64,000 bases of DNA from Desulfovibrio sp. JC010 (GTDB lineage Bacteria; Desulfobacterota; Desulfovibrionia; Desulfovibrionales; Desulfovibrionaceae), in assembly GCF_010470675.1 (NCBI RefSeq), contig NZ_VOIQ01000007.1, positions 117,188 through 181,187 on the forward strand, in the 5' to 3' direction. Of the stretch, positions 1 to 64,000 are shown in pieces. Numbering within the stretch: position 1 is the stretch's first letter; every line of letters begins with the position of its first letter. The notes under the pieces are model-generated. The model was not told where the DNA came from. It worked only from the letters and a program-made list of their open reading frames with translations, and did not search any database. Both the position numbers and the translations under genes were made by a program.

Positions 1-336
1 AAGAAGCCATTCTGCAATTGGTTCAGGCATTCCGATATTATTGAAGTTTTCGACCTGCTCCTGAATGCGGCGCAGGAAGAAAACTTTACCACTGCCCCAA
101 TCCACACCTTCATAAAGGGCGACCCTGTAGCTGATTTCCTCATGGATGACTCTAAAAGTGTGTCGTCCAGTCTTTTCATGAACTTTGAGGACTTCCTTGT
201 GCAGGATTTCAATTTCCTTTTTGATGTCCTCTGTACAGGGAACGAGTTTTTGGCCGCAGGAATCGCAGCCTTTCATAAAAGCCTCCCCGCTTTCATGAAG
301 TATAAGATCTGTGAATGATGCACTTTTGAGTGTCAT
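1..336 (-). CDS. Unknown protein with CXXC motif, downstream of pilS (3' end outside window)
   Basis: An open frame starts at the ATG at 336-334 and runs off the left edge, giving 112 visible residues. A GAGGGG ribosome site lies just upstream, 12 bp after the pilS stop, so it is probably the next gene of the pilus operon. The N-terminal part has a CDSC pair (about residues 24-27) and another Cys near residue 34, which may bind metal. The remainder is a charged, probably helical segment (EIEILHKEVLKVHEKT). I do not recognise a family. A second Met at residue 21 is an alternative start. Confidence 0.6.
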   Translation of the reverse strand, partial: MTLKSASFTDLILHESGEAFMKGCDSCGQKLVPCTEDIKKEIEILHKEVLKVHEKTGRHTFRVIHEEISYRVALYEGVDWGSGKVFFLRRIQEQVENFNNIGMPEPIAEWLL

Positions 337-348
337 GTGACCCCTCTA

Positions 349-831
349 CTAGTTGGAGTAATCGGAGGTGAAAGCAATGGTGTTGCTGTCTTGGAGTTGC
401 CCGGTAATGGCTGCAACCATTCCGCTGCCTTGAGTTATTTCAACTCCATTTACTGAAAGGCTTTTCCATGATTCAAAAGTGGCCAGCTTTACGCAGGCAT
501 ATTCTGGAATTTCGTTTGAAGTAATTATGTAGGTGCTGGGATCGGTTCCTGTTTCAACGGTAACTGCACCATCCCATACGTTGCGCACTTCACCGTTCCC
601 TTTGACCATTGATGTTGGAACGATTTTGTTTTTGACGGCAATATTGGTGGTGAGTCCTGTAAAATCCGGTTCGCCTTTGTAGAGATTTTTAACTTCAAGC
701 TTAAAGGTAGAAATGTTCTGTTGCGCAGTCGTGATCATCTCGTTTTCCCTTCCAGACTTGATCCTGAGTGCTGTTGTTCCAAGAAGTACTGCGATGATAA
801 CCAGAACGCCTGTGAGTTCGAGTAAGTTCAT
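349..831 (-). CDS. pilS: Type IV pilin-like major subunit, PilS type
   Basis: 160 residues. The N-terminus MNLLELTGVLVIIAVLLGTT is the hydrophobic pilin helix with the conserved Glu at position 5, followed by a polar C-terminal domain with few cysteines. As last gene of a pilL-N-O-P-Q-R-S series it fits the major subunit of an IncI-type thin pilus. It starts 11 bp after pilR behind a good GGAG site. The frame begins at what would normally be the mature Met1: no leader peptide and no Gly at -1 are encoded, and no in-frame ATG, GTG or TTG lies close upstream. It is therefore either a leaderless pilin or a gene whose leader was lost. Fold and position support the call; whether it can be processed is unclear. 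Confidence 0.75.
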   Translation of the reverse strand: MNLLELTGVLVIIAVLLGTTALRIKSGRENEMITTAQQNISTFKLEVKNLYKGEPDFTGLTTNIAVKNKIVPTSMVKGNGEVRNVWDGAVTVETGTDPSTYIITSNEIPEYACVKLATFESWKSLSVNGVEITQGSGMVAAITGQLQDSNTIAFTSDYSN

Positions 832-842
832 TTTTTTATCTC

Positions 843-1949
843 CTAGTAGGCCATGTTCAGGCCGGATTGTTGTTGAATGTCGGACATTGCCAGAACAATG
901 TTGGACACCAGATAAGCTATTGTGATGATGCAGCCGTAATTGATAATTTTGGCTTGCGTCTGTACCTTTTCAACCCCTTCTGCCAGCATTTCTTCAGCTA
1001 TGAGATAGAGCTGGCTGTGGAAATTGCTGAGTCTTGAGTAAATACGCAGGTCCTCGATGATTTCTTTGGTTGGGAACTGGTATCCGGAGTCGTCCAGAGC
1101 CGGACCTAATTTTTTACCTTTGGTAAGTTGAGCTAGGACTGACTGGAGTCGTTCTCTGAGCCACGGACCTGTGTCTGGAATAGCCAGCATTTTTTCTATT
1201 GCGGTAGAAAGCTGGATTCCTGATTTCATGAGAATGGCGAGAGTAAACAGCCAAAGGCTGCCGATGATCAGTCGGTAGAATGACCATGGCGGAATGGAGT
1301 CAAAGCGGACGCGGATATTCCCGGTCCAGATTTTGATGGTGGCTAAGGAGAGCAGGCCCGAAAGTATGATTACGGCAAAAAGAATCGTTCCTGCGGTGGA
1401 ATCAATAAAGCAGGAGACCCGATAAAGAAGTTTTGCTCCGTCACTCCAGTTTTCCGGGTTGGATATCTGGATATAATTGGGCATGGCATATCTTGAGAAT
1501 ACAATCAGCAAAGTGATGAGTGCGCTGATCAGTAATGCAGGATAGGCTAAAGCCTTACGCATGGAGCCGATAATCTTCATTCTTGCCTGAATCAGCTGCA
1601 CTGCAAGATCAAGCGATTCGTACAGTTTACCGGATGTAATCCCACTATCGATGAGCATTACTTCTTCGGCAGGGATGAAACCCTGCATGGCTTGATGGAG
1701 TTTACTTCCGCCATCCAGACGGCTGGATATTTCTGCCAGAACAAGAGACAGTGGGCTTCGTTGCTTGGCGTATCTTTCCTGAAGTTCAGCAACGCTTTCT
1801 GCCACGATGACACCATGCCGGGTCAGTGCTGCCAGTTTTCTGTAGAACCTGATTCGCACAGGAGCATTGAAGAAGAGCTTGGCAAGTATTCTATTCAGAT
1901 CAGGACGCTGCATTCGGCCTCTCCACGATTTTAGAACCTGCCATTTCAT
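843..1949 (-). CDS. pilR: Thin pilus inner-membrane platform protein PilR (GspF family)
   Basis: 368 residues with two GspF-type repeats. Hydrophobic segments lie near residues 140-160, 190-210, 230-250 and 335-355, the usual layout of the type II secretion/type IV pilus platform protein that couples the cytoplasmic ATPase to the growing pilus. It overlaps the 3' end of pilQ by 50 bp if the first Met is used. The second Met (residue 13, position 1913) reduces the overlap to 14 bp and is a plausible true start. Position between the ATPase and pilin genes matches pilR of IncI plasmids such as R64. Confidence 0.85.
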   Translation of the reverse strand: MKWQVLKSWRGRMQRPDLNRILAKLFFNAPVRIRFYRKLAALTRHGVIVAESVAELQERYAKQRSPLSLVLAEISSRLDGGSKLHQAMQGFIPAEEVMLIDSGITSGKLYESLDLAVQLIQARMKIIGSMRKALAYPALLISALITLLIVFSRYAMPNYIQISNPENWSDGAKLLYRVSCFIDSTAGTILFAVIILSGLLSLATIKIWTGNIRVRFDSIPPWSFYRLIIGSLWLFTLAILMKSGIQLSTAIEKMLAIPDTGPWLRERLQSVLAQLTKGKKLGPALDDSGYQFPTKEIIEDLRIYSRLSNFHSQLYLIAEEMLAEGVEKVQTQAKIINYGCIITIAYLVSNIVLAMSDIQQQSGLNMAY

Positions 1950-3513
1950 CGAAGCCGGTTGCGGAAATACCCTTGCTGAAATCGTCAGAGACTTTGGCGT
2001 AGTTCAGCGGTACGCCCAGTCGTTTTTCGGTCAGGTAAGGATCAATGATTCCTTCTTCAATGAGCCTGATGGCGTGGCTGACAAACGTTTCTCCGTTTTG
2101 TTCATTACGCCAGTGTTTGTATGCACCTGCCATGTTTCCGGCTCGGATGTTCCGCAGAATTACATGATCTGTGGCCACAATCTCAGAGGCCACGGTCTGA
2201 CCGATGATTCCTATGCCGCGGCAGTGTTCACATCCTTCTCCCCGGACATGAACGTTTTTCTCATGCAGCTTGTCTACAGCCTTAAACAAACGACTCAGCA
2301 CCGGTTCAGGGAGATGCTTACGGCGCAGCTCGTTGTCTGCAGGAAGTTTTGAAATTTCTTTAATAGGCTGTTTGCAGTGAGGGCAGAGTACCGGGACGAG
2401 CCGCTGGTGATGCAGGCCGGAAAGAACGGTATGGTCACAGAGGTATTCAAGCGGGTCCGGATAGTTTGCAGCACGCAGCAGGGAAACCATTCTCTGAATG
2501 ATCCCGAAGGCAGAGTTTGCATGGACGGTGGTCCATACTCCGTGTCCGGTCTGGGCAGCATCAAGGGCGGCGGAGGCAGCTTCCGGGTAACGAATCTCAC
2601 CGATCATGATGATGTCGGGGTCGCAGCGCATTAATCCGGCTATTGCTCCGCTGTATTCTTCGCCTCGTGTTTCTTTGGAGCTGGTTCTGATCCTGATCTG
2701 CTTCACTCGTTCAAGAGGGTATTCAACAGGATCTTCAGCAGAGAAAAAGTTCTTTTCGGGGTTGTCCTTAGCCATACTTTCCATAATGTGCTTGAGGAAA
2801 GTAGACTTACCCGCACCGGTCGGACCTGAAAGAAGCACCAAGCCGGAACGCTGGGTCAGGAACTGAATGCGGCGCATGTGCCTTTCAGAATATCCGAGTG
2901 TGGCAAGCCTTTCTTCAAGGCTGCCCTGTGCTGTTGTGCGATCGTAAAGTAAACGTAGAGCCATTTCTGTGCCGGTTCCGTTCTCGGCCATGGCTTCTTC
3001 AAGAGGTTCGGTATGGACACGGATGGAATGGACATCACTGGGCAGGAACTTGCGGTCTGAAATTCTGGCATCCTGACTTTCGGTTGCAACGAATGTTGAG
3101 TCCCCTTGGTTTGACATCGTCTGATAGATGGCAACGATGATTTTTCTGCCGGTTTCACCCATTAATTGTTTGTAATCCTGAACCATTCCGAGTTTGCGAA
3201 ATGATATGGAGGTGAACGGACCATGATCCGTGATGTGGATGTCCGAGGCTCCTTGCTCGTATGCGTCTGCGATTATCTGGACAGCAAGTTCTTGAATATC
3301 ACTGCTTGTTTCTGCCTTTGTGAAATGTTCCTTGCGCAGTTTCTGGAATTCTTCAGCTTTTTTCCTTTCGGTTTCAGTAAAACCTTTACGTGCAGCGTAA
3401 CTCAGGAATGACATCAGGGTTGCGTCATTCTCCACCTCAGCCGAGATAATGATTTTGCCGTCCAGAAACAGGATGCGTTCCTGAAGGCTTGTGGGAATTT
3501 CAGTTTCAGTCAT
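1900..3513 (-). CDS. pilQ: Thin pilus assembly ATPase PilQ (GspE/VirB11 superfamily)
   Basis: About 537 residues. Walker A GPTGAGKST lies near residue 231, Asp box EDPVEYP near 261, Walker B DPDIIMIGEI near 300 and His box TGHGVWTTVHA near 323. A tetracysteine zinc motif follows (CPHC near 378, CEHC near 429), typical of secretion and pilus ATPases. It powers pilus polymerisation at the inner membrane with PilR. I chose the second of two adjacent ATGs because the AAGGAG ribosome site, which overlaps the pilP stop, is 6 bp from it and only 3 bp from the first. Translational coupling to pilP is likely. Confidence 0.92.
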   Translation of the reverse strand: MTETEIPTSLQERILFLDGKIIISAEVENDATLMSFLSYAARKGFTETERKKAEEFQKLRKEHFTKAETSSDIQELAVQIIADAYEQGASDIHITDHGPFTSISFRKLGMVQDYKQLMGETGRKIIVAIYQTMSNQGDSTFVATESQDARISDRKFLPSDVHSIRVHTEPLEEAMAENGTGTEMALRLLYDRTTAQGSLEERLATLGYSERHMRRIQFLTQRSGLVLLSGPTGAGKSTFLKHIMESMAKDNPEKNFFSAEDPVEYPLERVKQIRIRTSSKETRGEEYSGAIAGLMRCDPDIIMIGEIRYPEAASAALDAAQTGHGVWTTVHANSAFGIIQRMVSLLRAANYPDPLEYLCDHTVLSGLHHQRLVPVLCPHCKQPIKEISKLPADNELRRKHLPEPVLSRLFKAVDKLHEKNVHVRGEGCEHCRGIGIIGQTVASEIVATDHVILRNIRAGNMAGAYKHWRNEQNGETFVSHAIRLIEEGIIDPYLTEKRLGVPLNYAKVSDDFSKGISATGFDEMAGSKIVERPNAAS

Positions 3514-3516
3514 CAT

Positions 3517-4278
3517 TTACTCCTTGAATTTCAAGGCAACGTTCTTGCCGTTTGTGCGGACCAGAACTTTATTGGGGGTTATGGATACGACTTTACCGGG
3601 ACCGGCTGTGTTGCCGACCCGCACAGTCTCGATACCTGCGGAACTGGAAAGGGTAGCGGAAAGCCTGCCGTCCACACCTTGGATGGAAACGACCTTGGGC
3701 CATGCCGGGCAGCGTTTCTTTTTCGGTTTAGCTTCCTGTTTTTTGGGGGTGATGAGTGCCGGGTCCGGAATGGACAGCTCAAGCAATTCTTTTTCTTTTT
3801 TGGCAAGCTTTACCTGCAGGTTTCGGTATTCAATCAGGTTGCGCAGATGGTTCGCATCACCAAGGCTTACTGCTGGGCGTGCGAAGGTTGAGGAATGTTG
3901 CGCCACCTGTTCGGTTGCTTCTGGGGCGGTTGTTTGTGCCGGGGTAGCAGTCGCGTTTTCAGCTGAAGCCGGAGCTTCCGGCTTTTGATCTTTATCTGTG
4001 CTGTTTGAGTCGGTCATGAACGCAGTTATGGACGTACCGTTTGCTACGTTTGAATTAGCGGTAGTATTTGTTGCGTTGGCCTGTGCTATGGGCGCGGTCG
4101 CATTGACTGAGCTGGTCGCGTTACCTGTGTCCACATCGATCAGGAGTTCTCCTGCAGGATTCAGGTCGGCCAAGTCTTCTGCGAAAGCGGGGACGACAAA
4201 GAAGAGCGTCCCTAACAGAAAGGTCAGGACGATAAGTCCCAACATTATGATCAGAATTGTCTGGCTAGTAGACCGCAT
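3517..4278 (-). CDS. pilP: Thin pilus assembly protein PilP
   Basis: 253 residues. Residues 1-33 form a signal or signal-anchor sequence ending in VVPAFA. A low-complexity Ala/Asn/Thr-rich region (about 40-125) follows, then a basic linker with PKKKR, and a compact C-terminal domain (about 185-253) with the repeated beta-strand pattern of PilP (…VSIQGVDGRLSA…). PilP is a periplasmic inner-membrane component thought to link the platform to the secretin. It overlaps the end of pilO by 14 bp and has a strong GGAGGG ribosome site. Assignment rests on gene order as much as sequence, because PilP proteins diverge strongly. Confidence 0.75.
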   Translation of the reverse strand: MRSTSQTILIIMLGLIVLTFLLGTLFFVVPAFAEDLADLNPAGELLIDVDTGNATSSVNATAPIAQANATNTTANSNVANGTSITAFMTDSNSTDKDQKPEAPASAENATATPAQTTAPEATEQVAQHSSTFARPAVSLGDANHLRNLIEYRNLQVKLAKKEKELLELSIPDPALITPKKQEAKPKKKRCPAWPKVVSIQGVDGRLSATLSSSAGIETVRVGNTAGPGKVVSITPNKVLVRTNGKNVALKFKE

Positions 4279-5518
4279 AAATCTGGCCCTCCAAGGTGCA
4301 TTGGTTGTTGGTGAAGTCGATCTTTGAAAGGACCAGACAGGGGATGGAGTCCATTGCTGTGAAAAGCGCGTCCTCGATCGTTACCCCGACCGGGAGAGCG
4401 GAAAGTTTCCACTCTCCCTTGACCCACGGAGCTGTGACGGCAACGGTTTTTTGGAGGATCTTGTTATCCAGCTTTTTGGTCACCGGAGCCTGCCAAGTGA
4501 GGTTCAGCTTGGCTCCGATATTGCGGGTCAATTCATAGAGTCGGGCTGTGGCAACGTCCTTTTTGATGAGGGCTTGTGCAGGGCGTTTTTCAGCTTCGGG
4601 GTAATCAATGGTCAGGTCAGCCAGCTCAGGCTTTGCACCAAGGCTGGAATTGATTTTCTCAACGGTCGGGCGGTTGGTGAAATCTGCACCTTCCTGATGC
4701 AGCCACGCCATGTAGATTCCGTCCGCATCACGGATAATGGAATTGAGCTTCCAGCCGAGGGTGTACGGCTCGGAATCACGTACGGCACGCAGGAATTCAT
4801 GGGCAAATGCTGACGGCAGGGGAGCTTCCTTCCAAGCCATGGCAAATATTTTCTCCGGATCTTTTGTGACGGTTTCCTGTTTCTGGAGTTCCTTCTGGCG
4901 TGCTTTTTGGGCGATCCTGCGTTGTTCGGCTTCACGCAGATCCTGCTGGTGAGCATCCCACATGTACCAGCCTGCGCAGGCCGTAATGAGTATGGCCGCG
5001 CCAAGGATAAACTTCAGGTTGGAGTGTTCCGGATAGAGCGGCTGTACTCGTTCAGTAGCTTTGAGCAGCCCTTCAAAGTGGGACAGGGATTCATCCACTG
5101 TCTCGCAGCGGTATTCGTTGTCCTTGTCCCAACTGGACATGGACTTCAGGCGGGCCAAGTGGGCTTCGGCTTCTATTTTAGAAGTGAAGTATTGGTCTCC
5201 ATCAGCAACAATCATTTTCTTGCTGACCGCGCAGACCCACCAGAGATCTTCCGCAAAGCAGAATATTCCGATCCATGTGTCAGGGGATCTCTCAACCAAT
5301 GCACAGGCCAGAGAGGGCAAGCGTTTTACTTTCCTACTCTCGCAAGTTCCGAGACCGAACTGTTGCTTGCGGGGAACAATGCAATTGTATTTGCTGTCCT
5401 TGAAATCTTCGGCAACTGCGCGTGCTTTTTCGAAAAGCACTTTTCGTCCCTTGCCTTCGAGGAGCTGCCACCAGAAACCGATGACGTATTCTTTCTTTTT
5501 GATTTTGATACTGCGCAT
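4265..5518 (-). CDS. pilO: Thin pilus accessory protein PilO
   Basis: 417 residues. A cytoplasmic N-terminal domain of about 165 residues is rich in Trp and Cys. One membrane helix follows (about 169-187, LKFILGAAILITACAGWYMW), then an acidic/basic coiled segment (about 190-215) and a periplasmic domain. This single-pass bitopic layout and the length match PilO of IncI pili, which bridges cytoplasmic and periplasmic parts of the apparatus. It starts 2 bp after pilN and ends inside the start of pilP, consistent with one operon. Confidence 0.75.
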   Translation of the reverse strand: MRSIKIKKKEYVIGFWWQLLEGKGRKVLFEKARAVAEDFKDSKYNCIVPRKQQFGLGTCESRKVKRLPSLACALVERSPDTWIGIFCFAEDLWWVCAVSKKMIVADGDQYFTSKIEAEAHLARLKSMSSWDKDNEYRCETVDESLSHFEGLLKATERVQPLYPEHSNLKFILGAAILITACAGWYMWDAHQQDLREAEQRRIAQKARQKELQKQETVTKDPEKIFAMAWKEAPLPSAFAHEFLRAVRDSEPYTLGWKLNSIIRDADGIYMAWLHQEGADFTNRPTVEKINSSLGAKPELADLTIDYPEAEKRPAQALIKKDVATARLYELTRNIGAKLNLTWQAPVTKKLDNKILQKTVAVTAPWVKGEWKLSALPVGVTIEDALFTAMDSIPCLVLSKIDFTNNQCTLEGQIYAVY

Positions 5519-5520
5519 GA

Positions 5521-7020
5521 CTAGACCCCGGCACTTTCCATCTCAATGGTGATGATGATCAGGGATTTGCCATATTTCTGACTGTGTCCGCCTGCGCTGA
5601 TTCCAATTCCCTTGGACTGCTGGTCGGTTTCCTGCTCGAATCCGGCAAGGACCAGAGTCTGGCCGCATTTCATTTTGACCCGCTGGCTGAAGCTGCGGGT
5701 GGAAACCTGCGGCAGCTGGATAGTCAAATCCCCGGAAGTGAATTCTTCCATGGAATCAAGAGAGGAAAGGGTGATGTTGTACTGCAGGATGGCTTTGCGA
5801 TTGTTCATGATGTGCGGGATCACAGTCATGGAAAAGCCGGTGGAAACTTCACCGGGTGTCAGCTCGGAGGTCTGCATGGAGTTTTCCGTGGTGGTGGAAC
5901 TGATCCCGGCAAGATAGGTGTCGCGCTTAACTACCTGAACGGGCAGGGCTTGATTGTTCATGACGATACCTGAACCGGAAGTAAGCAGAGTGGTGCGACC
6001 GCGCTGCTTCAGGGCGCGAAGCATGAGCTTGGTGTCTTTCCAGTCACCATCCAGAATGGCGGCGGTAAGTGTTCCGGCTCCGGAAATGGTGCTGTAAGGC
6101 TGGCCGCCGAGGATGCTGAAGCTGGATTGTCCGGCCTTAAGTAAGGTTTCAATGTCAAAGCCGACATCGGCATTGCGGGACATTTCCAAGGCCCAGACTT
6201 TTACGGCCAGAGCCACCTGCCTGCCCATCTTGGTGTTCAGGGATTTGATATACCTGCCGACCCTGTGCAGGACTGTGGCCGTGTCGGTAACAGTGACCAT
6301 TCCGGCGGCTTCGTTGACCACAACTCTGCCGTCTTTGGAAAGCATGGCCTCAATGGCTTTTTCGGTGTCCTTCCAGACATTGCCTTCAAATTTTGCTTTG
6401 TTGGTCTGCGAGGTCTGGCTGACGCTATCTGAAGTCTTGGTGGTTTGGCCCACTCCATCCATGCCGCTGGAATCACCGGAATTGCCGGAAGTCTGGGATT
6501 TATTTGTGATAGTCGATTCGTATTTGATGCTGCCCGGAGCAACTGCAAGGTTGAAAGATTTGGTTTGCAAACGGGCAATTTCAACCTTGCCGCTTTGCTG
6601 GTCATATTCCCAGCCCATGCCGAAGTATTCACACATGGTGTTCAGCAGATTGGAGAGCTTGCCATCATAGTTGATGCGCATGCGCTTCTGTTTTTCTTTG
6701 CCGGTATGTTCAGCTGCTTCTACTTCGATATGCAGCGGCACAAGTTCGCTGACCCACTTGGCGATCTGGGAAGCAGTACCGATCCTGTTGGTCAAGGTTA
6801 CGCGCCGGTTAAAGATTGAGGGCAGCCTGTTATCGTCCAGCTCCACCGCAATGGCTCCGAGATAGGGAGCATGGACAATGGAAACAGTCTTCTTGCTGCT
6901 GGCCGATCTCATGGAAGCCGCGCGGCTTTTCACTGATCGTTCCTGCTGTGAAGGCTGGAGCGGTGCGCAGCTGCAAAGGGTAAAAGAAAAAATGAGTATG
7001 AGTAGCAAAGTGCGTTTCAT
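5521..7020 (-). CDS. pilN: Outer-membrane secretin lipoprotein PilN
   Basis: 499 residues. The lipoprotein signal ends at LCSC (acylated Cys 18). An N-terminal domain is followed by a Ser/Thr/Gly-rich linker (about 170-205) and a C-terminal secretin domain (about 255-499) with the late conserved stretch KMKCGQTLVLAGFEQ. It forms the outer-membrane channel through which the pilus leaves. Length and lipoprotein nature match PilN of R64 and BfpB/TcpC-type secretins. It is separated by 2 bp from genes on both sides. Confidence 0.9.
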   Translation of the reverse strand: MKRTLLLILIFSFTLCSCAPLQPSQQERSVKSRAASMRSASSKKTVSIVHAPYLGAIAVELDDNRLPSIFNRRVTLTNRIGTASQIAKWVSELVPLHIEVEAAEHTGKEKQKRMRINYDGKLSNLLNTMCEYFGMGWEYDQQSGKVEIARLQTKSFNLAVAPGSIKYESTITNKSQTSGNSGDSSGMDGVGQTTKTSDSVSQTSQTNKAKFEGNVWKDTEKAIEAMLSKDGRVVVNEAAGMVTVTDTATVLHRVGRYIKSLNTKMGRQVALAVKVWALEMSRNADVGFDIETLLKAGQSSFSILGGQPYSTISGAGTLTAAILDGDWKDTKLMLRALKQRGRTTLLTSGSGIVMNNQALPVQVVKRDTYLAGISSTTTENSMQTSELTPGEVSTGFSMTVIPHIMNNRKAILQYNITLSSLDSMEEFTSGDLTIQLPQVSTRSFSQRVKMKCGQTLVLAGFEQETDQQSKGIGISAGGHSQKYGKSLIIITIEMESAGV

Positions 7021-7022
7021 GC

Positions 7023-7751
7023 TTAATCCTCGCTGACGACAATGTTTTTATTGGCTTGATAGATGGTCACGCGCAGGGAGTTCCCGTTGGCGTGCATCCG
7101 GGAGAAGAGGCGTTTTACAGCCCGTGGAAATGTGTCCCTGAAGGTTGCATGGGACTGCATTTCAAAGTCGTGGTTGGCCTTCCAGACCAATGTGTATTCA
7201 GCGCGACCGGCCCAGCGTTTGAGCTGGTCACGCAGACCGCCGGGAACGATGGACCAGTTCTCATTGAGGGGAGATTCAACCTGTTCGGCATCACCGCCCA
7301 CGAACTCAAAGAAGGCCGGGGTCTGGGTCAGCAGGCCGGATTTTTCAAAGCCTTCAAAGGTCAGGTTGTAGACCTGCCCGAAAGACCAGCCATCCGAAGA
7401 TCCGAGATAGAGGTAATAGAGGGTGGAATTGGTGAAGGAATCGAAGACCATGTTCATATTCAAGACGTTGGGATCAGTGGTCTTGGGGCTGAACTGAAAT
7501 CCCTGTTCGCGCAGGTTGGCTTCGAATTTCCAGCCGCAGGGATTGTCCGAGACAGTCAGGTGAATAACGGTGCGGCCCGGAGGATAGTGGGCGGCAACTT
7601 TGAGTGCGGCTTCCTCCACGATGGAATCAACTTCGTGTTCCTCGTACATAGGTGTTGCCTGCTCAACCACTTCGACCTGTTTGATCATGGAACGCCAAGC
7701 ATTGCAGCCGGTGGGGAAGAGCAGGAGGATGATCAGAATCAGGATTCTCAT
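7023..7751 (-). CDS. pilL: Pilus lipoprotein PilL with TcpQ-type C-terminal domain
   Basis: 242 residues. The lipobox is FPTGC (Cys 16). The C-terminal third has the TcpQ pattern: YTLVWKANHDFEMQSHATFR, then an AV-x-x-L stretch, then NGNSLRVTIYQANKNIVV. TcpQ-type lipoproteins help localise and stabilise the pilus secretin, here PilN directly downstream. It overlaps trbG by 4 bp (ATGA), so the mating-apparatus and thin-pilus genes are joined in one transcript. Family recognition rests on the C-terminal motif; the N-terminal region is not recognised. Confidence 0.75.
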   Translation of the reverse strand: MRILILIILLLFPTGCNAWRSMIKQVEVVEQATPMYEEHEVDSIVEEAALKVAAHYPPGRTVIHLTVSDNPCGWKFEANLREQGFQFSPKTTDPNVLNMNMVFDSFTNSTLYYLYLGSSDGWSFGQVYNLTFEGFEKSGLLTQTPAFFEFVGGDAEQVESPLNENWSIVPGGLRDQLKRWAGRAEYTLVWKANHDFEMQSHATFRDTFPRAVKRLFSRMHANGNSLRVTIYQANKNIVVSED

Positions 7752-8752
7752 TTGGTTACCTCCACCCGGGTAATCTCAACCTTGGCCTGATCCATTCCGG
7801 TTCCGGCCACGAGGATTGCTTTTTCAAAGATTTCATCAACGATCATGGCATTGCCTTTGACCCGGTAGTTGACGATCGCTTCCTGCCCTGCCTTTTCCAC
7901 CAGCAGCACCGGGATCTCGGTCTGGGTGGAAGTTCTCGGCAACTGAATGAAGGTCCGGATTCCGTCATTGTAGACGCGCATGGGCTTCCAGCTCGCATCA
8001 TCACCACTGATGGTGTAGCTGAAGTCCAAAGTGGAAAGATCCACGGTTTTTTGTTCAATCTGGGTGGTGTTCCAGATGTCCTTTTTCTGCTTCCGCTTCA
8101 GTCTGTCTTTGAAGATTTTCTGCTGGTCTTCCGGGTAGATGAAAGAAACGTATGGATTGTAATCCTTACGCCGTGAGACAAGCTTCAGGTGATAAACCCT
8201 GCGGTCAGTGGTGATGACGGCGGTGGTCACAAGTCCGGCGTCTAGCGGCTTGAGAATAATATGTGTGGATTCCCGGCCCGGTGTGCCGGATTGGCCAACT
8301 GTAACCAGCCAACGCGCAGTATCACCGACAATAACGTCATTGACGTTTTCACCGGGCTGCAGCTCAAGATCTGAAGCCATGAACGGTGAGCAGATGATTG
8401 TCGGCATGGTTGCCCCGAAGATGTAAACAACCTTGCCGTTCTCCAGCAGGATCGGGTTGATCTTGCGGTTGATCCATTCTTTGGAAAGCTTCAGAGCTTC
8501 CCATTCCTTGCTATTAAGACGAACGTTTGTTTTGGATATATAGTCCGGCTGCGCCAGCACAGAAGGCGAATAAGACGGAATTTTTGCCGCTTCAGCAGGT
8601 TTTTTGCTGCCTTTCGGTGGTGTTGGTTGTGCAAATACCTTGTTCAGCAATCCCATATCAGGATTTTGCTGTCCGGCTTGCTGCTGATTCGGCGCAGCCC
8701 AGCCGGAACAGGCGATCAGAACAAGGAATAACGTTAAAATGAGATGTTTCAT
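7748..8752 (-). CDS. trbG: Conjugative transfer protein TrbG (VirB9/CagX family)
   Basis: 334 residues with a signal peptide ending CSGWA-A. The central domain (about 105-215: ICSPFMASDLELQPGENVND… through RVYHLKLVSRR) and C-terminal domain (about 250-330: WKPMRVYNDGIRTFIQLP) are the two conserved parts of VirB9/TrbG. In type IV secretion this protein sits in the outer-membrane core complex with VirB7- and VirB10-like partners. It follows trbF by 15 bp. A VirB10/TrbI gene, which normally follows, is absent here and pilL takes its place. Confidence 0.93.
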   Translation of the reverse strand: MKHLILTLFLVLIACSGWAAPNQQQAGQQNPDMGLLNKVFAQPTPPKGSKKPAEAAKIPSYSPSVLAQPDYISKTNVRLNSKEWEALKLSKEWINRKINPILLENGKVVYIFGATMPTIICSPFMASDLELQPGENVNDVIVGDTARWLVTVGQSGTPGRESTHIILKPLDAGLVTTAVITTDRRVYHLKLVSRRKDYNPYVSFIYPEDQQKIFKDRLKRKQKKDIWNTTQIEQKTVDLSTLDFSYTISGDDASWKPMRVYNDGIRTFIQLPRTSTQTEIPVLLVEKAGQEAIVNYRVKGNAMIVDEIFEKAILVAGTGMDQAKVEITRVEVTK

Positions 8753-8767
8753 TTCTGCTCCTGTTTC

Positions 8768-9424
8768 CTATTGTTCAAGAAGTTTTGCCCATGACAGCTC
8801 GGTGACATAAACACCGGCAGGGTTGCGGATGATCTGGCTGTCAGTTGTGGGGGGAGATATGCGGACTTTGACAGTCGCTTCATACTTGGTGCTGGTCATG
8901 GCGACACCGGAATGGTTGCGCACTGTTTCCAGCCATTCGATACGCCAGCTTTCAGAACTGACAGGGAGCGGAATCCCTTTAATATCAACCTCAACGAGGG
9001 CTTTTTGCCCGCGCTCATAAGGGTTGTTCGCTTCGTACCAGCCTCTTGTCGCGCCACGGGCCGCGCCGATCACAAATGAAGACATGCGCTGGACCATCTT
9101 TTTCTGTAGCCCGATGTCAGCGGTAACGGTCCGCCAGTTAACAATGAGATTGGCGATTTCAGCCTGAATGATTCGGTGGGAAACCGGTTCCGCCTGATCA
9201 GCGCGTTTAACGGCAACTGAGTGGCCGAGCTTGTCCACCTCGACCACGTAGGGAACGACTTTGTTCTGGGTGGCCTGCACAAAATTCATGCTGATGGATA
9301 TGGCGGTAATCAGCAGGCAGACCAATGCTACCAGCCTCCACTGGTTACGGCCTTCAATGTATGAACCGTATCGTTCCAGCCATTCTTCTCTGGCTGAAAG
9401 GTATGGGGATTCTGTTTTAGACAT
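8768..9424 (-). CDS. trbF: Conjugative transfer protein TrbF (VirB8 family)
   Basis: 218 residues. A short cytoplasmic tail with YLSAREEWLERYGSYIEGR precedes one membrane helix (about 27-47) and a periplasmic VirB8-type domain that begins NKVVPYVVEVDKLG. VirB8 proteins are bitopic assembly factors linking inner-membrane parts of the secretion channel. It lies between trbL and trbG, whereas in RP4 trbF and trbG directly follow trbE. The gene order is therefore rearranged relative to RP4 while the content is recognisably IncP-like. Confidence 0.92.
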   Translation of the reverse strand: MSKTESPYLSAREEWLERYGSYIEGRNQWRLVALVCLLITAISISMNFVQATQNKVVPYVVEVDKLGHSVAVKRADQAEPVSHRIIQAEIANLIVNWRTVTADIGLQKKMVQRMSSFVIGAARGATRGWYEANNPYERGQKALVEVDIKGIPLPVSSESWRIEWLETVRNHSGVAMTSTKYEATVKVRISPPTTDSQIIRNPAGVYVTELSWAKLLEQ

Positions 9425-9442
9425 ATGTTCTCACTCCATTGG

Positions 9443-10660
9443 TTAAGGAAATTGATAGTCATTTGACGGACCGGAGTTAGCCTGATCCATCTTGAAAGAT
9501 TCATGGCGAGCAACCATGCTGCTCCGTAAATTGCCCATGTCGCTGTCACCGATGTTGTCACGCATGGCTCCACCTAAATTTTTCATTGCCTGCATTCCTT
9601 TTGCGAATCCGGTCGCGCCTTGGGAACCGGCCATGGAGAATGCTTCTTGGGCAGCATTGAAACCGCGTTTGGCTTCAACAGCACCGCCCATTGCCTGAGC
9701 CGGAGCACGGCCAACAGCCATGCTGGCGATACCGACAGCTGAAACCGCAGAAGTAAGAGCACTCCCGGTGGAAACATGGGAACCATTGACGATACCGGAA
9801 ACGATGTCCGGTATTGATTTGACTAGGGCTAGGATTAGGATGGATGAGCAGATGACTATGAAAATATCTGCAAAACTTTTGGTGTTTACAGATGAAAATT
9901 TCATAATAAAGCTCATGCTCATTCCCATGAGCAATTGGAGGACAAATAACTTTACTGCTACGGAAAGGGCGTAGCGCAGAAAGTTGATGGCATACTCTTT
10001 TGTAATCTTGGAGCCGCCAAAACCAAGCAGGATGGCTCCTGCATTTAAGACAATGTAGGCTTCACATTTCACCATTATTATTTGGGCTGTGATCAGCGTG
10101 AATGTGACGGCTATGACCAGACTACTGAATAGGACTCCAATGCTGACAGGAATATCTATTAAGCTGAAGTTGTTCAGCAGGTTGCCTATTATTATGAGAC
10201 CATATGTGAATATGTTTTGCGGGCTTGGTTCCGGTGCTCCCGTTTTAATCGCAACATTGCTGAATGAATTGATTAATGCAGTGGTCCATTCTTCATGATT
10301 GTATATTATTGCAACCATGAAGCAGGAATAGAAAATAAGAAGTGTGAATTCTGCAAAGGTCTGTTTTAATTCTTGCCCACTGAGAATGGCTCGAATTGCA
10401 AAAAGTCCGATTTCTATCTGAATCAGCCATTTGAAGAGGCTTAATGAAAAGCCTTCAATTATCGGCCCCCAAGCTTTAGAAGCTTCTTCAAGTTCAGCCA
10501 GAACAGTTGAAGGAAAGTCTAAACTTTGTGTTGTCTGTTCTACTGCAAAGGCTGAATCATAATCGAGACCCAAAATTATGAATGTGAATGTTACGAGTAC
10601 TGTCAGTTTGACAATTGAATCTTTAGATTTTAGTTTTTTGAAAAATAAATAAGGACGAAT
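9443..10660 (-). CDS. trbL: Conjugative transfer protein TrbL (VirB6 family), start unresolved
   Basis: About 400 residues of polytopic membrane protein. A signal-like N-terminus (KSKDSIVKLTVLVTFTFIIL… ending SAFA-VEQ) is followed by at least five hydrophobic segments and a Gly/Ala/Met-rich tail typical of TrbL. The frame is open much further upstream, to 10873, but that part is exactly antisense to the lipoprotein gene at 10663-10866 and reads as non-protein-like. No ATG, GTG or TTG lies in frame between the signal sequence and the lipoprotein gene. The nearest candidates are an ATT at 10660 or a GTG at 10756 inside the antisense region. The end coordinate given is the ATT, marked as uncertain. 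The 5' end may have been altered by a local rearrangement. Confidence 0.75.
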   Translation of the reverse strand: MRPYLFFKKLKSKDSIVKLTVLVTFTFIILGLDYDSAFAVEQTTQSLDFPSTVLAELEEASKAWGPIIEGFSLSLFKWLIQIEIGLFAIRAILSGQELKQTFAEFTLLIFYSCFMVAIIYNHEEWTTALINSFSNVAIKTGAPEPSPQNIFTYGLIIIGNLLNNFSLIDIPVSIGVLFSSLVIAVTFTLITAQIIMVKCEAYIVLNAGAILLGFGGSKITKEYAINFLRYALSVAVKLFVLQLLMGMSMSFIMKFSSVNTKSFADIFIVICSSILILALVKSIPDIVSGIVNGSHVSTGSALTSAVSAVGIASMAVGRAPAQAMGGAVEAKRGFNAAQEAFSMAGSQGATGFAKGMQAMKNLGGAMRDNIGDSDMGNLRSSMVARHESFKMDQANSGPSNDYQFP

Positions 10661-10662
10661 AT

Positions 10663-10866
10663 ATGCATAAAATTTTTGTACTTTTGTTTGTTTTACTTCT
10701 AAGTGGATTAATGTCTGGATGTAATGAACAGCAGACAGACAAAGCTGAAGCAACACCTGAGAAGGTTGTCTCCAAAGTAAAGCAGGATACCAAGGAATAT
10801 TTTGAGAATGACCTTGCTGCTCAGGCTCAAAAGCTTTTGGATAAGAGTGCTGAAAAGGAAAAATAG
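10663..10866 (+). CDS. Small lipoprotein, TrbK-like position but opposite strand
   Basis: 67 residues. Lys-containing n-region, hydrophobic core and lipobox LMSGC (Cys 20), then a charged helical tail. An AAGGA ribosome site lies 7 bp before the ATG, so expression looks real. Between trbJ and trbL is where IncP plasmids carry trbK, an entry-exclusion lipoprotein, but trbK is normally co-directional. The C-terminus YFENDLAAQAQKLLDKS closely resembles the TrbJ C-terminus YFENDLAEQAKQFIESE encoded 10 bp away on the other strand. Function as an exclusion lipoprotein is inferred from position and lipobox only. Confidence 0.7.
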   Translation: MHKIFVLLFVLLLSGLMSGCNEQQTDKAEATPEKVVSKVKQDTKEYFENDLAAQAQKLLDKSAEKEK

Positions 10867-10875
10867 GCAGCATAT

Positions 10876-11670
10876 TTATTCGCTCTCAATGAATTGTTTT
10901 GCCTGTTCAGCGAGATCGTTTTCAAAGTACATTTTGCGGCTTTCTGCCTTCAGCTGATCAATCTTCTCCTTCTTCTGCTGAATCTGGGCCTGATTCTGGA
11001 TATGCATAGCCATGAGCGCGCGCAGCTTTCTCATTTCAGATATCTGAATTGATGAGAGTTGATTGGCGGCTTCAAGGGCCTGCATTCTTCCTTCCGGGCT
11101 GCTTAAGAGGTCATCTATGTAGGCGTCGAATTCTTCTGATTCGCTGATTTCTTTGAGCTGCTGCCCGGAGAGTTTGAAAGTGGCTTCAGTTGCTTCATCC
11201 ACACGCTCAGACCATTTGGCGTAATATTCGTAATATTTGGGATTAACTTCGCTGGCCGGAAGGCCTACGAGTTGTTTTGCTGAATTGAAATTCGGATAAT
11301 ATGCATCGTAAACTCCATCCAGAACGTCAATGTTTGAAACGGTCTCCTTGAGGCCCATTGTCAGGGACGCCAGCTGTTTAAAGTCCCTGATTACGCTGTT
11401 TTTAATGGCGAACGGCAACCGGATGGTATTCTTGACCATGTTCACGTACTGCTCAATATTCTGCTTTACCATCATGATCTGTTGCTGGGTCTGCATCATT
11501 TCTTCTGCGTATGTCCGGTACATGGTTTCCAATTGCTCAATGTTGGTTACGCGCTCCAGCATCTGCAGGAATTTATCGCTGCAATTGGTGCAGGTCACGG
11601 TCATTGCCTTGGCCGGGGTTGAATTTATGAGTATGAACAATATGAAAATAAGGTTAATTACAGATTTCAT
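10876..11670 (-). CDS. trbJ: Conjugative transfer protein TrbJ (VirB5 family)
   Basis: 264 residues from the chosen start. A signal peptide (MKSVINLIFILFILINSTPAKA) precedes a helical protein with a CTNC pair near the mature N-terminus and long coiled-coil stretches (about 40-75, 180-250), the pattern of VirB5/TrbJ minor pilus-tip subunits. The start is placed at the internal Met because an AAGGAG site lies 8 bp before it and it overlaps the stop of the upstream regulator gene (ATGA). The longer frame to 11700 lacks such a site. The convergent lipoprotein gene on the other strand ends 9 bp away. Confidence 0.88.
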   Translation of the reverse strand: MKSVINLIFILFILINSTPAKAMTVTCTNCSDKFLQMLERVTNIEQLETMYRTYAEEMMQTQQQIMMVKQNIEQYVNMVKNTIRLPFAIKNSVIRDFKQLASLTMGLKETVSNIDVLDGVYDAYYPNFNSAKQLVGLPASEVNPKYYEYYAKWSERVDEATEATFKLSGQQLKEISESEEFDAYIDDLLSSPEGRMQALEAANQLSSIQISEMRKLRALMAMHIQNQAQIQQKKEKIDQLKAESRKMYFENDLAEQAKQFIESE

Positions 11671-12101
11671 TCTGCATTCTCCTTGGCTTCGCCGGTGCAT
11701 CCCATCAAAAAATGAACCTCTATAGTCGTGCCGGCAGGAAACCTTCTTTTCAGAGCGGACATAAGCTCTTCTTCGCTAAGCTCCCTCTTACTTTCAGCGG
11801 CAATGCGTTTGTGAAGTTCTGTTACTGTCAAAGCTCCATTAGGCGTGTCGGATAGAACCCGGTATTTGGGTCCGTTGCCCGTGCGCACCCATTCGGGATC
11901 GATCCCGCCGATTTCTAACGCTTTGAGGAACCATTCCGCAGGAATAGAATTTCTCTTTTTGGCGTCAGAAATAGATGACTGTCGGATTCCAAGGACTTTT
12001 GCCATTTGGACCTGAGTCACTTTTCCTGTCCCAAGTCCCAGACCTTCAGCGAGTCGGCTAAGCATTGCGTTGAACTTTTCAGCGGTTAATCGGTTACTCA
12101 T
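11667..12101 (-). CDS. CI-repressor-like helix-turn-helix protein inside the trb operon
   Basis: 144 residues. Residues 1-75 match the phage CI repressor N-terminal DNA-binding domain: a helix-turn-helix around QVQMAKVLGIRQSSISDAKK followed by IPAEWFLKALEIGGIDPEWV. The C-terminal half (about 90-144) has no visible S24 peptidase (LexA-type) residues, so it is not an auto-cleaving repressor. It shares 4-bp ATGA overlaps with both trbE upstream and trbJ downstream, so it is translated as part of the transfer operon. A role in autoregulating conjugation genes is an inference. Confidence 0.8.
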   Translation of the reverse strand: MSNRLTAEKFNAMLSRLAEGLGLGTGKVTQVQMAKVLGIRQSSISDAKKRNSIPAEWFLKALEIGGIDPEWVRTGNGPKYRVLSDTPNGALTVTELHKRIAAESKRELSEEELMSALKRRFPAGTTIEVHFLMGCTGEAKENAE

Positions 12102-14518
12102 CTGAAATCTCCCCGCCTTTCTTCAAGCCATTTGCCGGGCCATTCTTTTCCATGGAGTTTGTCCAGCTCTTTGATGCGCGTAATGCTTCCCTTGTCTGAT
12201 GAACCGACAAAGGATAGGGCCACCGGGCCAAGGGCAAGGTTGATCAGGCGGCGTCCTTCGGGGGAAACTATGTAGTAGTCCCGCTTGGGAGCAGCTGAGG
12301 TGATGATCTGGATCTGGGTGGAGTTAAGGCCAAGACCTTTATAGAGCTTGCGCTGGTCCTCATCATTTGCACTGCCGTTTGCCAGATAGATTTTGGTCGG
12401 GCAGGATTCGGAGAGAACATCAAGCAGCCCGGAGCGCACAGCATCTGAAAGGGACTGGGTTGCAAGTAGAACTGCACAATTAGCCTTACGCAGAACCTTG
12501 AGCCATTCCCGGATTTTTTCCCGAAATACCGGGTGGCCTAGCATGACCCATGCTTCATCCAGAATGAGCAGCGCGGGCTGGCCGTTCAGTGCTTTTTCAA
12601 TGCGGTGAAAAATATAAAGCAGAACCGGGATCAGGTTCTTGTCGCCAAGGTTCATGAGCTCTTCAATTTCAAAGACCATGAACGAATCAATACCAAGAGT
12701 GTCCTGCTTGGCATCGAGCAGATGGCCCATTGCACCGGCTTCGGTATAGTGTTTGATTGCCTCCCTCAGTTCGTCATCCTGCAGGAGATGGTAGAAGTCC
12801 GTTAGCGATCGCATGTCCTGCGGATTGTTGCGCAGCAGGTTCATGGCCTGATGGATGGCATTGCGGTGTGTAGGGAGAACAATGAAACCCTGCAACTGGA
12901 CAAGGGTTTCTATCCATTGTTCAGCCCAGCTCTGTTCTGAATCAGATTCAATATGCGAAAGGGGCGCGAAGGCCAGTTCTGAGCCTTCCCCGGCAATTTC
13001 GTAATGGCTTCCCCCGGCTGCTTTGCACAGCGGGAACATGGACATTCCCTTATCAAAAGCGAAGATCGTTGCATTTTTGTATCGCCTGAACTGGGCGGCG
13101 GTTATGCCAAGCATGGTGGATTTACCGGAGCCGGTAGGACCGAACATCAAGGTATGGCCAATGTCACCCACATGCAGGTTCAACCGGAAGGGAGTTGCGC
13201 CGTTTGTGGCGCAATGCATCAAAGCCGGGGAGGACGGCATGAACATGGGTGAGGGGTTATGTTCCCGGCCTGCCCAGATTGTAGCCAGCGGGAGCATGTC
13301 GGCCAGATTCATGGTGTTGATGATGGGCCGCCGAACATTGGCAAAGCTGTTGCCCGGATGGGTTCCCAGCCATGCTTCGAGAGCATTGGTTGTTTCCACC
13401 CGGCAGCTGAAGCCCTTGAAAAGGATATGTCTGTTTAGTAGCCGGGTCTGCTCTTCGAGCTGTTCCGGATCTTCGCTGATCAGCACGATGCAGGCGGTAT
13501 AGAAGCCGGCTGAGAAATCGCCGGATTCAATTTCCGTGATCGCCTGTTCTGCATCAGAGGCCATGTCTGCCGCTGTCTGGTTTGGCTTCGGGTTGACCTT
13601 GTTAAACATCAGGTCAAAAACACTGAAAATTTTCTGCTGCCATGTCTTGCGGTATTGCTCCAGTTCTTTGAGTGCTTCTATCTGGCTCATGCAGATGAAT
13701 CTGGTTGAAAATCTGTATTCGATGGAAATTCCTTCAAGGCATGAGAGCATAGCCGGGTGGCTTTCCGATGGAAGTCCGTCAATGGCAAGAATCCGGATAT
13801 GTTTCTTGCCCATGAAAAGAGAGTCGCCCACAACGAGATCCTTGCAACCTAAAACGGCATCCAGATACATGGGGATTTCGGGGAGCATTATTGGATGGTT
13901 TTCCCCGGTCGCACATAATTGCAGCAGGCTCAGAAGTGGGGAAATAGTCTTGCGTGAACCGTATTCATCTTCATAAACATAGTCCGTAAGACGTTCGAGC
14001 TGAAGGCATAGTGACAGCGAGTCTTCAAGCTGTATGATGGCCTTTTTAAAGTCGTTCAAATATTTTTCCAGCGAACTGAAGGCAAAGCTTTCACCACTGG
14101 CGTATCTTTTTACCTTGTCTTTGCCGAGACTGGGCATGCTGGTGACAGTTATGAACGTGCTGGTGGTATAAAAATCACCTGATTCAAAAGCGTTGCGGCG
14201 TTCATCATCTATGGCCGCTGTTACCTTATCCTGAAAGTAGCTTGCAGCGGGAACCGGATAGCCGGTTGAAGGAGTCCGCACAGCATCGACATGGCACATC
14301 CAGCCGGAACCAAGTTCCTTCAGTGCCTGATTTACTCTGTTGCTGATGGCCGCAAGTTCACTGGGCGTGCTTGAAGCAGTGTCCTGAGATCTGAAAAACC
14401 AGCCGGCCATGAGTGCGCCGTTTTTGCAGAGCACAATTCCATTATCGACCATGGCGGCATAGGGGAGCAGGTCCGGCAGGCTCTTCTGTTTGTGGCGGTA
14501 GTCTTTGAGCTTGAGCAT
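12098..14518 (-). CDS. trbE: Conjugative transfer ATPase TrbE (VirB4 family)
   Basis: 806 residues from the chosen ATG, which starts MLKLKDYRHKQKSLPDLLPY as in IncP TrbE and has an AGGA site 8 bp upstream; a Met 7 codons earlier would overlap trbD. The N-terminal VirB4 domain (about 1-400) precedes the ATPase domain, with Walker A GPTGSGKST near residue 459 and Walker B LLILDEAW near 650, then a Gln-rich motif ATQS typical of the family. VirB4 proteins energise pilus biogenesis and substrate transfer at the inner membrane. Length is normal for the family. Confidence 0.95.
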   Translation of the reverse strand: MLKLKDYRHKQKSLPDLLPYAAMVDNGIVLCKNGALMAGWFFRSQDTASSTPSELAAISNRVNQALKELGSGWMCHVDAVRTPSTGYPVPAASYFQDKVTAAIDDERRNAFESGDFYTTSTFITVTSMPSLGKDKVKRYASGESFAFSSLEKYLNDFKKAIIQLEDSLSLCLQLERLTDYVYEDEYGSRKTISPLLSLLQLCATGENHPIMLPEIPMYLDAVLGCKDLVVGDSLFMGKKHIRILAIDGLPSESHPAMLSCLEGISIEYRFSTRFICMSQIEALKELEQYRKTWQQKIFSVFDLMFNKVNPKPNQTAADMASDAEQAITEIESGDFSAGFYTACIVLISEDPEQLEEQTRLLNRHILFKGFSCRVETTNALEAWLGTHPGNSFANVRRPIINTMNLADMLPLATIWAGREHNPSPMFMPSSPALMHCATNGATPFRLNLHVGDIGHTLMFGPTGSGKSTMLGITAAQFRRYKNATIFAFDKGMSMFPLCKAAGGSHYEIAGEGSELAFAPLSHIESDSEQSWAEQWIETLVQLQGFIVLPTHRNAIHQAMNLLRNNPQDMRSLTDFYHLLQDDELREAIKHYTEAGAMGHLLDAKQDTLGIDSFMVFEIEELMNLGDKNLIPVLLYIFHRIEKALNGQPALLILDEAWVMLGHPVFREKIREWLKVLRKANCAVLLATQSLSDAVRSGLLDVLSESCPTKIYLANGSANDEDQRKLYKGLGLNSTQIQIITSAAPKRDYYIVSPEGRRLINLALGPVALSFVGSSDKGSITRIKELDKLHGKEWPGKWLEERRGDFR

Positions 14519-14526
14519 AGCGATTC

Positions 14527-14826
14527 CTATCTGCTCCAAGGTGTAGCTTTCGCTGGATACACATTTTGATAGCCGTTGCGGCGGAACCAGACTTTGGTCT
14601 TCTGCGGGTCGTCTTCTGACCAGATCCGCAGTATGAAGACACTGAAGAACCAGAAAACGATAGCCACGCCAGTAGAAAGAAAGTCTTTACCTACAAGCAC
14701 AAGAATGATGCTGATCAGGCCTGCGGTCATGACCGGTTCGCGTTCAGCACCCATGACCAGCGCGTGCCTATGCAGTGAGCGGTGTACCGGTATTCTACGG
14801 ACGATCATGTCTTCATTGATGCTCAT
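14527..14826 (-). CDS. trbD: Conjugative transfer protein TrbD (VirB3 family)
   Basis: 99 residues. The N-terminal RRIPVHRSLHRHALVMGAER motif is characteristic of TrbD/VirB3. Two close membrane helices (about 35-65) and a basic tail follow. VirB3 proteins work with the VirB4 ATPase in the inner membrane, and the gene lies directly upstream of trbE as expected. It overlaps trbC by 4 bp. Confidence 0.9.
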   Translation of the reverse strand: MSINEDMIVRRIPVHRSLHRHALVMGAEREPVMTAGLISIILVLVGKDFLSTGVAIVFWFFSVFILRIWSEDDPQKTKVWFRRNGYQNVYPAKATPWSR

Positions 14827-15128
14827 AGGGTTGCTCCGCTGAAGGAGAAAATCGCGTTAACGATCGTTCCGCAAAAGGCGATAAATGTGATGCCTACAAT
14901 GGTTGTTAAGAGTTTGATGAATGTATCACTCAGTTCTGCCCTCTTAGTGATCAGGGCAAAGCCACTGATTCCAAATGCAATTGCGGAGATCAGCCCCCCG
15001 ACCGGCCCGGTTATTGTTCCCAGAACTTTTTCTATTGGGCCTTGGAACTCATCGATGCCGCTTGCGAAAGCCGCTTCAGGTACGAGCAGGAGGGCATACA
15101 AAAAGAAGATCGTAAGTTTAGCCTTCAG
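14823..15128 (-). CDS. trbC: Conjugative pilin TrbC (VirB2 family)
   Basis: 101 residues from the chosen ATG. The signal peptide ends EAAFA-SGIDEFQ. Two hydrophobic helices (about 45-67 and 78-98) are separated by the short positively charged turn KRAE, the classic layout of VirB2/TrbC pilins, some of which are cyclised. The start lies 11 bp inside the end of trbB behind a GGAG site. The longer frame to 15176 only reads further into trbB. It is distinct from the type IV-like thin pilin encoded by pilS in the same operon. Confidence 0.88.
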   Translation of the reverse strand: MKAKLTIFFLYALLLVPEAAFASGIDEFQGPIEKVLGTITGPVGGLISAIAFGISGFALITKRAELSDTFIKLLTTIVGITFIAFCGTIVNAIFSFSGATL

Positions 15129-16095
15129 TTTCATTATAGACGTACTCCATGAGATATCTTTGGTTTTTGGCGTCATAGCCCGAGACTTTTGCCAACTGGC
15201 TAACCCGTCTGCCGGGGCCGCCTTCTGTTCTGTCTTTTTGGATAAAGACTATGAAATCAATAGCTGCACCTATGAGATGAGCCATGGGGAAATTGCTGCA
15301 TTCAGCGGTCAATATTTCGATCCTCCGCAAACCTTCAGCAGCTGAGTCCGCATGAATTGTCGCCACTCCGCCCGGATGGCCGGTGTTCCAGCTTTTGAGC
15401 AGTTCAATAGTGGCTTCCCCTCCGCGCACTTCGCCGACCAGAATCCGATCCGGGCGCAAACGCATGGTGGCCCGGACAAGAGTCTGAAACGGGGTATGGT
15501 CCGTGGCTCGAAGAAATACTTTGTTGCGGGCTTCGCTTTGCAGCTCCGCAGTATCTTCAATTATGACCAGTCGTTCTTCAGGGGATATTTTTGAAATTGC
15601 GCGGATGATACCGTTGACCAGTGTAGTCTTGCCCGATCCGGTTCCGCCGATAACGATGATGTTCTGCTTATCTATGATGGCCTGCTTGATGGACTCCATG
15701 ACTTCATGCGTCATGATTCCTTCATCAACATATGTTTCAAGGGCAAAGACTTTGCTGGCCTTTTTACGAATGGTGAAGGAAGCGGCCTCAACGACCGGGG
15801 GAAAGACTCCCTCAAAACGGCTGCCGCATAACGGTGCCGCTTTGGGGAGTTCTCCTTCTACTATGGGTGATTCTTTGGTCACTGTGGTTTCAAGAGCACT
15901 GGCCACGAGTGAAACGATCATGGAGGTCTGGCTTGCAGGGATTTCTCCAGCCAGTTTCATGTCTTCACCAAGTCTTTCAATCCAGATTTTGCCGTCCGGA
16001 TTAGCCATGATCTCAACCACTTTAGGATCTTCAAGTGCTCCAGTTATGATCGGTCCCATGTTATGGATCATATTTTTTACAAGACGGTCTTCCAT
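15118..16095 (-). CDS. trbB: Conjugative transfer ATPase TrbB (VirB11 family)
   Basis: 325 residues from the ATG at 16095, which overlaps the traM stop by one base; a GTG four codons earlier is less likely. Walker [10 protein letters not shown] lies near residue 150, the Asp box IIEDTAELQ near 180, Walker [13 protein letters not shown] near 217, and the His-box region [14 protein letters not shown] near 240. VirB11 ATPases are hexameric motors at the cytoplasmic face of the secretion channel. First gene of the trb block, directly after traM. Confidence 0.95.
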
Positions 16096-16508
16096 CACGA
16101 ACCCCACACAATGACCGTGATTGAAACAGCAATGGACAGGCCGAGCATGATGCCTGCAAGGATAGCCAGTTGCCGCATCGAACTGAGGAAGCTTCCCATC
16201 TGGACCTGATGTTCATTGATAACGCTCAGGCAGTTTTCTATGTTCGCCTTAACGGCCTTGCTTAAAAGGCTGTTGGTTGATTTGCGTACTTCCAAAGCAA
16301 AGGAGGAGACATGCTCCTCCATATCCTTGGAAAGCTGTTTTTTGTGGAGCTGAAGCAGCCGGTCATACTCATCCAGAGCGGCGCGATGCATGGTCACGGC
16401 AATAAGAATGGGATCATCCTCACTGAGCAGCAGATTGTGCTCTTTTGCAATGAGATCGCGCACACCCTGAATGGTGAGGGGGGCGTTGTTGGGAGTCTGG
16501 TCAGACAT
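16095..16508 (-). CDS. traM: Conjugal transfer protein TraM (IncP type)
   Basis: 137 residues. A mostly helical cytoplasmic part (LLLSEDDPILIAVTMHRAALDEYDRLLQLHK…) ends in one C-terminal membrane helix (about 110-135). This tail-anchored architecture and the position after traL match TraM of RP4. In IncP plasmids traK-traL-traM form one operon beside oriT; TraM has an accessory role in transfer. Sequence alone would give only a hypothetical protein, so the call leans on gene order. Confidence 0.75.
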   Translation of the reverse strand: MSDQTPNNAPLTIQGVRDLIAKEHNLLLSEDDPILIAVTMHRAALDEYDRLLQLHKKQLSKDMEEHVSSFALEVRKSTNSLLSKAVKANIENCLSVINEHQVQMGSFLSSMRQLAILAGIMLGLSIAVSITVIVWGS

Positions 16509-16517
16509 TGCCGATCC

Positions 16518-17237
16518 TTACATTCCGCAGGTCACGAGTTCTGTTTTCATTTCATTCCAGAACATCTTCAGCCGCTGGCGGGTCATGATCGGCAGTTCGC
16601 TTTCCTGCGCTTCCTGAAAAGAAAGCTTTGCGGTCAGCAGATTTTCAATATCCCGGCCAAAGGTCTCTTTTTTCTTCTGGGGAATGCGCACCAGAGCGGC
16701 AAGACGGTGTGAATTGTCTTTGTAGACCTTGAATTCTTCAAAGGTCTTTCCGTCCCGCGCGATCTGGCCGAAGAATCCATTGAGCCAGATATAAATGGGA
16801 ACCTGAAAAGTTTTGATTAAGGAATTGAGTCCGCTGAGAGTATCGGGAAGGGCCTGCCCTCCGGTAACAACCGTGTGCAGGTTGATCTGGTGTCCGGCTT
16901 CGGCAAGCATGGGAAAAACTTCGTTGTCTGCAAGGTAGCTGGCAAGCGGGACAAAAGTAGCGGCACCGTTATCAATGACCATTTCCGCTTCATCGGGCAG
17001 GGCCATCATCAATTCGACGAGTGTGTCGAACCGTCTGGGATCGATATCGTCACCGTTCATGATATCAAGGGAAGTTACCCCGAATCTACCGTAACCAGAG
17101 AAGGTTGCGTTCACCGGATCGGTGTCCACGCAGCAGACTTCCTTGCCGGATTCCAGAAGATACTGGGTAAGAAAACTGGCGACGAGACTTTTGCCTACTC
17201 CGCCTTTGCCTTGAAAGATTGCATTGATTGTAGCCAT
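16518..17237 (-). CDS. traL: Conjugal transfer protein TraL (ParA-like ATPase, IncP type)
   Basis: 239 residues. The N-terminal deviant Walker A FQGKGGVGKS (about 8-17) and CVDTDPVNATFSGYGR near 35-52 place it in the MinD/ParA family. Size and context match TraL of RP4. It probably binds ATP and assists relaxosome or DNA transfer steps. A ribosome site AAGGAGTG lies directly upstream. It follows traK by 17 bp and precedes traM by 9 bp. Confidence 0.88.
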   Translation of the reverse strand: MATINAIFQGKGGVGKSLVASFLTQYLLESGKEVCCVDTDPVNATFSGYGRFGVTSLDIMNGDDIDPRRFDTLVELMMALPDEAEMVIDNGAATFVPLASYLADNEVFPMLAEAGHQINLHTVVTGGQALPDTLSGLNSLIKTFQVPIYIWLNGFFGQIARDGKTFEEFKVYKDNSHRLAALVRIPQKKKETFGRDIENLLTAKLSFQEAQESELPIMTRQRLKMFWNEMKTELVTCGM

Positions 17238-17254
17238 AGTTTCACTCCTTGTAT

Positions 17255-17641
17255 TTATTCACCGATCAGATCTTCTTTGAGCTCTTTCTCGGTAACTTTG
17301 TTTTCATGAACAAATGCTGGATTTTCATCAGTCGGTCCCGCATGAGGACCGCCTCCATTCAGGGGTACAAGAGGAACGGAGACGGTCCTTACAGCAGGAG
17401 TGCCTGTTATGGCCGGTGATGAAGTTGTTGCTGTATCTGCTGGCAGGCAATGGGGGCTGTAGAGAGCCACGTAATGGCAGAATCGCTGATAGCTGATAGT
17501 CATCCTGCCACCACTTCTGAGGTGGTCATGAATAGCTCTGCGGGTATGGCCTGCAAGGAGGTTCTGTTCGATTTCCTTTACAAGGCCGAGGTATTCAACC
17601 CGTCCTTTGCCGCGCTGGGAAGGCTTGATCTTAGAGGTCAT
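17255..17641 (-). CDS. traK: oriT-binding protein TraK (IncP type)
   Basis: 128 residues from the ATG at 17641. The basic N-terminus MTSKIKPSQRGKGRVEYLGL continues into a helix-rich DNA-binding region (GHTRRAIHDHLRSGGRMTISYQRFCHYV), the typical TraK pattern, then a Pro/Thr-rich tail. In RP4, TraK binds and bends DNA at oriT to help relaxosome formation. The longer frame to 17941 reads backwards through noncoding DNA into tRNA-Leu and is not real; an AGAGAGG site supports the internal start. Being first in the operon and next to dyad-rich DNA fits this role. Confidence 0.85.
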   Translation of the reverse strand: MTSKIKPSQRGKGRVEYLGLVKEIEQNLLAGHTRRAIHDHLRSGGRMTISYQRFCHYVALYSPHCLPADTATTSSPAITGTPAVRTVSVPLVPLNGGGPHAGPTDENPAFVHENKVTEKELKEDLIGE

Positions 17642-17805
17642 GCAGCCTCTCTTTGTTATATTGATGGAAGATGTGTAGAATGCGTCCTGAACGAGTCTCA
17701 GGACACGGGAAAAGAGCGCGGTGACAGGAATCACCGTGCTTACGGGAAATGTTGCTTTACTGAAAAAGGGTGGGACAGGAGTGGGACAACTCCGAAAAAC
17801 GGCAC
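17642..17805 (-). promoter_or_regulatory. Candidate origin of transfer and tra promoter region
   Basis: This 165-bp gap between traK and the tRNA-Leu terminator has three inverted repeats: GTCCTGA-N7-TCAGGAC (17684-17704), a 9-bp arm dyad with one mismatch around CGGTGA-N6-TCACCG (17716-17739), and GGAGT-N6-ACTCC (17779-17794). The last overlaps the second copy of a direct repeat GTGGGACA (17770-17777, 17781-17788). In IncP plasmids oriT lies immediately upstream of traK. No exact copy of the IncP nick consensus YATCCTGY is present in the gap, so the oriT assignment is tentative. Confidence 0.4.
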
Positions 17806-17850
17806 AAAAAAAGGACTCACACACAACCGCAAAGTTGTTTGTAAGTCCTT
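17806..17850 (-). terminator. Rho-independent terminator after tRNA-Leu
   Basis: On the minus strand, AAGGACTTACAAACAACT pairs with GGTTGTGTGTGAGTCCTT around a short loop and is followed by seven T residues. It lies 10 bp after the tRNA 3' end. If the element entered at the tRNA 3' end, this terminator lies on the element side of the junction. Confidence 0.85.
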
Positions 17851-17860
17851 GATTTTCTTG

Positions 17861-17947
17861 TGGTACCCAGAGCGGGACTTGAACCCGCACAAGCGTAAGC
17901 TCGAGGGATTTTAAGTCCCTTGCGTCTACCAATTCCGCCATCCGGGC
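17861..17947 (-). tRNA. tRNA-Leu (anticodon TAA), probable integration site
   Basis: An 87-nt gene with a full cloverleaf. The acceptor GCCCGGA pairs with TCTGGGT, the anticodon loop is CTTAAAA (anticodon TAA), there is a long variable arm typical of Leu, the T-loop is GTTCAAGTC, and CCA is encoded. The conjugative block begins directly after its 3' end, and tRNA 3' ends are the commonest integration sites of such elements. The second attachment copy would lie left of the window and cannot be checked. Confidence 0.95.
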
Positions 17948-18006
17948 ACGGAAAGTAATGCTTGATATACTGTGTCTTTTACGTAGTCAAGCTTAGAGAG
18001 AGCATA

Positions 18007-19704
18007 TTACAGAAGATTTTTCATGTCGAGGTAGTTTCTGTACAGTCTTTTGCTGATGCGCGAGAACTTGTCGAGGTCGGAAACTATTTCGAGGCCGGGG
18101 ATGATTGCCCTTGTTACCGGGATTTCGAGATCCTTGCGGGTCAGGTCCACATAGTAGGGGGCGAAACCGTTGGTTGCGAGGGTCTGCTCGATGACCATTA
18201 CATCGCCTTCCGCGCTTCCGGTGGTCAGGTCCGGCAGGTCTTCCAGTTTGCGTGCCGGGAGGTCTGCGGGAACTTCTGCGGTGGGCGGACCGGGGAAGGG
18301 GTAAGGGATTTCAGTCAGGGCCGAGAGCAGGGCGCGTTTGCCGGAAAGGGAACAGCCGCCGCCTTTATTGATGTCCCCGTGTTTACCCACGGCAAAGGCG
18401 GTGTAGCAGGGGATGCCCAGTTCGGAAGTCTTATCCTGAAACCAGACCTTGATGCCGCTTTGTTCAAGCGCGTTCAGGTGTTTCTGCACTTCTTCGTCAT
18501 CAGTTTCAATGGTGAAGCATTTTTCCTTATCAAAAGGAATGGTCGCGTCAGAATCACGTTCCAGAACTTCAAGCAGGCCGCTCAACCGTGCCTCGGCTAT
18601 GGTGTTGCCGGAGGCTAGCCCAGTGGAACTGAGTCCGCTGAAAAGGTTCGGTTCATCGAGGTTGCAGAAAAGGAAAACGTGCTGCACCGGAACCTGAGCC
18701 GGGGTGTGTTTCTCTCCGTCAAATTTTTCTGCGGGCATCCACCACAGCTGCTGCCCCTCGTAAGGGGTTTCAAGACCGAGATCGTCAGGATTGACGGCTG
18801 CTGCGTCTGCGGAGATTTCCTCGTATGATCCTTTGACCACGGGCAGGGAAGCGGTGCGGTTTGCCACGCCGGATTTGCCGATGCTGGCGTAGGAACTTAC
18901 CCTTTCGGCCACTTCCATGGCGCAGGATACGCAAGCCTGTTCAAAGGTGAATCCACGTCCGTAGCTGGTTTGAATGGCGCGCAGGGAATTGCTCAGGGAA
19001 CCGTTGTCGGTGCGGTTTTCAACCATCCAGTTGTGGAGCACGGCAAAGGGGCTTAAGCATCCTTTCTGGCGCATCTGAGGGCCCATGAAAACGCCTGCGG
19101 CCTCAAGTTTCTTGTTGGCGTTGGCGGTTACTTCCTCAATAGGGGCGCGTTCTTTGGCCGGGGGGAGTTTGGATTCGGATTCCAGTTTTTCGCGAATTGC
19201 GGATGCGGTGGTGAAATCTTTTGCGGGCAGGTCTTCTTTTGCGTAGAGCGGCTCGATTCCGGTCTCTTCAATTGCGGGCAGTTCCCTGTGCATTTCCATG
19301 TTGTCGGCAAAAAGTCCGGTCCACCGGTTGTGCAGGGGCTGGTCTTCCAGCAGGTGGGAGCGCAGGTGCAGGGTGGGGCTGAATTCTTTGAGCTCTTCGG
19401 CGTCAAAAGTAGCTTCAACTTCGGCGCGCAGGGAAGCAAGACGGGGGTGGGTGATGGCTGCTTCGTAAATGAGGGCGGCGAGGACTTTCTTTTTCGGGTC
19501 GTCCTTGATTTCTTTGATCAGCTTCTGGATTTTGCGGGTGCGGTGTTTGCCGAGCTGTTCCAGCATGTGGCGGTGCATGAATTCATCATGCGGATGTGCT
19601 TCCAGATGGGCCAGTACTTCAGAGAAGCTCAGGTTCGGACCGGGAAACGCGGCAAAGCATCCGGTTCCGGAAAGGGTGTCCATGAGTTTGAGTTCGTAGC
19701 GCAT
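18007..19704 (-). CDS. YcaO-domain protein with long N-terminal extension
   Basis: 565 residues. The C-terminal ~350 residues form a YcaO domain: STGLASGNTIAEARLSGLLEVLERD (about 365-390), then GGGCSLSGKRALLSALTE (about 462-480), containing the Glu-rich ATP/Mg-binding helices, and a Pro-rich PYPFPGPP stretch. The N-terminal ~200 residues are helical and unrecognised. YcaO proteins activate peptide backbone amides with ATP in azoline or thioamide formation, or act as accessory factors of RimO-type methylthiolation. No TfuA, precursor peptide or dehydrogenase lies beside it. A second YcaO gene is at 45882. Substrate unknown. Confidence 0.85.
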   Translation of the reverse strand: MRYELKLMDTLSGTGCFAAFPGPNLSFSEVLAHLEAHPHDEFMHRHMLEQLGKHRTRKIQKLIKEIKDDPKKKVLAALIYEAAITHPRLASLRAEVEATFDAEELKEFSPTLHLRSHLLEDQPLHNRWTGLFADNMEMHRELPAIEETGIEPLYAKEDLPAKDFTTASAIREKLESESKLPPAKERAPIEEVTANANKKLEAAGVFMGPQMRQKGCLSPFAVLHNWMVENRTDNGSLSNSLRAIQTSYGRGFTFEQACVSCAMEVAERVSSYASIGKSGVANRTASLPVVKGSYEEISADAAAVNPDDLGLETPYEGQQLWWMPAEKFDGEKHTPAQVPVQHVFLFCNLDEPNLFSGLSSTGLASGNTIAEARLSGLLEVLERDSDATIPFDKEKCFTIETDDEEVQKHLNALEQSGIKVWFQDKTSELGIPCYTAFAVGKHGDINKGGGCSLSGKRALLSALTEIPYPFPGPPTAEVPADLPARKLEDLPDLTTGSAEGDVMVIEQTLATNGFAPYYVDLTRKDLEIPVTRAIIPGLEIVSDLDKFSRISKRLYRNYLDMKNLL

Positions 19705-19854
19705 ATTTTCCCCTGATTATTGTTTTCTGAAATGAGATTTTTCAGTAATTAAACTTTGAGTAGGTCACCGTGTTATCCTTATCTTTAACGGATGTCACGT
19801 TAACTTCCGACTGTGACGGTAGGATATTTTAATCATCAAGTGAAGAGAGAAAAC

Positions 19855-20544
19855 ATGCACCCGGAAAAATCCCATTCAAAAAAACTGATCCTGCACGGGG
19901 CAATTGTGCTGCTGGCGGTAGGCGCACTTTCCCTTGCCGTTGAGCACTGGGGAGAGGGCCACCTGTCCGCTCTGGCGGCATGGATTGAGGCCAGTGGTAA
20001 TTTTGCGCCTGTTCTGTTCATGGCAATTAATGTTGTCGGCATGGTGCTGGTTATCCCCCAGACTTTGTTTACAGTGGTGGCTGGGGTGCTTTTCGGCGCA
20101 TTGAAAGGAACGGCCATGTGTCTGATCAGCATGGCTGTAGGGGCCTCCCTGTCTTTTTTTCTGGGGCGGTTTGTATTGCGGGGACGGGTTTTCAAGAAAT
20201 TTCGTAATGATCCCAATTTTATGAAAATGGAAATGCTCAGCCGCAAACATCCTGTCAAGGTGTTGGCCTTGAGCCGGATCGTGCCTGTGGTTCCCTATTC
20301 CGTTGCCAACTATCTCTGGGCGGCCACCGGGGTTCGTTTTCTGCCCTACCTTGTCATGAGTGTGCTTTGTCTTATTCCGGAAACTGTTTTTCTTACTGCC
20401 GGGGGGCACCTGCTTTCCGCCGGGGTGCGCGAGGGCACCATGAACTGGGAGATGCTGGCAGTGCTGGCAGCAGCGGCAGCAGTGATATTCTTTTTAGTCC
20501 GGGCGGTGCGGCGTAGTATTGAACAGGACGAAGAGCCCTCTTGA
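19855..20544 (+). CDS. TVP38/TMEM64 (DedA-related) family membrane protein
   Basis: 229 residues from the ATG at 19855, preferred because of the GAAGAGAG site upstream; the longer frame starts at 19813. Hydrophobic segments near 12-32, 50-80, 90-115, 160-185 and 195-215 surround the conserved core PQTLFTVVAGVLFGALKGT, then the GASLSFFLGRFVLRG motif and the later SRIVPVVPYSVANYLWAATG motif. This family of inner-membrane proteins is linked to lipid transport or membrane homeostasis. It converges with the periplasmic binding protein gene, with no gap between the stops. Confidence 0.88.
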   Translation: MHPEKSHSKKLILHGAIVLLAVGALSLAVEHWGEGHLSALAAWIEASGNFAPVLFMAINVVGMVLVIPQTLFTVVAGVLFGALKGTAMCLISMAVGASLSFFLGRFVLRGRVFKKFRNDPNFMKMEMLSRKHPVKVLALSRIVPVVPYSVANYLWAATGVRFLPYLVMSVLCLIPETVFLTAGGHLLSAGVREGTMNWEMLAVLAAAAAVIFFLVRAVRRSIEQDEEPS

Positions 20545-21762
20545 TCAGTCCAGCACGGTGGCCAGTGATTTCTGTCCGTTTTGTCTTTGAATGATGTAGA
20601 GCGGTTTGGACGCGCTGCGGCCCAGAAAAGAGATTTTTCCGCAGACCCCTTCGAAATGTTTTGTTTCGGGCAGTACGTCACGAATTCCGGCGGATGATGT
20701 CCGCTTTGCACCTGCGGAGGCAAGGAGCATGACGGAATCAAAGCCCAGTGCCGCGTATCCTGTTTGCGGCGCGTGGCCGAAAAGTCCTTTATAGGATTCC
20801 ACAAAAGAACGCACCAGCGGTGCTTCCCGCTCCATGCTGGCCTGTGATGCATAGTACACAGTTGCCGGGTAATCTTTCATGGACTGCTGCATGGATACAG
20901 AGTCAAAGGTCATTCCGCCGAGGACGGGGTAGGTCAGCTGGTCCTCTTTGAGCCGGGCCAGCAGTTTTGCAGCGATGCCGGCCGGGGCGAATACTATCAC
21001 GCCCTCCACCTGCGGCTTTGCAGGCTCAGTGGCCCGTTTTTGGATATCGAGTCCGACTGCGCTGTCAACAAAGTCGCTGGCTTCCACAGGGTCGTTGACC
21101 ACGGTGCTGTTGGTGTTTTTGGGCGGGATCAGGTCCTTCAATTTTTCACTGACAAAAGATAAATCCGGGTCCGGTTCGGTAATGCGCATTTCGGCCATGA
21201 TGTTACCGCCGTTCTGCTTGAAGCGGCGTGCGAAGCTGTCCGCCTGCCGTGCGGTGCTGTCGGAAAGATCGGAGCGGACCAGCATGATGTTATTGACCAG
21301 CATGGTCCCGGTGGCGAATTCCGCCAGCAGTTGTCCGGTCCTGATGTCAGGCACGGCAAGGCTGAAAATGTTCATCCCGATGTGCGAAAGAGAATCGTCC
21401 TGTGCCCCGGTGCACAGGAAGGGCAGGTTTGCGGCCTGAAATGCGGGGGCGGCGGTTAAGGCCGTGTTCTCGGAAATGATTCCTGTAGCGGCTATGATTC
21501 CCTTTGATTTGACCAGCTTATCCACGCCTTTAAGGACTCCGGTGGTCTCGCCGCTGATGGATTCGACTTCAAGTCTGATTTTGCTGTGCTTGCCGGATTC
21601 ATTGATCTTTTTTACCGCCAGCAAGGCACCGTTCAAGGCTTCCTGAGCTGTGGGGGCCTGACTGTCCTGCAGTTCGAAAATTGTTCCCAGCACCATTTCC
21701 CCGGCAAGTGCCGGAGAACTGAGGCAGCAGATAAATGCAAGCAGGATGGTGAAAATTCTCAT
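20545..21762 (-). CDS. Periplasmic binding protein, type 1 fold (Peripla_BP_6 family), orphan
   Basis: 405 residues. Signal peptide ends SSPALA-GEMV. Then the two-lobed amino-acid-type binding fold: LGTIFELQDSQAPTAQEALNGALLAVKKIN near the start and AATGIISENTALTAAPAFQ near 90-110. No permease or ATPase gene is nearby, so it is unlikely to feed a transporter encoded here. It overlaps the patatin gene upstream by 4 bp (ATGA), so the two are translationally coupled. A sensing or lipid-linked role is possible but unproven. Confidence 0.85.
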   Translation of the reverse strand: MRIFTILLAFICCLSSPALAGEMVLGTIFELQDSQAPTAQEALNGALLAVKKINESGKHSKIRLEVESISGETTGVLKGVDKLVKSKGIIAATGIISENTALTAAPAFQAANLPFLCTGAQDDSLSHIGMNIFSLAVPDIRTGQLLAEFATGTMLVNNIMLVRSDLSDSTARQADSFARRFKQNGGNIMAEMRITEPDPDLSFVSEKLKDLIPPKNTNSTVVNDPVEASDFVDSAVGLDIQKRATEPAKPQVEGVIVFAPAGIAAKLLARLKEDQLTYPVLGGMTFDSVSMQQSMKDYPATVYYASQASMEREAPLVRSFVESYKGLFGHAPQTGYAALGFDSVMLLASAGAKRTSSAGIRDVLPETKHFEGVCGKISFLGRSASKPLYIIQRQNGQKSLATVLD

Positions 21763-22946
21763 GCTCCGGATCCTTTCCGTTCTTTGCGGTTTTTGATGAT
21801 TTTAAAGGTTCGTTTCTTTTCCGCTTCTTTGGCTTTGGGCGGCTCATGTGCGGGGGCCTTCTTGTTTCCGGCTTCGTTCTTCATTTTTTCCACTGCTTCT
21901 TCATGTTTCTTTTCTTCGGCTGCGGCCTGGGCTGCGGCAAGTTTTTTTTCTGCTTCCCTGCGTTTGAGTTCTTTTTCGCGCAGCTTTCTTTTTTTCTTGA
22001 ATTCTATAACCGCTTCGTTGAAGTCGGATTTCTTGTTGGTGAAGGCGACCTTTCCGGCATGGACTATTTCAGTCAGCTTTTTCACTTCCCAGAGTTCTAT
22101 GGGCCGGGGGTGTTTGATATAAACCGGGATGATTTCATGGTGGTGCAGGTCTATGGAAAGAGGTAGCTGGCTGGTCAGGATGGAGCGTTTGAAGATTCGT
22201 GAGGTGTTGAAATAGCTGGATACAAAGCTGTCCGGTTCCGGGTTGCAGGCATCGTCAAAATAAATGGCGATGATGATATCGATCTGCCGTTTCACACATT
22301 CCATGATCGGCACCGGGGAGGAAAAAGCCCCGTCGATGAGCCGCCTGCCGTCCACATTCCCGGGAGGCATGAGCGGATAGATGGCACTGCTGGCGTAAAT
22401 GGCCTGGGCAAGGTTGCCTTCTTCCAGAATAACGGGCTTTCCGGTCTCAAGGTCGGTGGTGGTGATCAGGGTTTTGGGGGAGAGTTCGGAAATATCGGTT
22501 TTTTTGAACAGGGTTTCGTAGGTCCGGCGCAAACAGTCGGTTTTCAGAATGCCGGATTCGGCAGTGAATTTGCCCATGCCGTTGCTGGCGATTTCCAGCA
22601 CGGAGTTGTAGTCCACATCTGTGTAAAAGCGCGGGTCCACGGTTTTGGAAAAGACTTCCTGAATCTGTTTCAGGTCGTAGCCCGCACCCATGAATCCGGC
22701 CAGCAGGGCACCTCCGCTGACACCGATGACGAGGTCTATGTTTATATTTTCGGATTGCAGGTACTCGATAAAAGGCAGGGCGGCAAAGGATTTTATCCCT
22801 TCCGAGCCGATGATCAGGGCTACGGACGGGCGTTCGGGGGCTTTGGCAACTTTTTGCTGCTCTTCAGATTCCCCTTGTGCCTGTTCGTCCGGCCGGTCTG
22901 CGGTCTGTTCCTGCTGCGGTGATTCGGGCTTGCTGTTTTCTTCCAT
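21759..22946 (-). CDS. Patatin-like phospholipase with charged C-terminal tail
   Basis: 395 residues. The catalytic Ser is in GVSGG (Ser 77) and the catalytic Asp in IDGA (about 205). The oxyanion loop is GSEG rather than the usual Gly-rich run. The first 40 residues are acidic and Gln/Glu-rich; residues about 315-395 are an extremely charged Lys/Glu/Ala helix that may be a coiled coil. No signal peptide is seen, so it is probably cytosolic or peripheral. Patatins hydrolyse acyl groups from lipids. Coupled by overlap to a periplasmic binding protein gene, an unusual partner. Confidence 0.87.
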   Translation of the reverse strand: MEENSKPESPQQEQTADRPDEQAQGESEEQQKVAKAPERPSVALIIGSEGIKSFAALPFIEYLQSENINIDLVIGVSGGALLAGFMGAGYDLKQIQEVFSKTVDPRFYTDVDYNSVLEIASNGMGKFTAESGILKTDCLRRTYETLFKKTDISELSPKTLITTTDLETGKPVILEEGNLAQAIYASSAIYPLMPPGNVDGRRLIDGAFSSPVPIMECVKRQIDIIIAIYFDDACNPEPDSFVSSYFNTSRIFKRSILTSQLPLSIDLHHHEIIPVYIKHPRPIELWEVKKLTEIVHAGKVAFTNKKSDFNEAVIEFKKKRKLREKELKRREAEKKLAAAQAAAEEKKHEEAVEKMKNEAGNKKAPAHEPPKAKEAEKKRTFKIIKNRKERKGSGA

Positions 22947-23022
22947 TCTCTCTCCATGCTTTGCCTGAAAAGATACATGGGCCGCAGAAAAAAAACAACA
23001 AGGATTGCGGCTTTAAACGCTG

Positions 23023-23589
23023 TTATTTACCGGAGATGGACTCAAGAAATGATTTAAATGCCGGGAACATTTTATCGACCATGACCGCCACACCTTCACT
23101 GCTGGGGTGAACTCCGTCCGGCTGGTAGTATTCCGGTTCTTCACCGATGCCTTCGGTCAGGGACGGATAGAGGGGGATGGAGAATTTATCGGCAATGTCG
23201 GTGAAGATACGCTTGAACTCGGAGGAGTAGGACTGCGGGGTGAAATTCATGGGCTTGAAGCCGAGCAACAGGACTGGAATCCCGGCTTCCTGAAAGGCTT
23301 CCACCATGCGTGAGAGGTTTGTTCTGGTCTGATCCGGGTCCATGATCTGGAAGCAGTCATTGGCTCCGAATTCAATGTAGGCCGCGTCCGGCCCGCTTTC
23401 AATTACATCGGCAAGGCGAAACAGCCCGTCCGCGGATGTATCCCCGGACAGGCCGAAATTGGTTATCTCCACATGGAAACCTTCTTCCAGCAGCCTGCGT
23501 TCAAGCTGGGCCGGAAGGGAGCTGTAAGCGGGAAGTCCGTAACCTTCGGTCAGGCTGTCCCCGAAGGCCGCCAATGTGATTTTTGCCAT
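23023..23589 (-). CDS. GDSL/SGNH esterase (TesA-like)
   Basis: 188 residues. Block I FGDSLTEGYG (Ser 12), Gly block near 48-49 (LSGD), Asn block GANDC (Asn 78) and the Asp-His pair in PDGVHPSSEG (Asp 158, His 161) are all present, so the enzyme should be active. Similar to E. coli TesA but without a signal peptide, so probably cytoplasmic. It begins 2 bp after the stop of the upstream gene, giving a probable rdgC-unknown-esterase operon. Confidence 0.9.
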   Translation of the reverse strand: MAKITLAAFGDSLTEGYGLPAYSSLPAQLERRLLEEGFHVEITNFGLSGDTSADGLFRLADVIESGPDAAYIEFGANDCFQIMDPDQTRTNLSRMVEAFQEAGIPVLLLGFKPMNFTPQSYSSEFKRIFTDIADKFSIPLYPSLTEGIGEEPEYYQPDGVHPSSEGVAVMVDKMFPAFKSFLESISGK

Positions 23590-23591
23590 GC

Positions 23592-24125
23592 TTATTTTTC
23601 TCCCTCGCGCAGCCAGCTCTGGAAGCGGGCCACTTCATCCTTCCACTGATCGGAGATGCGGATGGTGATGAATTCCTTGAATACATGGTCGAACATGGCG
23701 ATACATTTTTCGATCAGGTAGATTTTTTCAAGGAATTTTGCGTCCGGATCATCCCCTTCCTCGTCTTTCATATCCACTTTCGGGGTCTTAAGCCCGCTCA
23801 TGGTGAAATCTTCGGCCTTGAGCTGGACCTGCCAGAGGTTTTCGTCGATCTCCATCTTCAGCTGGCAGCGGGTTACTTTTTTCCCGGTGCGCAGGCCGTA
23901 GAGGACTTCGGTCATATCCCCGCTGGCGGAGTTTACTGTGGCGGTGTCCACGTTTTCACCGTCGCCGCCCTGCACGGACATGCGCTGTTCCATGTAAAGC
24001 ATGAAACGGTCGCCGTTTTCCAGCTCGAACATGCCGTCCTGAATTTCACTTTTATACCAGAGCCAGGTCAGAAAATCCTGACCGAGCAGTGTGTTTTCCC
24101 TTTCGGCAAGCATCATGAGGTCCAT
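23592..24125 (-). CDS. Unknown protein between RdgC and esterase
   Basis: 177 residues, acidic, no signal or membrane segment. Features are a beta-rich middle (FELENGDRFMLYMEQRMSVQ, then VLYGLRTGKKVTRCQLKMEI) and a helical C-terminus. I recognise no catalytic motif. It follows rdgC by 30 bp on the same strand. Because this RdgC is about 100 residues shorter than E. coli RdgC, this gene could supply the missing portion as a separate subunit; that is only an inference from adjacency. Confidence 0.75.
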   Translation of the reverse strand: MDLMMLAERENTLLGQDFLTWLWYKSEIQDGMFELENGDRFMLYMEQRMSVQGGDGENVDTATVNSASGDMTEVLYGLRTGKKVTRCQLKMEIDENLWQVQLKAEDFTMSGLKTPKVDMKDEEGDDPDAKFLEKIYLIEKCIAMFDHVFKEFITIRISDQWKDEVARFQSWLREGEK

Positions 24126-24155
24126 AACGTGTGCTCCTTTGAGTGTGTTTCAGAC

Positions 24156-24773
24156 CTAGCCTACGAAATAGGTGGGGTCGAGGGATTCGAGTTTTTGTAC
24201 AGCCTCTTCGCCGAGCATTTCCATGGCCAGAAAGAAGGGGGTCAGCGGTTCAAGGGTCAGTTCAAAAGTGTCTGAAAAATGATCGGTGAACAGATCCATG
24301 ACCTTGGTATTGGTGGCGGAAAGGTAGACCCGGTTTTCCGGAACATTCCAGACCACATCGAAAACTGCCGGGATGGGCAGGGAACGGGCGCGCAGCTTAA
24401 GGGTAACTTGTTCCTTGATTTCCCTTTTGCGATCGCGGGAGATGAAATTTTTTCCCTCTTTCTTGGCTTCGGCAAGCTCATGGTTCAGGGCGATCTGAAA
24501 ATGTTTTTTCAGCACTGCGGGCTGGATTCTGCGGGTGTCGAGGCGCAGGGAAAAGGTGAAGTACTGGGCCTTTTCCGGCGGTGATACTGCCCATTTGTCA
24601 TCAAGCATATCGTCCATGTTCACCCAGCCGAAGGAGCGTTCTTCAGCGGTGTGGTCAATATCCATGAATGCGAATTTTGCTAATTTTTCAGGGATTTCCC
24701 GGATCTGTTCATCGCTGACTTCTTCCAGGATCCTGTATCTGGTGATTCCTGTGCTGGCTGAAAGTATAGGCAA
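24156..24773 (-). CDS. rdgC: RdgC-like recombination-associated protein, short form
   Basis: 205 residues. The RdgC N-terminal pattern is visible: FGWVNMDD near 49-56, the central FTFSLRLDTRRIQPAVLKKH and EAKKEGKNFISRDRKREIKEQV, and AVFDVVWN near 140. RdgC forms a ring around DNA and limits RecA action. The E. coli protein is 303 residues, so this one lacks about the last third. It is first in a three-gene run with the unknown protein and the esterase. Confidence 0.8.
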   Translation of the reverse strand: MPILSASTGITRYRILEEVSDEQIREIPEKLAKFAFMDIDHTAEERSFGWVNMDDMLDDKWAVSPPEKAQYFTFSLRLDTRRIQPAVLKKHFQIALNHELAEAKKEGKNFISRDRKREIKEQVTLKLRARSLPIPAVFDVVWNVPENRVYLSATNTKVMDLFTDHFSDTFELTLEPLTPFFLAMEMLGEEAVQKLESLDPTYFVG

Positions 24774-25016
24774 AGCATGCTCCTTGAACCGACTGTCACC
24801 ATATTGGCGTGGCCGGATTTATTTCGCTGTGAAGATAAATTCAAACGATATCTGTTATGACCAATCCTTGCGGATGTAAAGGGAAGAATTCCCGATCAAC
24901 CGAGTATGGCATATTAGGTGCATAATATATTTCAGTTGTAGAAGATTGTAAATCAGGCAACCCCCTAAAGGAGGACTTAGTCAGTTATGAGCTGATGCAA
25001 GCTGCCGGAGGTCGTT

Positions 25017-25220
25017 ATGACTCTCATAGAAGTACGGACTGAAGGAAATTATATCGTTATCGGTAACCAGCGCAGAAAGAAGCTGACATCCGACGGATGC
25101 AACGAACCGTTCAAGGACCGTTTCTGGTGTCCGCGTAAAAAGTGGTTCATGAAGAGTGCCTGTCCGTTCATAAACAGGCTTGAGTGCGGTAATTACCGTC
25201 ATATGTGCGGTTCGCTATAA
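25017..25220 (+). CDS. Small cysteine-rich basic protein, unknown
   Basis: 67 residues with an excellent GGAGG site 6 bp before the ATG. Five cysteines (about residues 28, 38, 49, 57, 64) and several aromatic and basic residues (DRFWCPRKKWFMKSACPF, then CGNYRHMCGS) suggest a small metal-binding or disulfide-containing protein. No signal peptide. The 243 bp upstream, back to rdgC, shows no other gene; a second strong AAGGAGG site near 24969 precedes only a Met-Ser-stop. Function unknown. Confidence 0.6.
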   Translation: MTLIEVRTEGNYIVIGNQRRKKLTSDGCNEPFKDRFWCPRKKWFMKSACPFINRLECGNYRHMCGSL

Positions 25221-25313
25221 GTTTGCTCAGCACTGACATATTTCTTTTTATATCCCCTTGCTTTTGTTCTGCCCGGATTTTACTATTCATACAGAACAAA
25301 AGCGGGAGGAAAA

Positions 25314-25691
25314 ATGAGTTCCGGTAATCCTTATCTTACACTTGCACAATGGCTTGATAAAGAAGCGGCTGAAATCCGCAGCATCGAAAGCCGGGCCCAG
25401 ACAGCCCTTTACGACGATAAAGATGATTCCGCCTACCGGGATCTGATGCGCAGTAAAGCTTTGAAGCTGGCTTCTCTTGCCGAGCAGGGCGGGGAAGTCA
25501 TTAATGTTGCAGAATATCCGGACATGGGGCCTGCTATGAAGAGGCTCGAACGTTTTTCGCAGTCTGCGGCCCAATCCCTTGAAATTGGCAGTGTTTTTTT
25601 TATGTCCGCGCTGCTTTATCCGGAAGATCATAAAATAGATGATCCTAATGATCTGGAGGAGTTTGTTGCTGAGTTAAGGGCTTCCCGCTGA
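25314..25691 (+). CDS. Unknown soluble protein
   Basis: 125 residues with a GGGAGG site just upstream. The composition is helical and acidic (AQWLDKEAAEIRSIESRAQT) with no signal peptide, membrane segment or known motif. It is separated by 93 bp from the preceding small gene and 160 bp from the receiver gene. I cannot assign a family. Confidence 0.7.
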   Translation: MSSGNPYLTLAQWLDKEAAEIRSIESRAQTALYDDKDDSAYRDLMRSKALKLASLAEQGGEVINVAEYPDMGPAMKRLERFSQSAAQSLEIGSVFFMSALLYPEDHKIDDPNDLEEFVAELRASR

Positions 25692-25851
25692 ATTTCAGGC
25701 AGTTAAATTTTCGCTTTGTACGGGATGTGTTATTTTATCAGTAGGGCGGTTGCTTTTACAGGGGGGGTGTTATATCACTTGGCGTCGGGTCAAAGGGAGG
25801 AGCAGGCTGCTATTGACGGTCTGTTTTTTGACTATTATACAGGATGTATCG

Positions 25852-26289
25852 ATGCTGAATGCAGAAAAGTCTGTGAGCGGAACAATGCACGTCGAGGGAG
25901 TTGTTAAGCCTTTGAAAATTTTACTTGCCGAAGATTGCGAAAACAATGTTCTTCTGGTGCAATTGTACCTGAAGAAGTTTCCGTATTCCATTGACGTTGC
26001 CGAGAACGGACATGTAGCTTTTGAATTTTTCCAGCGCAACGAATATGATGTTGTGCTCATGGATATTGAAATGCCCGTGACCGACGGTTATGAGGCAACC
26101 CTTCTTATCCGCGATTTTGAAATGAAAAACGACAGGGCCAAGACTCCCATTGTGGCTGTCACCGCACATGCCCTGCCGGAAAATGAAGACCGGGCCTACG
26201 AAGTGGGCTGTGACTTTTTCCTGACCAAACCGGTCCGCAAAGCCGACCTCATCTCCACTGTACAGAAATACGGAAACGGTGAAGCCTGA
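25852..26289 (+). CDS. Stand-alone response regulator receiver protein
   Basis: 145 residues from the ATG at 25852, with an AGGAT site upstream. A single REC domain (about 21-142) has acidic residues Glu 27/Asp 28, phospho-acceptor Asp 71 in VLMDIEMP, Thr 104 in VTAHA and Lys 126 in LTKPV. There is no output domain, so it works as a phosphate shuttle or by binding a partner. The sequence resembles the REC domain of hybrid kinases. No kinase gene is adjacent; the two large orphan kinases at 54144 and 60851 are possible partners only by inference. Confidence 0.9.
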   Translation: MLNAEKSVSGTMHVEGVVKPLKILLAEDCENNVLLVQLYLKKFPYSIDVAENGHVAFEFFQRNEYDVVLMDIEMPVTDGYEATLLIRDFEMKNDRAKTPIVAVTAHALPENEDRAYEVGCDFFLTKPVRKADLISTVQKYGNGEA

Positions 26290-26319
26290 TACACAGCTTC
26301 AAATGAATATAAATTAACA

Positions 26320-26357
26320 GGGCCTGATATGGATATCCATATCAGGCCCGATTTTTT
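26320..26357. terminator. Terminator with perfect 30-bp palindrome
   Basis: Positions 26320-26349 are a perfect palindrome (arms GGGCCTGATATGGAT) with no unpaired loop, followed by GATTTTTT. It separates the receiver gene from the convergent dehydrogenase gene and probably stops transcription from the left; it can also act from the right. Confidence 0.85.
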
Positions 26358-26387
26358 GGGGTAATGTAAAATTTTTCTGACGGAGCA

Positions 26388-27350
26388 TTAAATTCCGTTG
26401 ACCACGTTTATGGTTTTTTCGTTCAGAAAAGCCTGCACATTTTCAACGGTGGTTCCGGTGAGTCTTGAGCGGGCTTCAAGGGTTGCCCATGCAATGTGCG
26501 GGGTGATGGTCAGGTTGGGGGTGCCTGAAAGGGGATTGCCCGGCAGCATGGGTTCAACCCCGACCACGTCAAGGGCAGCCCCGGCGATAATACCCCCGGT
26601 CAGTGCTGCGGCGAGGTCTGCCTCGTTGATGAGCGGTCCGCGGGCGGTGTTGATCAGGTATGCGCTGGGTTTCATGGTTGAGAGCATGTTTTTGTTGATG
26701 AATCTTTCGTTTTCTGCGGTCAGCGGGCAATGCAGGGAAACAACATCCGCTTCCCGGAAAAGTTCTTTGAGGGATACGAAGCTGAACGGTTCATAGTCCG
26801 GTGCCGGTTTCGGTCTCGGTGCATAAACCAGAACTTCCATACCGAAAGAATTGGCGATGCTGCCCACCCGTTTACCGATATCTCCGAAGCCGACGATGCC
26901 CATCTTTTTTCCGGCCAGCTCAAAGAGCGGTGCATTCCAGAAACAGAAATCTTCCTGCTGTGCCCATTGTCCGTCTTTTACCGCCTGATCGTGCATGGCG
27001 ACCCTGTTGGCATGGGCCAGAAGCAGGGCGAAAACATGCTGGGCAACCGAAGGTGGAGAGTAGCCCGGAACATTGGAGACCGGGATATTGCGTGAAGCTG
27101 CAGCCTCCAGATCAACCACGTTGTATCCGGTGGCCAGCACGGAAATGAATTTCAGTCTGGGCAGATTGTTTATGATTTCCGCACTGAGCTGGGTTTTGTT
27201 GGTCAGGATTATGTCTGCATTTTTAGCCCGTTCAAGGACAAGCTGCGGCGGGGTGCGGTCATAAACGGTGAGGTCGCAGATTTCTTCCAGTCCGGTCCAG
27301 GGATTGTCTCCGGGATTAAGTGTGTAGCCGTCTAAAATAACTGTTTTCAT
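26388..27350 (-). CDS. D-2-hydroxyacid dehydrogenase, glycerate/hydroxypyruvate type
   Basis: 320 residues. Nucleotide-binding GFGDIGKRVG (about 154-163), catalytic Arg 237 in NTARGP, Glu 266 and His 285 in TPHIAW are all present. The substrate loop VLATGYNVVD near 71-80 resembles glycerate dehydrogenases. It reduces a 2-keto acid such as hydroxypyruvate with NAD(P)H. Single-gene unit; the exact substrate cannot be read from the sequence. Confidence 0.9.
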   Translation of the reverse strand: MKTVILDGYTLNPGDNPWTGLEEICDLTVYDRTPPQLVLERAKNADIILTNKTQLSAEIINNLPRLKFISVLATGYNVVDLEAAASRNIPVSNVPGYSPPSVAQHVFALLLAHANRVAMHDQAVKDGQWAQQEDFCFWNAPLFELAGKKMGIVGFGDIGKRVGSIANSFGMEVLVYAPRPKPAPDYEPFSFVSLKELFREADVVSLHCPLTAENERFINKNMLSTMKPSAYLINTARGPLINEADLAAALTGGIIAGAALDVVGVEPMLPGNPLSGTPNLTITPHIAWATLEARSRLTGTTVENVQAFLNEKTINVVNGI

Positions 27351-27388
27351 GGGCTGCTTCCGTAATTCCCGGCCGTATGGACACGGGG

Positions 27389-27934
27389 TTAGATCTTGAA
27401 TTTTTTGTTTGAAGCCGGGGCTATGCCGCGTTTCTTTTGAGCTTCTATCTCTTTGGCCATTTCTTCTTCGGTAGTGTCCGGGCGTTTGCCGGAATGTTTT
27501 TTCTGGATCAATCTTTTCTGGGCGGCAAGAACAATTTTGCTGATAACCTTGTCCTGAGATCTTTCAAGGTCGGTAAATTCACAACCCACAACTTTTGGGG
27601 TGCGGCGGGCAATTTTCAGTTTCAGATTTTTCAGTACGGGTTTTCCGGACCAGATCAGCACGGCATCAATGACCGTGCCCACGGGGAATTCTTTGGAACT
27701 GGCAAAGCCTATGCCGCTTGCGCTGATGTCCGTAATTTTGCATTTTACACGCGGGATACGGCAGATAACGTGCATGTTGTCCACGTCAATACGAAAGGCC
27801 CGGCGGGCAGCAGGGACCTCTTTTTGCGGTCTGTAGTCAATATTCAGAGATTCATCGGTATTTCTGCCCAGCATGCGGTCCAGTTTTGTCTTCAGCGTGC
27901 TGACCAGTCCTGATTTTTTCTTCTCCTTGCCCAT
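27389..27934 (-). CDS. PilZ-domain protein (c-di-GMP binding)
   Basis: 181 residues. The PilZ signature is complete: RRAFR (44-48) and DISASGIGF (Asp 69, Ser 71, Gly 74), followed by the beta-barrel strands. The N-terminus is basic and the C-terminal 40 residues are Lys/Glu-rich. It probably binds cyclic di-GMP and alters a motility or surface target. It is read from a promoter divergent from the small membrane protein gene. Confidence 0.9.
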   Translation of the reverse strand: MGKEKKKSGLVSTLKTKLDRMLGRNTDESLNIDYRPQKEVPAARRAFRIDVDNMHVICRIPRVKCKITDISASGIGFASSKEFPVGTVIDAVLIWSGKPVLKNLKLKIARRTPKVVGCEFTDLERSQDKVISKIVLAAQKRLIQKKHSGKRPDTTEEEMAKEIEAQKKRGIAPASNKKFKI

Positions 27935-28029
27935 GCTCTTCCTCTGCTGACAGGTGTTTGGATAAGGTTGGTGTAATATATTACAAAGGTTCAGTATTAT
28001 TAGCGTAAAAAAAAATGTTTCTTTGTTTT

Positions 28030-28108
28030 ATCTTATCTGTCTATGCTTTTTTGTCAATATTTATACTGAAACTAGCTCTTGACATTATCGCAAATAATAG
28101 CGAAGAAT
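28030..28108. promoter_or_regulatory. Divergent sigma-70-type promoters
   Basis: Minus strand: TTGACA (28057-28052), 16-bp spacer, TAAGAT (28035-28030), toward the PilZ gene. Plus strand: TTGACA (28079-28084), 18-bp spacer, AAGAAT (28103-28108), toward the 47-residue membrane protein. A TCGC-N8-GCGA dyad (28088-28103) lies in the plus spacer and could be an operator. The minus -10 and plus -35 are imperfect in context, so positions are predictions. Confidence 0.5.
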
Positions 28109-28158
28109 ATTCAAAATTTTGGTAATAAATCGGGTTAAATACTTGGAGGTATTTGGGT

Positions 28159-28302
28159 ATGATCGGCGAACTCATTCACAACATGGGCCACAGCACCACT
28201 GCTGGCTTCGTAGGTGTTTCTCTCATTTTCGGTTACCTTGCATGGATGCTTTTCATGATCTTTAAACGGATTGATGAAGGCAAAAAAGAAGGTCACCATT
28301 AG
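28159..28302 (+). CDS. 47-residue single-pass membrane protein
   Basis: ATG at 28159 with a GGAGG site upstream; TAG ends at 28302. The peptide starts MIGELIHNMGHSTTAGFVGV, has one membrane helix (about 15-36, ending LAWMLFMIF) and a basic His-tipped tail KRIDEGKKEGHH. It has its own promoter and a strong terminator 36 bp later, so it is very likely expressed at high level as a single gene. Small subunits of membrane complexes look like this, but I recognise no family. Confidence 0.75.
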   Translation: MIGELIHNMGHSTTAGFVGVSLIFGYLAWMLFMIFKRIDEGKKEGHH

Positions 28303-28337
28303 GAAATTTTCGAAAGGGCTGCTACCCCTTTCATGCG

Positions 28338-28370
28338 AAAAAAAGGCCCGCATTTGCGGGCTTTTTTTTT
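28338..28370 (+). terminator. Rho-independent terminator of small membrane protein gene
   Basis: AAAAAGGCCCGCA, short TTT loop, TGCGGGC, then ten T residues. Confidence 0.9.
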
Positions 28371-28405
28371 GCGCCATGCATCCGGCGATTTCTTATCAGC
28401 CTGAT

Positions 28406-28888
28406 TTATATTTTACCGTTTATCTGCGTCAGTTGTTCCAGCACTATTTCCAGCTGGGCATCAAAGATATGGGCCAGATCTTTTAATTTTTGTTCCTTGG
28501 CTTTGGCCAGAATATCACGGATAAAAATCTTGCGGCGCTTGAAATCATTATACGCATAGCCGCATTTCCGTTTGAGCAGTTCCGCTTCCTTACTCTGGAA
28601 TTTTTTTTCACGTTTAACGAGGTTTACCACCGAAAATAGTGAGGTCAGGCTGTGGACCTGCATTTTGCTGGTCCTGCACAATCCGGCCATGTCCTGCAGG
28701 GCATAGACCCGTTCCGGGCGGGTATCTGACCCTGATATTTTGTCGATATTCATGCCCAGTTTTTTAAAGGCCGCCTCGGCACCGGAAAGCTTGTCGAACT
28801 CGGTTGAGAGGTTCGCCTTTGAGCAGAAACCGGCAGTTGGGGCCAGCAGGGCTAGGATCATTATTGTGCTGAAGATTGTTTTTTTCAT
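28406..28888 (-). CDS. Unknown secreted helical protein
   Basis: 160 residues. Signal peptide [20 protein letters not shown] ends near GFC-SKA. The rest is charged and helical with several Lys/Arg runs and two further cysteines. It overlaps rfbA by 4 bp, so it is translated from the same message, although nothing in it suggests a sugar-nucleotide role. No family recognised. Confidence 0.75.
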
Positions 28889-29769
28889 TCGCTTTTCACC
28901 TTTGCGTCGTTGTAAATTTCCATCAGGTACTGGCCGTAATCGTTTTTAAGCATGTCCTTGGTCATGTTTTTCAGCTCTTCAAGTGATATGTAACCCATGC
29001 GGAAGGCGATTTCTTCCAGACAGGCCAGCATGAAGCCCTGCCTTTCCTGCACGGCCTCCACATATGATGCCGCCCGGAGCAGGGATTGGTGGGTTCCCAT
29101 GTCCAGCCATGCGTAACCGCGTCCGAGCAGTTCCACGTTGAGCTTGCCCTGTTTCAGGTATTCGTTGTTCACATCTGTAATTTCCAACTCTCCGCGGGCG
29201 GAAGGCTTGATGTTTTTGGCGATATCAATGACCGAGTTGTCGTAGAAGTAAAGTCCGGTAACCGCGAATTTTGATTTGGGGTTTTCCGGTTTTTCTTCAA
29301 TGCTGATTACGGTCTGGTTTTTGTCGAATTCAACCACGCCGTATCTTTTGGGGTCTTTGACCGCGTAGGCGAAAACGGTGCCGCCTTCCTTGAGTGCTGC
29401 TGTTTTCTGTAGAATGTGCGGCAGGTCGTGTCCGTAAAAGATGTTGTCGCCGAGGATAAGACTGACGCTGTCGTCGCCGATAAAGTCTTCACCGATAATG
29501 AAAGCCTGAGCCAGACCTTCCGGTTTGGGCTGGACCTTGTAGGAAATATTGATGCCGAGACTTGAGCCGTCCCCGAGGAGATCTTCGAACCTGTGCAGGT
29601 CTTCGGGAGTGGAAATGATCAGGATATCCCGGATGCCCGACATCATGTGGATGGAGAGCGGGTAGTAGATCATGGGCTTGTCATAAACAGGCAAAAGCTG
29701 TTTGCTGACCACCCTTGTCAGGGGATAGAGCCTTGTGCCGGAACCTCCGGCCAGAATGATTCCTTTCAT
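28885..29769 (-). CDS. rfbA: Glucose-1-phosphate thymidylyltransferase
   Basis: 294 residues. N-terminal [11 protein letters not shown] (about 8-18) binds the nucleotide. [31 protein letters not shown] near 110 and [15 protein letters not shown] near 220 are typical of RfbA/RmlA. It makes dTDP-glucose, first step of dTDP-rhamnose and related surface sugars. The other rml genes are not in the window; two glycosyltransferase genes lie 5 kb away. Confidence 0.95.
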
Positions 29770-29902
29770 TATGTATACCTTCCTCGCGCTTATAATCTTT
29801 GTTAATCAGTGTTTAAATTAGCAATAAAATCTTGTGGTGTCTGCATTTATAGCATTAAATGGCCTGAATTTGTCCACATCTGCAAAAAAGGAGTTTGGTT
29901 CG

Positions 29903-30607
29903 ATGCGCGGCCCTATGTTTTCCCTGCCCACAGTCATGTTTCTGGGCATCATATTTTTTGTCCTCATATTCTTTTTGTTTATATTTGTACAGGTTGGTCT
30001 GGTTACCGTGGCTTTCTCCAAGCTGGGCCTTACTCCGGGGCAGGGGTTTCTGCTGCTTATTGCCACCCTGCTGGGTAGCGGGATCAATATTCCGGTTTTC
30101 CGTTCCGAGCGTCTGGTGCCGGATGTGAGTATCAGGCGGGTGCGCATGTTCAATCCTTATTCCCCCATGGGAGCGCAGAGGGATGCTGCCACCCTGACCA
30201 ATCAGGTGGTGGCCGTGAACTTCGGTGGCTGCGTGATTCCGGTGCTGCTTTCCCTTTCCCTGCTCAGCAGGTCCGGGTTTGATTTTTCCATTCTGCTTTG
30301 TATAGCCGTGGTCAGTGCTGCCGCTTATGCTCTTGCCCGGCCCATCCCGGGGGTGGGAATCGGTATTCCGGTACTCATTCCGCCGCTGATAACTGCGCTA
30401 GCCGCGTTGATTTTCGTTCAGGGTGAAATGGCACCTATAGCGGCTTATGTTGCGGGAAGTCTCGGAACCCTGATAGGTGCGGACCTGTTGCACCTGGCCA
30501 CTCCGGCCACCCGGCGGGTGCTGGATGCCCCGGTGGTTTCCATCGGCGGGGCCGGGACTTTTGACGGGATTTTTATTACCGGAATTCTGGCCGTACTACT
30601 GGCCTGA
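29903..30607 (+). CDS. DUF1614 family membrane protein
   Basis: 234 residues from the ATG at 29903, chosen for its GGAG site; a frame from 29834 is open but lacks one. Seven or so hydrophobic segments. Conserved pieces are GSGINIPVF, NFGGCVIPV, GTLIGADLLHL and SIGGAGTFDGIFITGI, which I recognise from DUF1614. Function unknown. Followed after 23 bp by the molybdopterin gene, perhaps as an operon. Confidence 0.85.
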   Translation: MRGPMFSLPTVMFLGIIFFVLIFFLFIFVQVGLVTVAFSKLGLTPGQGFLLLIATLLGSGINIPVFRSERLVPDVSIRRVRMFNPYSPMGAQRDAATLTNQVVAVNFGGCVIPVLLSLSLLSRSGFDFSILLCIAVVSAAAYALARPIPGVGIGIPVLIPPLITALAALIFVQGEMAPIAAYVAGSLGTLIGADLLHLATPATRRVLDAPVVSIGGAGTFDGIFITGILAVLLA

Positions 30608-30630
30608 TCATTATATTAAGGAGTTACGTA

Positions 30631-31407
30631 GTGCTGAATTGTGATTTTTCTACGATAAAAGGTGCAGGTCCCGGCAGCAGGATCATGTTAGGTAATTCCC
30701 GCTTCCTGTCGCAGGGATGTTTATGTGCTGCTCTGAGCGGAAACGTATCCGGGCTGCGTGCCGGGACTGTTTTGCAAAGCGGCGGAACAAAACTGCTGCG
30801 TATTGTTTCCGGACTGTGGACATCCGGTGTGCCGGGGGCTAAATCTTGGACCGCTGAAGTGCTGTCGGAATTACCGGATGGACCAGTTGACCTTACTCTG
30901 AAAAAAGATGGCTACTCCCTTGCTTATGTAACCCTGAGTGACAAGGGCGCAGCCGGGGAGCGTGAAGATCAGGCCGGACCGCTCATTGCGGAAATGATAA
31001 AAAATGCACTTCCGCTTTCCATTGCGCAGGGTTATCTAATTGCCGATGAAACCGATGATCTCAAAGCCCTGCTCATGCATCTGGCCCATGTGGACGGATT
31101 TGACCTGATTATGACCACCGGGGGCACCGGGGTCGGCCCGCGTGATGTTTCCCCGGAAGCGACCCTTGCGGTCATCGACAATAGGCTGCCCGGATTTGAG
31201 CGGGCCATTACAGCCACCGGGCTGTCAAAAACACCCCATGCCATGATTTCACGGGCTGTGGCCGGAACCATGGGGGAGAGTGTTGTAGTTAATTTTCCCG
31301 GAAGCCCCAAAGCTGTGCGGGAAAGCCTCGAGACTGTTATCCCCGCCCTGAAACACACGGTGGATAAGTTGCAGGGTGATAAAACCGATTGTGCGCAGGT
31401 TTTGTAG
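30631..31407 (+). CDS. MogA/MoaB-type molybdopterin protein with N-terminal extension
   Basis: 258 residues from a GTG start with AAGGAG 7 bp upstream. The C-terminal domain (about 95-250) is the molybdopterin-binding fold with TTGGTGVGPRDVSPEAT near 160-177 and later NFPGSPKAVRE. It probably adenylylates molybdopterin before metal insertion. The N-terminal ~90 residues are an additional beta-rich domain not found in plain MogA and not recognised. moaE lies 5 kb away and a molybdopterin enzyme at 57755. Confidence 0.88.
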   Translation: MLNCDFSTIKGAGPGSRIMLGNSRFLSQGCLCAALSGNVSGLRAGTVLQSGGTKLLRIVSGLWTSGVPGAKSWTAEVLSELPDGPVDLTLKKDGYSLAYVTLSDKGAAGEREDQAGPLIAEMIKNALPLSIAQGYLIADETDDLKALLMHLAHVDGFDLIMTTGGTGVGPRDVSPEATLAVIDNRLPGFERAITATGLSKTPHAMISRAVAGTMGESVVVNFPGSPKAVRESLETVIPALKHTVDKLQGDKTDCAQVL

Positions 31408-31519
31408 CGTTTAAAACAAAAATGTTGCTTGATTCCTTGCGCAGGAACATCTATATAAGTTTTGATTTTTGTATATAAATTTTTTCAAAGAAAATAACGG
31501 CACGTTCAGGATGTGTAGA

Positions 31520-32941
31520 ATGAAGCGCAATATTTCGTTTTTAGTTGTATTACTTTTCTTGTTGTCAATGGCGTCTTTTGCCTCAGCGCAGCAGGCGGAA
31601 AAAAAGCTTGGTGAAGCCAAGGCCCCGGTTTCCATGGAAGAGGCCAATACTCAGGTGCCTCAGGCGGAAACTCAGGAAGAAAAAGAAGCCGACATGACCC
31701 TCACCCTTGAGGAGTGTGTTGATCTCGGCCTGAAACAGAACCCGACCATCATCGCCGCCCGTAAAGATCTGCTGGCAGCGGATAGTGATGTGAAAAGACA
31801 GCGCGGTGCATTCGGTGCTCCGGTGACTACCACTTACGGCTATACCCACTACGGTGACCAGCCTCGTTCAGGCGGTGCCAATGCGGATTATCAGGACAAG
31901 TGGGCATTTACCGTAAATGTCAGCCAGCCTGTATTCAGGGGCTTTGAGCTGCTCTCCAAATACCAGAAAACAAAACTTCAGCGGGAATCCACTGAGGCCA
32001 GCCTCTACAATGCGGAACTCAGCCTGATCAGCAATATTCAGACTTCTTTCCTGACTCTGTTGCAGGGTCGTATGGACGTTAAGAGCAAGCAGGATTCTGT
32101 TGCCCGTCTGCAATCCCAGCTTGATGTTATTCAGGCTTTTTATCAGGTCGGCCTCAGGCCCCGTGTTGATGTGCTGCAGGCGGAAGTTGAGCTTGCCAAC
32201 GCAGAGCAGAATCTGCTCATTGCCAAGAACACCGTTGACTCAAGGGTTGCGAGGCTGAATACTCTGCTTAACCTGCCCATTGAAAAGAAAGTCAACTATT
32301 CCGGAGAGCTTACCTATCTTCCTTTTTCCATGACTCTTGATCAGTGCTTCGCCAAGGCGATCAAGGCCCGTCCGGACCTGAAGATTGCGCGCAAGTCCGT
32401 TGCCATCGCGGAAGAAGACGTAACCATCGCTGAAAGCGGTTTTTACCCGGATGTTTCTGCTGATTTCAATTACAGCAGCGAAGGCGGTGATCCTTCGGTC
32501 AGCACTAACAAATATAATTACGACAACCGTCCTGATGCATGGAATGTTGGCGCAAGTCTGAACTGGGAAGTCTTCAGCTGGGGCCAGACCTACTACGATT
32601 CCAAGCGTGCGGAAGATAACGTTGAGAAGATCAAGGCCGAGTACGACAATACCAAGCTCGAAGCCGAATACGAGATCAAAGACCAGATGCTCAGCCTCAA
32701 GGCTGCTGCGGACCGTATCGGCGTAGGCCGCAAGTCTGTTGAAGCTGGTCGTGAAGGTTACCGTATGGCTATGGCCCGTTATCAGGCTCAGGTCAGCACC
32801 AACAACGAAGTTCTTGATGCCCAGTCCCGTTTGAGTGACAGTGAAGCCCAGCTTATTCAGGCCCTGTCCGACTATCAGGTGGCACTGGCCAAGCTTTATG
32901 TTGCCATGGGTGACATGAACCCCTCTCTTAAGACTAACTAG
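31520..32941 (+). CDS. TolC-family outer-membrane channel protein
   Basis: 473 residues from the ATG at 31520 (signal peptide MKRNISFLVVLLFLLSMASF, cleavage near FASA-QQ). Two tandem OEP repeats follow: TLEECVDLGLKQNPTIIAA near 70 and TLDQCFAKAIKARPDLKIA near 270. Strands are separated by long periplasmic helices. It forms a trimeric export duct for efflux or type I secretion. No membrane-fusion or inner-membrane pump gene is adjacent, so its partner is elsewhere. Confidence 0.93.
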   Translation: MKRNISFLVVLLFLLSMASFASAQQAEKKLGEAKAPVSMEEANTQVPQAETQEEKEADMTLTLEECVDLGLKQNPTIIAARKDLLAADSDVKRQRGAFGAPVTTTYGYTHYGDQPRSGGANADYQDKWAFTVNVSQPVFRGFELLSKYQKTKLQRESTEASLYNAELSLISNIQTSFLTLLQGRMDVKSKQDSVARLQSQLDVIQAFYQVGLRPRVDVLQAEVELANAEQNLLIAKNTVDSRVARLNTLLNLPIEKKVNYSGELTYLPFSMTLDQCFAKAIKARPDLKIARKSVAIAEEDVTIAESGFYPDVSADFNYSSEGGDPSVSTNKYNYDNRPDAWNVGASLNWEVFSWGQTYYDSKRAEDNVEKIKAEYDNTKLEAEYEIKDQMLSLKAAADRIGVGRKSVEAGREGYRMAMARYQAQVSTNNEVLDAQSRLSDSEAQLIQALSDYQVALAKLYVAMGDMNPSLKTN

Positions 32942-32982
32942 AAAGGGATCAGATCTTAGTCTGATGTGATTTACAAATATTT

Positions 32983-33022
32983 ATCCGGCAGATTGCTTAC
33001 AGGCGGTCTGCCGGATTTTTAT
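32983..33022 (+). terminator. Terminator of tolC-family gene
   Basis: ATCCGGCAGA pairs with TCTGCCGGAT across a 14-nt loop, followed by TTTTATT. Confidence 0.85.
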
Positions 33023-33074
33023 TGTGGACATCAAGTTGTGATCAATTTTATATTGCCGGAGATTGGAGGGAAAA

Positions 33075-33302
33075 ATGTTCACGGGGCGGAAGTTTTTTAA
33101 TAAACCCGTACAGGGTTCGGAGCACGATGACGACGGACGCTGCCGTTCATGCGGCGGTGACCTGTATACCCATCGTCAATGACGCGGCGTGTTTTTGCGC
33201 TGCGGGTCCTGCGGTAAGAAATTTAACGTTGCTGATTATTCTGAATACATAGACGACGATTTTGAAGATGAAATGGCTAATGTGCCCATGAACAGGCTTT
33301 AA
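33075..33302 (+). CDS. Dual-CXXC small protein with in-frame UGA, probable selenoprotein
   Basis: A 75-codon frame is read by decoding the UGA at 33180-33182 (codon 36). A GGAGGG site lies 5 bp before the ATG. Before the UGA: MFTGRKFFNKPVQGSEHDDD then CRSCGG; after it: CGSCGKKFNVADYSEYIDDD and an acidic tail to TAA at 33300. Both halves are in the same frame and look coding, the two CXXC pairs forming one zinc ribbon. A hairpin with an exposed GUC loop follows the UGA. As I recall, small dual-CXXC proteins with Cys or Sec here occur in Desulfovibrio-type bacteria. A premature stop or sequencing error (UGG to UGA) is the alternative. Confidence 0.65.
33180..33215 (+). promoter_or_regulatory. 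UGA codon with candidate bacterial SECIS hairpin
   Basis: After the UGA (33180-33182) and 16 spacer bases, GCTGCGG (33199-33205) can pair with CTGCGGT (33209-33215), leaving GTC as apical loop; three of seven pairs are G-U. Distance from UGA to loop is 23 nt, within the range usual for bacterial SECIS elements, and the loop starts with G. The GGUC core resembles that of E. coli fdhF. The CXXC-Gly codons themselves create part of this symmetry, so it is suggestive only. Confidence 0.45.
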
Positions 33303-33320
33303 CCGGTGGATGCAATAAAA

Positions 33321-34232
33321 ATGTTCAGGAAACTGACTGTCTTCTTTTTTATTCTTTTTCTGGCAAGCGCACCTTGTGCTGTTGCTGATGATTCCCACAG
33401 CTGGGACGCTCTCAAGGACCGGCTCGTGGCCGACGGTTTCAACCGCGAGTATGTGGAGACGGTATTTTCGGCCAGTTCGCTTAAATACGATTCCGCAATG
33501 ATGGCCCGCAAGATGCGGGTGCTGCTCAAGCGCAGGTTTGAGCCGCCGGCAAAGAAAGCAGCCCGGGAAAGGAAGTATGATGAAAGATACATCGGTCCGG
33601 TTATGCTGGCCGGGGGATATTCCTATCTGCGTGAGCATTATGAATTACTTCAAAAAATAGACAAGCGTTACGGGGTTGATCCTTCCGTTTTGACCGCACT
33701 GCTGCTGGTGGAGACCAAGCTCGGTTTTACCCTCGGTGATAATCCGGCTTTTAATAATCTCGCCAACATGGCTGCCAGTTCCGATCCGCTCAAATTTTTC
33801 GATGATCTCGGTTACGAAAAGCTGGAAGAAAAAGATATGGTCTGGCTCAAGAAGCGGACCAAAAAGAAAGCCGACTGGGCTTACAAAGAACTTTCATCGC
33901 TGCTGAAATTTTCAGCAGATAATTCCATTGTGCCCACAGAGATTCCCGGTTCCCCCTACGGGGCTTTCGGTATCTGCCAGTTCATGCCCAGCACTGCCAT
34001 CCACTATGCTGTGGACGGAGACGGTGATGGACGCATCGATCTCTTTGCCCGCGAGGATGCCCTGTTCTCCATGGCCAGCTTTTTAAAGCGGCACGGCTGG
34101 AAGAATTCCCTGAGCAAGGAAAAGAAGCTTAAGGTCATCTACCGCTACAACCATTCCATGGTCTACGCCCGGACCATCTACGAAGTCTCCCGCCAGCTGG
34201 AAAAAATCCGGTCTACTTTCGGACCGGATTAA
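33321..34232 (+). CDS. Lytic murein transglycosylase, MltB family
   Basis: 303 residues from the ATG at 33321, preferred over the GTG at 33306 because GGTGGA lies at proper distance. Signal peptide ends PCAVA-DDS. Catalytic Glu is in LLLVETKLGF (about 131). GAFGICQFMPSTAIHYAVDGDGDG and the C-terminal RYNHS are typical of MltB. It cleaves peptidoglycan in the periplasm with anhydro-muramyl product. It lacks a clear lipobox, so it is probably soluble. It begins 18 bp after the candidate selenoprotein gene and could share its message. Confidence 0.92.
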   Translation: MFRKLTVFFFILFLASAPCAVADDSHSWDALKDRLVADGFNREYVETVFSASSLKYDSAMMARKMRVLLKRRFEPPAKKAARERKYDERYIGPVMLAGGYSYLREHYELLQKIDKRYGVDPSVLTALLLVETKLGFTLGDNPAFNNLANMAASSDPLKFFDDLGYEKLEEKDMVWLKKRTKKKADWAYKELSSLLKFSADNSIVPTEIPGSPYGAFGICQFMPSTAIHYAVDGDGDGRIDLFAREDALFSMASFLKRHGWKNSLSKEKKLKVIYRYNHSMVYARTIYEVSRQLEKIRSTFGPD

Positions 34233-34235
34233 GAA

Positions 34236-35342
34236 CTAATTCAAAATACTCTGATATAAAGTCATAGTCCGTTTCAGGAAATCTTCTCCTGAAAGCTGGG
34301 ACATGGTTCTTTTGTGTTCTGCGAGCAGTTTTTCCCGGAAACCGGGGTTGTTGATTGCTTCGGTAAGTTTGAGGGAAAGCTGGGTCACATCCTGCGGCGG
34401 CACGAGGGCCTGCGGCGGCAGCAGGTCGGGCATGACGCCTACTGCTGTGGAGATGAGCGGTCTTTCACAGGCCATGATTTCAAGGGCTGCACGGGCGATG
34501 GTTTCCGACCAAAGCGAACCTATAACCCCGATATCCATGGCCGAAATGCAGGCCGTGACATCTGCGCATTTGCCGCTGATGGCGGTGATGTCGTTTAGTC
34601 CGTAATCGGTAAGCCAGCTGTCCACTTCATGCCTGCTGGTGGCGGTGGGAAATCCGATCAGGAAAAGCTTGACGGATTTGCCGTGAACATTGTTGCGGGT
34701 TTTGGCAAGGGCTTCGATGAGTTCCTTCTGGCCTTTGACCCGGTCGAACCTGCCGAGCATGCCGATAACCATATCGTCGTCACTGAATCCGAATTGCTCA
34801 CGGACATTTTTGCGGCCCTCAGGGTCAAAACGAAATTTATCGCTGTCCACACCGCCGTGGATGAGCCAGAGACGGTTCTCGGCCAGTTCCATTTTTTTCA
34901 GGAAATGGTCGGCCATCCTTTTGTTGGTAACCACCACGGCGTCCGCTACTTTGGAATGCAGGTAGCGGTTGAAAAAATCACTTTTGGGCAGCCGCTGGTC
35001 GCCTCTGGTCCTGACCAGTTTGTAGCCCATGCGCATCTTGCGCAGGATTCCCCACCAGAAAAATGCTTCCCCGCGATGGCAGTTAACCACCTGCGGCTTG
35101 TGCTTTTTGATCAGGGAAAAAACCTGCGAACAGGCCTTGATGAGCTTGTGCGGGCGGGCGGAATTAAGTTCAATGGTTTTCACTTTCAAGCCCATTTTAA
35201 GGGCTGTTTCCTCGGTTTCCGAACCGGGAACAGTGATGACCAGCACTTCGTGCCCTCCGTCCTGCAGCAGCTTGCTCAGGTAGAGGGCATACCATGAAGT
35301 GGCATTGAACCAGCGGACGTTGATAACTTGGAAAATTCGCAT
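34236..35342 (-). CDS. Glycosyltransferase family 4
   Basis: 368 residues. N-terminal Rossmann domain with ISARWFNATSWY-like start (actual NVRWFNATSWYALYLSKLLQ) and C-terminal GT-B domain with IGMLGRFDRVKGQKELIEA near 195-215 and the nucleotide-sugar site EIMACERPLISTAVG near 288-302. Transfers a sugar with retention of configuration, likely in surface polysaccharide or lipopolysaccharide building. Stop is 3 bp from the convergent MltB stop. Confidence 0.9.
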   Translation of the reverse strand: MRIFQVINVRWFNATSWYALYLSKLLQDGGHEVLVITVPGSETEETALKMGLKVKTIELNSARPHKLIKACSQVFSLIKKHKPQVVNCHRGEAFFWWGILRKMRMGYKLVRTRGDQRLPKSDFFNRYLHSKVADAVVVTNKRMADHFLKKMELAENRLWLIHGGVDSDKFRFDPEGRKNVREQFGFSDDDMVIGMLGRFDRVKGQKELIEALAKTRNNVHGKSVKLFLIGFPTATSRHEVDSWLTDYGLNDITAISGKCADVTACISAMDIGVIGSLWSETIARAALEIMACERPLISTAVGVMPDLLPPQALVPPQDVTQLSLKLTEAINNPGFREKLLAEHKRTMSQLSGEDFLKRTMTLYQSILN

Positions 35343-35514
35343 GTGAGTTTATGATAATCCGTAAAGAACTAAAGGGTCTGGCAAAATAACCGATGTTGAT
35401 TATGTTCTGAAAAATCAACCTTGCTTAACTGTACACAGGGTATGTTTTTTTATTAACATGATCAAATACCATTTGGCAGGGAAATTATTTTTTTATTGCA
35501 AAGCAGGTGATTAA

Positions 35515-36393
35515 TTGGCTGTTATTAATAATGCCGTCAAAGTGTCCGTGATAATACCCACTTACAACCGGGCGGAGCGTATCTGCCGGGCTGTGGATTC
35601 GGTGCTGGGGCAGAGCTTTGATAATTTTGAATGTCTGGTCGTGGATGACGGTTCCACGGATGATACGGCACAGCGGTTGGCGGATTATACCGATCCCCGG
35701 CTGAAGGTACTCTGGCAGGAAAATCGCGGCGTTTCAGCTGCAAGGAATTTCGGGATTGCCAATTCCGGTGGAAGTTTCATTGCCCTGCTGGATTCAGATG
35801 ATCAGTGGGTGGAGCATAAGCTGGCAAAGCAGCTTTCATTCATGGAAGAGGGCGGCTTTGAAATCAGCCAGACCGATGAAATCTGGATTCGCAAGGGCAA
35901 ACGGGTTAATCAGTGCAAAAAGCACGAGAAACCCGAAGGGATGTTCTTTGACCGTTCACTGGAGATGTGCATGGTCAGCCCTTCCTGCGTGATTTTCAGC
36001 CGCAGGTTCTGGGATGAGCTGGGCCCTTTTGATGAAGATATGGCTGCCTGCGAGGATTATGACCTCTGGTTGCGGGCAGGGCTTAAGTATCCGGTGGGGC
36101 TTTTGCGTGAACGGCTGACCGTCAAACACGGCGGGCGGCCGGACCAGCTTTCCAATAGTGTAGGGTGTTTGGATTTATACAGAATGTACGCTATAGTGAA
36201 GCTGCTTAATGAGGGAACACTTCCTGCTGAAGCGCGGAGCATGGCCCTTGCTGAGTTGCAGCGCAAGGCCGCTTTTTATATCGGCGGATGCAGAAAAAGG
36301 GGGCGCGATGGGCAGGCCGCAAGGATCGAGCGGCTGGTGCGGGATATTGTTTCCGGGAATCCGGTGTCGCCCGCTGAAATAATAAAAAGCTGA
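35515..36393 (+). CDS. Glycosyltransferase family 2
   Basis: 292 residues from a TTG start with a weak AGGTGA site. GT-A fold: VSVIIPTYNRAERICRAVDS, VVDDGSTDDTAQRL, ALLDSDDQWVEHKL (the DXD-type motif) and EDYDLWLRAG. Inverting transferase using a nucleotide sugar, probably for cell-surface glycan. Next to a GT4 gene read divergently; the 172-bp gap between them is AT-rich and probably holds both promoters. Confidence 0.92.
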   Translation: MAVINNAVKVSVIIPTYNRAERICRAVDSVLGQSFDNFECLVVDDGSTDDTAQRLADYTDPRLKVLWQENRGVSAARNFGIANSGGSFIALLDSDDQWVEHKLAKQLSFMEEGGFEISQTDEIWIRKGKRVNQCKKHEKPEGMFFDRSLEMCMVSPSCVIFSRRFWDELGPFDEDMAACEDYDLWLRAGLKYPVGLLRERLTVKHGGRPDQLSNSVGCLDLYRMYAIVKLLNEGTLPAEARSMALAELQRKAAFYIGGCRKRGRDGQAARIERLVRDIVSGNPVSPAEIIKS

Positions 36394-36439
36394 AACGGGC
36401 CGGGATATTGAACATCACCCGGCCCTTGAGCGGTCCTGA

Positions 36440-36802
36440 TCAGGCCATTATTTCTTTTTTGCTGAAGGCTTCGGCTTTCACTCTGTCGAGCAGGCTTCCG
36501 AGGCATTCTTTGACGTTTTCACGGATGTCTCCAGCTACGATGAGGAAGAGCAGGTCGTCCCCGGGTTTGAACACGCCTTCATTGGCATGGACGACTATTT
36601 TATATATTCCGGGGAATTTTTCATGTTCCTGGCGGAGTTGTTCGATTTTTTCACGGTCGGCCTTGATTTCGATGCCGGTAACTTCTTCACGGGTTCCCCG
36701 CGACCAACCGCGGACGATTCCGTTATGGATCAGGATCATGCCTACATTATCGGCAAATTCCGGGTCCTGTTTGAGTTCAGCGATTTTTTTTGAAATGTCC
36801 AT
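36440..36802 (-). CDS. moaE: MoaE-like molybdopterin synthase large subunit
   Basis: 120 residues. GMILIHNGIVRGWSRGTREE near 21-40 and the following GIEIKADREKIEQL match MoaE, as does the C-terminal basic stretch KAEAFSKKE. MoaE with MoaD carries sulfur into precursor Z to make molybdopterin. It is shorter than typical MoaE (about 140-150 residues), so loss of some C-terminal active-site residues is possible. moaD is not adjacent. Convergent with the GT2 gene; a GC-rich hairpin (36396-36425) lies between the stops. Confidence 0.75.
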   Translation of the reverse strand: MDISKKIAELKQDPEFADNVGMILIHNGIVRGWSRGTREEVTGIEIKADREKIEQLRQEHEKFPGIYKIVVHANEGVFKPGDDLLFLIVAGDIRENVKECLGSLLDRVKAEAFSKKEIMA

Positions 36803-36831
36803 AATTCCTCCGCAAGTAAGGAGTTGTTGTT

Positions 36832-39471
36832 TTGTATTCGATTTCGAGCTTATTTGAAAATTTTCCGGTTGTCAGCCATTCCCGCATGGTAAACCGAGGT
36901 TTCGGTGTCTGGATCGTCTGGGCTGACACATTGGAAGATTCCATTGTGCGCAGTATGCGTGACTTCGGCGGCATGTGCATGAGCGAGGAATCGAATCAGG
37001 CTTACTGGTTTTTCTTCAGTGATGATGTCTTCCGGGTGGTTGCCCGTCTTGAAATCTGGGCCCGGCTCAATCCTATGCCTGTTTATATTCAGGTTATGCC
37101 GGCCACGCTTCTAGTGGATTATAATCTTGATCTTTCTCTCAAAGTGGACACTGAATTTACCAATCAGCAAACAGCCCTGCCCACTGAGTTTGAGGTAATT
37201 ATCCATCCCAAGCTTTCCGACTCCGTAAAAGCCATTGCCGGATTGAAGCTTGAGGAAGTGCGCACGCCTACCGGTATTTCCAAGTCCGGCTGGATGTCTA
37301 TGGACCCGGATCAGGGGCTGGGTTACGACTCCCTGCAGAACTGGTATTTCATAATGATTCCGGTGGGTAATCCTTCAGATAAGGAGTTTATTAAGGGCTG
37401 GCGTTCTTTTTTTTCCGAAGTGCAGGTAATGCTCCAGAGACTGGGGATTCAGTATATTACATCGGAAGTTAAGGTTATCCTGCCCATCGCTTCCCTTTCC
37501 GTGCTGCGTACTTTTCTGCGGGAACTGCTGGTGCTTATCAATCGGGTCAGGAACAATGAGATGACAGAGGAGGTGGCTTACTGGCCTTCGGTTATGGCTC
37601 TTGTTCCCCAGATGAATATGAGCTTTAACGATGAGGTCGTCCGCAAAGTCAACCTTGACTGGGATAAACTCACTCCGGACTGCCCGCACCTGCGTTACCG
37701 GGATGCATTCCTGCTTGGAGTTGATTTCGCAGTAAACGAGGTCCGTTTCGGCAGCGAGCAGGAAAACGTGGATGGATGGTGTCATGTCAGCCTTAAGCAG
37801 GGGGTGCACGATACCAGTTCTTCCGCCGTTTCAGTGACCATTTCCCGAAAGGTTTCGGTGGGGGAATACGAGGACTGCTTTTATTGCGGCATGAAGAACC
37901 ACAGCCCGGCAGAGTGTCCCAGTCGCAGCCTGAACGGACTCGACCCGGTGGTTTGGAAGCAGCTTGCGGCTATCGACAGCGAAAAATTTACCGAAGGTTT
38001 CCAAAATATTGACCTTCAGATGCAGGGGAAAAATAATGTCCTCGAAGAATTTTCCAGAATCCTGCACAAGGGCAAGGGGTATGAAGGGGTTGTAACCCGT
38101 GCCCTTTTTTCCATTAATGCTATTGCGCAGCTGCGCACGCTTTATATGGTTTGGCGTTGTCGCGGCAAGGACTGGCCGCGTGGAATCAAGGATCAGGGAC
38201 CGGAAGAGGGCGAGCTTATCTGGTCCGCGTATGAGGCCCTGCGCAATGGGTCCCGCAACGAGGCCGAAACTTTGATCAAGAATGCCATGATCCGGTTCAG
38301 CCGCAGTTACCAGCCCAGATCACTGATGGCGTTTTACGAGCTTGAGGCAGGCAATCTGGAACAGGCTTATTTCTATTGGCAGGAAGCGGAAAGACTCTGC
38401 TATTCTCCTTTGCAGCAAGGATACTTTGTGTATCTTCAGGGGCGCATGCAGGAAGTTATGGGGGAATTCGGCGAGGCCAGCGATATCTACAGGAAAGCCC
38501 ACAACAAATGTTCTGAATGGCTCGAACCGCAGTACCGCCGGGCCGTATGCATGGTAAAAATGGGTTTTGCGGAGCAGGCCCTTTCGTTGTTCAATGATGT
38601 TATTGAAAAAGATCCGCATTATTTCAACAGAGCGGCAATCGATCCCGAACTTGATCGAGGCAGGCTGACTGTCCTGCAGGAAATGGGGGATCTCTGGGCA
38701 ACTGCTGAAGCAGAAGCCAAGGAAGTCGCATCCGGAATGGATAACCTTTCCTCTGATATTGCCCAGTGGTTTGAAGAAGGGCACGAGTTTGCAGATGAAG
38801 CTACCCGGTTCATGGATCGCATGAACAAGCTGGCCAAGATTAAAAACTATGTCGCCTTCCGGCAGCTGACCAGCGGCATCGCCCGGCTGACCGATGAAAT
38901 TGAAAAGCGTGTTGAATACGAAATTAAGGTCATCAATAAAAAACTGGAAATCTACCGTGAGGAATTGCTGGACGTCCAGCGCGAGGCTTCATGGTTTCCG
39001 TTTCCCAAGCTGCTGACCGAATTCAACAGCGATTTCAATTACTGCGCGGATAAGATTTACTGGATCAAAACCCAGCAGCTCAATGCTGCTGAGACTTTCC
39101 GCAAGACCCAGCGTTATCTGGACCGCATTGATGACCGCTTGAAAAAGCTCAGAAAAAGATTGGTTACACTCAGGGTTATCCGCGATTCAACCCTTTTTAT
39201 CATGCTGCTGGGCAGGACTTTTATCTGGATGGAGGTGGTTCTGCTTGGGCTTGCCTTGCTTTGCATTCCCGCGCTGATCTACTATTCAAATAATTTCCAG
39301 TCGAATTTTATTATAGATATGATTATTCGCCAGAAATGGGAGTTTCAGAAAGGCTTGATCCTGATCCTGAGTATTCTGGCCCTTGCCATTTCAGCGTTCC
39401 GTGCTGCAGTTGTTTTTGAAAAGAAGAAGCGGGAACTCTTTCTTATTGATGATGGTAAGGATGATGATTGA
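36832..39471 (+). CDS. Large TPR membrane protein with CCHC zinc knuckle
   Basis: 879 residues from a TTG start with AAGGAG 8 bp upstream. Parts: N-terminal ~340 residues unrecognised; a perfect zinc knuckle CFYCGMKNHSPAEC (Cys 349, Cys 352, His 357, Cys 362; CX2CX4HX4C); a helical region with several TPR-like repeats (about 470-620); a long coiled coil (about 640-780); two close C-terminal membrane helices (about 785-815 and 838-865) and an acidic tail. Likely an inner-membrane protein with a large cytoplasmic domain. Family unknown. The knuckle is the retroviral-type nucleic-acid-binding motif, rare in bacteria; whether it binds RNA or merely zinc is unknown. Confidence 0.8.
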   Translation: MYSISSLFENFPVVSHSRMVNRGFGVWIVWADTLEDSIVRSMRDFGGMCMSEESNQAYWFFFSDDVFRVVARLEIWARLNPMPVYIQVMPATLLVDYNLDLSLKVDTEFTNQQTALPTEFEVIIHPKLSDSVKAIAGLKLEEVRTPTGISKSGWMSMDPDQGLGYDSLQNWYFIMIPVGNPSDKEFIKGWRSFFSEVQVMLQRLGIQYITSEVKVILPIASLSVLRTFLRELLVLINRVRNNEMTEEVAYWPSVMALVPQMNMSFNDEVVRKVNLDWDKLTPDCPHLRYRDAFLLGVDFAVNEVRFGSEQENVDGWCHVSLKQGVHDTSSSAVSVTISRKVSVGEYEDCFYCGMKNHSPAECPSRSLNGLDPVVWKQLAAIDSEKFTEGFQNIDLQMQGKNNVLEEFSRILHKGKGYEGVVTRALFSINAIAQLRTLYMVWRCRGKDWPRGIKDQGPEEGELIWSAYEALRNGSRNEAETLIKNAMIRFSRSYQPRSLMAFYELEAGNLEQAYFYWQEAERLCYSPLQQGYFVYLQGRMQEVMGEFGEASDIYRKAHNKCSEWLEPQYRRAVCMVKMGFAEQALSLFNDVIEKDPHYFNRAAIDPELDRGRLTVLQEMGDLWATAEAEAKEVASGMDNLSSDIAQWFEEGHEFADEATRFMDRMNKLAKIKNYVAFRQLTSGIARLTDEIEKRVEYEIKVINKKLEIYREELLDVQREASWFPFPKLLTEFNSDFNYCADKIYWIKTQQLNAAETFRKTQRYLDRIDDRLKKLRKRLVTLRVIRDSTLFIMLLGRTFIWMEVVLLGLALLCIPALIYYSNNFQSNFIIDMIIRQKWEFQKGLILILSILALAISAFRAAVVFEKKKRELFLIDDGKDDD

Positions 39472-39555
39472 TTCATGTATTGTTTTGTAATTAAAGGCTT
39501 TTTTGATTGGTTTCAAAAGGGCCTTTTTTCTTGCCGGACAGGCAGGGCAGGCAAT

Positions 39556-39571
39556 TGGTACACTTGGTGCA
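39556..39571 (+). promoter_or_regulatory. Candidate sigma-54 promoter
   Basis: TGGTACACTTGGTGCA matches the -24/-12 consensus TGGCACG-N4-TTGCA at 9 of 12 defined positions with correct GG-to-GC spacing. Start of transcription would fall near 39582, about 33 bp before the muramidase ATG. No enhancer-binding protein gene is nearby. Confidence 0.4.
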
Positions 39572-39614
39572 AATCCCATGTTGAAAAGATATTTTTTTGA
39601 CAGAGGGATTACTC

Positions 39615-40616
39615 ATGACCAATGTGACCAACGATATTGCCGCGATGATGAAGATGCTGGGGAATGTTTCCGGTAACGGAAGCGGTTCCGCCCCTAACCT
39701 TGCTGCCATGAAAGGGCAGGCCGGGGCTTTCGACATGGAACTCATGATGGCCGAGAAGCTGTTTTCCGGCGGTTCAGGCGACCAGTTTTCGCCCAGCAGC
39801 ATGGACATGGGAGTCATGAACGATGTGCTCATGCTGGAAGCCCTTACCGCGCTTAATTCCGTAAAAGGCTTGCAGTCCGGAACAGGTATGCACAACGCGC
39901 AGGCTCTCAATGCCTATCGCGCCAATCCCGTTGCCACCGACAATGCTGCTGTCAAAAAAATGGACACTTCAGCATTTAACCAACTGGTTACCGGAGATCT
40001 TGCCGCAAAATTTGAATCAGGTTCCAACGGTGTTTCCGCCATCGGCTATGACCGGGTGGGCGGTACTTCTTACGGAAAATACCAAATTGCCTCCAAGACC
40101 GGGACCATGGATCGTTTTATCCAGTTCCTTAAAGACAAGGCTCCGGAAATAGCCGACAAGCTGCTCGGTGCCGGGCCTGCTGATACCGGTTCAAAAGCAG
40201 GCTCCATGCCCGATATCTGGAAGCAGCTGGCCGATTCCGATCCCAAGGGTTTTGAAAAGTTGCAGCACGATTTTATTCAGGGCAGCCACTACGATCCCGC
40301 AGCCAAGATGATTCTCGAAAAGACCGGCATAGACATGAATTCACTGCCCGCTCCGGTACGTGAAGTGCTCTGGTCCACATCAGTACAGCACGGCCCAACA
40401 GGGGCCTCCAACCTGATTGCCAAGGCTATCGACAAGCTGGCCGCAAATGCCGAAAGCAAAGGGTTTCCCGCTGATCTGGTCAAGGAAATATACGGCGAGC
40501 GCAAAGGACAGTTTTCGTCTTCTACCGAACGGGTACAGCAGAGCGTGGCTAATAGATTTGATAAAGAGCAAAGCACAGTACTGGCCATGCTCAACGGAAT
40601 TTCCAAAACGGCATAA
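39615..40616 (+). CDS. Putative secreted or flagellum-associated peptidoglycan hydrolase
   Basis: 333 residues from the ATG at 39615, with GAGGGA upstream. The N-terminal ~100 residues are Met/Gly/Ser/Asn-rich with no signal peptide. The C-terminal domain (about 120-330) begins AAKFESGSNGVSAIGYD and SYGKYQIASKTGTM, with Glu in the position of a lysozyme-like catalytic residue, and resembles the muramidase domains at the end of some VgrG proteins. Lack of a signal peptide suggests export by a specialised route. A sigma-54-like promoter would fit flagellar-type regulation. Substrate not proven. Confidence 0.65.
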   Translation: MTNVTNDIAAMMKMLGNVSGNGSGSAPNLAAMKGQAGAFDMELMMAEKLFSGGSGDQFSPSSMDMGVMNDVLMLEALTALNSVKGLQSGTGMHNAQALNAYRANPVATDNAAVKKMDTSAFNQLVTGDLAAKFESGSNGVSAIGYDRVGGTSYGKYQIASKTGTMDRFIQFLKDKAPEIADKLLGAGPADTGSKAGSMPDIWKQLADSDPKGFEKLQHDFIQGSHYDPAAKMILEKTGIDMNSLPAPVREVLWSTSVQHGPTGASNLIAKAIDKLAANAESKGFPADLVKEIYGERKGQFSSSTERVQQSVANRFDKEQSTVLAMLNGISKTA

Positions 40617-40622
40617 ATGTAT

Positions 40623-40709
40623 GCCTCCGGCGGCTGGGGAAGGGAAACTTTTGGGAAAAGTTTCCCTTCCCCAGACCCCATCCCTTCAAAACTTTTTAGT
40701 AAGCTTCGC
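40623..40709 (+). repeat. Palindromic intergenic repeat, copy A
   Basis: Starts GCCTCCGGCGGC, has an inner hairpin (GGGGAAGGGAAACTTTT pairing with AAAAGTTTCCCTTCCCC), then AGACCCCATCCC, AAAACTTTTTA and ends GCTTCGC. It begins 6 bp after the muramidase stop. Shares its ordered blocks with copies B, C and D. Confidence 0.8.
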
Positions 40710-40733
40710 ACAGATATTTGACGACCTACCTTC

Positions 40734-40779
40734 AATAACTAAAGCGCAATACCTCGAAAGATATTGCGCTTTAGTTATT
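40734..40779. terminator. Long perfect hairpin between repeat copies A and B
   Basis: 18-bp arms AATAACTAAAGCGCAATA and its exact complement, 10-nt loop. Probably a bidirectional terminator for the convergent genes, although its T-run is short. Confidence 0.7.
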
Positions 40780-40802
40780 TGCACTATTTTTAATACGAAG
40801 CG

Positions 40803-40891
40803 GCGAAGCCCCGATAAAAAGTTTTTGGGAGAGTCCAGAGAACCTTTTTTCCAAAAAAAGGTTCTTTGGTCCCCGAAGGGCCGCCGGAGGC
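40803..40891 (-). repeat. Palindromic intergenic repeat, copy B (inverted)
   Basis: On the minus strand it reads GCCTCCGGCGGCCC, inner hairpin AACCTTTTTTTGG/CCAAAAAAAGGTT-type, CTGGACTCTCCC, AAAAACTTTTTA, and GCTTCGC. It ends 4 bp after the stop of the NFACT gene, mirror image of copy A. Confidence 0.8.
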
Positions 40892-40895
40892 ATTC

Positions 40896-42407
40896 TTATT
40901 TCTTAGCCAGTTTTTCTTCTAAACTCTGATCAATATCAACATGCAGGTTCTGGAGCACGCTGTCTACGGCTACTTGCCCGTGAGCCCAGCCTTTTACTTT
41001 GCGGACATCTTTTACCAGCGCGCACATGACATCGGCTTTAGAGTCGTTGGTGCGGTAGCTTTTCAGGGCTGCGAGTATGGCAGCCTCGCGCAGGGTCTGT
41101 TCCGGTACTTCCTGACTTGGATGGTCGCGTTTGAGGATAACGTGGGAGCCGGGGCCGCCCTGTACGTGGAACCAGTAATCAAATACTGAAGACACCTTGC
41201 TCAGAATTTCGTGGTTGGCTTTGCTGTTCTTGCCGCGGATCATCAGGAAACCGTCGGAAGAGATGAACAGGGCAGCGGCGATATTTTTATACTTCTTGGG
41301 TATCTCGATATTTTTCTTTTTCTTGCCCTTGTCGGCGGCGGGCATGAGGTTGGCTTTCAGGAACAGCTCATGCTCGGCTTCCACTTCCTGCCTGCGCCTT
41401 TCCATGTGCTTGAATCCGCGCTGTGCCTTGGCTGCGAAGCGGAATATCTTTTCCATGTTCTCAGTGGGAGTCAGTAGCGGATCGAGACTTACTTCCATTT
41501 CGCCGTGTTCGGGATGGGTGACAGTTACCTTGTCCAGCTCACGCAGGTCCTTTAAGCGGTACATCTCGGCCTGCAGGGCTTCGGCTTCGATCTTGCGGGC
41601 CTGAAGTGCGCGCAGCCGTTCTTCTTCCTGCTCAATACGTCTGAAAATCTTTTTGAATTTCTTTTTGCCGGACTTGAGAGTGCTGCGCTGTTCGGCATTC
41701 TCCATGCGCTCCATGACCGGGAAGAGAATCTTTTCTCCGTACACGGATGCTGCTTCAATGGCGGAATCGTAAATCTCTTCAGCGGCTTTGGGGTTGGACC
41801 AGACGCGCGGGGCGGTCAGTTCACCTTTTTTTTCTGAAATGTAGAAGCGGTCAGAGATTCCCATTTCAAGGCGGTCCAGCAGGTCCCGTCCTTCGTCTTC
41901 GGCAAGCGTGTTCAGGGTCTTGCGCAGAGGAGGGGATATCTGCGGATATTCGCGCCAGATTTCATCGTCCGAGCGGGCTTCCTCGTAGGGTGGCCAGCTG
42001 ACAGGCGCGGGAAATCCTTCCGGAAGGTCATGAATCAGGGAGACTCCTTTTTTCATGTCCAGCAACAGGTAGCGGTATTTATCGCGTTGTTTCCATGGGG
42101 AAAGGGTGAAGGCAACCCGCAGGTTGATCCAGTCGTGATGGGCTTCGAAGAGCCTGCGTCCGGCCAGCCGTTTACGCAGCCACATGACCTGTGACGGCGG
42201 GCTGGGGGGATTAACCGGTTTCACCCTTGAAAGAAAGAGCAGGCCCACCGATTTGGCGGGCCTGAAGAGAAGATATTCCTTACCTCCCTTTGATTGGAGC
42301 GCGAAAGTCCACACTCCCTCAGCGGGGGCAAATATTTTTTCCACCCTGCGGCCTTTGAGGTTTTCCTCAAGTTCACCGATCAGGGCACGAAAGAAGTGTG
42401 CATCCAT
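40896..42407 (-). CDS. NFACT-domain protein (Rqc2/RqcH-like, fibronectin-binding family)
   Basis: 503 residues. NFACT-N start MDAHFFRALIGELEENLKGRRVEKIF, a central coiled coil (about 245-345), and the C-terminal NFACT-R domain: LMIRGKNSKANHEILSKV, then the signature GGPGSHVILKRDHPSQE and KGWAHGQVAV. RqcH-type proteins bind obstructed large ribosomal subunits and add alanine tails. Function in ribosome rescue is inferred from the family; no partner gene is adjacent. Confidence 0.9.
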   Translation of the reverse strand: MDAHFFRALIGELEENLKGRRVEKIFAPAEGVWTFALQSKGGKEYLLFRPAKSVGLLFLSRVKPVNPPSPPSQVMWLRKRLAGRRLFEAHHDWINLRVAFTLSPWKQRDKYRYLLLDMKKGVSLIHDLPEGFPAPVSWPPYEEARSDDEIWREYPQISPPLRKTLNTLAEDEGRDLLDRLEMGISDRFYISEKKGELTAPRVWSNPKAAEEIYDSAIEAASVYGEKILFPVMERMENAEQRSTLKSGKKKFKKIFRRIEQEEERLRALQARKIEAEALQAEMYRLKDLRELDKVTVTHPEHGEMEVSLDPLLTPTENMEKIFRFAAKAQRGFKHMERRRQEVEAEHELFLKANLMPAADKGKKKKNIEIPKKYKNIAAALFISSDGFLMIRGKNSKANHEILSKVSSVFDYWFHVQGGPGSHVILKRDHPSQEVPEQTLREAAILAALKSYRTNDSKADVMCALVKDVRKVKGWAHGQVAVDSVLQNLHVDIDQSLEEKLAKK

Positions 42408-42423
42408 TTACTTTGATCCGGGC

Positions 42424-42786
42424 TTAGTCTCCGCGGTTTTGTTCCTCTTCTTCCTGCTTGCTTTTGCAGGCGATACAGAGGGTGGTTACCGGGCGGGCCT
42501 TGAGCCTGGGAACGGAGATGTCGTCACCGCAAGCGTGGCAGATACCGAAATCACCGTCATCAATGCGCTGGATGGCCTTCTGGATTTTTTTGATCAGCTT
42601 GCGCTCCCTGTCTCTGAGTCTGAGAGTGAAGGCTCGGTCGGACTCGGCAGTTGCACGGTCTGCGGGGTCTGCATAGGTCTCCCCGGATTCAGTCATGTCG
42701 TCGATTGTTTCCTTGCCCTTCTGAAGGATGTCATCAAGCATCTTGTTCAGGGTTTCACGGAAGTATTCAATATCTTTCTGTTCCAT
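42424..42786 (-). CDS. dksA: DksA/TraR-type zinc-finger transcription regulator
   Basis: 120 residues. N-terminal coiled coil with the DPADRA tip motif (about 45-50) and C-terminal four-Cys zinc finger (CHACG, CIACK). DksA binds the RNA polymerase secondary channel and modulates stable-RNA and stress promoters with ppGpp. It is 20-30 residues shorter than E. coli DksA, as common in deltaproteobacteria. It lies 16 bp upstream of the NFACT gene, so the two are probably co-transcribed. Confidence 0.88.
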   Translation of the reverse strand: MEQKDIEYFRETLNKMLDDILQKGKETIDDMTESGETYADPADRATAESDRAFTLRLRDRERKLIKKIQKAIQRIDDGDFGICHACGDDISVPRLKARPVTTLCIACKSKQEEEEQNRGD

Positions 42787-43150
42787 ATTGATAACCTCTC
42801 TTTTTAATAGACGGAGGTGGGGTTACGAGTTTGCCAAAACAACTCTAACTTTTAAGATGAATGGTATTAGCCTAAAGTGGCTATGGAAGTAAAGGGCATG
42901 ATAAAAAAAAATAAAAAAATAAAAAATTAAAACGGTTGACAAAAAAAAACAGCTGCCCTAAACACGTTTCTCAACGACACACCAGTCGATTCTTTGAATT
43001 AAATGTTTGACTTTACGGACGTATATCTTTGCAGAATAAGTAGTAATTATTCTCAATATGTCCAGTAGAGGGAAAGCAAAAGATATAAAAATTTAAAAAG
43101 GTGTTGACAGTTTTATAACAGAAAGTTAAAAACTGCTTCGCTTTTCGTGA
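42787..43150 (+). promoter_or_regulatory. AT-rich intergenic region with tRNA array promoter
   Basis: A 364-bp gene-free stretch with long A runs. TTGACA (43104-43109), 17-bp spacer, TAAAAA (43127-43132) precedes the first tRNA-Gly by 18 bp and is the likely array promoter. A second TTGACA near 42937 has no good -10. The left part should carry the dksA promoter on the minus strand. No open frame of note. Confidence 0.55.
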
Positions 43151-43225
43151 GCGGGAATAACTCAGTGGTAGAGTACAACCTTGCCAAGGTTGGAGTCGCG
43201 AGTTCAAATCTCGTTTCCCGCTCCA
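43151..43225 (+). tRNA. tRNA-Gly (GCC), copy 1
   Basis: 75-nt cloverleaf with CCA encoded. Anticodon loop TTGCCAA; anticodon stem CAACC/GGTTG. Confidence 0.97.
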
Positions 43226-43232
43226 AAAAGAC

Positions 43233-43307
<75 letters not shown>

Positions 43308-43310
43308 AGA

Positions 43311-43385
43311 GCGGGAATAACTCAGTGGTAGAGTACGACCTTGCCAAGGTCGGAGTCGCGAGTTCAAATCTCGTTTCCCGCTCCA
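43311..43385 (+). tRNA. tRNA-Gly (GCC), copy 2
   Basis: As copy 1 but with anticodon stem CGACC/GGTCG, a compensated pair change. Lies 3 bp after tRNA-Cys. Confidence 0.97.
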
Positions 43386-43451
43386 AAAAATTTCCTGGGT
43401 CCGTCCCTGTGACTGTCCCTTCCTTCATATTGTTTGAAGGTAAAGCCCCGA

Positions 43452-43526
43452 GCGGGAATAACTCAGTGGTAGAGTACAACCTTGCCAAGGTTGGAGTCGC
43501 GAGTTCAAATCTCGTTTCCCGCTCCA
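43452..43526 (+). tRNA. tRNA-Gly (GCC), copy 3
   Basis: Identical to copy 1 (CAACC/GGTTG stem). A 66-bp spacer of no recognisable content separates it from copy 2. Confidence 0.97.
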
Positions 43527-43534
43527 GAATTTCA

Positions 43535-43586
43535 GGCCTCCTTTAATCGGGAGGCCGTTTGCTTTCCGTGATGCGGAAGGCTTTTG
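43535..43586 (+). terminator. Tandem hairpins inside the tRNA array
   Basis: GGCCTCC/GGAGGCC followed by GTTT (43535-43560), then GCTTTCCG/CGGAAGGC followed by TTTT (43561-43585). They could end a first transcript after tRNA-Gly copy 3, or serve as processing spacers. Confidence 0.5.
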
Positions 43587-43587
43587 A

Positions 43588-43662
43588 GCGGGAATAACTC
43601 AGTGGTAGAGTACGACCTTGCCAAGGTCGGAGTCGCGAGTTCAAATCTCGTTTCCCGCTCCA
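43588..43662 (+). tRNA. tRNA-Gly (GCC), copy 4
   Basis: CGACC/GGTCG variant, identical to copy 2. Confidence 0.97.
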
Positions 43663-43669
43663 AAAATAA

Positions 43670-43744
<75 letters not shown>

Positions 43745-43747
43745 TTC

Positions 43748-43822
43748 GCGGGAATAACTCAGTGGTAGAGTACGACCTTGCCAAGGTCGGAGTCGCGAGT
43801 TCAAATCTCGTTTCCCGCTCCA
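43748..43822 (+). tRNA. tRNA-Gly (GCC), copy 5
   Basis: CGACC/GGTCG variant. Last member of the array, 3 bp after tRNA-Cys copy 2. Confidence 0.97.
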
Positions 43823-43831
43823 GAATTTAAT

Positions 43832-43862
43832 AAAGACCATCCGTGAGGGTGGTCTTTTTTTT
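43832..43862 (+). terminator. Terminator of tRNA array
   Basis: AAAGACCATCC, GTGA loop, GGGTGGTC, then nine T residues. Confidence 0.92.
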
Positions 43863-43960
43863 GTGTTAATTACAGGTGTTTCAGAGTAAAGTGCTGGGTC
43901 AGTCAGGGGAAATAGTTACGCTTCTTACAGCTGCTCGTTGCAATAAGCAGGATTGTGAAT

Positions 43961-45019
43961 ATGAAGATTGTTATTTTGGAATCCGGCCTTTTGGCTTCTT
44001 CTTTTCGTGAGTTGGGGCACGACGTTTTTCACATCAGGTGGGATAGTGAGCCGATTGAGAGTGAAAAATTGCTTCAGGTTAACCGTCCGCTTTTTTATCA
44101 GGATTTGTTGACCATCTTTGATAAATTTTCATTTCAGCCTGATCTTGTGTTCTGGCATGACGTGGGCAATATCCCCAGAGTCTGGGGTTTGGAGGCTTTG
44201 GATTGTCCTACTGTGGGTTATTTTATCGATACTTATTGCAACCCGTGGCATGTTCCGTATTCCTATGCATTTGATTGCGCGATGGTTGCTCAAAAAAATG
44301 CCGTTCCGCTGTTCAATGAAGCCGGTTATCCGAAGCTGAATAAATGGTTTCCTTTGTTTTATGACAAGGCCAGCGCATTTAATGATTCGCAGGTCCGGGA
44401 TATCCCGGTTTGTTTTGTGGGGACGGTGGATAGCAAACAGAATATTGCACGAAAAGTTTTTTTGGATACGTTTGCTAAATTTTGTCCCATACTTGTCAAA
44501 AAGGGCGCGTACCAGCCTCTCTTTGCCCGCTCTAAGATTATCTTGAATCAGTCTGCGGCTGCGGAGCTCAATTACCGTACTTTTGAAACAGCGGCCTGCG
44601 GAGCTGCTGTGCTAACTGAAGATTGCGACAACGGCCTGCTGGATCTATTCACTCCCGGTGAAAATATTCTGCCCCCGTACGAGCGCGGAAATGCGAAACA
44701 CGCGGCGGAAATTGCCCTTGAAATGCTTAGTGATGAGCAGAAGCTTGATGAGATTGCCCGTGCGGGTGAGCGGCTGGTTAATGAAAAGCACAGCTCGCTT
44801 GTGCGTGCACAGGAAGTGCTGGATACAGTTGCAGGATTGTCCGGTTCGGTGCAAAAGCGCATAACTCACGGGGATTTTATCAGAAGCAAGCTGGTTCTGG
44901 CTGCAATGTTTATCTGCGGAGAGTCCAAAACAGCACTTCCGCCCCAGATGGTCAGCCACTTCGGGGAAATCGCAAAAACTTATCAGGAACGCTGGGATAA
45001 GGTTGCGTTGTATTCGTAG
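43961..45019 (+). CDS. CgeB-like glycosyltransferase
   Basis: 352 residues from the ATG at 43961; AGCAGG sits 10 bp upstream, making the GTG at 43955 unlikely. The C-terminal domain has the CgeB/GT-B pattern: VCFVGTVDSKQNIARK near 150, then ILNQSAAAELNYRTFETAAC (about 195-215) and GAAVLTEDCDNGLLDLFTPG. The N-terminal part starts MKIVILESGLLASSFRELGH. Probably transfers a sugar to a protein or surface glycan. Stand-alone gene after the tRNA terminator. Confidence 0.82.
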   Translation: MKIVILESGLLASSFRELGHDVFHIRWDSEPIESEKLLQVNRPLFYQDLLTIFDKFSFQPDLVFWHDVGNIPRVWGLEALDCPTVGYFIDTYCNPWHVPYSYAFDCAMVAQKNAVPLFNEAGYPKLNKWFPLFYDKASAFNDSQVRDIPVCFVGTVDSKQNIARKVFLDTFAKFCPILVKKGAYQPLFARSKIILNQSAAAELNYRTFETAACGAAVLTEDCDNGLLDLFTPGENILPPYERGNAKHAAEIALEMLSDEQKLDEIARAGERLVNEKHSSLVRAQEVLDTVAGLSGSVQKRITHGDFIRSKLVLAAMFICGESKTALPPQMVSHFGEIAKTYQERWDKVALYS

Positions 45020-45162
45020 CTTTTTTCACGGATGGTGGCGGTTGACCACCCGCTTGTTAATGATTACTCATCTTGCTTCACGGCACATAATCTGCTGCCG
45101 TGGAGCATTTTTCTGTTTCATCAGGATAAAATAAATTTCGATTATTCCTTCAGGAGGTTTCC

Positions 45163-45882
45163 TTGAAAAATATAGCGTTGAAGCCCGCTGCGACTTTTGA
45201 TGAACTGCTTGCTGCGGCCCGGAACAAGTTCGGAGCAATCAAGTTTGAAGAAGTTAAAGTGGGCGACCGGATTTTTGAACTGGCCCAGATTGCGGATATG
45301 CCCGCATACCTTGATAAACTCGTCAACAAAGCCCGTGGCGGCAAGAAAATCGACTTGCCCCTGTGGGCCAAGATCTGGCCTTCTTCTCTGGTGCTCGGCT
45401 TTTACGCGCTGAAGTTCAAGGCGGCTGAAGGTGCTAAATTTCTTGAAGTGGGCACTGACGGCGGGCTTTGCGGAATGATCGCAGCCAGCCGGGGTTATGA
45501 AGTTGTGCTGGCTGATACTGATGATGACGCACTGCTTTTTGCCCGCTTGAACGCTGCGCGCAACAAGCTTGATGGAAATATCAGCATGCGCAAGGTGGAT
45601 TTCGCCGAGACTGATCTGGAAGAAAAGTTCAACTATATTTTAGGATGTGAAATCCTGCACCGCGATGATGTTGCCGAGTCCCTGCCCGGATTTATCGGTC
45701 GCCATCTGGTGGAAGCCAAGGATTCCGAAGTGCTGCTGGCCATGGATAAAAAGCGCGGCGGCAAGAAGTTTTTTGAGCAGACCAAGGACAGCTATCGTCT
45801 GATGAAGCAGGAAGTTCCTTTTGCCGGAAACGCCGGTGAAGGCAAGTCCATTATTTCTCTGGTCCGCATGGGAGTGAAATAA
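45163..45882 (+). CDS. Class I SAM-dependent methyltransferase next to YcaO
   Basis: 239 residues from a TTG start with a perfect AGGAGG 5 bp upstream. Motif LPLWAKIWPSSLVLGFYAL (about 67-85) before the SAM loop FLEVGTDGGLCGMIAASRG (about 94-112) and acidic VVLADTDDDALLFARLN resembles the METTL21/nicotinamide-N-methyltransferase-like group, many of which methylate protein lysines. Its stop shares a base with the ATG of the YcaO gene, so both are made together. The target is unknown; dsrC downstream is one speculative candidate. Confidence 0.85.
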   Translation: MKNIALKPAATFDELLAAARNKFGAIKFEEVKVGDRIFELAQIADMPAYLDKLVNKARGGKKIDLPLWAKIWPSSLVLGFYALKFKAAEGAKFLEVGTDGGLCGMIAASRGYEVVLADTDDDALLFARLNAARNKLDGNISMRKVDFAETDLEEKFNYILGCEILHRDDVAESLPGFIGRHLVEAKDSEVLLAMDKKRGGKKFFEQTKDSYRLMKQEVPFAGNAGEGKSIISLVRMGVK

Positions 45883-47609
45883 TGCTTGAGCTTAAATCAT
45901 GTCCCAAAGTTTATTCCAAGGACCAGGATAAGGCGGTAAGTCCCGAAGAGACCGTCTCCCGCGTTAAGGCCCTGCTGGATGAGAAATGCAACGGCGTGCT
46001 GAAATGCACCCGCAAGGTTGATACCGGGCGTCTGGGGATTCCCGTCTTCATCAGCGAATGCGGCGATGAGGCCCGTGAAGTAATGCCCACCCGCAAGCAG
46101 ATGGGCAAGGGTGCTTCCGTGGCTCAGGCCGAGGCTTCCGCGCTTATGGAGCTGGTGGAGCGGTTCAGCTTTTTCAGCTTCTGGTCCACACCGGAGAATT
46201 TTACCCTTGCCACTTATAGCGAGGCCGAAGATCTCTGGCCCGGCAAGGTTGTTTCCATTGAGAAAATCCTGCAGTCCGTGGGCGAGGATATGGACCCCGG
46301 CAAGGCGCGGGTCATCCTTGATCTGGTACGCTGGCATTTTTATCCTGCACTTAACGTTCATACCGGTGAAGAAGAGTACGTACCACTGGACTGGTTCAAG
46401 ATTCTCAATGAATTCAACGGGGCATCCGCTGGTAACTCCCCGGAAGAATCCGTGCTTCAGGGCGCAAGTGAACTGGTGGAACGGCACGTTTGCGCGGTTA
46501 TTGACCGTGACCGTCCCGAAGTTCCGGTGATTGATCCTGCTTCCTGCGATGATGAGGTGCTCGCCAATCTCTGCAAATGCTTTGATGACAACGACATCAA
46601 ATACATCATCAACGACTTTTCCTTCGGTATGCCGTTGCCCACGGTGGCGGTGACCGCATGGGACCCGTCCACTTTTCCGGGCATGAGTGAGATTGTCTTT
46701 ACCGCCGGGACTTCCGCTTCTCCCTGCAAGGCCGCTATCCGCGCTTTCACCGAGGTGGCGCAGTTGGCCGGGGATTTTGAGACCGGACGTGTTTACGAAG
46801 CTTCCGGCCTGCCCAAGTTTACCGAGATTGAGCAGACCGGCTGGCTTGGAGCAGGGCAGTGCGTGCAGATGAAATCCCTGCCCTCTGTTGAGAGTGACGA
46901 TATTTATGATGAGCTGAAGACTTTCGCCGCCCGGTTGGATGAAAAGGGCTACACCTTGTACACCGTAGCGACCACCCATCCTGAGCTGGGTGTACCTGCC
47001 AACTACAACTTCGTGCCCGGTTTTCAGTTCCGGGAGCGCACCCCGCATGCCAGCCTCGGCCTGTTTGTGGGCCGTATCCTGTCTGAGAAGGTCGCCCTCG
47101 ATATCGCCGGGGACGGGCTGGATGTGATTTCGGATATTTACGGCGAGCCGTATTTCATTCCTTTCTTTGAAGGCATGCTGGCCCTGCGCGGCGGAGATAC
47201 CTCCCACGCGGTGGATATGTTCAGCATTGCGGTGGAGATGCAGCCTGCGGATGAAGAGAAGGCTCTTTCCGCATTCTACACCGCTTACGCGCTTTCTCTT
47301 GAGGAACGCTGGCCGGTAACCATTCCTTATCTTGACCGGGCCATTGAGCTTGATGACGAGGCCAAGGAGTATTTCAACCTGCGCGGTGTGGCTAAATTCA
47401 AGGCCAAGGATTACGCGCTGGCAGCGGTTGATTTCAAGGCGGCCCTTGCACTGGACAGCGGATCGGCTTCAGACCTTGCCAATCTCGGATTATGTCATAA
47501 GTTTATGGGTGAAGATGATGAAGCCATCGAGTATTTGACCACCGCGCTGGAGCTCGATCCTTCCCTTGAGTATGCTCTGCCTCATCTTCAGGAATTACTC
47601 GACAAATAA
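45882..47609 (+). CDS. YcaO-domain protein with C-terminal TPR repeats
   Basis: 575 residues. YcaO core: GKGASVAQAEASALMELVERFSFFS (about 73-97), NSPEESVLQGASELVERHVCA (about 186-206), ASPCKAAIRAFTEVAQLAG (about 278-296), giving the Glu-rich ATP-binding helices. Residues about 430-570 are TPR repeats (HAVDMFSIAVEMQPADEEKA; PYLDRAIELDDEAKEYFNL; AAVDFKAALALDSGSASDL). TPRs may present a protein substrate. It matches E. coli YcaO in domain order better than thiazole cyclodehydratases. dsrC follows 178 bp later. Confidence 0.9.
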   Translation: MLELKSCPKVYSKDQDKAVSPEETVSRVKALLDEKCNGVLKCTRKVDTGRLGIPVFISECGDEAREVMPTRKQMGKGASVAQAEASALMELVERFSFFSFWSTPENFTLATYSEAEDLWPGKVVSIEKILQSVGEDMDPGKARVILDLVRWHFYPALNVHTGEEEYVPLDWFKILNEFNGASAGNSPEESVLQGASELVERHVCAVIDRDRPEVPVIDPASCDDEVLANLCKCFDDNDIKYIINDFSFGMPLPTVAVTAWDPSTFPGMSEIVFTAGTSASPCKAAIRAFTEVAQLAGDFETGRVYEASGLPKFTEIEQTGWLGAGQCVQMKSLPSVESDDIYDELKTFAARLDEKGYTLYTVATTHPELGVPANYNFVPGFQFRERTPHASLGLFVGRILSEKVALDIAGDGLDVISDIYGEPYFIPFFEGMLALRGGDTSHAVDMFSIAVEMQPADEEKALSAFYTAYALSLEERWPVTIPYLDRAIELDDEAKEYFNLRGVAKFKAKDYALAAVDFKAALALDSGSASDLANLGLCHKFMGEDDEAIEYLTTALELDPSLEYALPHLQELLDK

Positions 47610-47624
47610 ATTCCTGATCCCGAT

Positions 47625-47787
47625 TGACAAGAATGGGATTTAAGGCTTATTTCAATTTAAGCAAAAACGCGTAAGGGTTTACGCTATAAAATAGTCGTGA
47701 AACAGTGGAATGCTGTTTTTGGATATGGCAGGTTCGACACGGTCAGAACCTACAGTAATAAATGTAAATATTCCTAGGAGTATTATT
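47625..47787 (+). promoter_or_regulatory. dsrC promoter and leader
   Basis: An inverted repeat GCGTAA-GGGT-TTACGC (47669-47684) directly abuts TATAAAAT (47685-47692), a good -10. The dyad takes the place of a -35 and could be an activator or repressor site. A TTGACA at 47625 has a poor -10. The leader of about 95 nt includes a GGTTC/GAACC hairpin near 47730-47750 and ends in TAGGAG 7 bp before the dsrC ATG. Confidence 0.5.
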
Positions 47788-48105
47788 ATGGCTATCGTAG
47801 AATTCATGGGCAAAAGCTTTGACGTTGATGAAGACGGTTTCCTCCTGAAGTTTGAAGACTGGTGCCCTGAGTGGGTTGACTTCTGCAAAGAGTCCGAAGG
47901 CATCAAAGAACTCAACGAAGAACACCAGAAAGTTATCGACTTCCTGCAGGACTACTACAAAAAGAACGGTATCGCTCCCATGGTGCGTATCCTCTCCAAA
48001 GTAACTGGTTTCAAACTGAAGCACATCTACGAACTGTTCCCCTCCGGTCCCGGTAAGGGAGCTTGTAAGATGGCTGGTCTGCCCAAGCCCACCGGCTGCG
48101 TATAG
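47788..48105 (+). CDS. dsrC: DsrC, sulfur-carrier partner of dissimilatory sulfite reductase
   Basis: 105 residues from the ATG behind TAGGAG; an upstream frame to 47710 is not needed. The C-terminal arm GPGKGACKMAGLPKPTGCV has both redox cysteines (Cys 93 and penultimate Cys 104, spaced CX10C), which distinguishes true DsrC from TusE-like proteins having only the last one. It carries sulfite-derived sulfur as a trisulfide during sulfate respiration and passes it to DsrMKJOP. Codon use is strongly optimised, suggesting high expression. dsrAB is not in the window, as usual for this lineage. Confidence 0.95.
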   Translation: MAIVEFMGKSFDVDEDGFLLKFEDWCPEWVDFCKESEGIKELNEEHQKVIDFLQDYYKKNGIAPMVRILSKVTGFKLKHIYELFPSGPGKGACKMAGLPKPTGCV

Positions 48106-48130
48106 ATCAGACAGCTTCTTAGTATATTTG

Positions 48131-48159
48131 GGCGGGATCCTCGCGGTCCCGCCTTTTTT
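48131..48159 (+). terminator. dsrC terminator
   Basis: GGCGGGATCC pairs with GGTCCCGCC with one bulged base, then TTTTTT. Confidence 0.88.
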
Positions 48160-48417
48160 GTTCTTTAAAGACAATCAGCTGAATGGTGACGGTCCGGTTA
48201 TTAAGCGTAAACGGGGATTGTAAGCTGTCCCGGTCTGATAGCTGAATCGTCAGCAGGCATCTGGTTGTCTGCTCGTTCCGGCCGCTTGACGTGCATCAGG
48301 TGGGCCTGTTAACTTATTGCACTAAAAATTGCGGAACTGGGCAAATAAAGCTTGCATATTATTATGTGCAGGTGTATTCGGCCTTGTTTTCACGGTTAAC
48401 AAAGACAGGAGAAAGTC
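48160..48417 (+). promoter_or_regulatory. Intergenic region upstream of rpmE
   Basis: A stretch of 258 bp without a gene. TTGACG near 48289 with TTAACT 17 bp later is a weak promoter candidate for rpmE. The last 60 bp lead to an AGGAGAAAG ribosome site. I see no open frame or clear riboswitch. Confidence 0.35.
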
Positions 48418-48648
48418 ATGAAAAAAGATATCCATCCTAAATTGCATAAGGCAACTGTACGTTGCCACTGCGGTTATGAGTCCGAACTCTACTCCACCAT
48501 TGGTGAAGAGGTGAGCACTGAAATTTGTTCCAACTGCCACCCTTTCTACACTGGTAAGCAGCGTTTTGTTGATACCGCTGGTCGTATCGATCGCTTTAAG
48601 AAGAAGTTCGGTAACTTCGACGCAGCAAGCAAAGTTAAGGGCAACTAG
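48418..48648 (+). CDS. rpmE: 50S ribosomal protein L31
   Basis: 76 residues, [20 protein letters not shown] and [20 protein letters not shown]. Four Zn-binding cysteines (16, 18, 37, 40) mark it as the zinc-containing type, which can also act as a zinc store. Own terminator follows. Confidence 0.97.
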
Positions 48649-48676
48649 CTCATATTTCTGCGGTTTTGCCGCGTGA

Positions 48677-48722
48677 ACATGCCTCTGCCGTTTTATGACG
48701 GTAGAGGCATGTCCTTTTTTAA
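48677..48722 (+). terminator. rpmE terminator
   Basis: ACATGCCTCTGCCG pairs with CGGTAGAGGCATGT (one G-U), followed by CCTTTTTT. Confidence 0.9.
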
Positions 48723-48895
48723 AATATTTAAAAGTCCTGCATCGTAGCCGGGTGGGACATTTCAAATCCCTCCCCGCTGTATTCTTTTGTAGTGATAATC
48801 AATCTCGGTCTTGCTTGACGGCTGTAAGTGATTATTCTACTGAGAAACATTACTATTTTACGGGCTGTCCGGCCCTTATCAGTGAGGAAACGGAT

Positions 48896-49843
48896 TTGAA
48901 ATTACCTCTTCTTATGTCCGCCGCCAAAACCGTTGGCGGGCAGGCTGTTATCGAAGGCGTTATGATGCGCGCAAAGGACAATCTTGCCATTGCTGTCCGT
49001 CGTCCTGACGGTGAAATTACTGTTGAGCTTCGTCCCTGGTTTTCAATGACTCCCGAGTTTATGAAAAAACCTTTTCTGCGTGGTTTTCCTATTTTTATGG
49101 AGACCATGGTTAACGGAGTCAAAGCCCTTAACTATTCCGCCACTCAGGCTCTTGATGAAGAGGAAGACGGCGAACTGACCACTTTTCACCTTGTGCTGAC
49201 CATGGTCATCGCACTTGGTGCCGCGCTTGGTCTTTTCGTTGTGCTGCCGCACTTTTTTTCCGTGGCTATGAAGTGGTGGGGCGTTTCCGGCGGTGTGGAT
49301 TCCCTGAGTTTCCATGTCTGGGACGGCTTCTTCAAGATGCTCATGTTCATCGGTTACATCGTGTCCATCTCATTTGTGCCGGATATCAAGCGCGTGTTCC
49401 AGTATCACGGTGCCGAACACAAGGCTATCTGGGCTTATGAAGCGGGCGGCAAACTTGACGTTTGCGATATTAAAAATTTCAGCAGGCTCCATCCCCGTTG
49501 CGGAACAGCATTTCTGCTTTTCGTGCTGGTGGTGAGTATCCTGCTTTTCACTGTGCTGGTTCCCATGATCGTTGCCGTCTGGGCACCGCAGACCTTTGTG
49601 CTTAAACATTTATATATAGTCGGTATCAAGCTGCTGCTGATGGCTCCTGTGAGTGCGGTCGCCTATGAGATGATCAAGGCTTCTGCCAAACACGAGGACA
49701 AACCCCTGTGCAAGGCGGCCTGTCTGCCCGGAATGGGGATGCAGCTGCTGACTACCCGCGAGCCGGACGAAGAGCAGATTGAAGTTGCTCTTGCGGCACT
49801 TAATACTGCGGTTGCTGCCGATGCTGATGGAGGAGACAGCTGA
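48896..49843 (+). CDS. DUF1385 family membrane protein
   Basis: 315 residues from the TTG at 48896, which has GAGGAA 7 bp upstream; an ATG six codons on is the alternative. N-terminal [20 protein letters not shown] is the DUF1385 signature, followed by RRPDGEI, then four hydrophobic helices and [27 protein letters not shown]. In many bacteria this gene precedes prfA, as here, where the stop overlaps the prfA ATG by one base (TGATG). Function not established. Confidence 0.92.
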
Positions 49844-50916
49844 TGTTTGCCAAGTTGGAAGAGATTGAACGTTCTTTCATGGATCTGGAGCAGGAGCTTG
49901 CAGACCCGGAAGTTTATAATAATCAGGATCGCTACCGTAAAGTAACCATGGCCCACGCTGAACTCGGCGATGTTGTGGAAGCTTTCCGCGAATACAAGCA
50001 GCTTTCCGCCGACCTTGAAGACAACAAGGAAATGGCCAAGGATTCCGACCCGGAAATCCGCGAAATGGCTGAGATGGAAATTGCCGAGATCAAGGATCGT
50101 CTGCCCAAGCTGGAAGAAGAACTCAAGCTTCTCCTGCTGCCTAAAGACCCCATGGACGGCAAGAACATTATCCTTGAAATCCGCGGCGGTACCGGCGGGG
50201 AAGAAGCAGCCCTTTTTGCCGCCGATCTTTTCCGCATGTATTCCCGTTTTGCAGATGCCAACGGCTGGAAAGTTGAGGTCATGAGTTCCAACCCCACCGG
50301 AACTGGCGGATTCAAGGAAATTATCGCCGCCATCAGCGGCAGCCGCATCTACTCCAAGATGAAATACGAGTCCGGTACCCATCGTGTTCAGCGTGTGCCC
50401 GCCACTGAAACACAGGGCCGTATCCACACTTCCGCAGCCACCGTGGCCATCATGCCCGAAGCAGAGGAAGTGGACGTACAGGTGCGCAACGAAGATCTGC
50501 GTATCGACGTGTTCCGTGCATCCGGTCCCGGCGGTCAGTCCGTTAACACTACTGACTCCGCTATCCGCATAACCCACCTTCCCACCGGGCTGGTTGTTAT
50601 CTGTCAGGACGAAAAGTCCCAGCACAAGAACAAGGCCAAGGCCATGAAGGTTCTCTGTTCCCGCCTGTTGCAGGCCGAGCAGGACAAACAGCATGCGGAA
50701 ATGGCTGAACAGCGTCGCGCACAGGTCGGTTCCGGTGACCGTTCCGAACGTATCCGTACCTACAACTTTCCGCAGGGCAGGGTGACCGATCACCGCATCA
50801 ACCTGACCCTCTACAAACTCGATTCCGTAATCGAAGGGGACATGAACGAGCTGGTCGATTCGCTCATCAGCCACTACCAGTCCGAAGCTTTGAAGCAACA
50901 GGCTCAGGACGGCTAG
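49843..50916 (+). CDS. prfA: Peptide chain release factor 1
   Basis: 357 residues. GGQ motif at 230-232 in [15 protein letters not shown], upstream [20 protein letters not shown], and a central region with the PAT-type tripeptide ([14 protein letters not shown], about 185). Terminates translation at UAA and UAG. Gln of GGQ is the target of PrmC, encoded next. Confidence 0.97.
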
Positions 50917-50924
50917 GGAAGCAT

Positions 50925-51043
50925 GCCTCCGGCGGCCAAAGGAGAAGGGGAGAACCCCTTTTGCTGCCGCCAAAAAGGTGTTCTCCCCTTCCCCTCTGGA
51001 CTCCCCATCCCCTCTCCCCAAAACGCGTTGGCCGGGGTTGGGC
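50925..51043 (+). repeat. Palindromic intergenic repeat, copy C
   Basis: Begins GCCTCCGGCGGCC 8 bp after the prfA stop, inner hairpin GAAGGGGAGAACCCC…/GTTCTCCCCTTCCCC, then CTGGACTCCCCATCCC and CCCCAAAA. The end block GCTTCGC is missing, so this copy is degenerate at its 3' side. Confidence 0.75.
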
Positions 51044-51054
51044 TAAGATAAAAT

Positions 51055-51087
51055 CTAAAACGGGATATTTTTTAATATCCCGTTTTT
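51055..51087 (+). terminator. Terminator between repeat copies C and D
   Basis: AAAACGGGATATT, TTTT loop, AATATCCCG, then TTTTTTT. Occupies the same relative place as the hairpin at 40734. Confidence 0.85.
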
Positions 51088-51104
51088 TTATTGAAATTAA
51101 ACCA

Positions 51105-51186
51105 GCGAAGCTTATTTAAAGTTTTTGGGATTCTTAAACCCTTTTTGCAAAAAGGGTTTAAGGCCCCCGGCAGGGTCGCCGAAGGC
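51105..51186 (-). repeat. Palindromic intergenic repeat, copy D (inverted)
   Basis: On the minus strand: GCCTTCGGCGACC, CCGGGGGCCTTAAACCC, inner hairpin around TTTTTGCAAAAA, then CCCAAAAACTTTAAATAA and GCTTCGC. It ends 5 bp before the prmC ATG, so the only ribosome-site-like bases of prmC (GAAGGC) lie in the repeat. Confidence 0.78.
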
Positions 51187-51191
51187 TAGAT

Positions 51192-52055
51192 ATGCACGAT
51201 CTTACACTCAAAGAAATTTTATCCAAAGCCACAGCTCGGCTAAATGAAGCTGGCGTGGATTCCCCGGCCTTGTCTGCGCAGCTATTTGCGGAGCAGGTTT
51301 TCGGGTTAAGCCGGGTGCAGCTGATTACCGAGATGCACCGCGTTGTGGATTCAGAGAAGTTGGCTGAGTTCGAAATGCTGATTAAACGCAGAGCTTCCGG
51401 CGAACCTGCGGCTTATATTCTGGGTGTGAAGGAATTTTACGGCCTTGAATTCAAGGTTGGGCCGGGGGTGTTGATCCCCCGTCCTGAGACTGAGGAGATA
51501 GTTGAGAAGGTTGAGCAGCTTTTTGGTGCGCATGAAGAGTTTGTTTTTGCTGATTTCGGTACCGGATCGGGGATTCTGGCGGTGACAGTGGCGAAGTTGT
51601 TTCCCAAGGCACGCGGGATTGCGGTTGATCTGAGTCCGGCTGCTCTTAATATTGCACAGGAGAATGCGCGGTTGCACGGTGTTGCTAAGCGGGTGCAGTT
51701 TGTGCGTGCTGATTTTAATGAATCTCTGCTGGCTGACGCAAAGTTTGACCTGATTTTGGCTAATCCGCCTTATCTTTGTGAAGCGGAACTGGATGAAATC
51801 AGCTATGAGGTGGCGGAATTTGAACCTGTGTCTGCGCTGGTCAGCGGTCCGTCCGGGGACGAGGATATCAAAGGCAGTGCACCGCGTATCGGATCGGCTT
51901 TGAAAAAGGGCGGCACTGTGTTTATGGAGATCGGTTATCTTCAGGGACAGGTCGCCTATGATATTTTTGACAGCTGTGCTGCATTTTCGGGTTGTGTGGA
52001 GGTGCAAAAAGACCTCTCCGGGCACGACCGTATTGTTGTGGCAAAAAAGAGATAG
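51192..52055 (+). CDS. prmC: Release factor glutamine methyltransferase PrmC
   Basis: 287 residues. N-terminal helical domain, LIPRPETEEIVEKVE (about 94-110), SAM loop FADFGTGSGILAVTVAKLFP (about 117-136) and catalytic NPPY in ILANPPYLCEAEL (about 191). Methylates the GGQ glutamine of release factors. Next to prfA as in many genomes. Confidence 0.96.
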   Translation: MHDLTLKEILSKATARLNEAGVDSPALSAQLFAEQVFGLSRVQLITEMHRVVDSEKLAEFEMLIKRRASGEPAAYILGVKEFYGLEFKVGPGVLIPRPETEEIVEKVEQLFGAHEEFVFADFGTGSGILAVTVAKLFPKARGIAVDLSPAALNIAQENARLHGVAKRVQFVRADFNESLLADAKFDLILANPPYLCEAELDEISYEVAEFEPVSALVSGPSGDEDIKGSAPRIGSALKKGGTVFMEIGYLQGQVAYDIFDSCAAFSGCVEVQKDLSGHDRIVVAKKR

Positions 52056-52230
52056 CTTTGCTGCATGTTTGCAAAAAAACCACAGCGTATGTTTTGTGTT
52101 GTTGTAAAAATACAACTAGTTACGTTTTGTGATAATTGATATAATTAAAAAGTTTATTAAAATCAGTATGTTGAAAAACTCCTTTAGAGTGGCATATTAA
52201 TTGCTACATAGAGTGGCAACAGGAGATAAT

Positions 52231-53157
52231 ATGCTACAAACTACTATTCAGAACACAGTGAGATGTAAGGGTATCGGGCTTCACAGCGGTAAACAGGTGG
52301 AGATTGTGCTCCGTCCTGCTGTGGAAGATACCGGAATCCTTTTTTCGCTCCATACCGGTTCTGGAAGCTCATTTATTACTCCCAATCCCAATCTGGTTGT
52401 AGCAACCGGACTGGCCACCACTCTCGGTAACGGACAGGATTCCGTTTCCACTGTCGAACATCTGCTCGCCGCGGTACGCGGAATGGGCATTGATAATATT
52501 CATGTAGAAGTAAGAGGTAATGAACTGCCCATTATGGATGGCAGCGCAGGTCCTTTTGTATATCTGCTCCGTCAGGCCGGAGTTCGTGATCTTGCCAAGC
52601 CGCGCAAGGTTCTGGCTGTGACCAAATCACTTAATTTCGAGCAGGACGGCAAGTATGTCAGGGCTTTTCCCCATGACGGTTTTGCTGTTGATTATACCAT
52701 TGATTTCGAACACCCCCAGATCGGCAAACAGACCCTTTCCCTTGAGATTACTCCTGATGTTTTCATGGACGAGCTGGCTAAAGCCAGAACTTTCGGCTTC
52801 CTGAAAGAGGTTGAATACCTGCATGCCAACGGTCTTGCACTGGGCGGTTCCCTTGATAACGCTGTTGTTCTTGATGATTACGGTATTCTGAACGACGGCG
52901 GTCTTCGCTTTGCTGATGAGTTTGTAAGGCATAAAATGCTTGATTTTATCGGTGACATGGCTGTTCTTGAAATGCCCCTGCAGGGCCGTTTCGAAGTCTA
53001 TGCTTCCGGTCACGCGCTGAACAACGCTTTCCTGAAATATATCAATGAGAACGCTGTGGATTATCTTGAAGAGCGCGCTCTTGAGCCTGCAGCCGGAAAG
53101 GTTGCGGAAAAGGGCTTCACCCCGGTTGCACCGGAGGCCGTTCCCGCTCCTGCATAG
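52231..53157 (+). CDS. lpxC: UDP-3-O-acyl-N-acetylglucosamine deacetylase
   Basis: 308 residues from the ATG at 52231 (AGGAGA upstream). KGIGLHSGKQVEI near 13, zinc ligand His in STVEHLLAA (about 77), EFVRHKMLDFIGD (His and Asp ligands, about 235-248) and SGHALNNAF. Commits lipid A synthesis, so the organism has lipopolysaccharide. The C-terminal ~25 residues after the core are Ala/Pro-rich. Confidence 0.97.
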   Translation: MLQTTIQNTVRCKGIGLHSGKQVEIVLRPAVEDTGILFSLHTGSGSSFITPNPNLVVATGLATTLGNGQDSVSTVEHLLAAVRGMGIDNIHVEVRGNELPIMDGSAGPFVYLLRQAGVRDLAKPRKVLAVTKSLNFEQDGKYVRAFPHDGFAVDYTIDFEHPQIGKQTLSLEITPDVFMDELAKARTFGFLKEVEYLHANGLALGGSLDNAVVLDDYGILNDGGLRFADEFVRHKMLDFIGDMAVLEMPLQGRFEVYASGHALNNAFLKYINENAVDYLEERALEPAAGKVAEKGFTPVAPEAVPAPA

Positions 53158-53174
53158 CAGTAAGTTTTTACGAG

Positions 53175-53210
53175 AAAAAAGACCCGTCGGTTTCGGCGGG
53201 TCTTTTTTTT
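53175..53210. terminator. Bidirectional terminator between lpxC and lyase gene
   Basis: AAAAAAGACCCG stem with CGGGTC and eight T residues; T-run on both strands. Confidence 0.88.
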
Positions 53211-54090
53211 ATTTGTCTGTCCCGTTTAGAAATATTTTTTCCCGTTCCCGAATTTTATCCGCGCCGATGAAGCTGTAGTATTCAGCGAAATCCATCATAT
53301 TTTCCGGGGTGGCGAAACTTTCTGTGCTGCCTTCTTCTTTGAGTGTGGTTGCCCATTTTTGTACTGCCCGTGCTGCGGCGTAGAGCGGGCCGCAGGCGTA
53401 GGCGGCAAGTGCGTAGCCCACATCCTGAAGCTCGTCCTTGTTCAGGAACGGGGTTTTGCCGCCTTCAATCATATTGGCCATGCTGGGGACCGGAATTTCG
53501 GCATTGACCCGGCGCATTTCGTCCACAGAACCCACCGCTTCCACAAAGACCATGTCCGCCCCGGCTTCAGCGTAAATTTTTCCCCGTCTGATGGCTTCAT
53601 CCAGACCGTATACAGCCTTGGCGTCGGTACGGGCCATGATTGTTAAATCCGGATTTTTGCGTGCCCAGAGGGCGGCCTTCAGCTTGGGCAGGTATTCTTC
53701 CACATCCACTACGGATTTTCCGCCCATATGCCCGCACCGTTTGGGGTAGGTCTGGTCCTCAATGAATAGGGCAGCCGCGCCCATTTGTTCCACCTGCTGC
53801 ACTGTGCGGATGACGTTATTCACATCACCGAATCCGGTGTCGATATCGACCATGACCGGGAGCTCGGTACGGGCGATGAGATTGGCGTAATGGGTCAGCA
53901 TTTCGCTGGAGCTGATCATGCCGATATCCGGAAGACCCAGCAGAGAGCTTGAGGTGCCGTACCCGGCAATGCAGGTGGCTTTGAATCCGGCCTGCTCAAT
54001 AGCCAGCAGGGATATGCCGTCATAGGCCACGGGCATGAGTAAAATTTCGGGGCTGTTGACCAGTTTACGGAATAGTGTTGTTTTGTTCAT
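53209..54090 (-). CDS. Isocitrate lyase/PEP mutase family protein (oxaloacetate decarboxylase-like)
   Basis: 293 residues from the ATG at 54090 with AAGGAAA upstream; a frame open to 54501 overlaps the kinase 3' end in another frame and is not used. PVAYDGISLLAIEQAGFKAT, then MVDIDTGFGD (metal ligands), IEDQTYPKRCGHMGGKSVVD (catalytic KRCGH loop) and IMARTDA near 150 are typical of the methylisocitrate lyase and carboxyphosphonoenolpyruvate mutase group. Cleaves or rearranges a 2-hydroxy/keto dicarboxylate; exact substrate unclear. Lies 53 bp behind the kinase gene. Confidence 0.88.
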   Translation of the reverse strand: MNKTTLFRKLVNSPEILLMPVAYDGISLLAIEQAGFKATCIAGYGTSSSLLGLPDIGMISSSEMLTHYANLIARTELPVMVDIDTGFGDVNNVIRTVQQVEQMGAAALFIEDQTYPKRCGHMGGKSVVDVEEYLPKLKAALWARKNPDLTIMARTDAKAVYGLDEAIRRGKIYAEAGADMVFVEAVGSVDEMRRVNAEIPVPSMANMIEGGKTPFLNKDELQDVGYALAAYACGPLYAAARAVQKWATTLKEEGSTESFATPENMMDFAEYYSFIGADKIREREKIFLNGTDK

Positions 54091-54143
54091 ATGTTTCCTT
54101 GAGGTTGGCATTGTATGGATGCTAAGTGTTGTTAAGGGTAAAT

Positions 54144-56393
54144 TTAATTTTCCTGTTTTACCGGGAGGGTGATGGTGAAGCGGGTCCAGTTGCCTGTTTC
54201 CGAATCTATGCTCATGGAACCTTTGTGCTGTTCGGTTATAATAAAGTAGGCAACTGACAGCCCTAGTCCCGTGCCTTTGCCCACGGGTTTGGTTGTGTAG
54301 AACGGTTCGAATATTCGCGATCTTGCCTTTTCGTTTATTCCCGGTCCATTGTCCTCGATCTGTACTGTGACATCCTGTCTTTCCTGATAAATTTTTATGG
54401 TGAAGCAGGGAGATGAGCCGGAGTACTCTTTGTCCTTCATGGCTTCGGCCCCGTTCTTCATGATGTTGAAGAAGACCTGCTGAATCTCGCTTCTTTCGCA
54501 AAAAACATCAGCAATATTTTCACTGTAATCGCGCACAATCCTGATCTTTTTGAAGTCAAACTGCTTTTTCAGGTTATAGTCGCTGGCGGCAATATCAATT
54601 GTTTCGTCCAGCAGGTCTGCTATGTTCTGCGGCTCCATGTTTTTTTCGCTTTTGCGGCTGAAGCTGAGCATGTTGCGGACAATGGTGGAGGCCCGGTTTG
54701 TGGAAGATTTGATGGCTTCCATCATTTTAGGGATATCCCGCGCATCCAGATATCTGTGCATGTCTTCGAGCGACAATCCGTATTTTTCAGCAGCAGCCTG
54801 ATTGGCCGGGAGGTCCCCGAAAATGCGTTTCTGCATATTGTAGATATTGCCGGAAATTCCGGCCAGCGGATTGTTGATTTCATGGGCCATTCCTGCCGCA
54901 AGCCCCCCCAGCGACATCATCTTTTCGGATTGCACCATGATCTGCTCAAGCCGGACTTTGTCGGTTACATCGTCCAAACGGATTACCGCACCTTCAATAC
55001 CGTTGCTTTCAAGGGGGTATATGGTGATATCTTCATGGTAGGTTCTGCCGTCCTGAAGATGGGTCAGCCTGCCCTCACTGCGGGGTTTGGAGCTGTGCAT
55101 GGCTGTTCGTATGTCCGCCATTTTGGAAGAAAGTCGCGGGTAGACATCTTCAAGGGCGCGCCCTGCGGCGTCTTTGCTTCTTATTCCGGATTCCAGTTCG
55201 GCCTGCGCGTTCCACTGGATAATTTTTGTTGAACTGTCCACGGCAATGAGTACGGAGGGCATGGAGTTGATGATATTGCTCAACAGGCTGCGCAGTTTCT
55301 GCATTTCGCTCAATTGCTGCGCGAGATCCCGGTTCAGGGTGTTGATTTCCTGTTCTCGTGATTCAATGCTGGAGGACATCTTTCCGAAAGCAGTCGCAAT
55401 TTCATCGAATTCCCGGATGTCTTTCGGAGTTGCAGAGCGGCTGTAATCTCCGCGTGAAACCTGTGCTGCAAGGGAGACCAGCTCATTAAAGTTGGAGCCG
55501 ATTGTTTTCAGCCTGAAGAGCAGGACTATCATGCCCAGAAACAGTATCAGCAGGGCAAGAGTGGTGAACGCAATGGTGTAGGTGATCAGGTCCCGGTACA
55601 CTTCTTTTGAGTTTTGGTAGATCAAAGCCACCCAGCGGGACGGGCCGATGGAAGCAGCGTAGGCCGTATCATAATTTTTGTCGTTTTTGATTGATTCCTT
55701 GCGGACTGATTTTCCGGAAATATCTTTGAATAGTTTAAAATGCGGATCTTCAGTGCGTTGCAGTACCTGTGTCTCATCCGTGTGGGCAATGTAGGTTCCG
55801 GTCTGGTCGGTGACTGCAAGGATGCTGTGTTCTCCTATATTCAGTTCCTTGATCAGCGAGTTGAGATTCGGGAACGTTACATTGGCGATCAGCACTCCAT
55901 TTTGTACAGGAATTGAGATCTGGAATACAGGTGTCCGGTGGGTGGCTGAAATAATAGCCGGGGACCAGTAAACTGTTTTTTTTACATATGCATTTTTAAA
56001 TGAAGGGTAGTTGGACATGTCCATCCCCAGCACATCCTTGGAAAAAGGGGAAAGAGCATAAACAATCCCTTCGTTATTCAGCAGCCGGACCTGATGTATT
56101 GCCGGATTGGCCATGATGATGGCCTGCAGATATATTTCGGTTTGTACCGCCGTATTTTTATTTTTCTCGATTGCTTTTGCACAATTCTGTAAGGAGCTCT
56201 GGATGTTGTGCATTTCTTCTTCAACAATACTTACTATAAGTTTTGCTGAAGAATTGTTTTTGTCATCAATATCCGTTTTGAAGTGGGTTAAAGTGTATGC
56301 GTATGCCAGTGCAGCAAATAGTAAAAATGGAATTGTTGTCGATACAATGAAGTGTACCGACATTATTTTTCTTAATGATTTTTTCTTTTTCAT
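54144..56393 (-). CDS. Sensor histidine kinase with periplasmic sensor, HAMP and PAS
   Basis: 749 residues. TM1 (about 13-35), dCache-like periplasmic domain (36-273), TM2 (274-296), HAMP (297-350), coiled coil, PAS (about 365-480, VLIAVDSSTKIIQWNAQAEL), HisKA with His 504 in MAHEINNPLAG, HATPase (about 610-745) with N box NIMKNGAEAM and G1/G2 boxes DNGPGI, GKGTGLGLSV. No receiver domain and no response regulator neighbour. Begins 6 bp after the binding-lipoprotein gene, so that protein may present the ligand. The core closely resembles the kinase at 60851. Confidence 0.92.
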   Translation of the reverse strand: MKKKKSLRKIMSVHFIVSTTIPFLLFAALAYAYTLTHFKTDIDDKNNSSAKLIVSIVEEEMHNIQSSLQNCAKAIEKNKNTAVQTEIYLQAIIMANPAIHQVRLLNNEGIVYALSPFSKDVLGMDMSNYPSFKNAYVKKTVYWSPAIISATHRTPVFQISIPVQNGVLIANVTFPNLNSLIKELNIGEHSILAVTDQTGTYIAHTDETQVLQRTEDPHFKLFKDISGKSVRKESIKNDKNYDTAYAASIGPSRWVALIYQNSKEVYRDLITYTIAFTTLALLILFLGMIVLLFRLKTIGSNFNELVSLAAQVSRGDYSRSATPKDIREFDEIATAFGKMSSSIESREQEINTLNRDLAQQLSEMQKLRSLLSNIINSMPSVLIAVDSSTKIIQWNAQAELESGIRSKDAAGRALEDVYPRLSSKMADIRTAMHSSKPRSEGRLTHLQDGRTYHEDITIYPLESNGIEGAVIRLDDVTDKVRLEQIMVQSEKMMSLGGLAAGMAHEINNPLAGISGNIYNMQKRIFGDLPANQAAAEKYGLSLEDMHRYLDARDIPKMMEAIKSSTNRASTIVRNMLSFSRKSEKNMEPQNIADLLDETIDIAASDYNLKKQFDFKKIRIVRDYSENIADVFCERSEIQQVFFNIMKNGAEAMKDKEYSGSSPCFTIKIYQERQDVTVQIEDNGPGINEKARSRIFEPFYTTKPVGKGTGLGLSVAYFIITEQHKGSMSIDSETGNWTRFTITLPVKQEN

Positions 56394-56399
56394 ACGAAT

Positions 56400-57533
56400 C
56401 TAGTTGTCGTTGACAAAATTACCGTTCTTGATGGTGACGATGTTGTATTTTTCTTTGACGTCACCGAATTTATTAAAAATAATATTATTTCCCAGTACAT
56501 TGAATTCTTTTTTATTAAGTATAGTATGTTTTATCTGGGCGGGATTATATGATTTTGTATGCTCAAGGCCGTAAACAGCGATTTTAAATATCTCAGCATA
56601 CAGAGTGAATATGAATGAAGGGTCTTTGTAGTATCTATCAAGATATTGCTTTTTCAGGGCAGCTATTTCGGGGTCAAGATTTTCGTAGTCGTACATGCCT
56701 ATGAGACGCATTCCTTCCACTGCCTTTCCGCCATGGGTGATGATGTCATTGGACTGGGTCCAGCTGACCCCGAAAAAGAGAGCTTGGTCCATCCCGGTTT
56801 TGTGCAGGGCCTGTGCTATCATGGCCGCGTCAAAACCGTTGGTGATAAAAAGAATTGAATCAGGTTTCCCGGCAATAATTTTTTCAGCTATGGCAGTAAA
56901 GTCCGGTTTCCGGTTGCTGTAATAATTTATTTCAACCGGAACTTCCTTTCCTGCTTCCTGCATCAGTTTTTTATATCTTCCGGCTATGGCTTTTACATAT
57001 TTGGGGTTTTCCATGTCACCGACAATTGCGGTTCTGCCCAGGCCCAGGGCAAGCCCCCTTTCTGCAAGTGCGTTTGCCTGTCCTGTGCTGGAGGTGGCGG
57101 TGCGCAGCAGGTTATCGTCTTTGTCTGCAAGGAAGTCAGTACTCATGGTCGGACTCATGATCAGTACGTCGCGCCCTTCAATGGTTTCTGTTGTCGCTTC
57201 CGCCATGGAGCTGGTGATGGGACCTAAGATTACGCGGACGTCATTTTTGATGAGATCGTTAATGGCGGCTTTGCACGCTTCAGGCGAGCTTTTGTCATCC
57301 CGGATAACCAGTTCTATTTTTCTGCCGTTTATTCCGCCGGCTTTGTTCTGTTCTTCAGTCATGAGTTGCAGGGTATTTCGGGCGGTAACCCCCAGTTCAG
57401 AAAATTGTCCGGTTATGCTGCCCACAAAACCTATTTTAACGCTGGCAGTGTCAGTACATGAAGAGAGGGTCAGCAGAACGGTCAGCATTATGATACAGTA
57501 CGAACATACTGATTTACGGATATATTTTTTCAC
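56400..57533 (-). CDS. Periplasmic binding lipoprotein (branched-chain amino acid type), kinase-coupled
   Basis: 377 residues from a GTG start, chosen because AGGAG lies 6 bp upstream; an ATG 6 codons earlier overlaps that site. Lipobox LSSC. Peripla_BP_6 fold starts KIGFVGSITGQFSELGVTAR, with GGINGRKIELVIRDDKSSPE near 80 and VILGPITSSMAEA near 110. No ABC permease nearby; directly upstream of a histidine kinase gene, which suggests a sensory rather than transport role. Confidence 0.88.
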   Translation of the reverse strand: MKKYIRKSVCSYCIIMLTVLLTLSSCTDTASVKIGFVGSITGQFSELGVTARNTLQLMTEEQNKAGGINGRKIELVIRDDKSSPEACKAAINDLIKNDVRVILGPITSSMAEATTETIEGRDVLIMSPTMSTDFLADKDDNLLRTATSSTGQANALAERGLALGLGRTAIVGDMENPKYVKAIAGRYKKLMQEAGKEVPVEINYYSNRKPDFTAIAEKIIAGKPDSILFITNGFDAAMIAQALHKTGMDQALFFGVSWTQSNDIITHGGKAVEGMRLIGMYDYENLDPEIAALKKQYLDRYYKDPSFIFTLYAEIFKIAVYGLEHTKSYNPAQIKHTILNKKEFNVLGNNIIFNKFGDVKEKYNIVTIKNGNFVNDN

Positions 57534-57754
57534 AATTATCTCCTGTGGCATCCAAACTGGGCCGGGTGCTCCTGTTTCGTCCAAGATGTTTTTCAGGTGG
57601 GAAAAAAATAATCAATTGTTGGTTTATTAAGTAGTAACTTACCACAGCAATTGATAAAAATCCCGTATAATATTTAGGATGTTTACCCTTTGCTGGATTA
57701 ACCGCTGAATGTGGTTTAAGATTATCTTCAATTCCTTTTTTTCGAGGTAATTCC

Positions 57755-59758
57755 ATGCCGATATTTAAATCCATCTGTCCTTATGATTGTCCCACCAGTT
57801 GCGGTCTCTTAGTGGAAAGTGACGGTGTTCTGATCAGTAAAGTAAAAGGTGATCCCGATGATCCGGTCTGCGCAGGGCTGATCTGCCGCAAGATGCAGCA
57901 CTATGAAAAGTCCATCCATTCCCCGGAGCGCATCCTTACTCCCATGAAACGGAGCGGGGGCAAGGGGGACGGCTGCTTTGAACCCATCGCGTGGGATGAA
58001 GCGGTGGAGGCTATCACCGCAAAGTGGAAACAGGCTCTGGATGAGTTCGGCCCGGATTCCATTCTTCCGTTCTACTATTCCGGGGTCATGAGCCTGATTC
58101 AACGCAGTTGCGGGGATGGATTGTTTAACAGGATGGGAGCCTGTGAACTGGTTAAGACCCTGTGTTCTTCGGCCAAGAGTGCCGGGTACAAGTCGGTTAT
58201 GGGCGATACCGGTTGTCTTGACCCCCGTGAACTGGCGGACAGCGATTTTTATCTTGTCTGGGGAAGCAACATGAAAGCCACCCGGCTGCAGAGCATGCCC
58301 GATCTGGTCAAGGGTCGTAAACAGGGCAACCGTGTGGTGCTGATTGAGTGTTTTGCCGGGGAAATGGCCGAGTATTGTGATCAGGTGGTGCTGGTCAAAC
58401 CCGGCACGGACGGTGCGCTGGCTCTAGGCATGATGCATGTGCTGGCCGAAGAAGGGCTGGAAGATTCGGAGTTCCTGCAGAGTGAAGCCGTAGGCTACGC
58501 TGAGTTCAAAGCTTCTCTTGAGCAATACACTCCGGCATGGGCTGAGTCTGCAACCGGAGTCCCGGCACAGGTCATTATTGAGCTGGCCCGTGAATACGCT
58601 TCGGCTTCGGCTCCGGCAATTATTCTCGGCAGCGGTAATTCCCGTTACGGCAACGGGGGCATGACCGTGCGGCTGATCACCATTCTCTCCGCTTTCACCG
58701 GGGCGTGGCAGCAGTCCGGAGGCGGGCTTTGCGGCTGTAATCCCGGCGGCGGTCCTTATGTGGATACGAACCGCATCACCCGGCCGGACCTGCGCCGCAG
58801 GGCTGGACGGCAGGTGAATATAAACCAGCTGGGCATGGCTCTCAAGGGCGGCGAAGGGCAGGTGCCGATTCGTTGCCTGCATATTTTCGGCAGCAATCCG
58901 GTGGGCTCGGTCTCCAATCAGATCGGTATCCGTGAAGGTCTGGAGAATCCGGACCTGTTCACCGTTGTCCACGAGCGTTTCATGACTGACACCGCACGTT
59001 ATGCCGATATCATCCTGCCCGCGACATTTTCCGTGGAGCAGTCGGACTGCTACAGTTCTTACGGCTATTGCTCATTCGGCGCGGCCCGTAAGATTATCCC
59101 TGCGCCCGGAGAATGTAAAAGCAATTGGGATATCTTCTGCCTGCTTGCCAAGGCTATGGGGTACGGTGAGTCTCATTTCCAGCGTTCGGAAGAAGATCTG
59201 CTGGATGAATTGCTGGCCAATCCCCTGCAGGGCTTGCAGAATATCAGTGCTCACCAGCGCGATACCCTGCAAAACGGCGGGATGATTTCCGCATCTTTTG
59301 CCGACCACACGGATTGGAAAACCCCGTCGGGCAAGATTCAGATTATGGACAACGCACAGGATGAACCGTTGCCGTTCTATCAGGAATGTCATGGCGGAAC
59401 TTATCCGCTGCAGCTGATTGCCGTTCCCAGCACTGAGACCCTTAATTCCATTTTTCTTGAGCGGGACGAGCTTGTGGAAAGCCGGGGTGCCATGTTTCTG
59501 GATATCCATCCCGATGATGCGGCTGCCCGCTCCATTGCTGACGGTGATGAAATTGTTGCTTTCAATGATCTGGGTGAAGTAACTTTCACCGCCCGGGTGA
59601 CTCCGCTGGTGGCGAAAGGGGCGGTTGCCGCAGCAGGCATATTTAAATCGTCCCAGTCGGCCAACAGGAATCTGGTCAATGCGTTGCATCACGAGCGTCT
59701 TTCCGACATCGGCGAGGCAACAACCTTGAATGATAATACGGTTGAGGTCCGGCGTTGA
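57755..59758 (+). CDS. Molybdopterin oxidoreductase, DMSO-reductase family
   Basis: 667 residues. N-terminal 4Fe-4S site CPYDCPTSCG and GLICRK (Cys 8, 12, 16, 44; CX3CX3CX27C). Then molybdopterin domains with LVWGSNMKATRLQSMPDLVK, VLVKPGTDGALALGM, ILGSGNSRYGNGG and the C-terminal dinucleotide-binding domain (about 555-660). No Tat signal is seen, so it is probably cytoplasmic. No catalytic Cys or Sec is obvious at the position used by formate dehydrogenases. No small or membrane subunit gene adjoins it. Substrate unknown. Confidence 0.9.
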   Translation: MPIFKSICPYDCPTSCGLLVESDGVLISKVKGDPDDPVCAGLICRKMQHYEKSIHSPERILTPMKRSGGKGDGCFEPIAWDEAVEAITAKWKQALDEFGPDSILPFYYSGVMSLIQRSCGDGLFNRMGACELVKTLCSSAKSAGYKSVMGDTGCLDPRELADSDFYLVWGSNMKATRLQSMPDLVKGRKQGNRVVLIECFAGEMAEYCDQVVLVKPGTDGALALGMMHVLAEEGLEDSEFLQSEAVGYAEFKASLEQYTPAWAESATGVPAQVIIELAREYASASAPAIILGSGNSRYGNGGMTVRLITILSAFTGAWQQSGGGLCGCNPGGGPYVDTNRITRPDLRRRAGRQVNINQLGMALKGGEGQVPIRCLHIFGSNPVGSVSNQIGIREGLENPDLFTVVHERFMTDTARYADIILPATFSVEQSDCYSSYGYCSFGAARKIIPAPGECKSNWDIFCLLAKAMGYGESHFQRSEEDLLDELLANPLQGLQNISAHQRDTLQNGGMISASFADHTDWKTPSGKIQIMDNAQDEPLPFYQECHGGTYPLQLIAVPSTETLNSIFLERDELVESRGAMFLDIHPDDAAARSIADGDEIVAFNDLGEVTFTARVTPLVAKGAVAAAGIFKSSQSANRNLVNALHHERLSDIGEATTLNDNTVEVRR

Positions 59759-59858
59759 GGGCAGAGATTCCAGCCAACAGTTTTGCATGATAATTTACCG
59801 GCTCAGGTCGTTGTGTTATTGTCGGGGTGTTGCGCTACTTTACGAACAGGAGGGAAGG

Positions 59859-60836
59859 ATGCGGAAAAGTGTTCTTACGGCGGGAGTTCTGTTTATATTT
59901 TTTGCAGTGGCGGTTTATCTTTTTATGCCTTTTGATGCTGATGAAAAAGTGCATAAAATCGGCGTTTTGCAATTTACAAAAAATAATCTTTCCACCTTTG
60001 AAGGGTTCAAGGACGGCTTAAAGGAACTGGGCTACCCGGAAGGGGATAAGGTTGTTTATTTTTTTGACGGTCCTGCTCCTTCCAAGAATGATCTTGTCGG
60101 CTATATGCAGAAACTGCTCGACCGGAAGCCGGATTTGATTTTCGCGTCACCCACACCTGCTGCAATAGTGGCTAAGAAAATGACTGCAGGTACAGGGATT
60201 CCGGTTGTTTTTGCTCCGGTCAACGACCCTGTTTCTGCCGGGATCGTAAAAGACGTACGTGCTCCTGCCGGAAATATCACCGGGGTCCGCCTGTCCGCCA
60301 GCGATGGACGCAGGCTGCTGTCGCTTAAGGATGTTGTTCCTTCTGTGAATAATGTCTTTGTGCCTTACAGTCCGGGCGATAAAAGCGCGGCTGCGAGTCT
60401 GAGAATGCTTGAGGACGCCGCTCCGAAGGTCGGGGTTATCCTCACTAAAAAGCCGTTCTATAAAGAAACAAACATTCTGGTGGATAAAAGCTATGTCCCT
60501 GACGGTGTGGATGCCATACTCCTGCCGCGTGAAGGGCTGGTCATGTCCCGGATCAGGGATTTTGTGACTTTGTGCTTAGAGCGCAAGCTGCCGCTTTCAA
60601 CTCCGCGCTATAAGCAGGTAGAGCTGGGGGCCCTGACCGGATATGGATTTAATGGTTACAAAATCGGTCGTCAGAGTGCCCGTATGGCCCACATGCTTCT
60701 CTCCGGGGCACCAGTATCTTCATTGCCTGTTGAAACCTCTGAGGATTACCTGTTCATCAATTTGAAGACAGCCGGGAAAATCGGTGTGGATATCAGTGAT
60801 GAAATTTTGCGGCAGGCTCAAGAGATTGTCAGGTAA
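59859..60836 (+). CDS. ABC-type substrate-binding protein (ABC_sub_bind family), kinase-coupled
   Basis: 325 residues from the ATG at 59859 behind AGGAGGGAAGG. Single N-terminal membrane anchor (about 7-25, no lipobox). KIGVLQFTKNNLSTFEGFKD, FASPTPAAIVAKKMTAG and PVVFAPVNDPVSAGIV are typical of the ABC_sub_bind family. It precedes a histidine kinase by 14 bp and has no transporter partner, mirroring the arrangement at 54144-57533 but with an unrelated binding-protein family. Confidence 0.9.
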   Translation: MRKSVLTAGVLFIFFAVAVYLFMPFDADEKVHKIGVLQFTKNNLSTFEGFKDGLKELGYPEGDKVVYFFDGPAPSKNDLVGYMQKLLDRKPDLIFASPTPAAIVAKKMTAGTGIPVVFAPVNDPVSAGIVKDVRAPAGNITGVRLSASDGRRLLSLKDVVPSVNNVFVPYSPGDKSAAASLRMLEDAAPKVGVILTKKPFYKETNILVDKSYVPDGVDAILLPREGLVMSRIRDFVTLCLERKLPLSTPRYKQVELGALTGYGFNGYKIGRQSARMAHMLLSGAPVSSLPVETSEDYLFINLKTAGKIGVDISDEILRQAQEIVR

Positions 60837-60850
60837 AATCCGGAATTGAA

Positions 60851-63484
60851 ATGAGAACTCTTTATTCCATACTTTTTCGCTCCTATATAGTGCTTGCGCT
60901 GGTTCCGCTGGTGCTGCTGGGGATTATGCTGACCGTCTGGATTGCCAGCGGGCAGATCGCTGCATCCTATCGGCAGGAACAGAGTATGGCCAGGCATGTT
61001 GCCCATGATTTGAAGCGTCATTTTTCCGCGCTGGAAGAAAAGCTGTTCAGCTTGAACCAGTTCAGGAATTTTACGACCGTTTCTGACGTGGAAGCGCAGC
61101 ATTTCGCCAAGGAATTGGTAGCACGGCAGAATTCAATATGTTCGCTTGTTCTTCTGGATGGTGATGGCCGGATAAGGTGCAGGGTTTCTTCCAGTAAAGT
61201 CTATGACAGTTCGGAGCCGCTCGGTGCTGCTGATTCAGCACTGTTTGAACAAACTGTGTCCGCTGGCAAGGTCACTTATGGCCGGGTCTATGAGGGCGGC
61301 AATTGTGGCGGGAGGATTTTGCAGGTCGGGGTGCCGTTAAAGGACAGAATGTCAGGAAAAACAGGTGTTGTGCTGTTGGCGGATTTCAGGCTCAGCACAG
61401 CATGGCGTGATGTTACCGAGCAGAATTTTCAGGACGGAGAATCACTTTTTCTGGTGGGCGCGGATGGACAGGTTCTGGCCCATCCCAATCCTTCTTTTGT
61501 GCTGGCGAAGAAGAAGGCATTGTCAATAGACGATGGGAAGCTGCGTAAAAATATCAGCGGTGATTATGTCATCGGGGCCTACTCGGAACTGAGCCTTGGA
61601 AACCTGACCTTCCGGGTGGTGGCGGAACGGCTGGCTGAAACAGCACTGGTGCCCGCTATGCGTTCGGCCGGAGTGGCCCTGCTGGCAACGATCCTCACTG
61701 CCGGATTGGTTTTTATTGCCACTCTCCGTACTGCAAGAAGGATTACCCGTCCGGTTAAGCTCTTAACTGAAGCAGCTTTGAATATTAAAGATCAGAGCTT
61801 TTATCCCGGAATTACCATCGGTGGATTTGAGGAAATTGCCGATTTGTCGCAGGCTTTTGATTCCATGACCCGTAATCTGCAACGTATGCTGGAAGAACTG
61901 GAACATGAAATTCAGATCAGGAAGGATTCTGAAGAGGCTCTTTCCTTAAGCGAAGAGCGTTTTCGTTCCATGTTCGAATTCAATTCCGTTGCCATGCTGC
62001 TTATTGATCCTGAGAACGGCAGAATACTTGAAGCCAACAATGCTGCAAGCCGTTTTTACGGCTGGTCAGTAGAGGAAATGACTTCATTTTATATCGGCGA
62101 TATCAACGTCGCAGGGCATGCTGCTCTTAGGGAACGGATGAAAAAAGTTGTGGATGGGGAAATTTCAAGATTTGAATTTCAGCACAGGCTGGCTGACGGC
62201 AGAATCTGCGATGTGGATGTTTATACCGGGCCCATCCCCTTGGAAGGAAAGCATGTCGTTTTTTCCAGCATCATTGATATTACTAAACGCAAGGAAGCGG
62301 AGCGGGAACTGCAGGATAGCGAAGAAAGGTTCCGCGCGCTGCACAATGCTTCTTTCGGCGGGATTGCCATACATGAGCAGGGCCTAATTCTGGATTGCAA
62401 TCAGGGACTTGCCGAAGTTTCCGGTTACGGTATTGCCGAGCTTGAAGGACTGGATATTACCCGGTTGATCGCTGAGAAATCGCGGGCCGTGGTGGAAAAA
62501 AACATCCGTGACGGTGTAGAAAAAGCATACGAGGCCAATGGCATACACAAAGATGGCACTGAATATCCGGTTCATCTGGAATCAAGAAATATTCCCTATC
62601 AGGGCCGTGTTGTTCAGGTGCTTGAGTTCAGGGATTTGACAGATCAGAAAAGGGCTGAGGAATTTATAATTCAGAACGAAAAGATGATGTCACTGGGCGG
62701 TCTTGCTGCAGGCATGGCCCACGAGATCAACAATCCGCTGGCGGCCATTGTGGGCTCCTGCCAGAATCTGCAGAACAGGCTGCTTAAGGATATTCCCAAA
62801 AACAGGGCTGTGGCAGATGAATGCGGCATTTCGTTTGATCATATCCTTCGCTATGCCGAGGCTCGCGATTGCGACAATATGGTGCAGTCCATTTATGAAT
62901 CCGGGAAGAGGGCCGCGGATATTGTCAAAGACATGCTCAGTTTCAGCCGCAGGAATGAGAAATCCCTGATCAGCAACAAGATTACCGAGCTGATGGATAA
63001 CACCCTCAAGCTGGTCAGTAATGATTATGATCTCAAAAAGAATTATGATTTCAAGAAGATCAAAATCGTCAGGGAGTATGAAGACGGTAACAGCAATGTT
63101 GTTTGTTACAGCAACCAGATTCAACAGGTCTTTTTTAATCTGCTTAAAAACGCCGCCCATGCCATGTCGGAAAAAGAATATATCGACGATGCGCCCCGGA
63201 TAATTATCAGAAGTTACTCCCGCAACGCAGTGAGCTTTATTGAAGTGGAGGATAACGGTACCGGCTTGGCAGAGGGTGCAAAACAAAGGGTTTTTGAACC
63301 TTTCTTTTCCACCAAAAGTCCCGGAAAAGGAACCGGGCTTGGGTTGTCCGTATCTTATTTTATTGTGGTGAAGCAGCATTGCGGTTCCATGGAAGTTGTT
63401 TCCGAACCCGGAAAATGGACCCGTTTTGTAATTAGTCTGCCCATGGAAGGCCCGCAATCACAGGAAGGTATTGGGGAAGCTTGA
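60851..63484 (+). CDS. Sensor histidine kinase with Cache, HAMP and two PAS domains
   Basis: 877 residues. TM1 (about 10-35), Cache-like periplasmic domain (40-272), TM2 (275-297), HAMP (298-350), PAS1 (about 370-485, MLLIDPENGRILEANNAASR), PAS2 (about 495-610, AIHEQGLILDCNQGLAEVSG), HisKA with His 624 in MAHEINNPLAAI, HATPase (about 735-872) with DNGTGL and GKGTGLGLSV. No receiver. The stretch LKKNYDFKKIKIVREY and IQQVFFNLLKNAAHAM parallels the kinase at 54144, so the cores are paralogues with different sensor domains. Confidence 0.93.
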   Translation: MRTLYSILFRSYIVLALVPLVLLGIMLTVWIASGQIAASYRQEQSMARHVAHDLKRHFSALEEKLFSLNQFRNFTTVSDVEAQHFAKELVARQNSICSLVLLDGDGRIRCRVSSSKVYDSSEPLGAADSALFEQTVSAGKVTYGRVYEGGNCGGRILQVGVPLKDRMSGKTGVVLLADFRLSTAWRDVTEQNFQDGESLFLVGADGQVLAHPNPSFVLAKKKALSIDDGKLRKNISGDYVIGAYSELSLGNLTFRVVAERLAETALVPAMRSAGVALLATILTAGLVFIATLRTARRITRPVKLLTEAALNIKDQSFYPGITIGGFEEIADLSQAFDSMTRNLQRMLEELEHEIQIRKDSEEALSLSEERFRSMFEFNSVAMLLIDPENGRILEANNAASRFYGWSVEEMTSFYIGDINVAGHAALRERMKKVVDGEISRFEFQHRLADGRICDVDVYTGPIPLEGKHVVFSSIIDITKRKEAERELQDSEERFRALHNASFGGIAIHEQGLILDCNQGLAEVSGYGIAELEGLDITRLIAEKSRAVVEKNIRDGVEKAYEANGIHKDGTEYPVHLESRNIPYQGRVVQVLEFRDLTDQKRAEEFIIQNEKMMSLGGLAAGMAHEINNPLAAIVGSCQNLQNRLLKDIPKNRAVADECGISFDHILRYAEARDCDNMVQSIYESGKRAADIVKDMLSFSRRNEKSLISNKITELMDNTLKLVSNDYDLKKNYDFKKIKIVREYEDGNSNVVCYSNQIQQVFFNLLKNAAHAMSEKEYIDDAPRIIIRSYSRNAVSFIEVEDNGTGLAEGAKQRVFEPFFSTKSPGKGTGLGLSVSYFIVVKQHCGSMEVVSEPGKWTRFVISLPMEGPQSQEGIGEA

Positions 63485-63561
63485 TTTTTTGTACTAAATT
63501 CAGGGAAGAGTGTTGACAGCCAGCGCAGGATTCTATAAACACTCTTCTCACCCAACAGCGT

Positions 63562-63637
<76 letters not shown>

Positions 63638-63648
63638 AGATATTTCTT

Positions 63649-63683
63649 AAGGCTTACGATGAAAATCGTAAGCCTTTTTTTTG
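63649..63683 (+). terminator. Terminator after tRNA-Ala
   Basis: AAGGCTTACGAT, GAAA loop, ATCGTAAGCC, then eight T residues. Confidence 0.92.
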
Positions 63684-63720
63684 TAACCTGTTTTCGATGT
63701 GGCCGGTAGAGTCCGGTCAA

Positions 63721-64000
63721 TCAGGGCTGAATTTCCTTTAAGAAAATTTCACCAGTCCACTTATAGCCTTCTTCTTTAAAATCTTTAAAATGCTTTGGGT
63801 CTGTGATGTTGTTTTCAATCAACCACCTGATAAAGCGACCTTTAATGTGCTTTCCCTGATGGCCTGCAGGCATTTTTTTTCCTGCTTTTTTCAGGACAAA
63901 TTCAACTTCAATTCCATGATCATAGTTCACAGCCTTCTTGTGTGCCTGCGGCAATAAATCAATAACAAATTTATCTTTTAATTGTTCTGAATTGGAATTC
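63721..64000 (-). CDS. Unknown protein, 5' end outside window
   Basis: The frame is open to the right edge (about 92 residues visible), so the TTG at 63954 need not be the start. Basic C-terminal region GHQGKHIKGRFIRWLIENNI and FKEEGYKWTGEIFLKEIQP. No family recognised; DNA here is AT-richer than its neighbours, which may indicate acquired DNA after the tRNA-Ala gene. Confidence 0.55.
   Translation of the reverse strand, partial: NSNSEQLKDKFVIDLLPQAHKKAVNYDHGIEVEFVLKKAGKKMPAGHQGKHIKGRFIRWLIENNITDPKHFKDFKEEGYKWTGEIFLKEIQP

Follow-up and report, generated by a model that had tools for sequence, protein, structure and literature searches.

The window, which is the whole 64,000-nucleotide stretch of Desulfovibrio sp. 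JC010 DNA that was analyzed, contains on its forward strand a reading frame (positions 33075 to 33302) made up of an ATG-initiated run of 35 codons in all, a TGA at 33180 to 33182, a further 39 codons and a TAA. When this TGA, codon 36, is read as selenocysteine (Sec), the predicted product has 75 residues and Sec is located between two CXXC pairs, the first at residues 23 to 26 (33141 to 33152) and the second at residues 43 to 46 (33201 to 33212). A GGAGG ribosome site is present a few bases 5′ of the ATG at 33075. This arrangement, of one ribosome site and one frame running across a UGA that lies between two CXXC pairs, was as an earlier note on this DNA had described it. The flanking genes encode an OEP (TolC-type) protein on the 5′ side and an SLT_2 transglycosylase on the 3′ side, with the longest frame of the SLT_2 gene opening 3 bases past the TAA of the putative selenoprotein gene. 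A consensus scan detected a possible sigma-70-like promoter at 33025 to 33054 on the forward strand (TGGACA-18 nt-TATATT), with 10 of 12 consensus matches; the scanned region contained two such sites, one on each strand, compared with 0.8 in shuffled sequences. A terminator-like hairpin of 15 pairs was also observed at 32983 to 33016, located after the OEP gene and ahead of the selenoprotein gene, where 0.8 was expected from shuffles.

Family assignment

With Sec scored as Cys, the product matched the NCBIfam model NF041197 (CxxC_Se_CxxC, "dual CXXC motif small (seleno)protein") at 82.2 bits, above the curated cut-off of 40 bits, and the match extended over profile positions 1 to 53 of 53, including both CXXC pairs and the intervening Sec or Cys position. 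The score with Trp in place of Sec was 73.3 bits, which is still above the cut-off. NF041197 is given as hypothetical protein OS_HP3, with the motif RxU, by a 2026 review that cites Zhang and Gladyshev 2007 (PMC13188914), and OS_HP3 is also listed in a 2022 review (PMC9312934); the window protein has R-Q-U at this point, and no trait was found that distinguishes it from NF041197/OS_HP3. One OS_HP3 gene, from Desulfosarcina widdelii, was reportedly missed by the deep-Sep program (PMC12013277). The closest named match in a scan of genome contigs was from Desulfovibrio sp. UBA2564 (L037), with 72% identity. The earlier note had presented the gene as hidden. Plain ORF calling does miss it, but the NCBIfam model is curated and the family has already been published.

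Distribution of Sec and Cys at codon 36

All 17 of the genus genomes that were searched, the window's own included, carried the gene above the NF041197 cut-off. At the codon 36 column, 14 of these genomes had TGA, three had Cys and nothing else was observed, while the frame stayed conserved beyond this codon in every genome, in keeping with the earlier view that both sides of the UGA look coding and lead to a proper TAA. The column was also invariant, with Sec written as Cys, in an alignment of 35 members from which two loci of the set first tried (L087 and L100) had been omitted. Alignment of a Sec-coding TGA with Cys in homologues is a pattern by which bacterial selenoproteins are recognized, and it was present here within a single genus.

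Two other readings of the codon were considered against these data. Translation table 11 treats TGA as a stop, in which case the 35 codons before it and the sequence after it would be remnants of a decayed gene or two frames with no relation to each other; retention of the frame across this codon in 17 of 17 genomes, whether the codon was TGA or Cys, and the high conservation of the downstream part make a real stop highly improbable. A TGA translated as an ordinary amino acid such as Trp, or one that results from a sequencing error for TGG, would be compatible with the above-cut-off score of the Trp version, but the Sec version scores higher and TGA recurs in other genomes; its presence in 14 of 17 genomes of the genus argues indirectly against an error for TGG. 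Furthermore, inspection of the homologues for Trp or Arg, as proposed in the earlier note, detected neither at this column in the 17 genus genomes or the 35 aligned members. We consider a Trp reading or a TGG error to have very little chance of being correct.

Matches to NF041197 were detected in 218 of 247 genomes of the order, 212 of them above the cut-off. The best match per genome contained one internal TGA in 85 cases and no internal stop in 133, a split for which the exact position of the TGA was checked in those loci that were read. Of 148 genomes drawn from the phylum, 40 had a match, and 29 of these were above the cut-off. Searching with a pattern that allowed Cys or TGA anywhere between the CXXC pairs, with no fixed position, resulted in 77 loci, for two of which (L096 and L097) the first assignment was wrong; 41 had TGA and 36 had Cys, all at the same column.

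The OEP gene upstream and the SLT_2 gene downstream were found on the same strand in 17 of 17 genus genomes. These shared neighbors, combined with the occurrence of Sec or Cys at one codon, indicate that the Sec and Cys forms interchange at one chromosomal place. Among 20 loci from several genera (two of them shortened by a contig end), a TolC-type gene and an SLT_2 gene were each detected at four, and there was no constant gene partner. Among 77 loci with flanks of up to 1.5 kb, the 60 from outside the genus included 15 that were followed by an SLT_2 gene on the same strand, one that was followed by it on the opposite strand and 10 with a TolC-type gene upstream. As the neighbors outside the genus are inconstant, no partner is named by them. 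A ferritin-like gene, recognized by looking at the sequence, was observed just upstream and in the opposite direction at three of the 20 loci (L104, L108 and L113); no such gene was found at the 77 loci with flanks of up to 1.5 kb, an unbalanced sample of the best-scoring loci.

Second copies with a TGA were observed in some genomes of the order (L157 to L160). They resemble the window protein in having Sec between two CXXC pairs but differ in having G-R-U, another C-terminal tail and lower NF041197 scores, with the three of the four that were tested scoring 43.8, 40.8 and 31.9 bits relative to the cut-off of 40. Judged by their motif, these copies are possibly hypothetical protein DW, which is reported in the deep-Sep paper (PMC12013277) and, in the 2026 review, is filed under NF041197 with the motif GxU (PMC13188914). 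The genome containing the window had no second copy at E values of up to 0.001.

Selenocysteine machinery

The genome was searched for the four genes required for Sec synthesis and insertion, whose absence would have spoken against the earlier note. Matches above the respective cut-offs were obtained for all four, namely, selA (612 bits), selB (392.2 bits), selD (332.3 bits) and the tRNA-Sec gene, selC (82.5 bits), and ARAGORN also detected a tRNA-Sec with the anticodon tca. The selD match (L069, C6:28687-29610, minus strand) was observed to have an in-frame TGA of its own, and hence SelD of this genome is probably itself a selenoprotein.

Within the order, tRNA-Sec was detected in 221 of 247 genomes at E values of up to 1e-11. 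For the remaining 26 genomes (20 listed and six deduced from their absence among the matches listed), nine carried the family; seven of these genes were without a TGA and two had one. The two TGA genes were in G082 and G095, assemblies that are 82% and 77% complete, respectively, and the missing tRNA-Sec may be an assembly gap.

A candidate SECIS hairpin in the second CXXC pair

Sec insertion in bacteria involves SelB, which, on a SECIS hairpin, delivers Sec-tRNA to the UGA. The SECIS of Escherichia coli fdhF is a hairpin located 3′ of the UGA that has a short apical loop with G-U and a bulged U. Folding of the window gene produced a hairpin of seven pairs at 33199 to 33215 on the forward strand, overlapping the second CXXC pair, with the apical loop GUC at 33206 to 33208. 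The spacing from UGA to loop was 23 nt, so that both the loop and the distance were as previously noted. Set against this description of the fdhF element, the hairpin of the window gene is similar in lying 3′ of the UGA and in having a short loop with G-U but dissimilar in that its stem is made from the codons of the CXXC motif. A scan of positions 32900 to 33500 against Rfam gave no match at E values of up to 1, although Rfam may or may not model an element of this type.

Taken alone, the hairpin of the window gene was unusual relative to shuffled sequences only to a moderate degree (z = −1.77, with 10 of 200 shuffles folding equally well), which is a point in favor of the TGA being a real stop. 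Furthermore, the 48-nt fold of this gene (L024) favored another hairpin closer to the UGA, at 33183 to 33204. Support for a SECIS is, therefore, derived from a comparative test rather than from the fold of the window gene alone.

In this test, the stability of the RNA following the UGA was compared with synonymous-codon reshuffles in 39 Sec genes and in 38 genes assigned to the Cys group, two of which (L096 and L097) were Sec genes. For the 42 nt from the UGA, the mean z was −1.22 in the Sec genes and −0.28 in the Cys group (p = 1.6e-5), while for 51 nt, the values were −1.07 and −0.28 (p = 0.0017). The Cys genes were slightly more stable than their own reshuffles (mean z of −0.28; p = 0.06 for 42 nt and 0.02 for 51 nt).

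The hairpin pairs were then counted, with L096 and L097 left out of the Cys groups and absent also from the Sec groups. All seven pairs were formed in 33 of 39 Sec genes of a first set and 17 of 28 of a second set, compared with 2 of 36 Cys genes. The second sample consisted of 40 regions, 28 of which fitted the pattern (four of these being the second copies L157 to L160) and 12 of which did not because the first CXXC was altered. When distinct genes were considered, the 74 Sec genes of the main family, which include the 12 altered-CXXC members and exclude the four second copies, had all seven pairs in 50 cases and at least six in 67, while the corresponding numbers for the 34 distinct Cys genes were 2 and 5. 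Pairs were formed in 94% of cells for these 74 Sec genes and in 56% for the 34 Cys genes. Among the altered-CXXC members, pair 24-30 was absent in 6 of 12 and pair 25-29 in 7 of 12. When the 3′ side was moved 1 to 3 bases out of register, pairing in the Sec genes fell to 30 to 60%.

Several of the lower pairs are accounted for by the CXXC motif itself, as the Cys genes form those pairs too. The informative pair is the top pair, which joins 33205 to 33209 in the window gene and involves the two residues (X1 and X2) between the cysteines of the second CXXC, since the wobble base of X2 can vary without an amino acid change in the 67 of 74 Sec genes in which X2 is fourfold degenerate. In 43 of these 67 genes, the wobble base was able to form a Watson-Crick pair with the second base of X1. 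The expected number was 26.0, and 0 of 10,000 shuffles, which ignore shared descent, reached as high a value. Within the genus, the three genes with Cys kept seven (L021), six (L022) and five (L020) of the seven pairs, indicating that loss of the hairpin there is partial. A hairpin downstream of the TGA that is conserved and covarying in Sec genes and mostly incomplete in Cys genes supports the presence of a SECIS signal within the second CXXC. Its conservation and covariation are difficult to reconcile with a real stop, and the fact that the full hairpin is mostly limited to TGA genes is a further argument against Trp or a TGG error at codon 36.

The identity of X1 also differed between the two groups. 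In the 74 distinct Sec genes, this residue was Arg in 40, Gly in 13, Lys in 11, Thr in 8 and Met in 2 and was never Pro, while Pro was present in 28 of the 34 distinct Cys genes. A tentative explanation, which we regard as doubtful, is that a SECIS within the second CXXC restricts the residues allowed between the cysteines, that a change from Sec to Cys lifts this RNA constraint and that Pro is a later scar. The contrast is confounded by lineage, since other genera supply most of the Cys genes, and the retention of Gly at X1 in all three Cys genes of this genus is evidence against this explanation.

Protein motifs and predicted fold

Five Cys/Sec positions, consisting of the four CXXC cysteines and codon 36, were invariant in the 35 aligned members, as was the penultimate Arg of an acidic C-terminal tail. 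In 12 further members from the order, the first CXXC was replaced by C-x-H in 11 and by C-x-C in one, and Sec and the second CXXC were kept. The C-x-H loci (L121, L127, L129, L132, L133, L136, L137, L141, L143, L144 and L145) all belonged to a single family within the order (f2). As Sec and the second CXXC are retained in this family, the replacement suggests that the first CXXC pair is less essential than the second.

No Pfam family matched the product above its cut-off, with the best score being 20.7 bits relative to a cut-off of 27 and Zn_ribbon_8 scoring 16.6 relative to 34.4. A profile search of the PDB similarly detected no convincing relative. The lowest E value in that search, 0.0015, was for 2i13_A (Aart), which was rejected as no single stretch passed alone; HypA was next, with an E value of 0.0021. 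An AlphaFold model built from a two-sequence alignment had a low mean pLDDT of 57.2 and contained strands at residues 29 to 35, 38 to 43 and 49 to 51 and a helix at residues 61 to 67. In this low-confidence model, a beta hairpin in the style of a zinc ribbon is located between the CXXC pairs and residue 36 is at its turn. From its motifs and this model, the product may be a small zinc-ribbon-like protein in which the CXXC pairs flank a beta hairpin whose tip carries Sec or Cys.

In selenoproteins, a fixed position at which Sec and Cys replace each other usually marks a redox residue, and a thiol/selenol redox role for the product appears reasonably likely on this basis. Alternatively, the selenoprotein could have a structural, binding or sensing role, acting as a zinc-ribbon module that binds nucleic acid or protein or as a sensor of selenium or a metal. 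The weak profile matches to HypA, the RNA polymerase subunits RPA12 and RPC10 and the carrier LysW (E values of 0.0021 to 0.29) and the acidic tail with its invariant Arg are consistent with such a role. As the Sec/Cys exchange points instead to redox chemistry and the inconstant neighbors outside the genus name no partner, we regard a binding or sensing role as unlikely, though deserving of some weight.

Discussion

The best account of these data is that the window contains a gene of family NF041197 in which the organism's own SelA, SelB, SelD and tRNA-Sec decode the UGA at codon 36 as Sec, directed by a SECIS that lies within the codons for the second CXXC. We would place the probability of this account at about 95%. 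The family score, the Sec or Cys residues of the homologues and the presence of the Sec machinery all agree with the selenoprotein reading of the earlier note. SelB would bind the hairpin at 33199 to 33215 and carry Sec-tRNA to the UGA, a step that we infer from the parts present; insertion of Sec at codon 36 would then give the full 75-residue product, which may perform thiol/selenol redox chemistry through residue 36.

Judged from sequence, this is a genuine selenoprotein gene of a catalogued family. Because the family is known and was already curated as a (seleno)protein, the find is sound but ordinary and is not new. It does indicate that a true selenoprotein that is dropped by plain ORF calling can be recognized from raw sequence. 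What may be of lasting value is the SECIS that covaries within the second CXXC, together with the contrast to the Cys genes; relative to the accounts of NF041197 in the published portions available to us, in which they were not encountered, the covariation and this contrast were worked out here. If the proposed restriction on X1 is true, changes from Sec to Cys would release the protein from an RNA constraint.

NF041197 is common in the order, yet no function is assigned to it in the portions of the literature surveyed, and this is a gap that a knock-out would help to fill. Within the genus, the occurrence of Sec and Cys forms at one chromosomal site offers a natural comparison of both.
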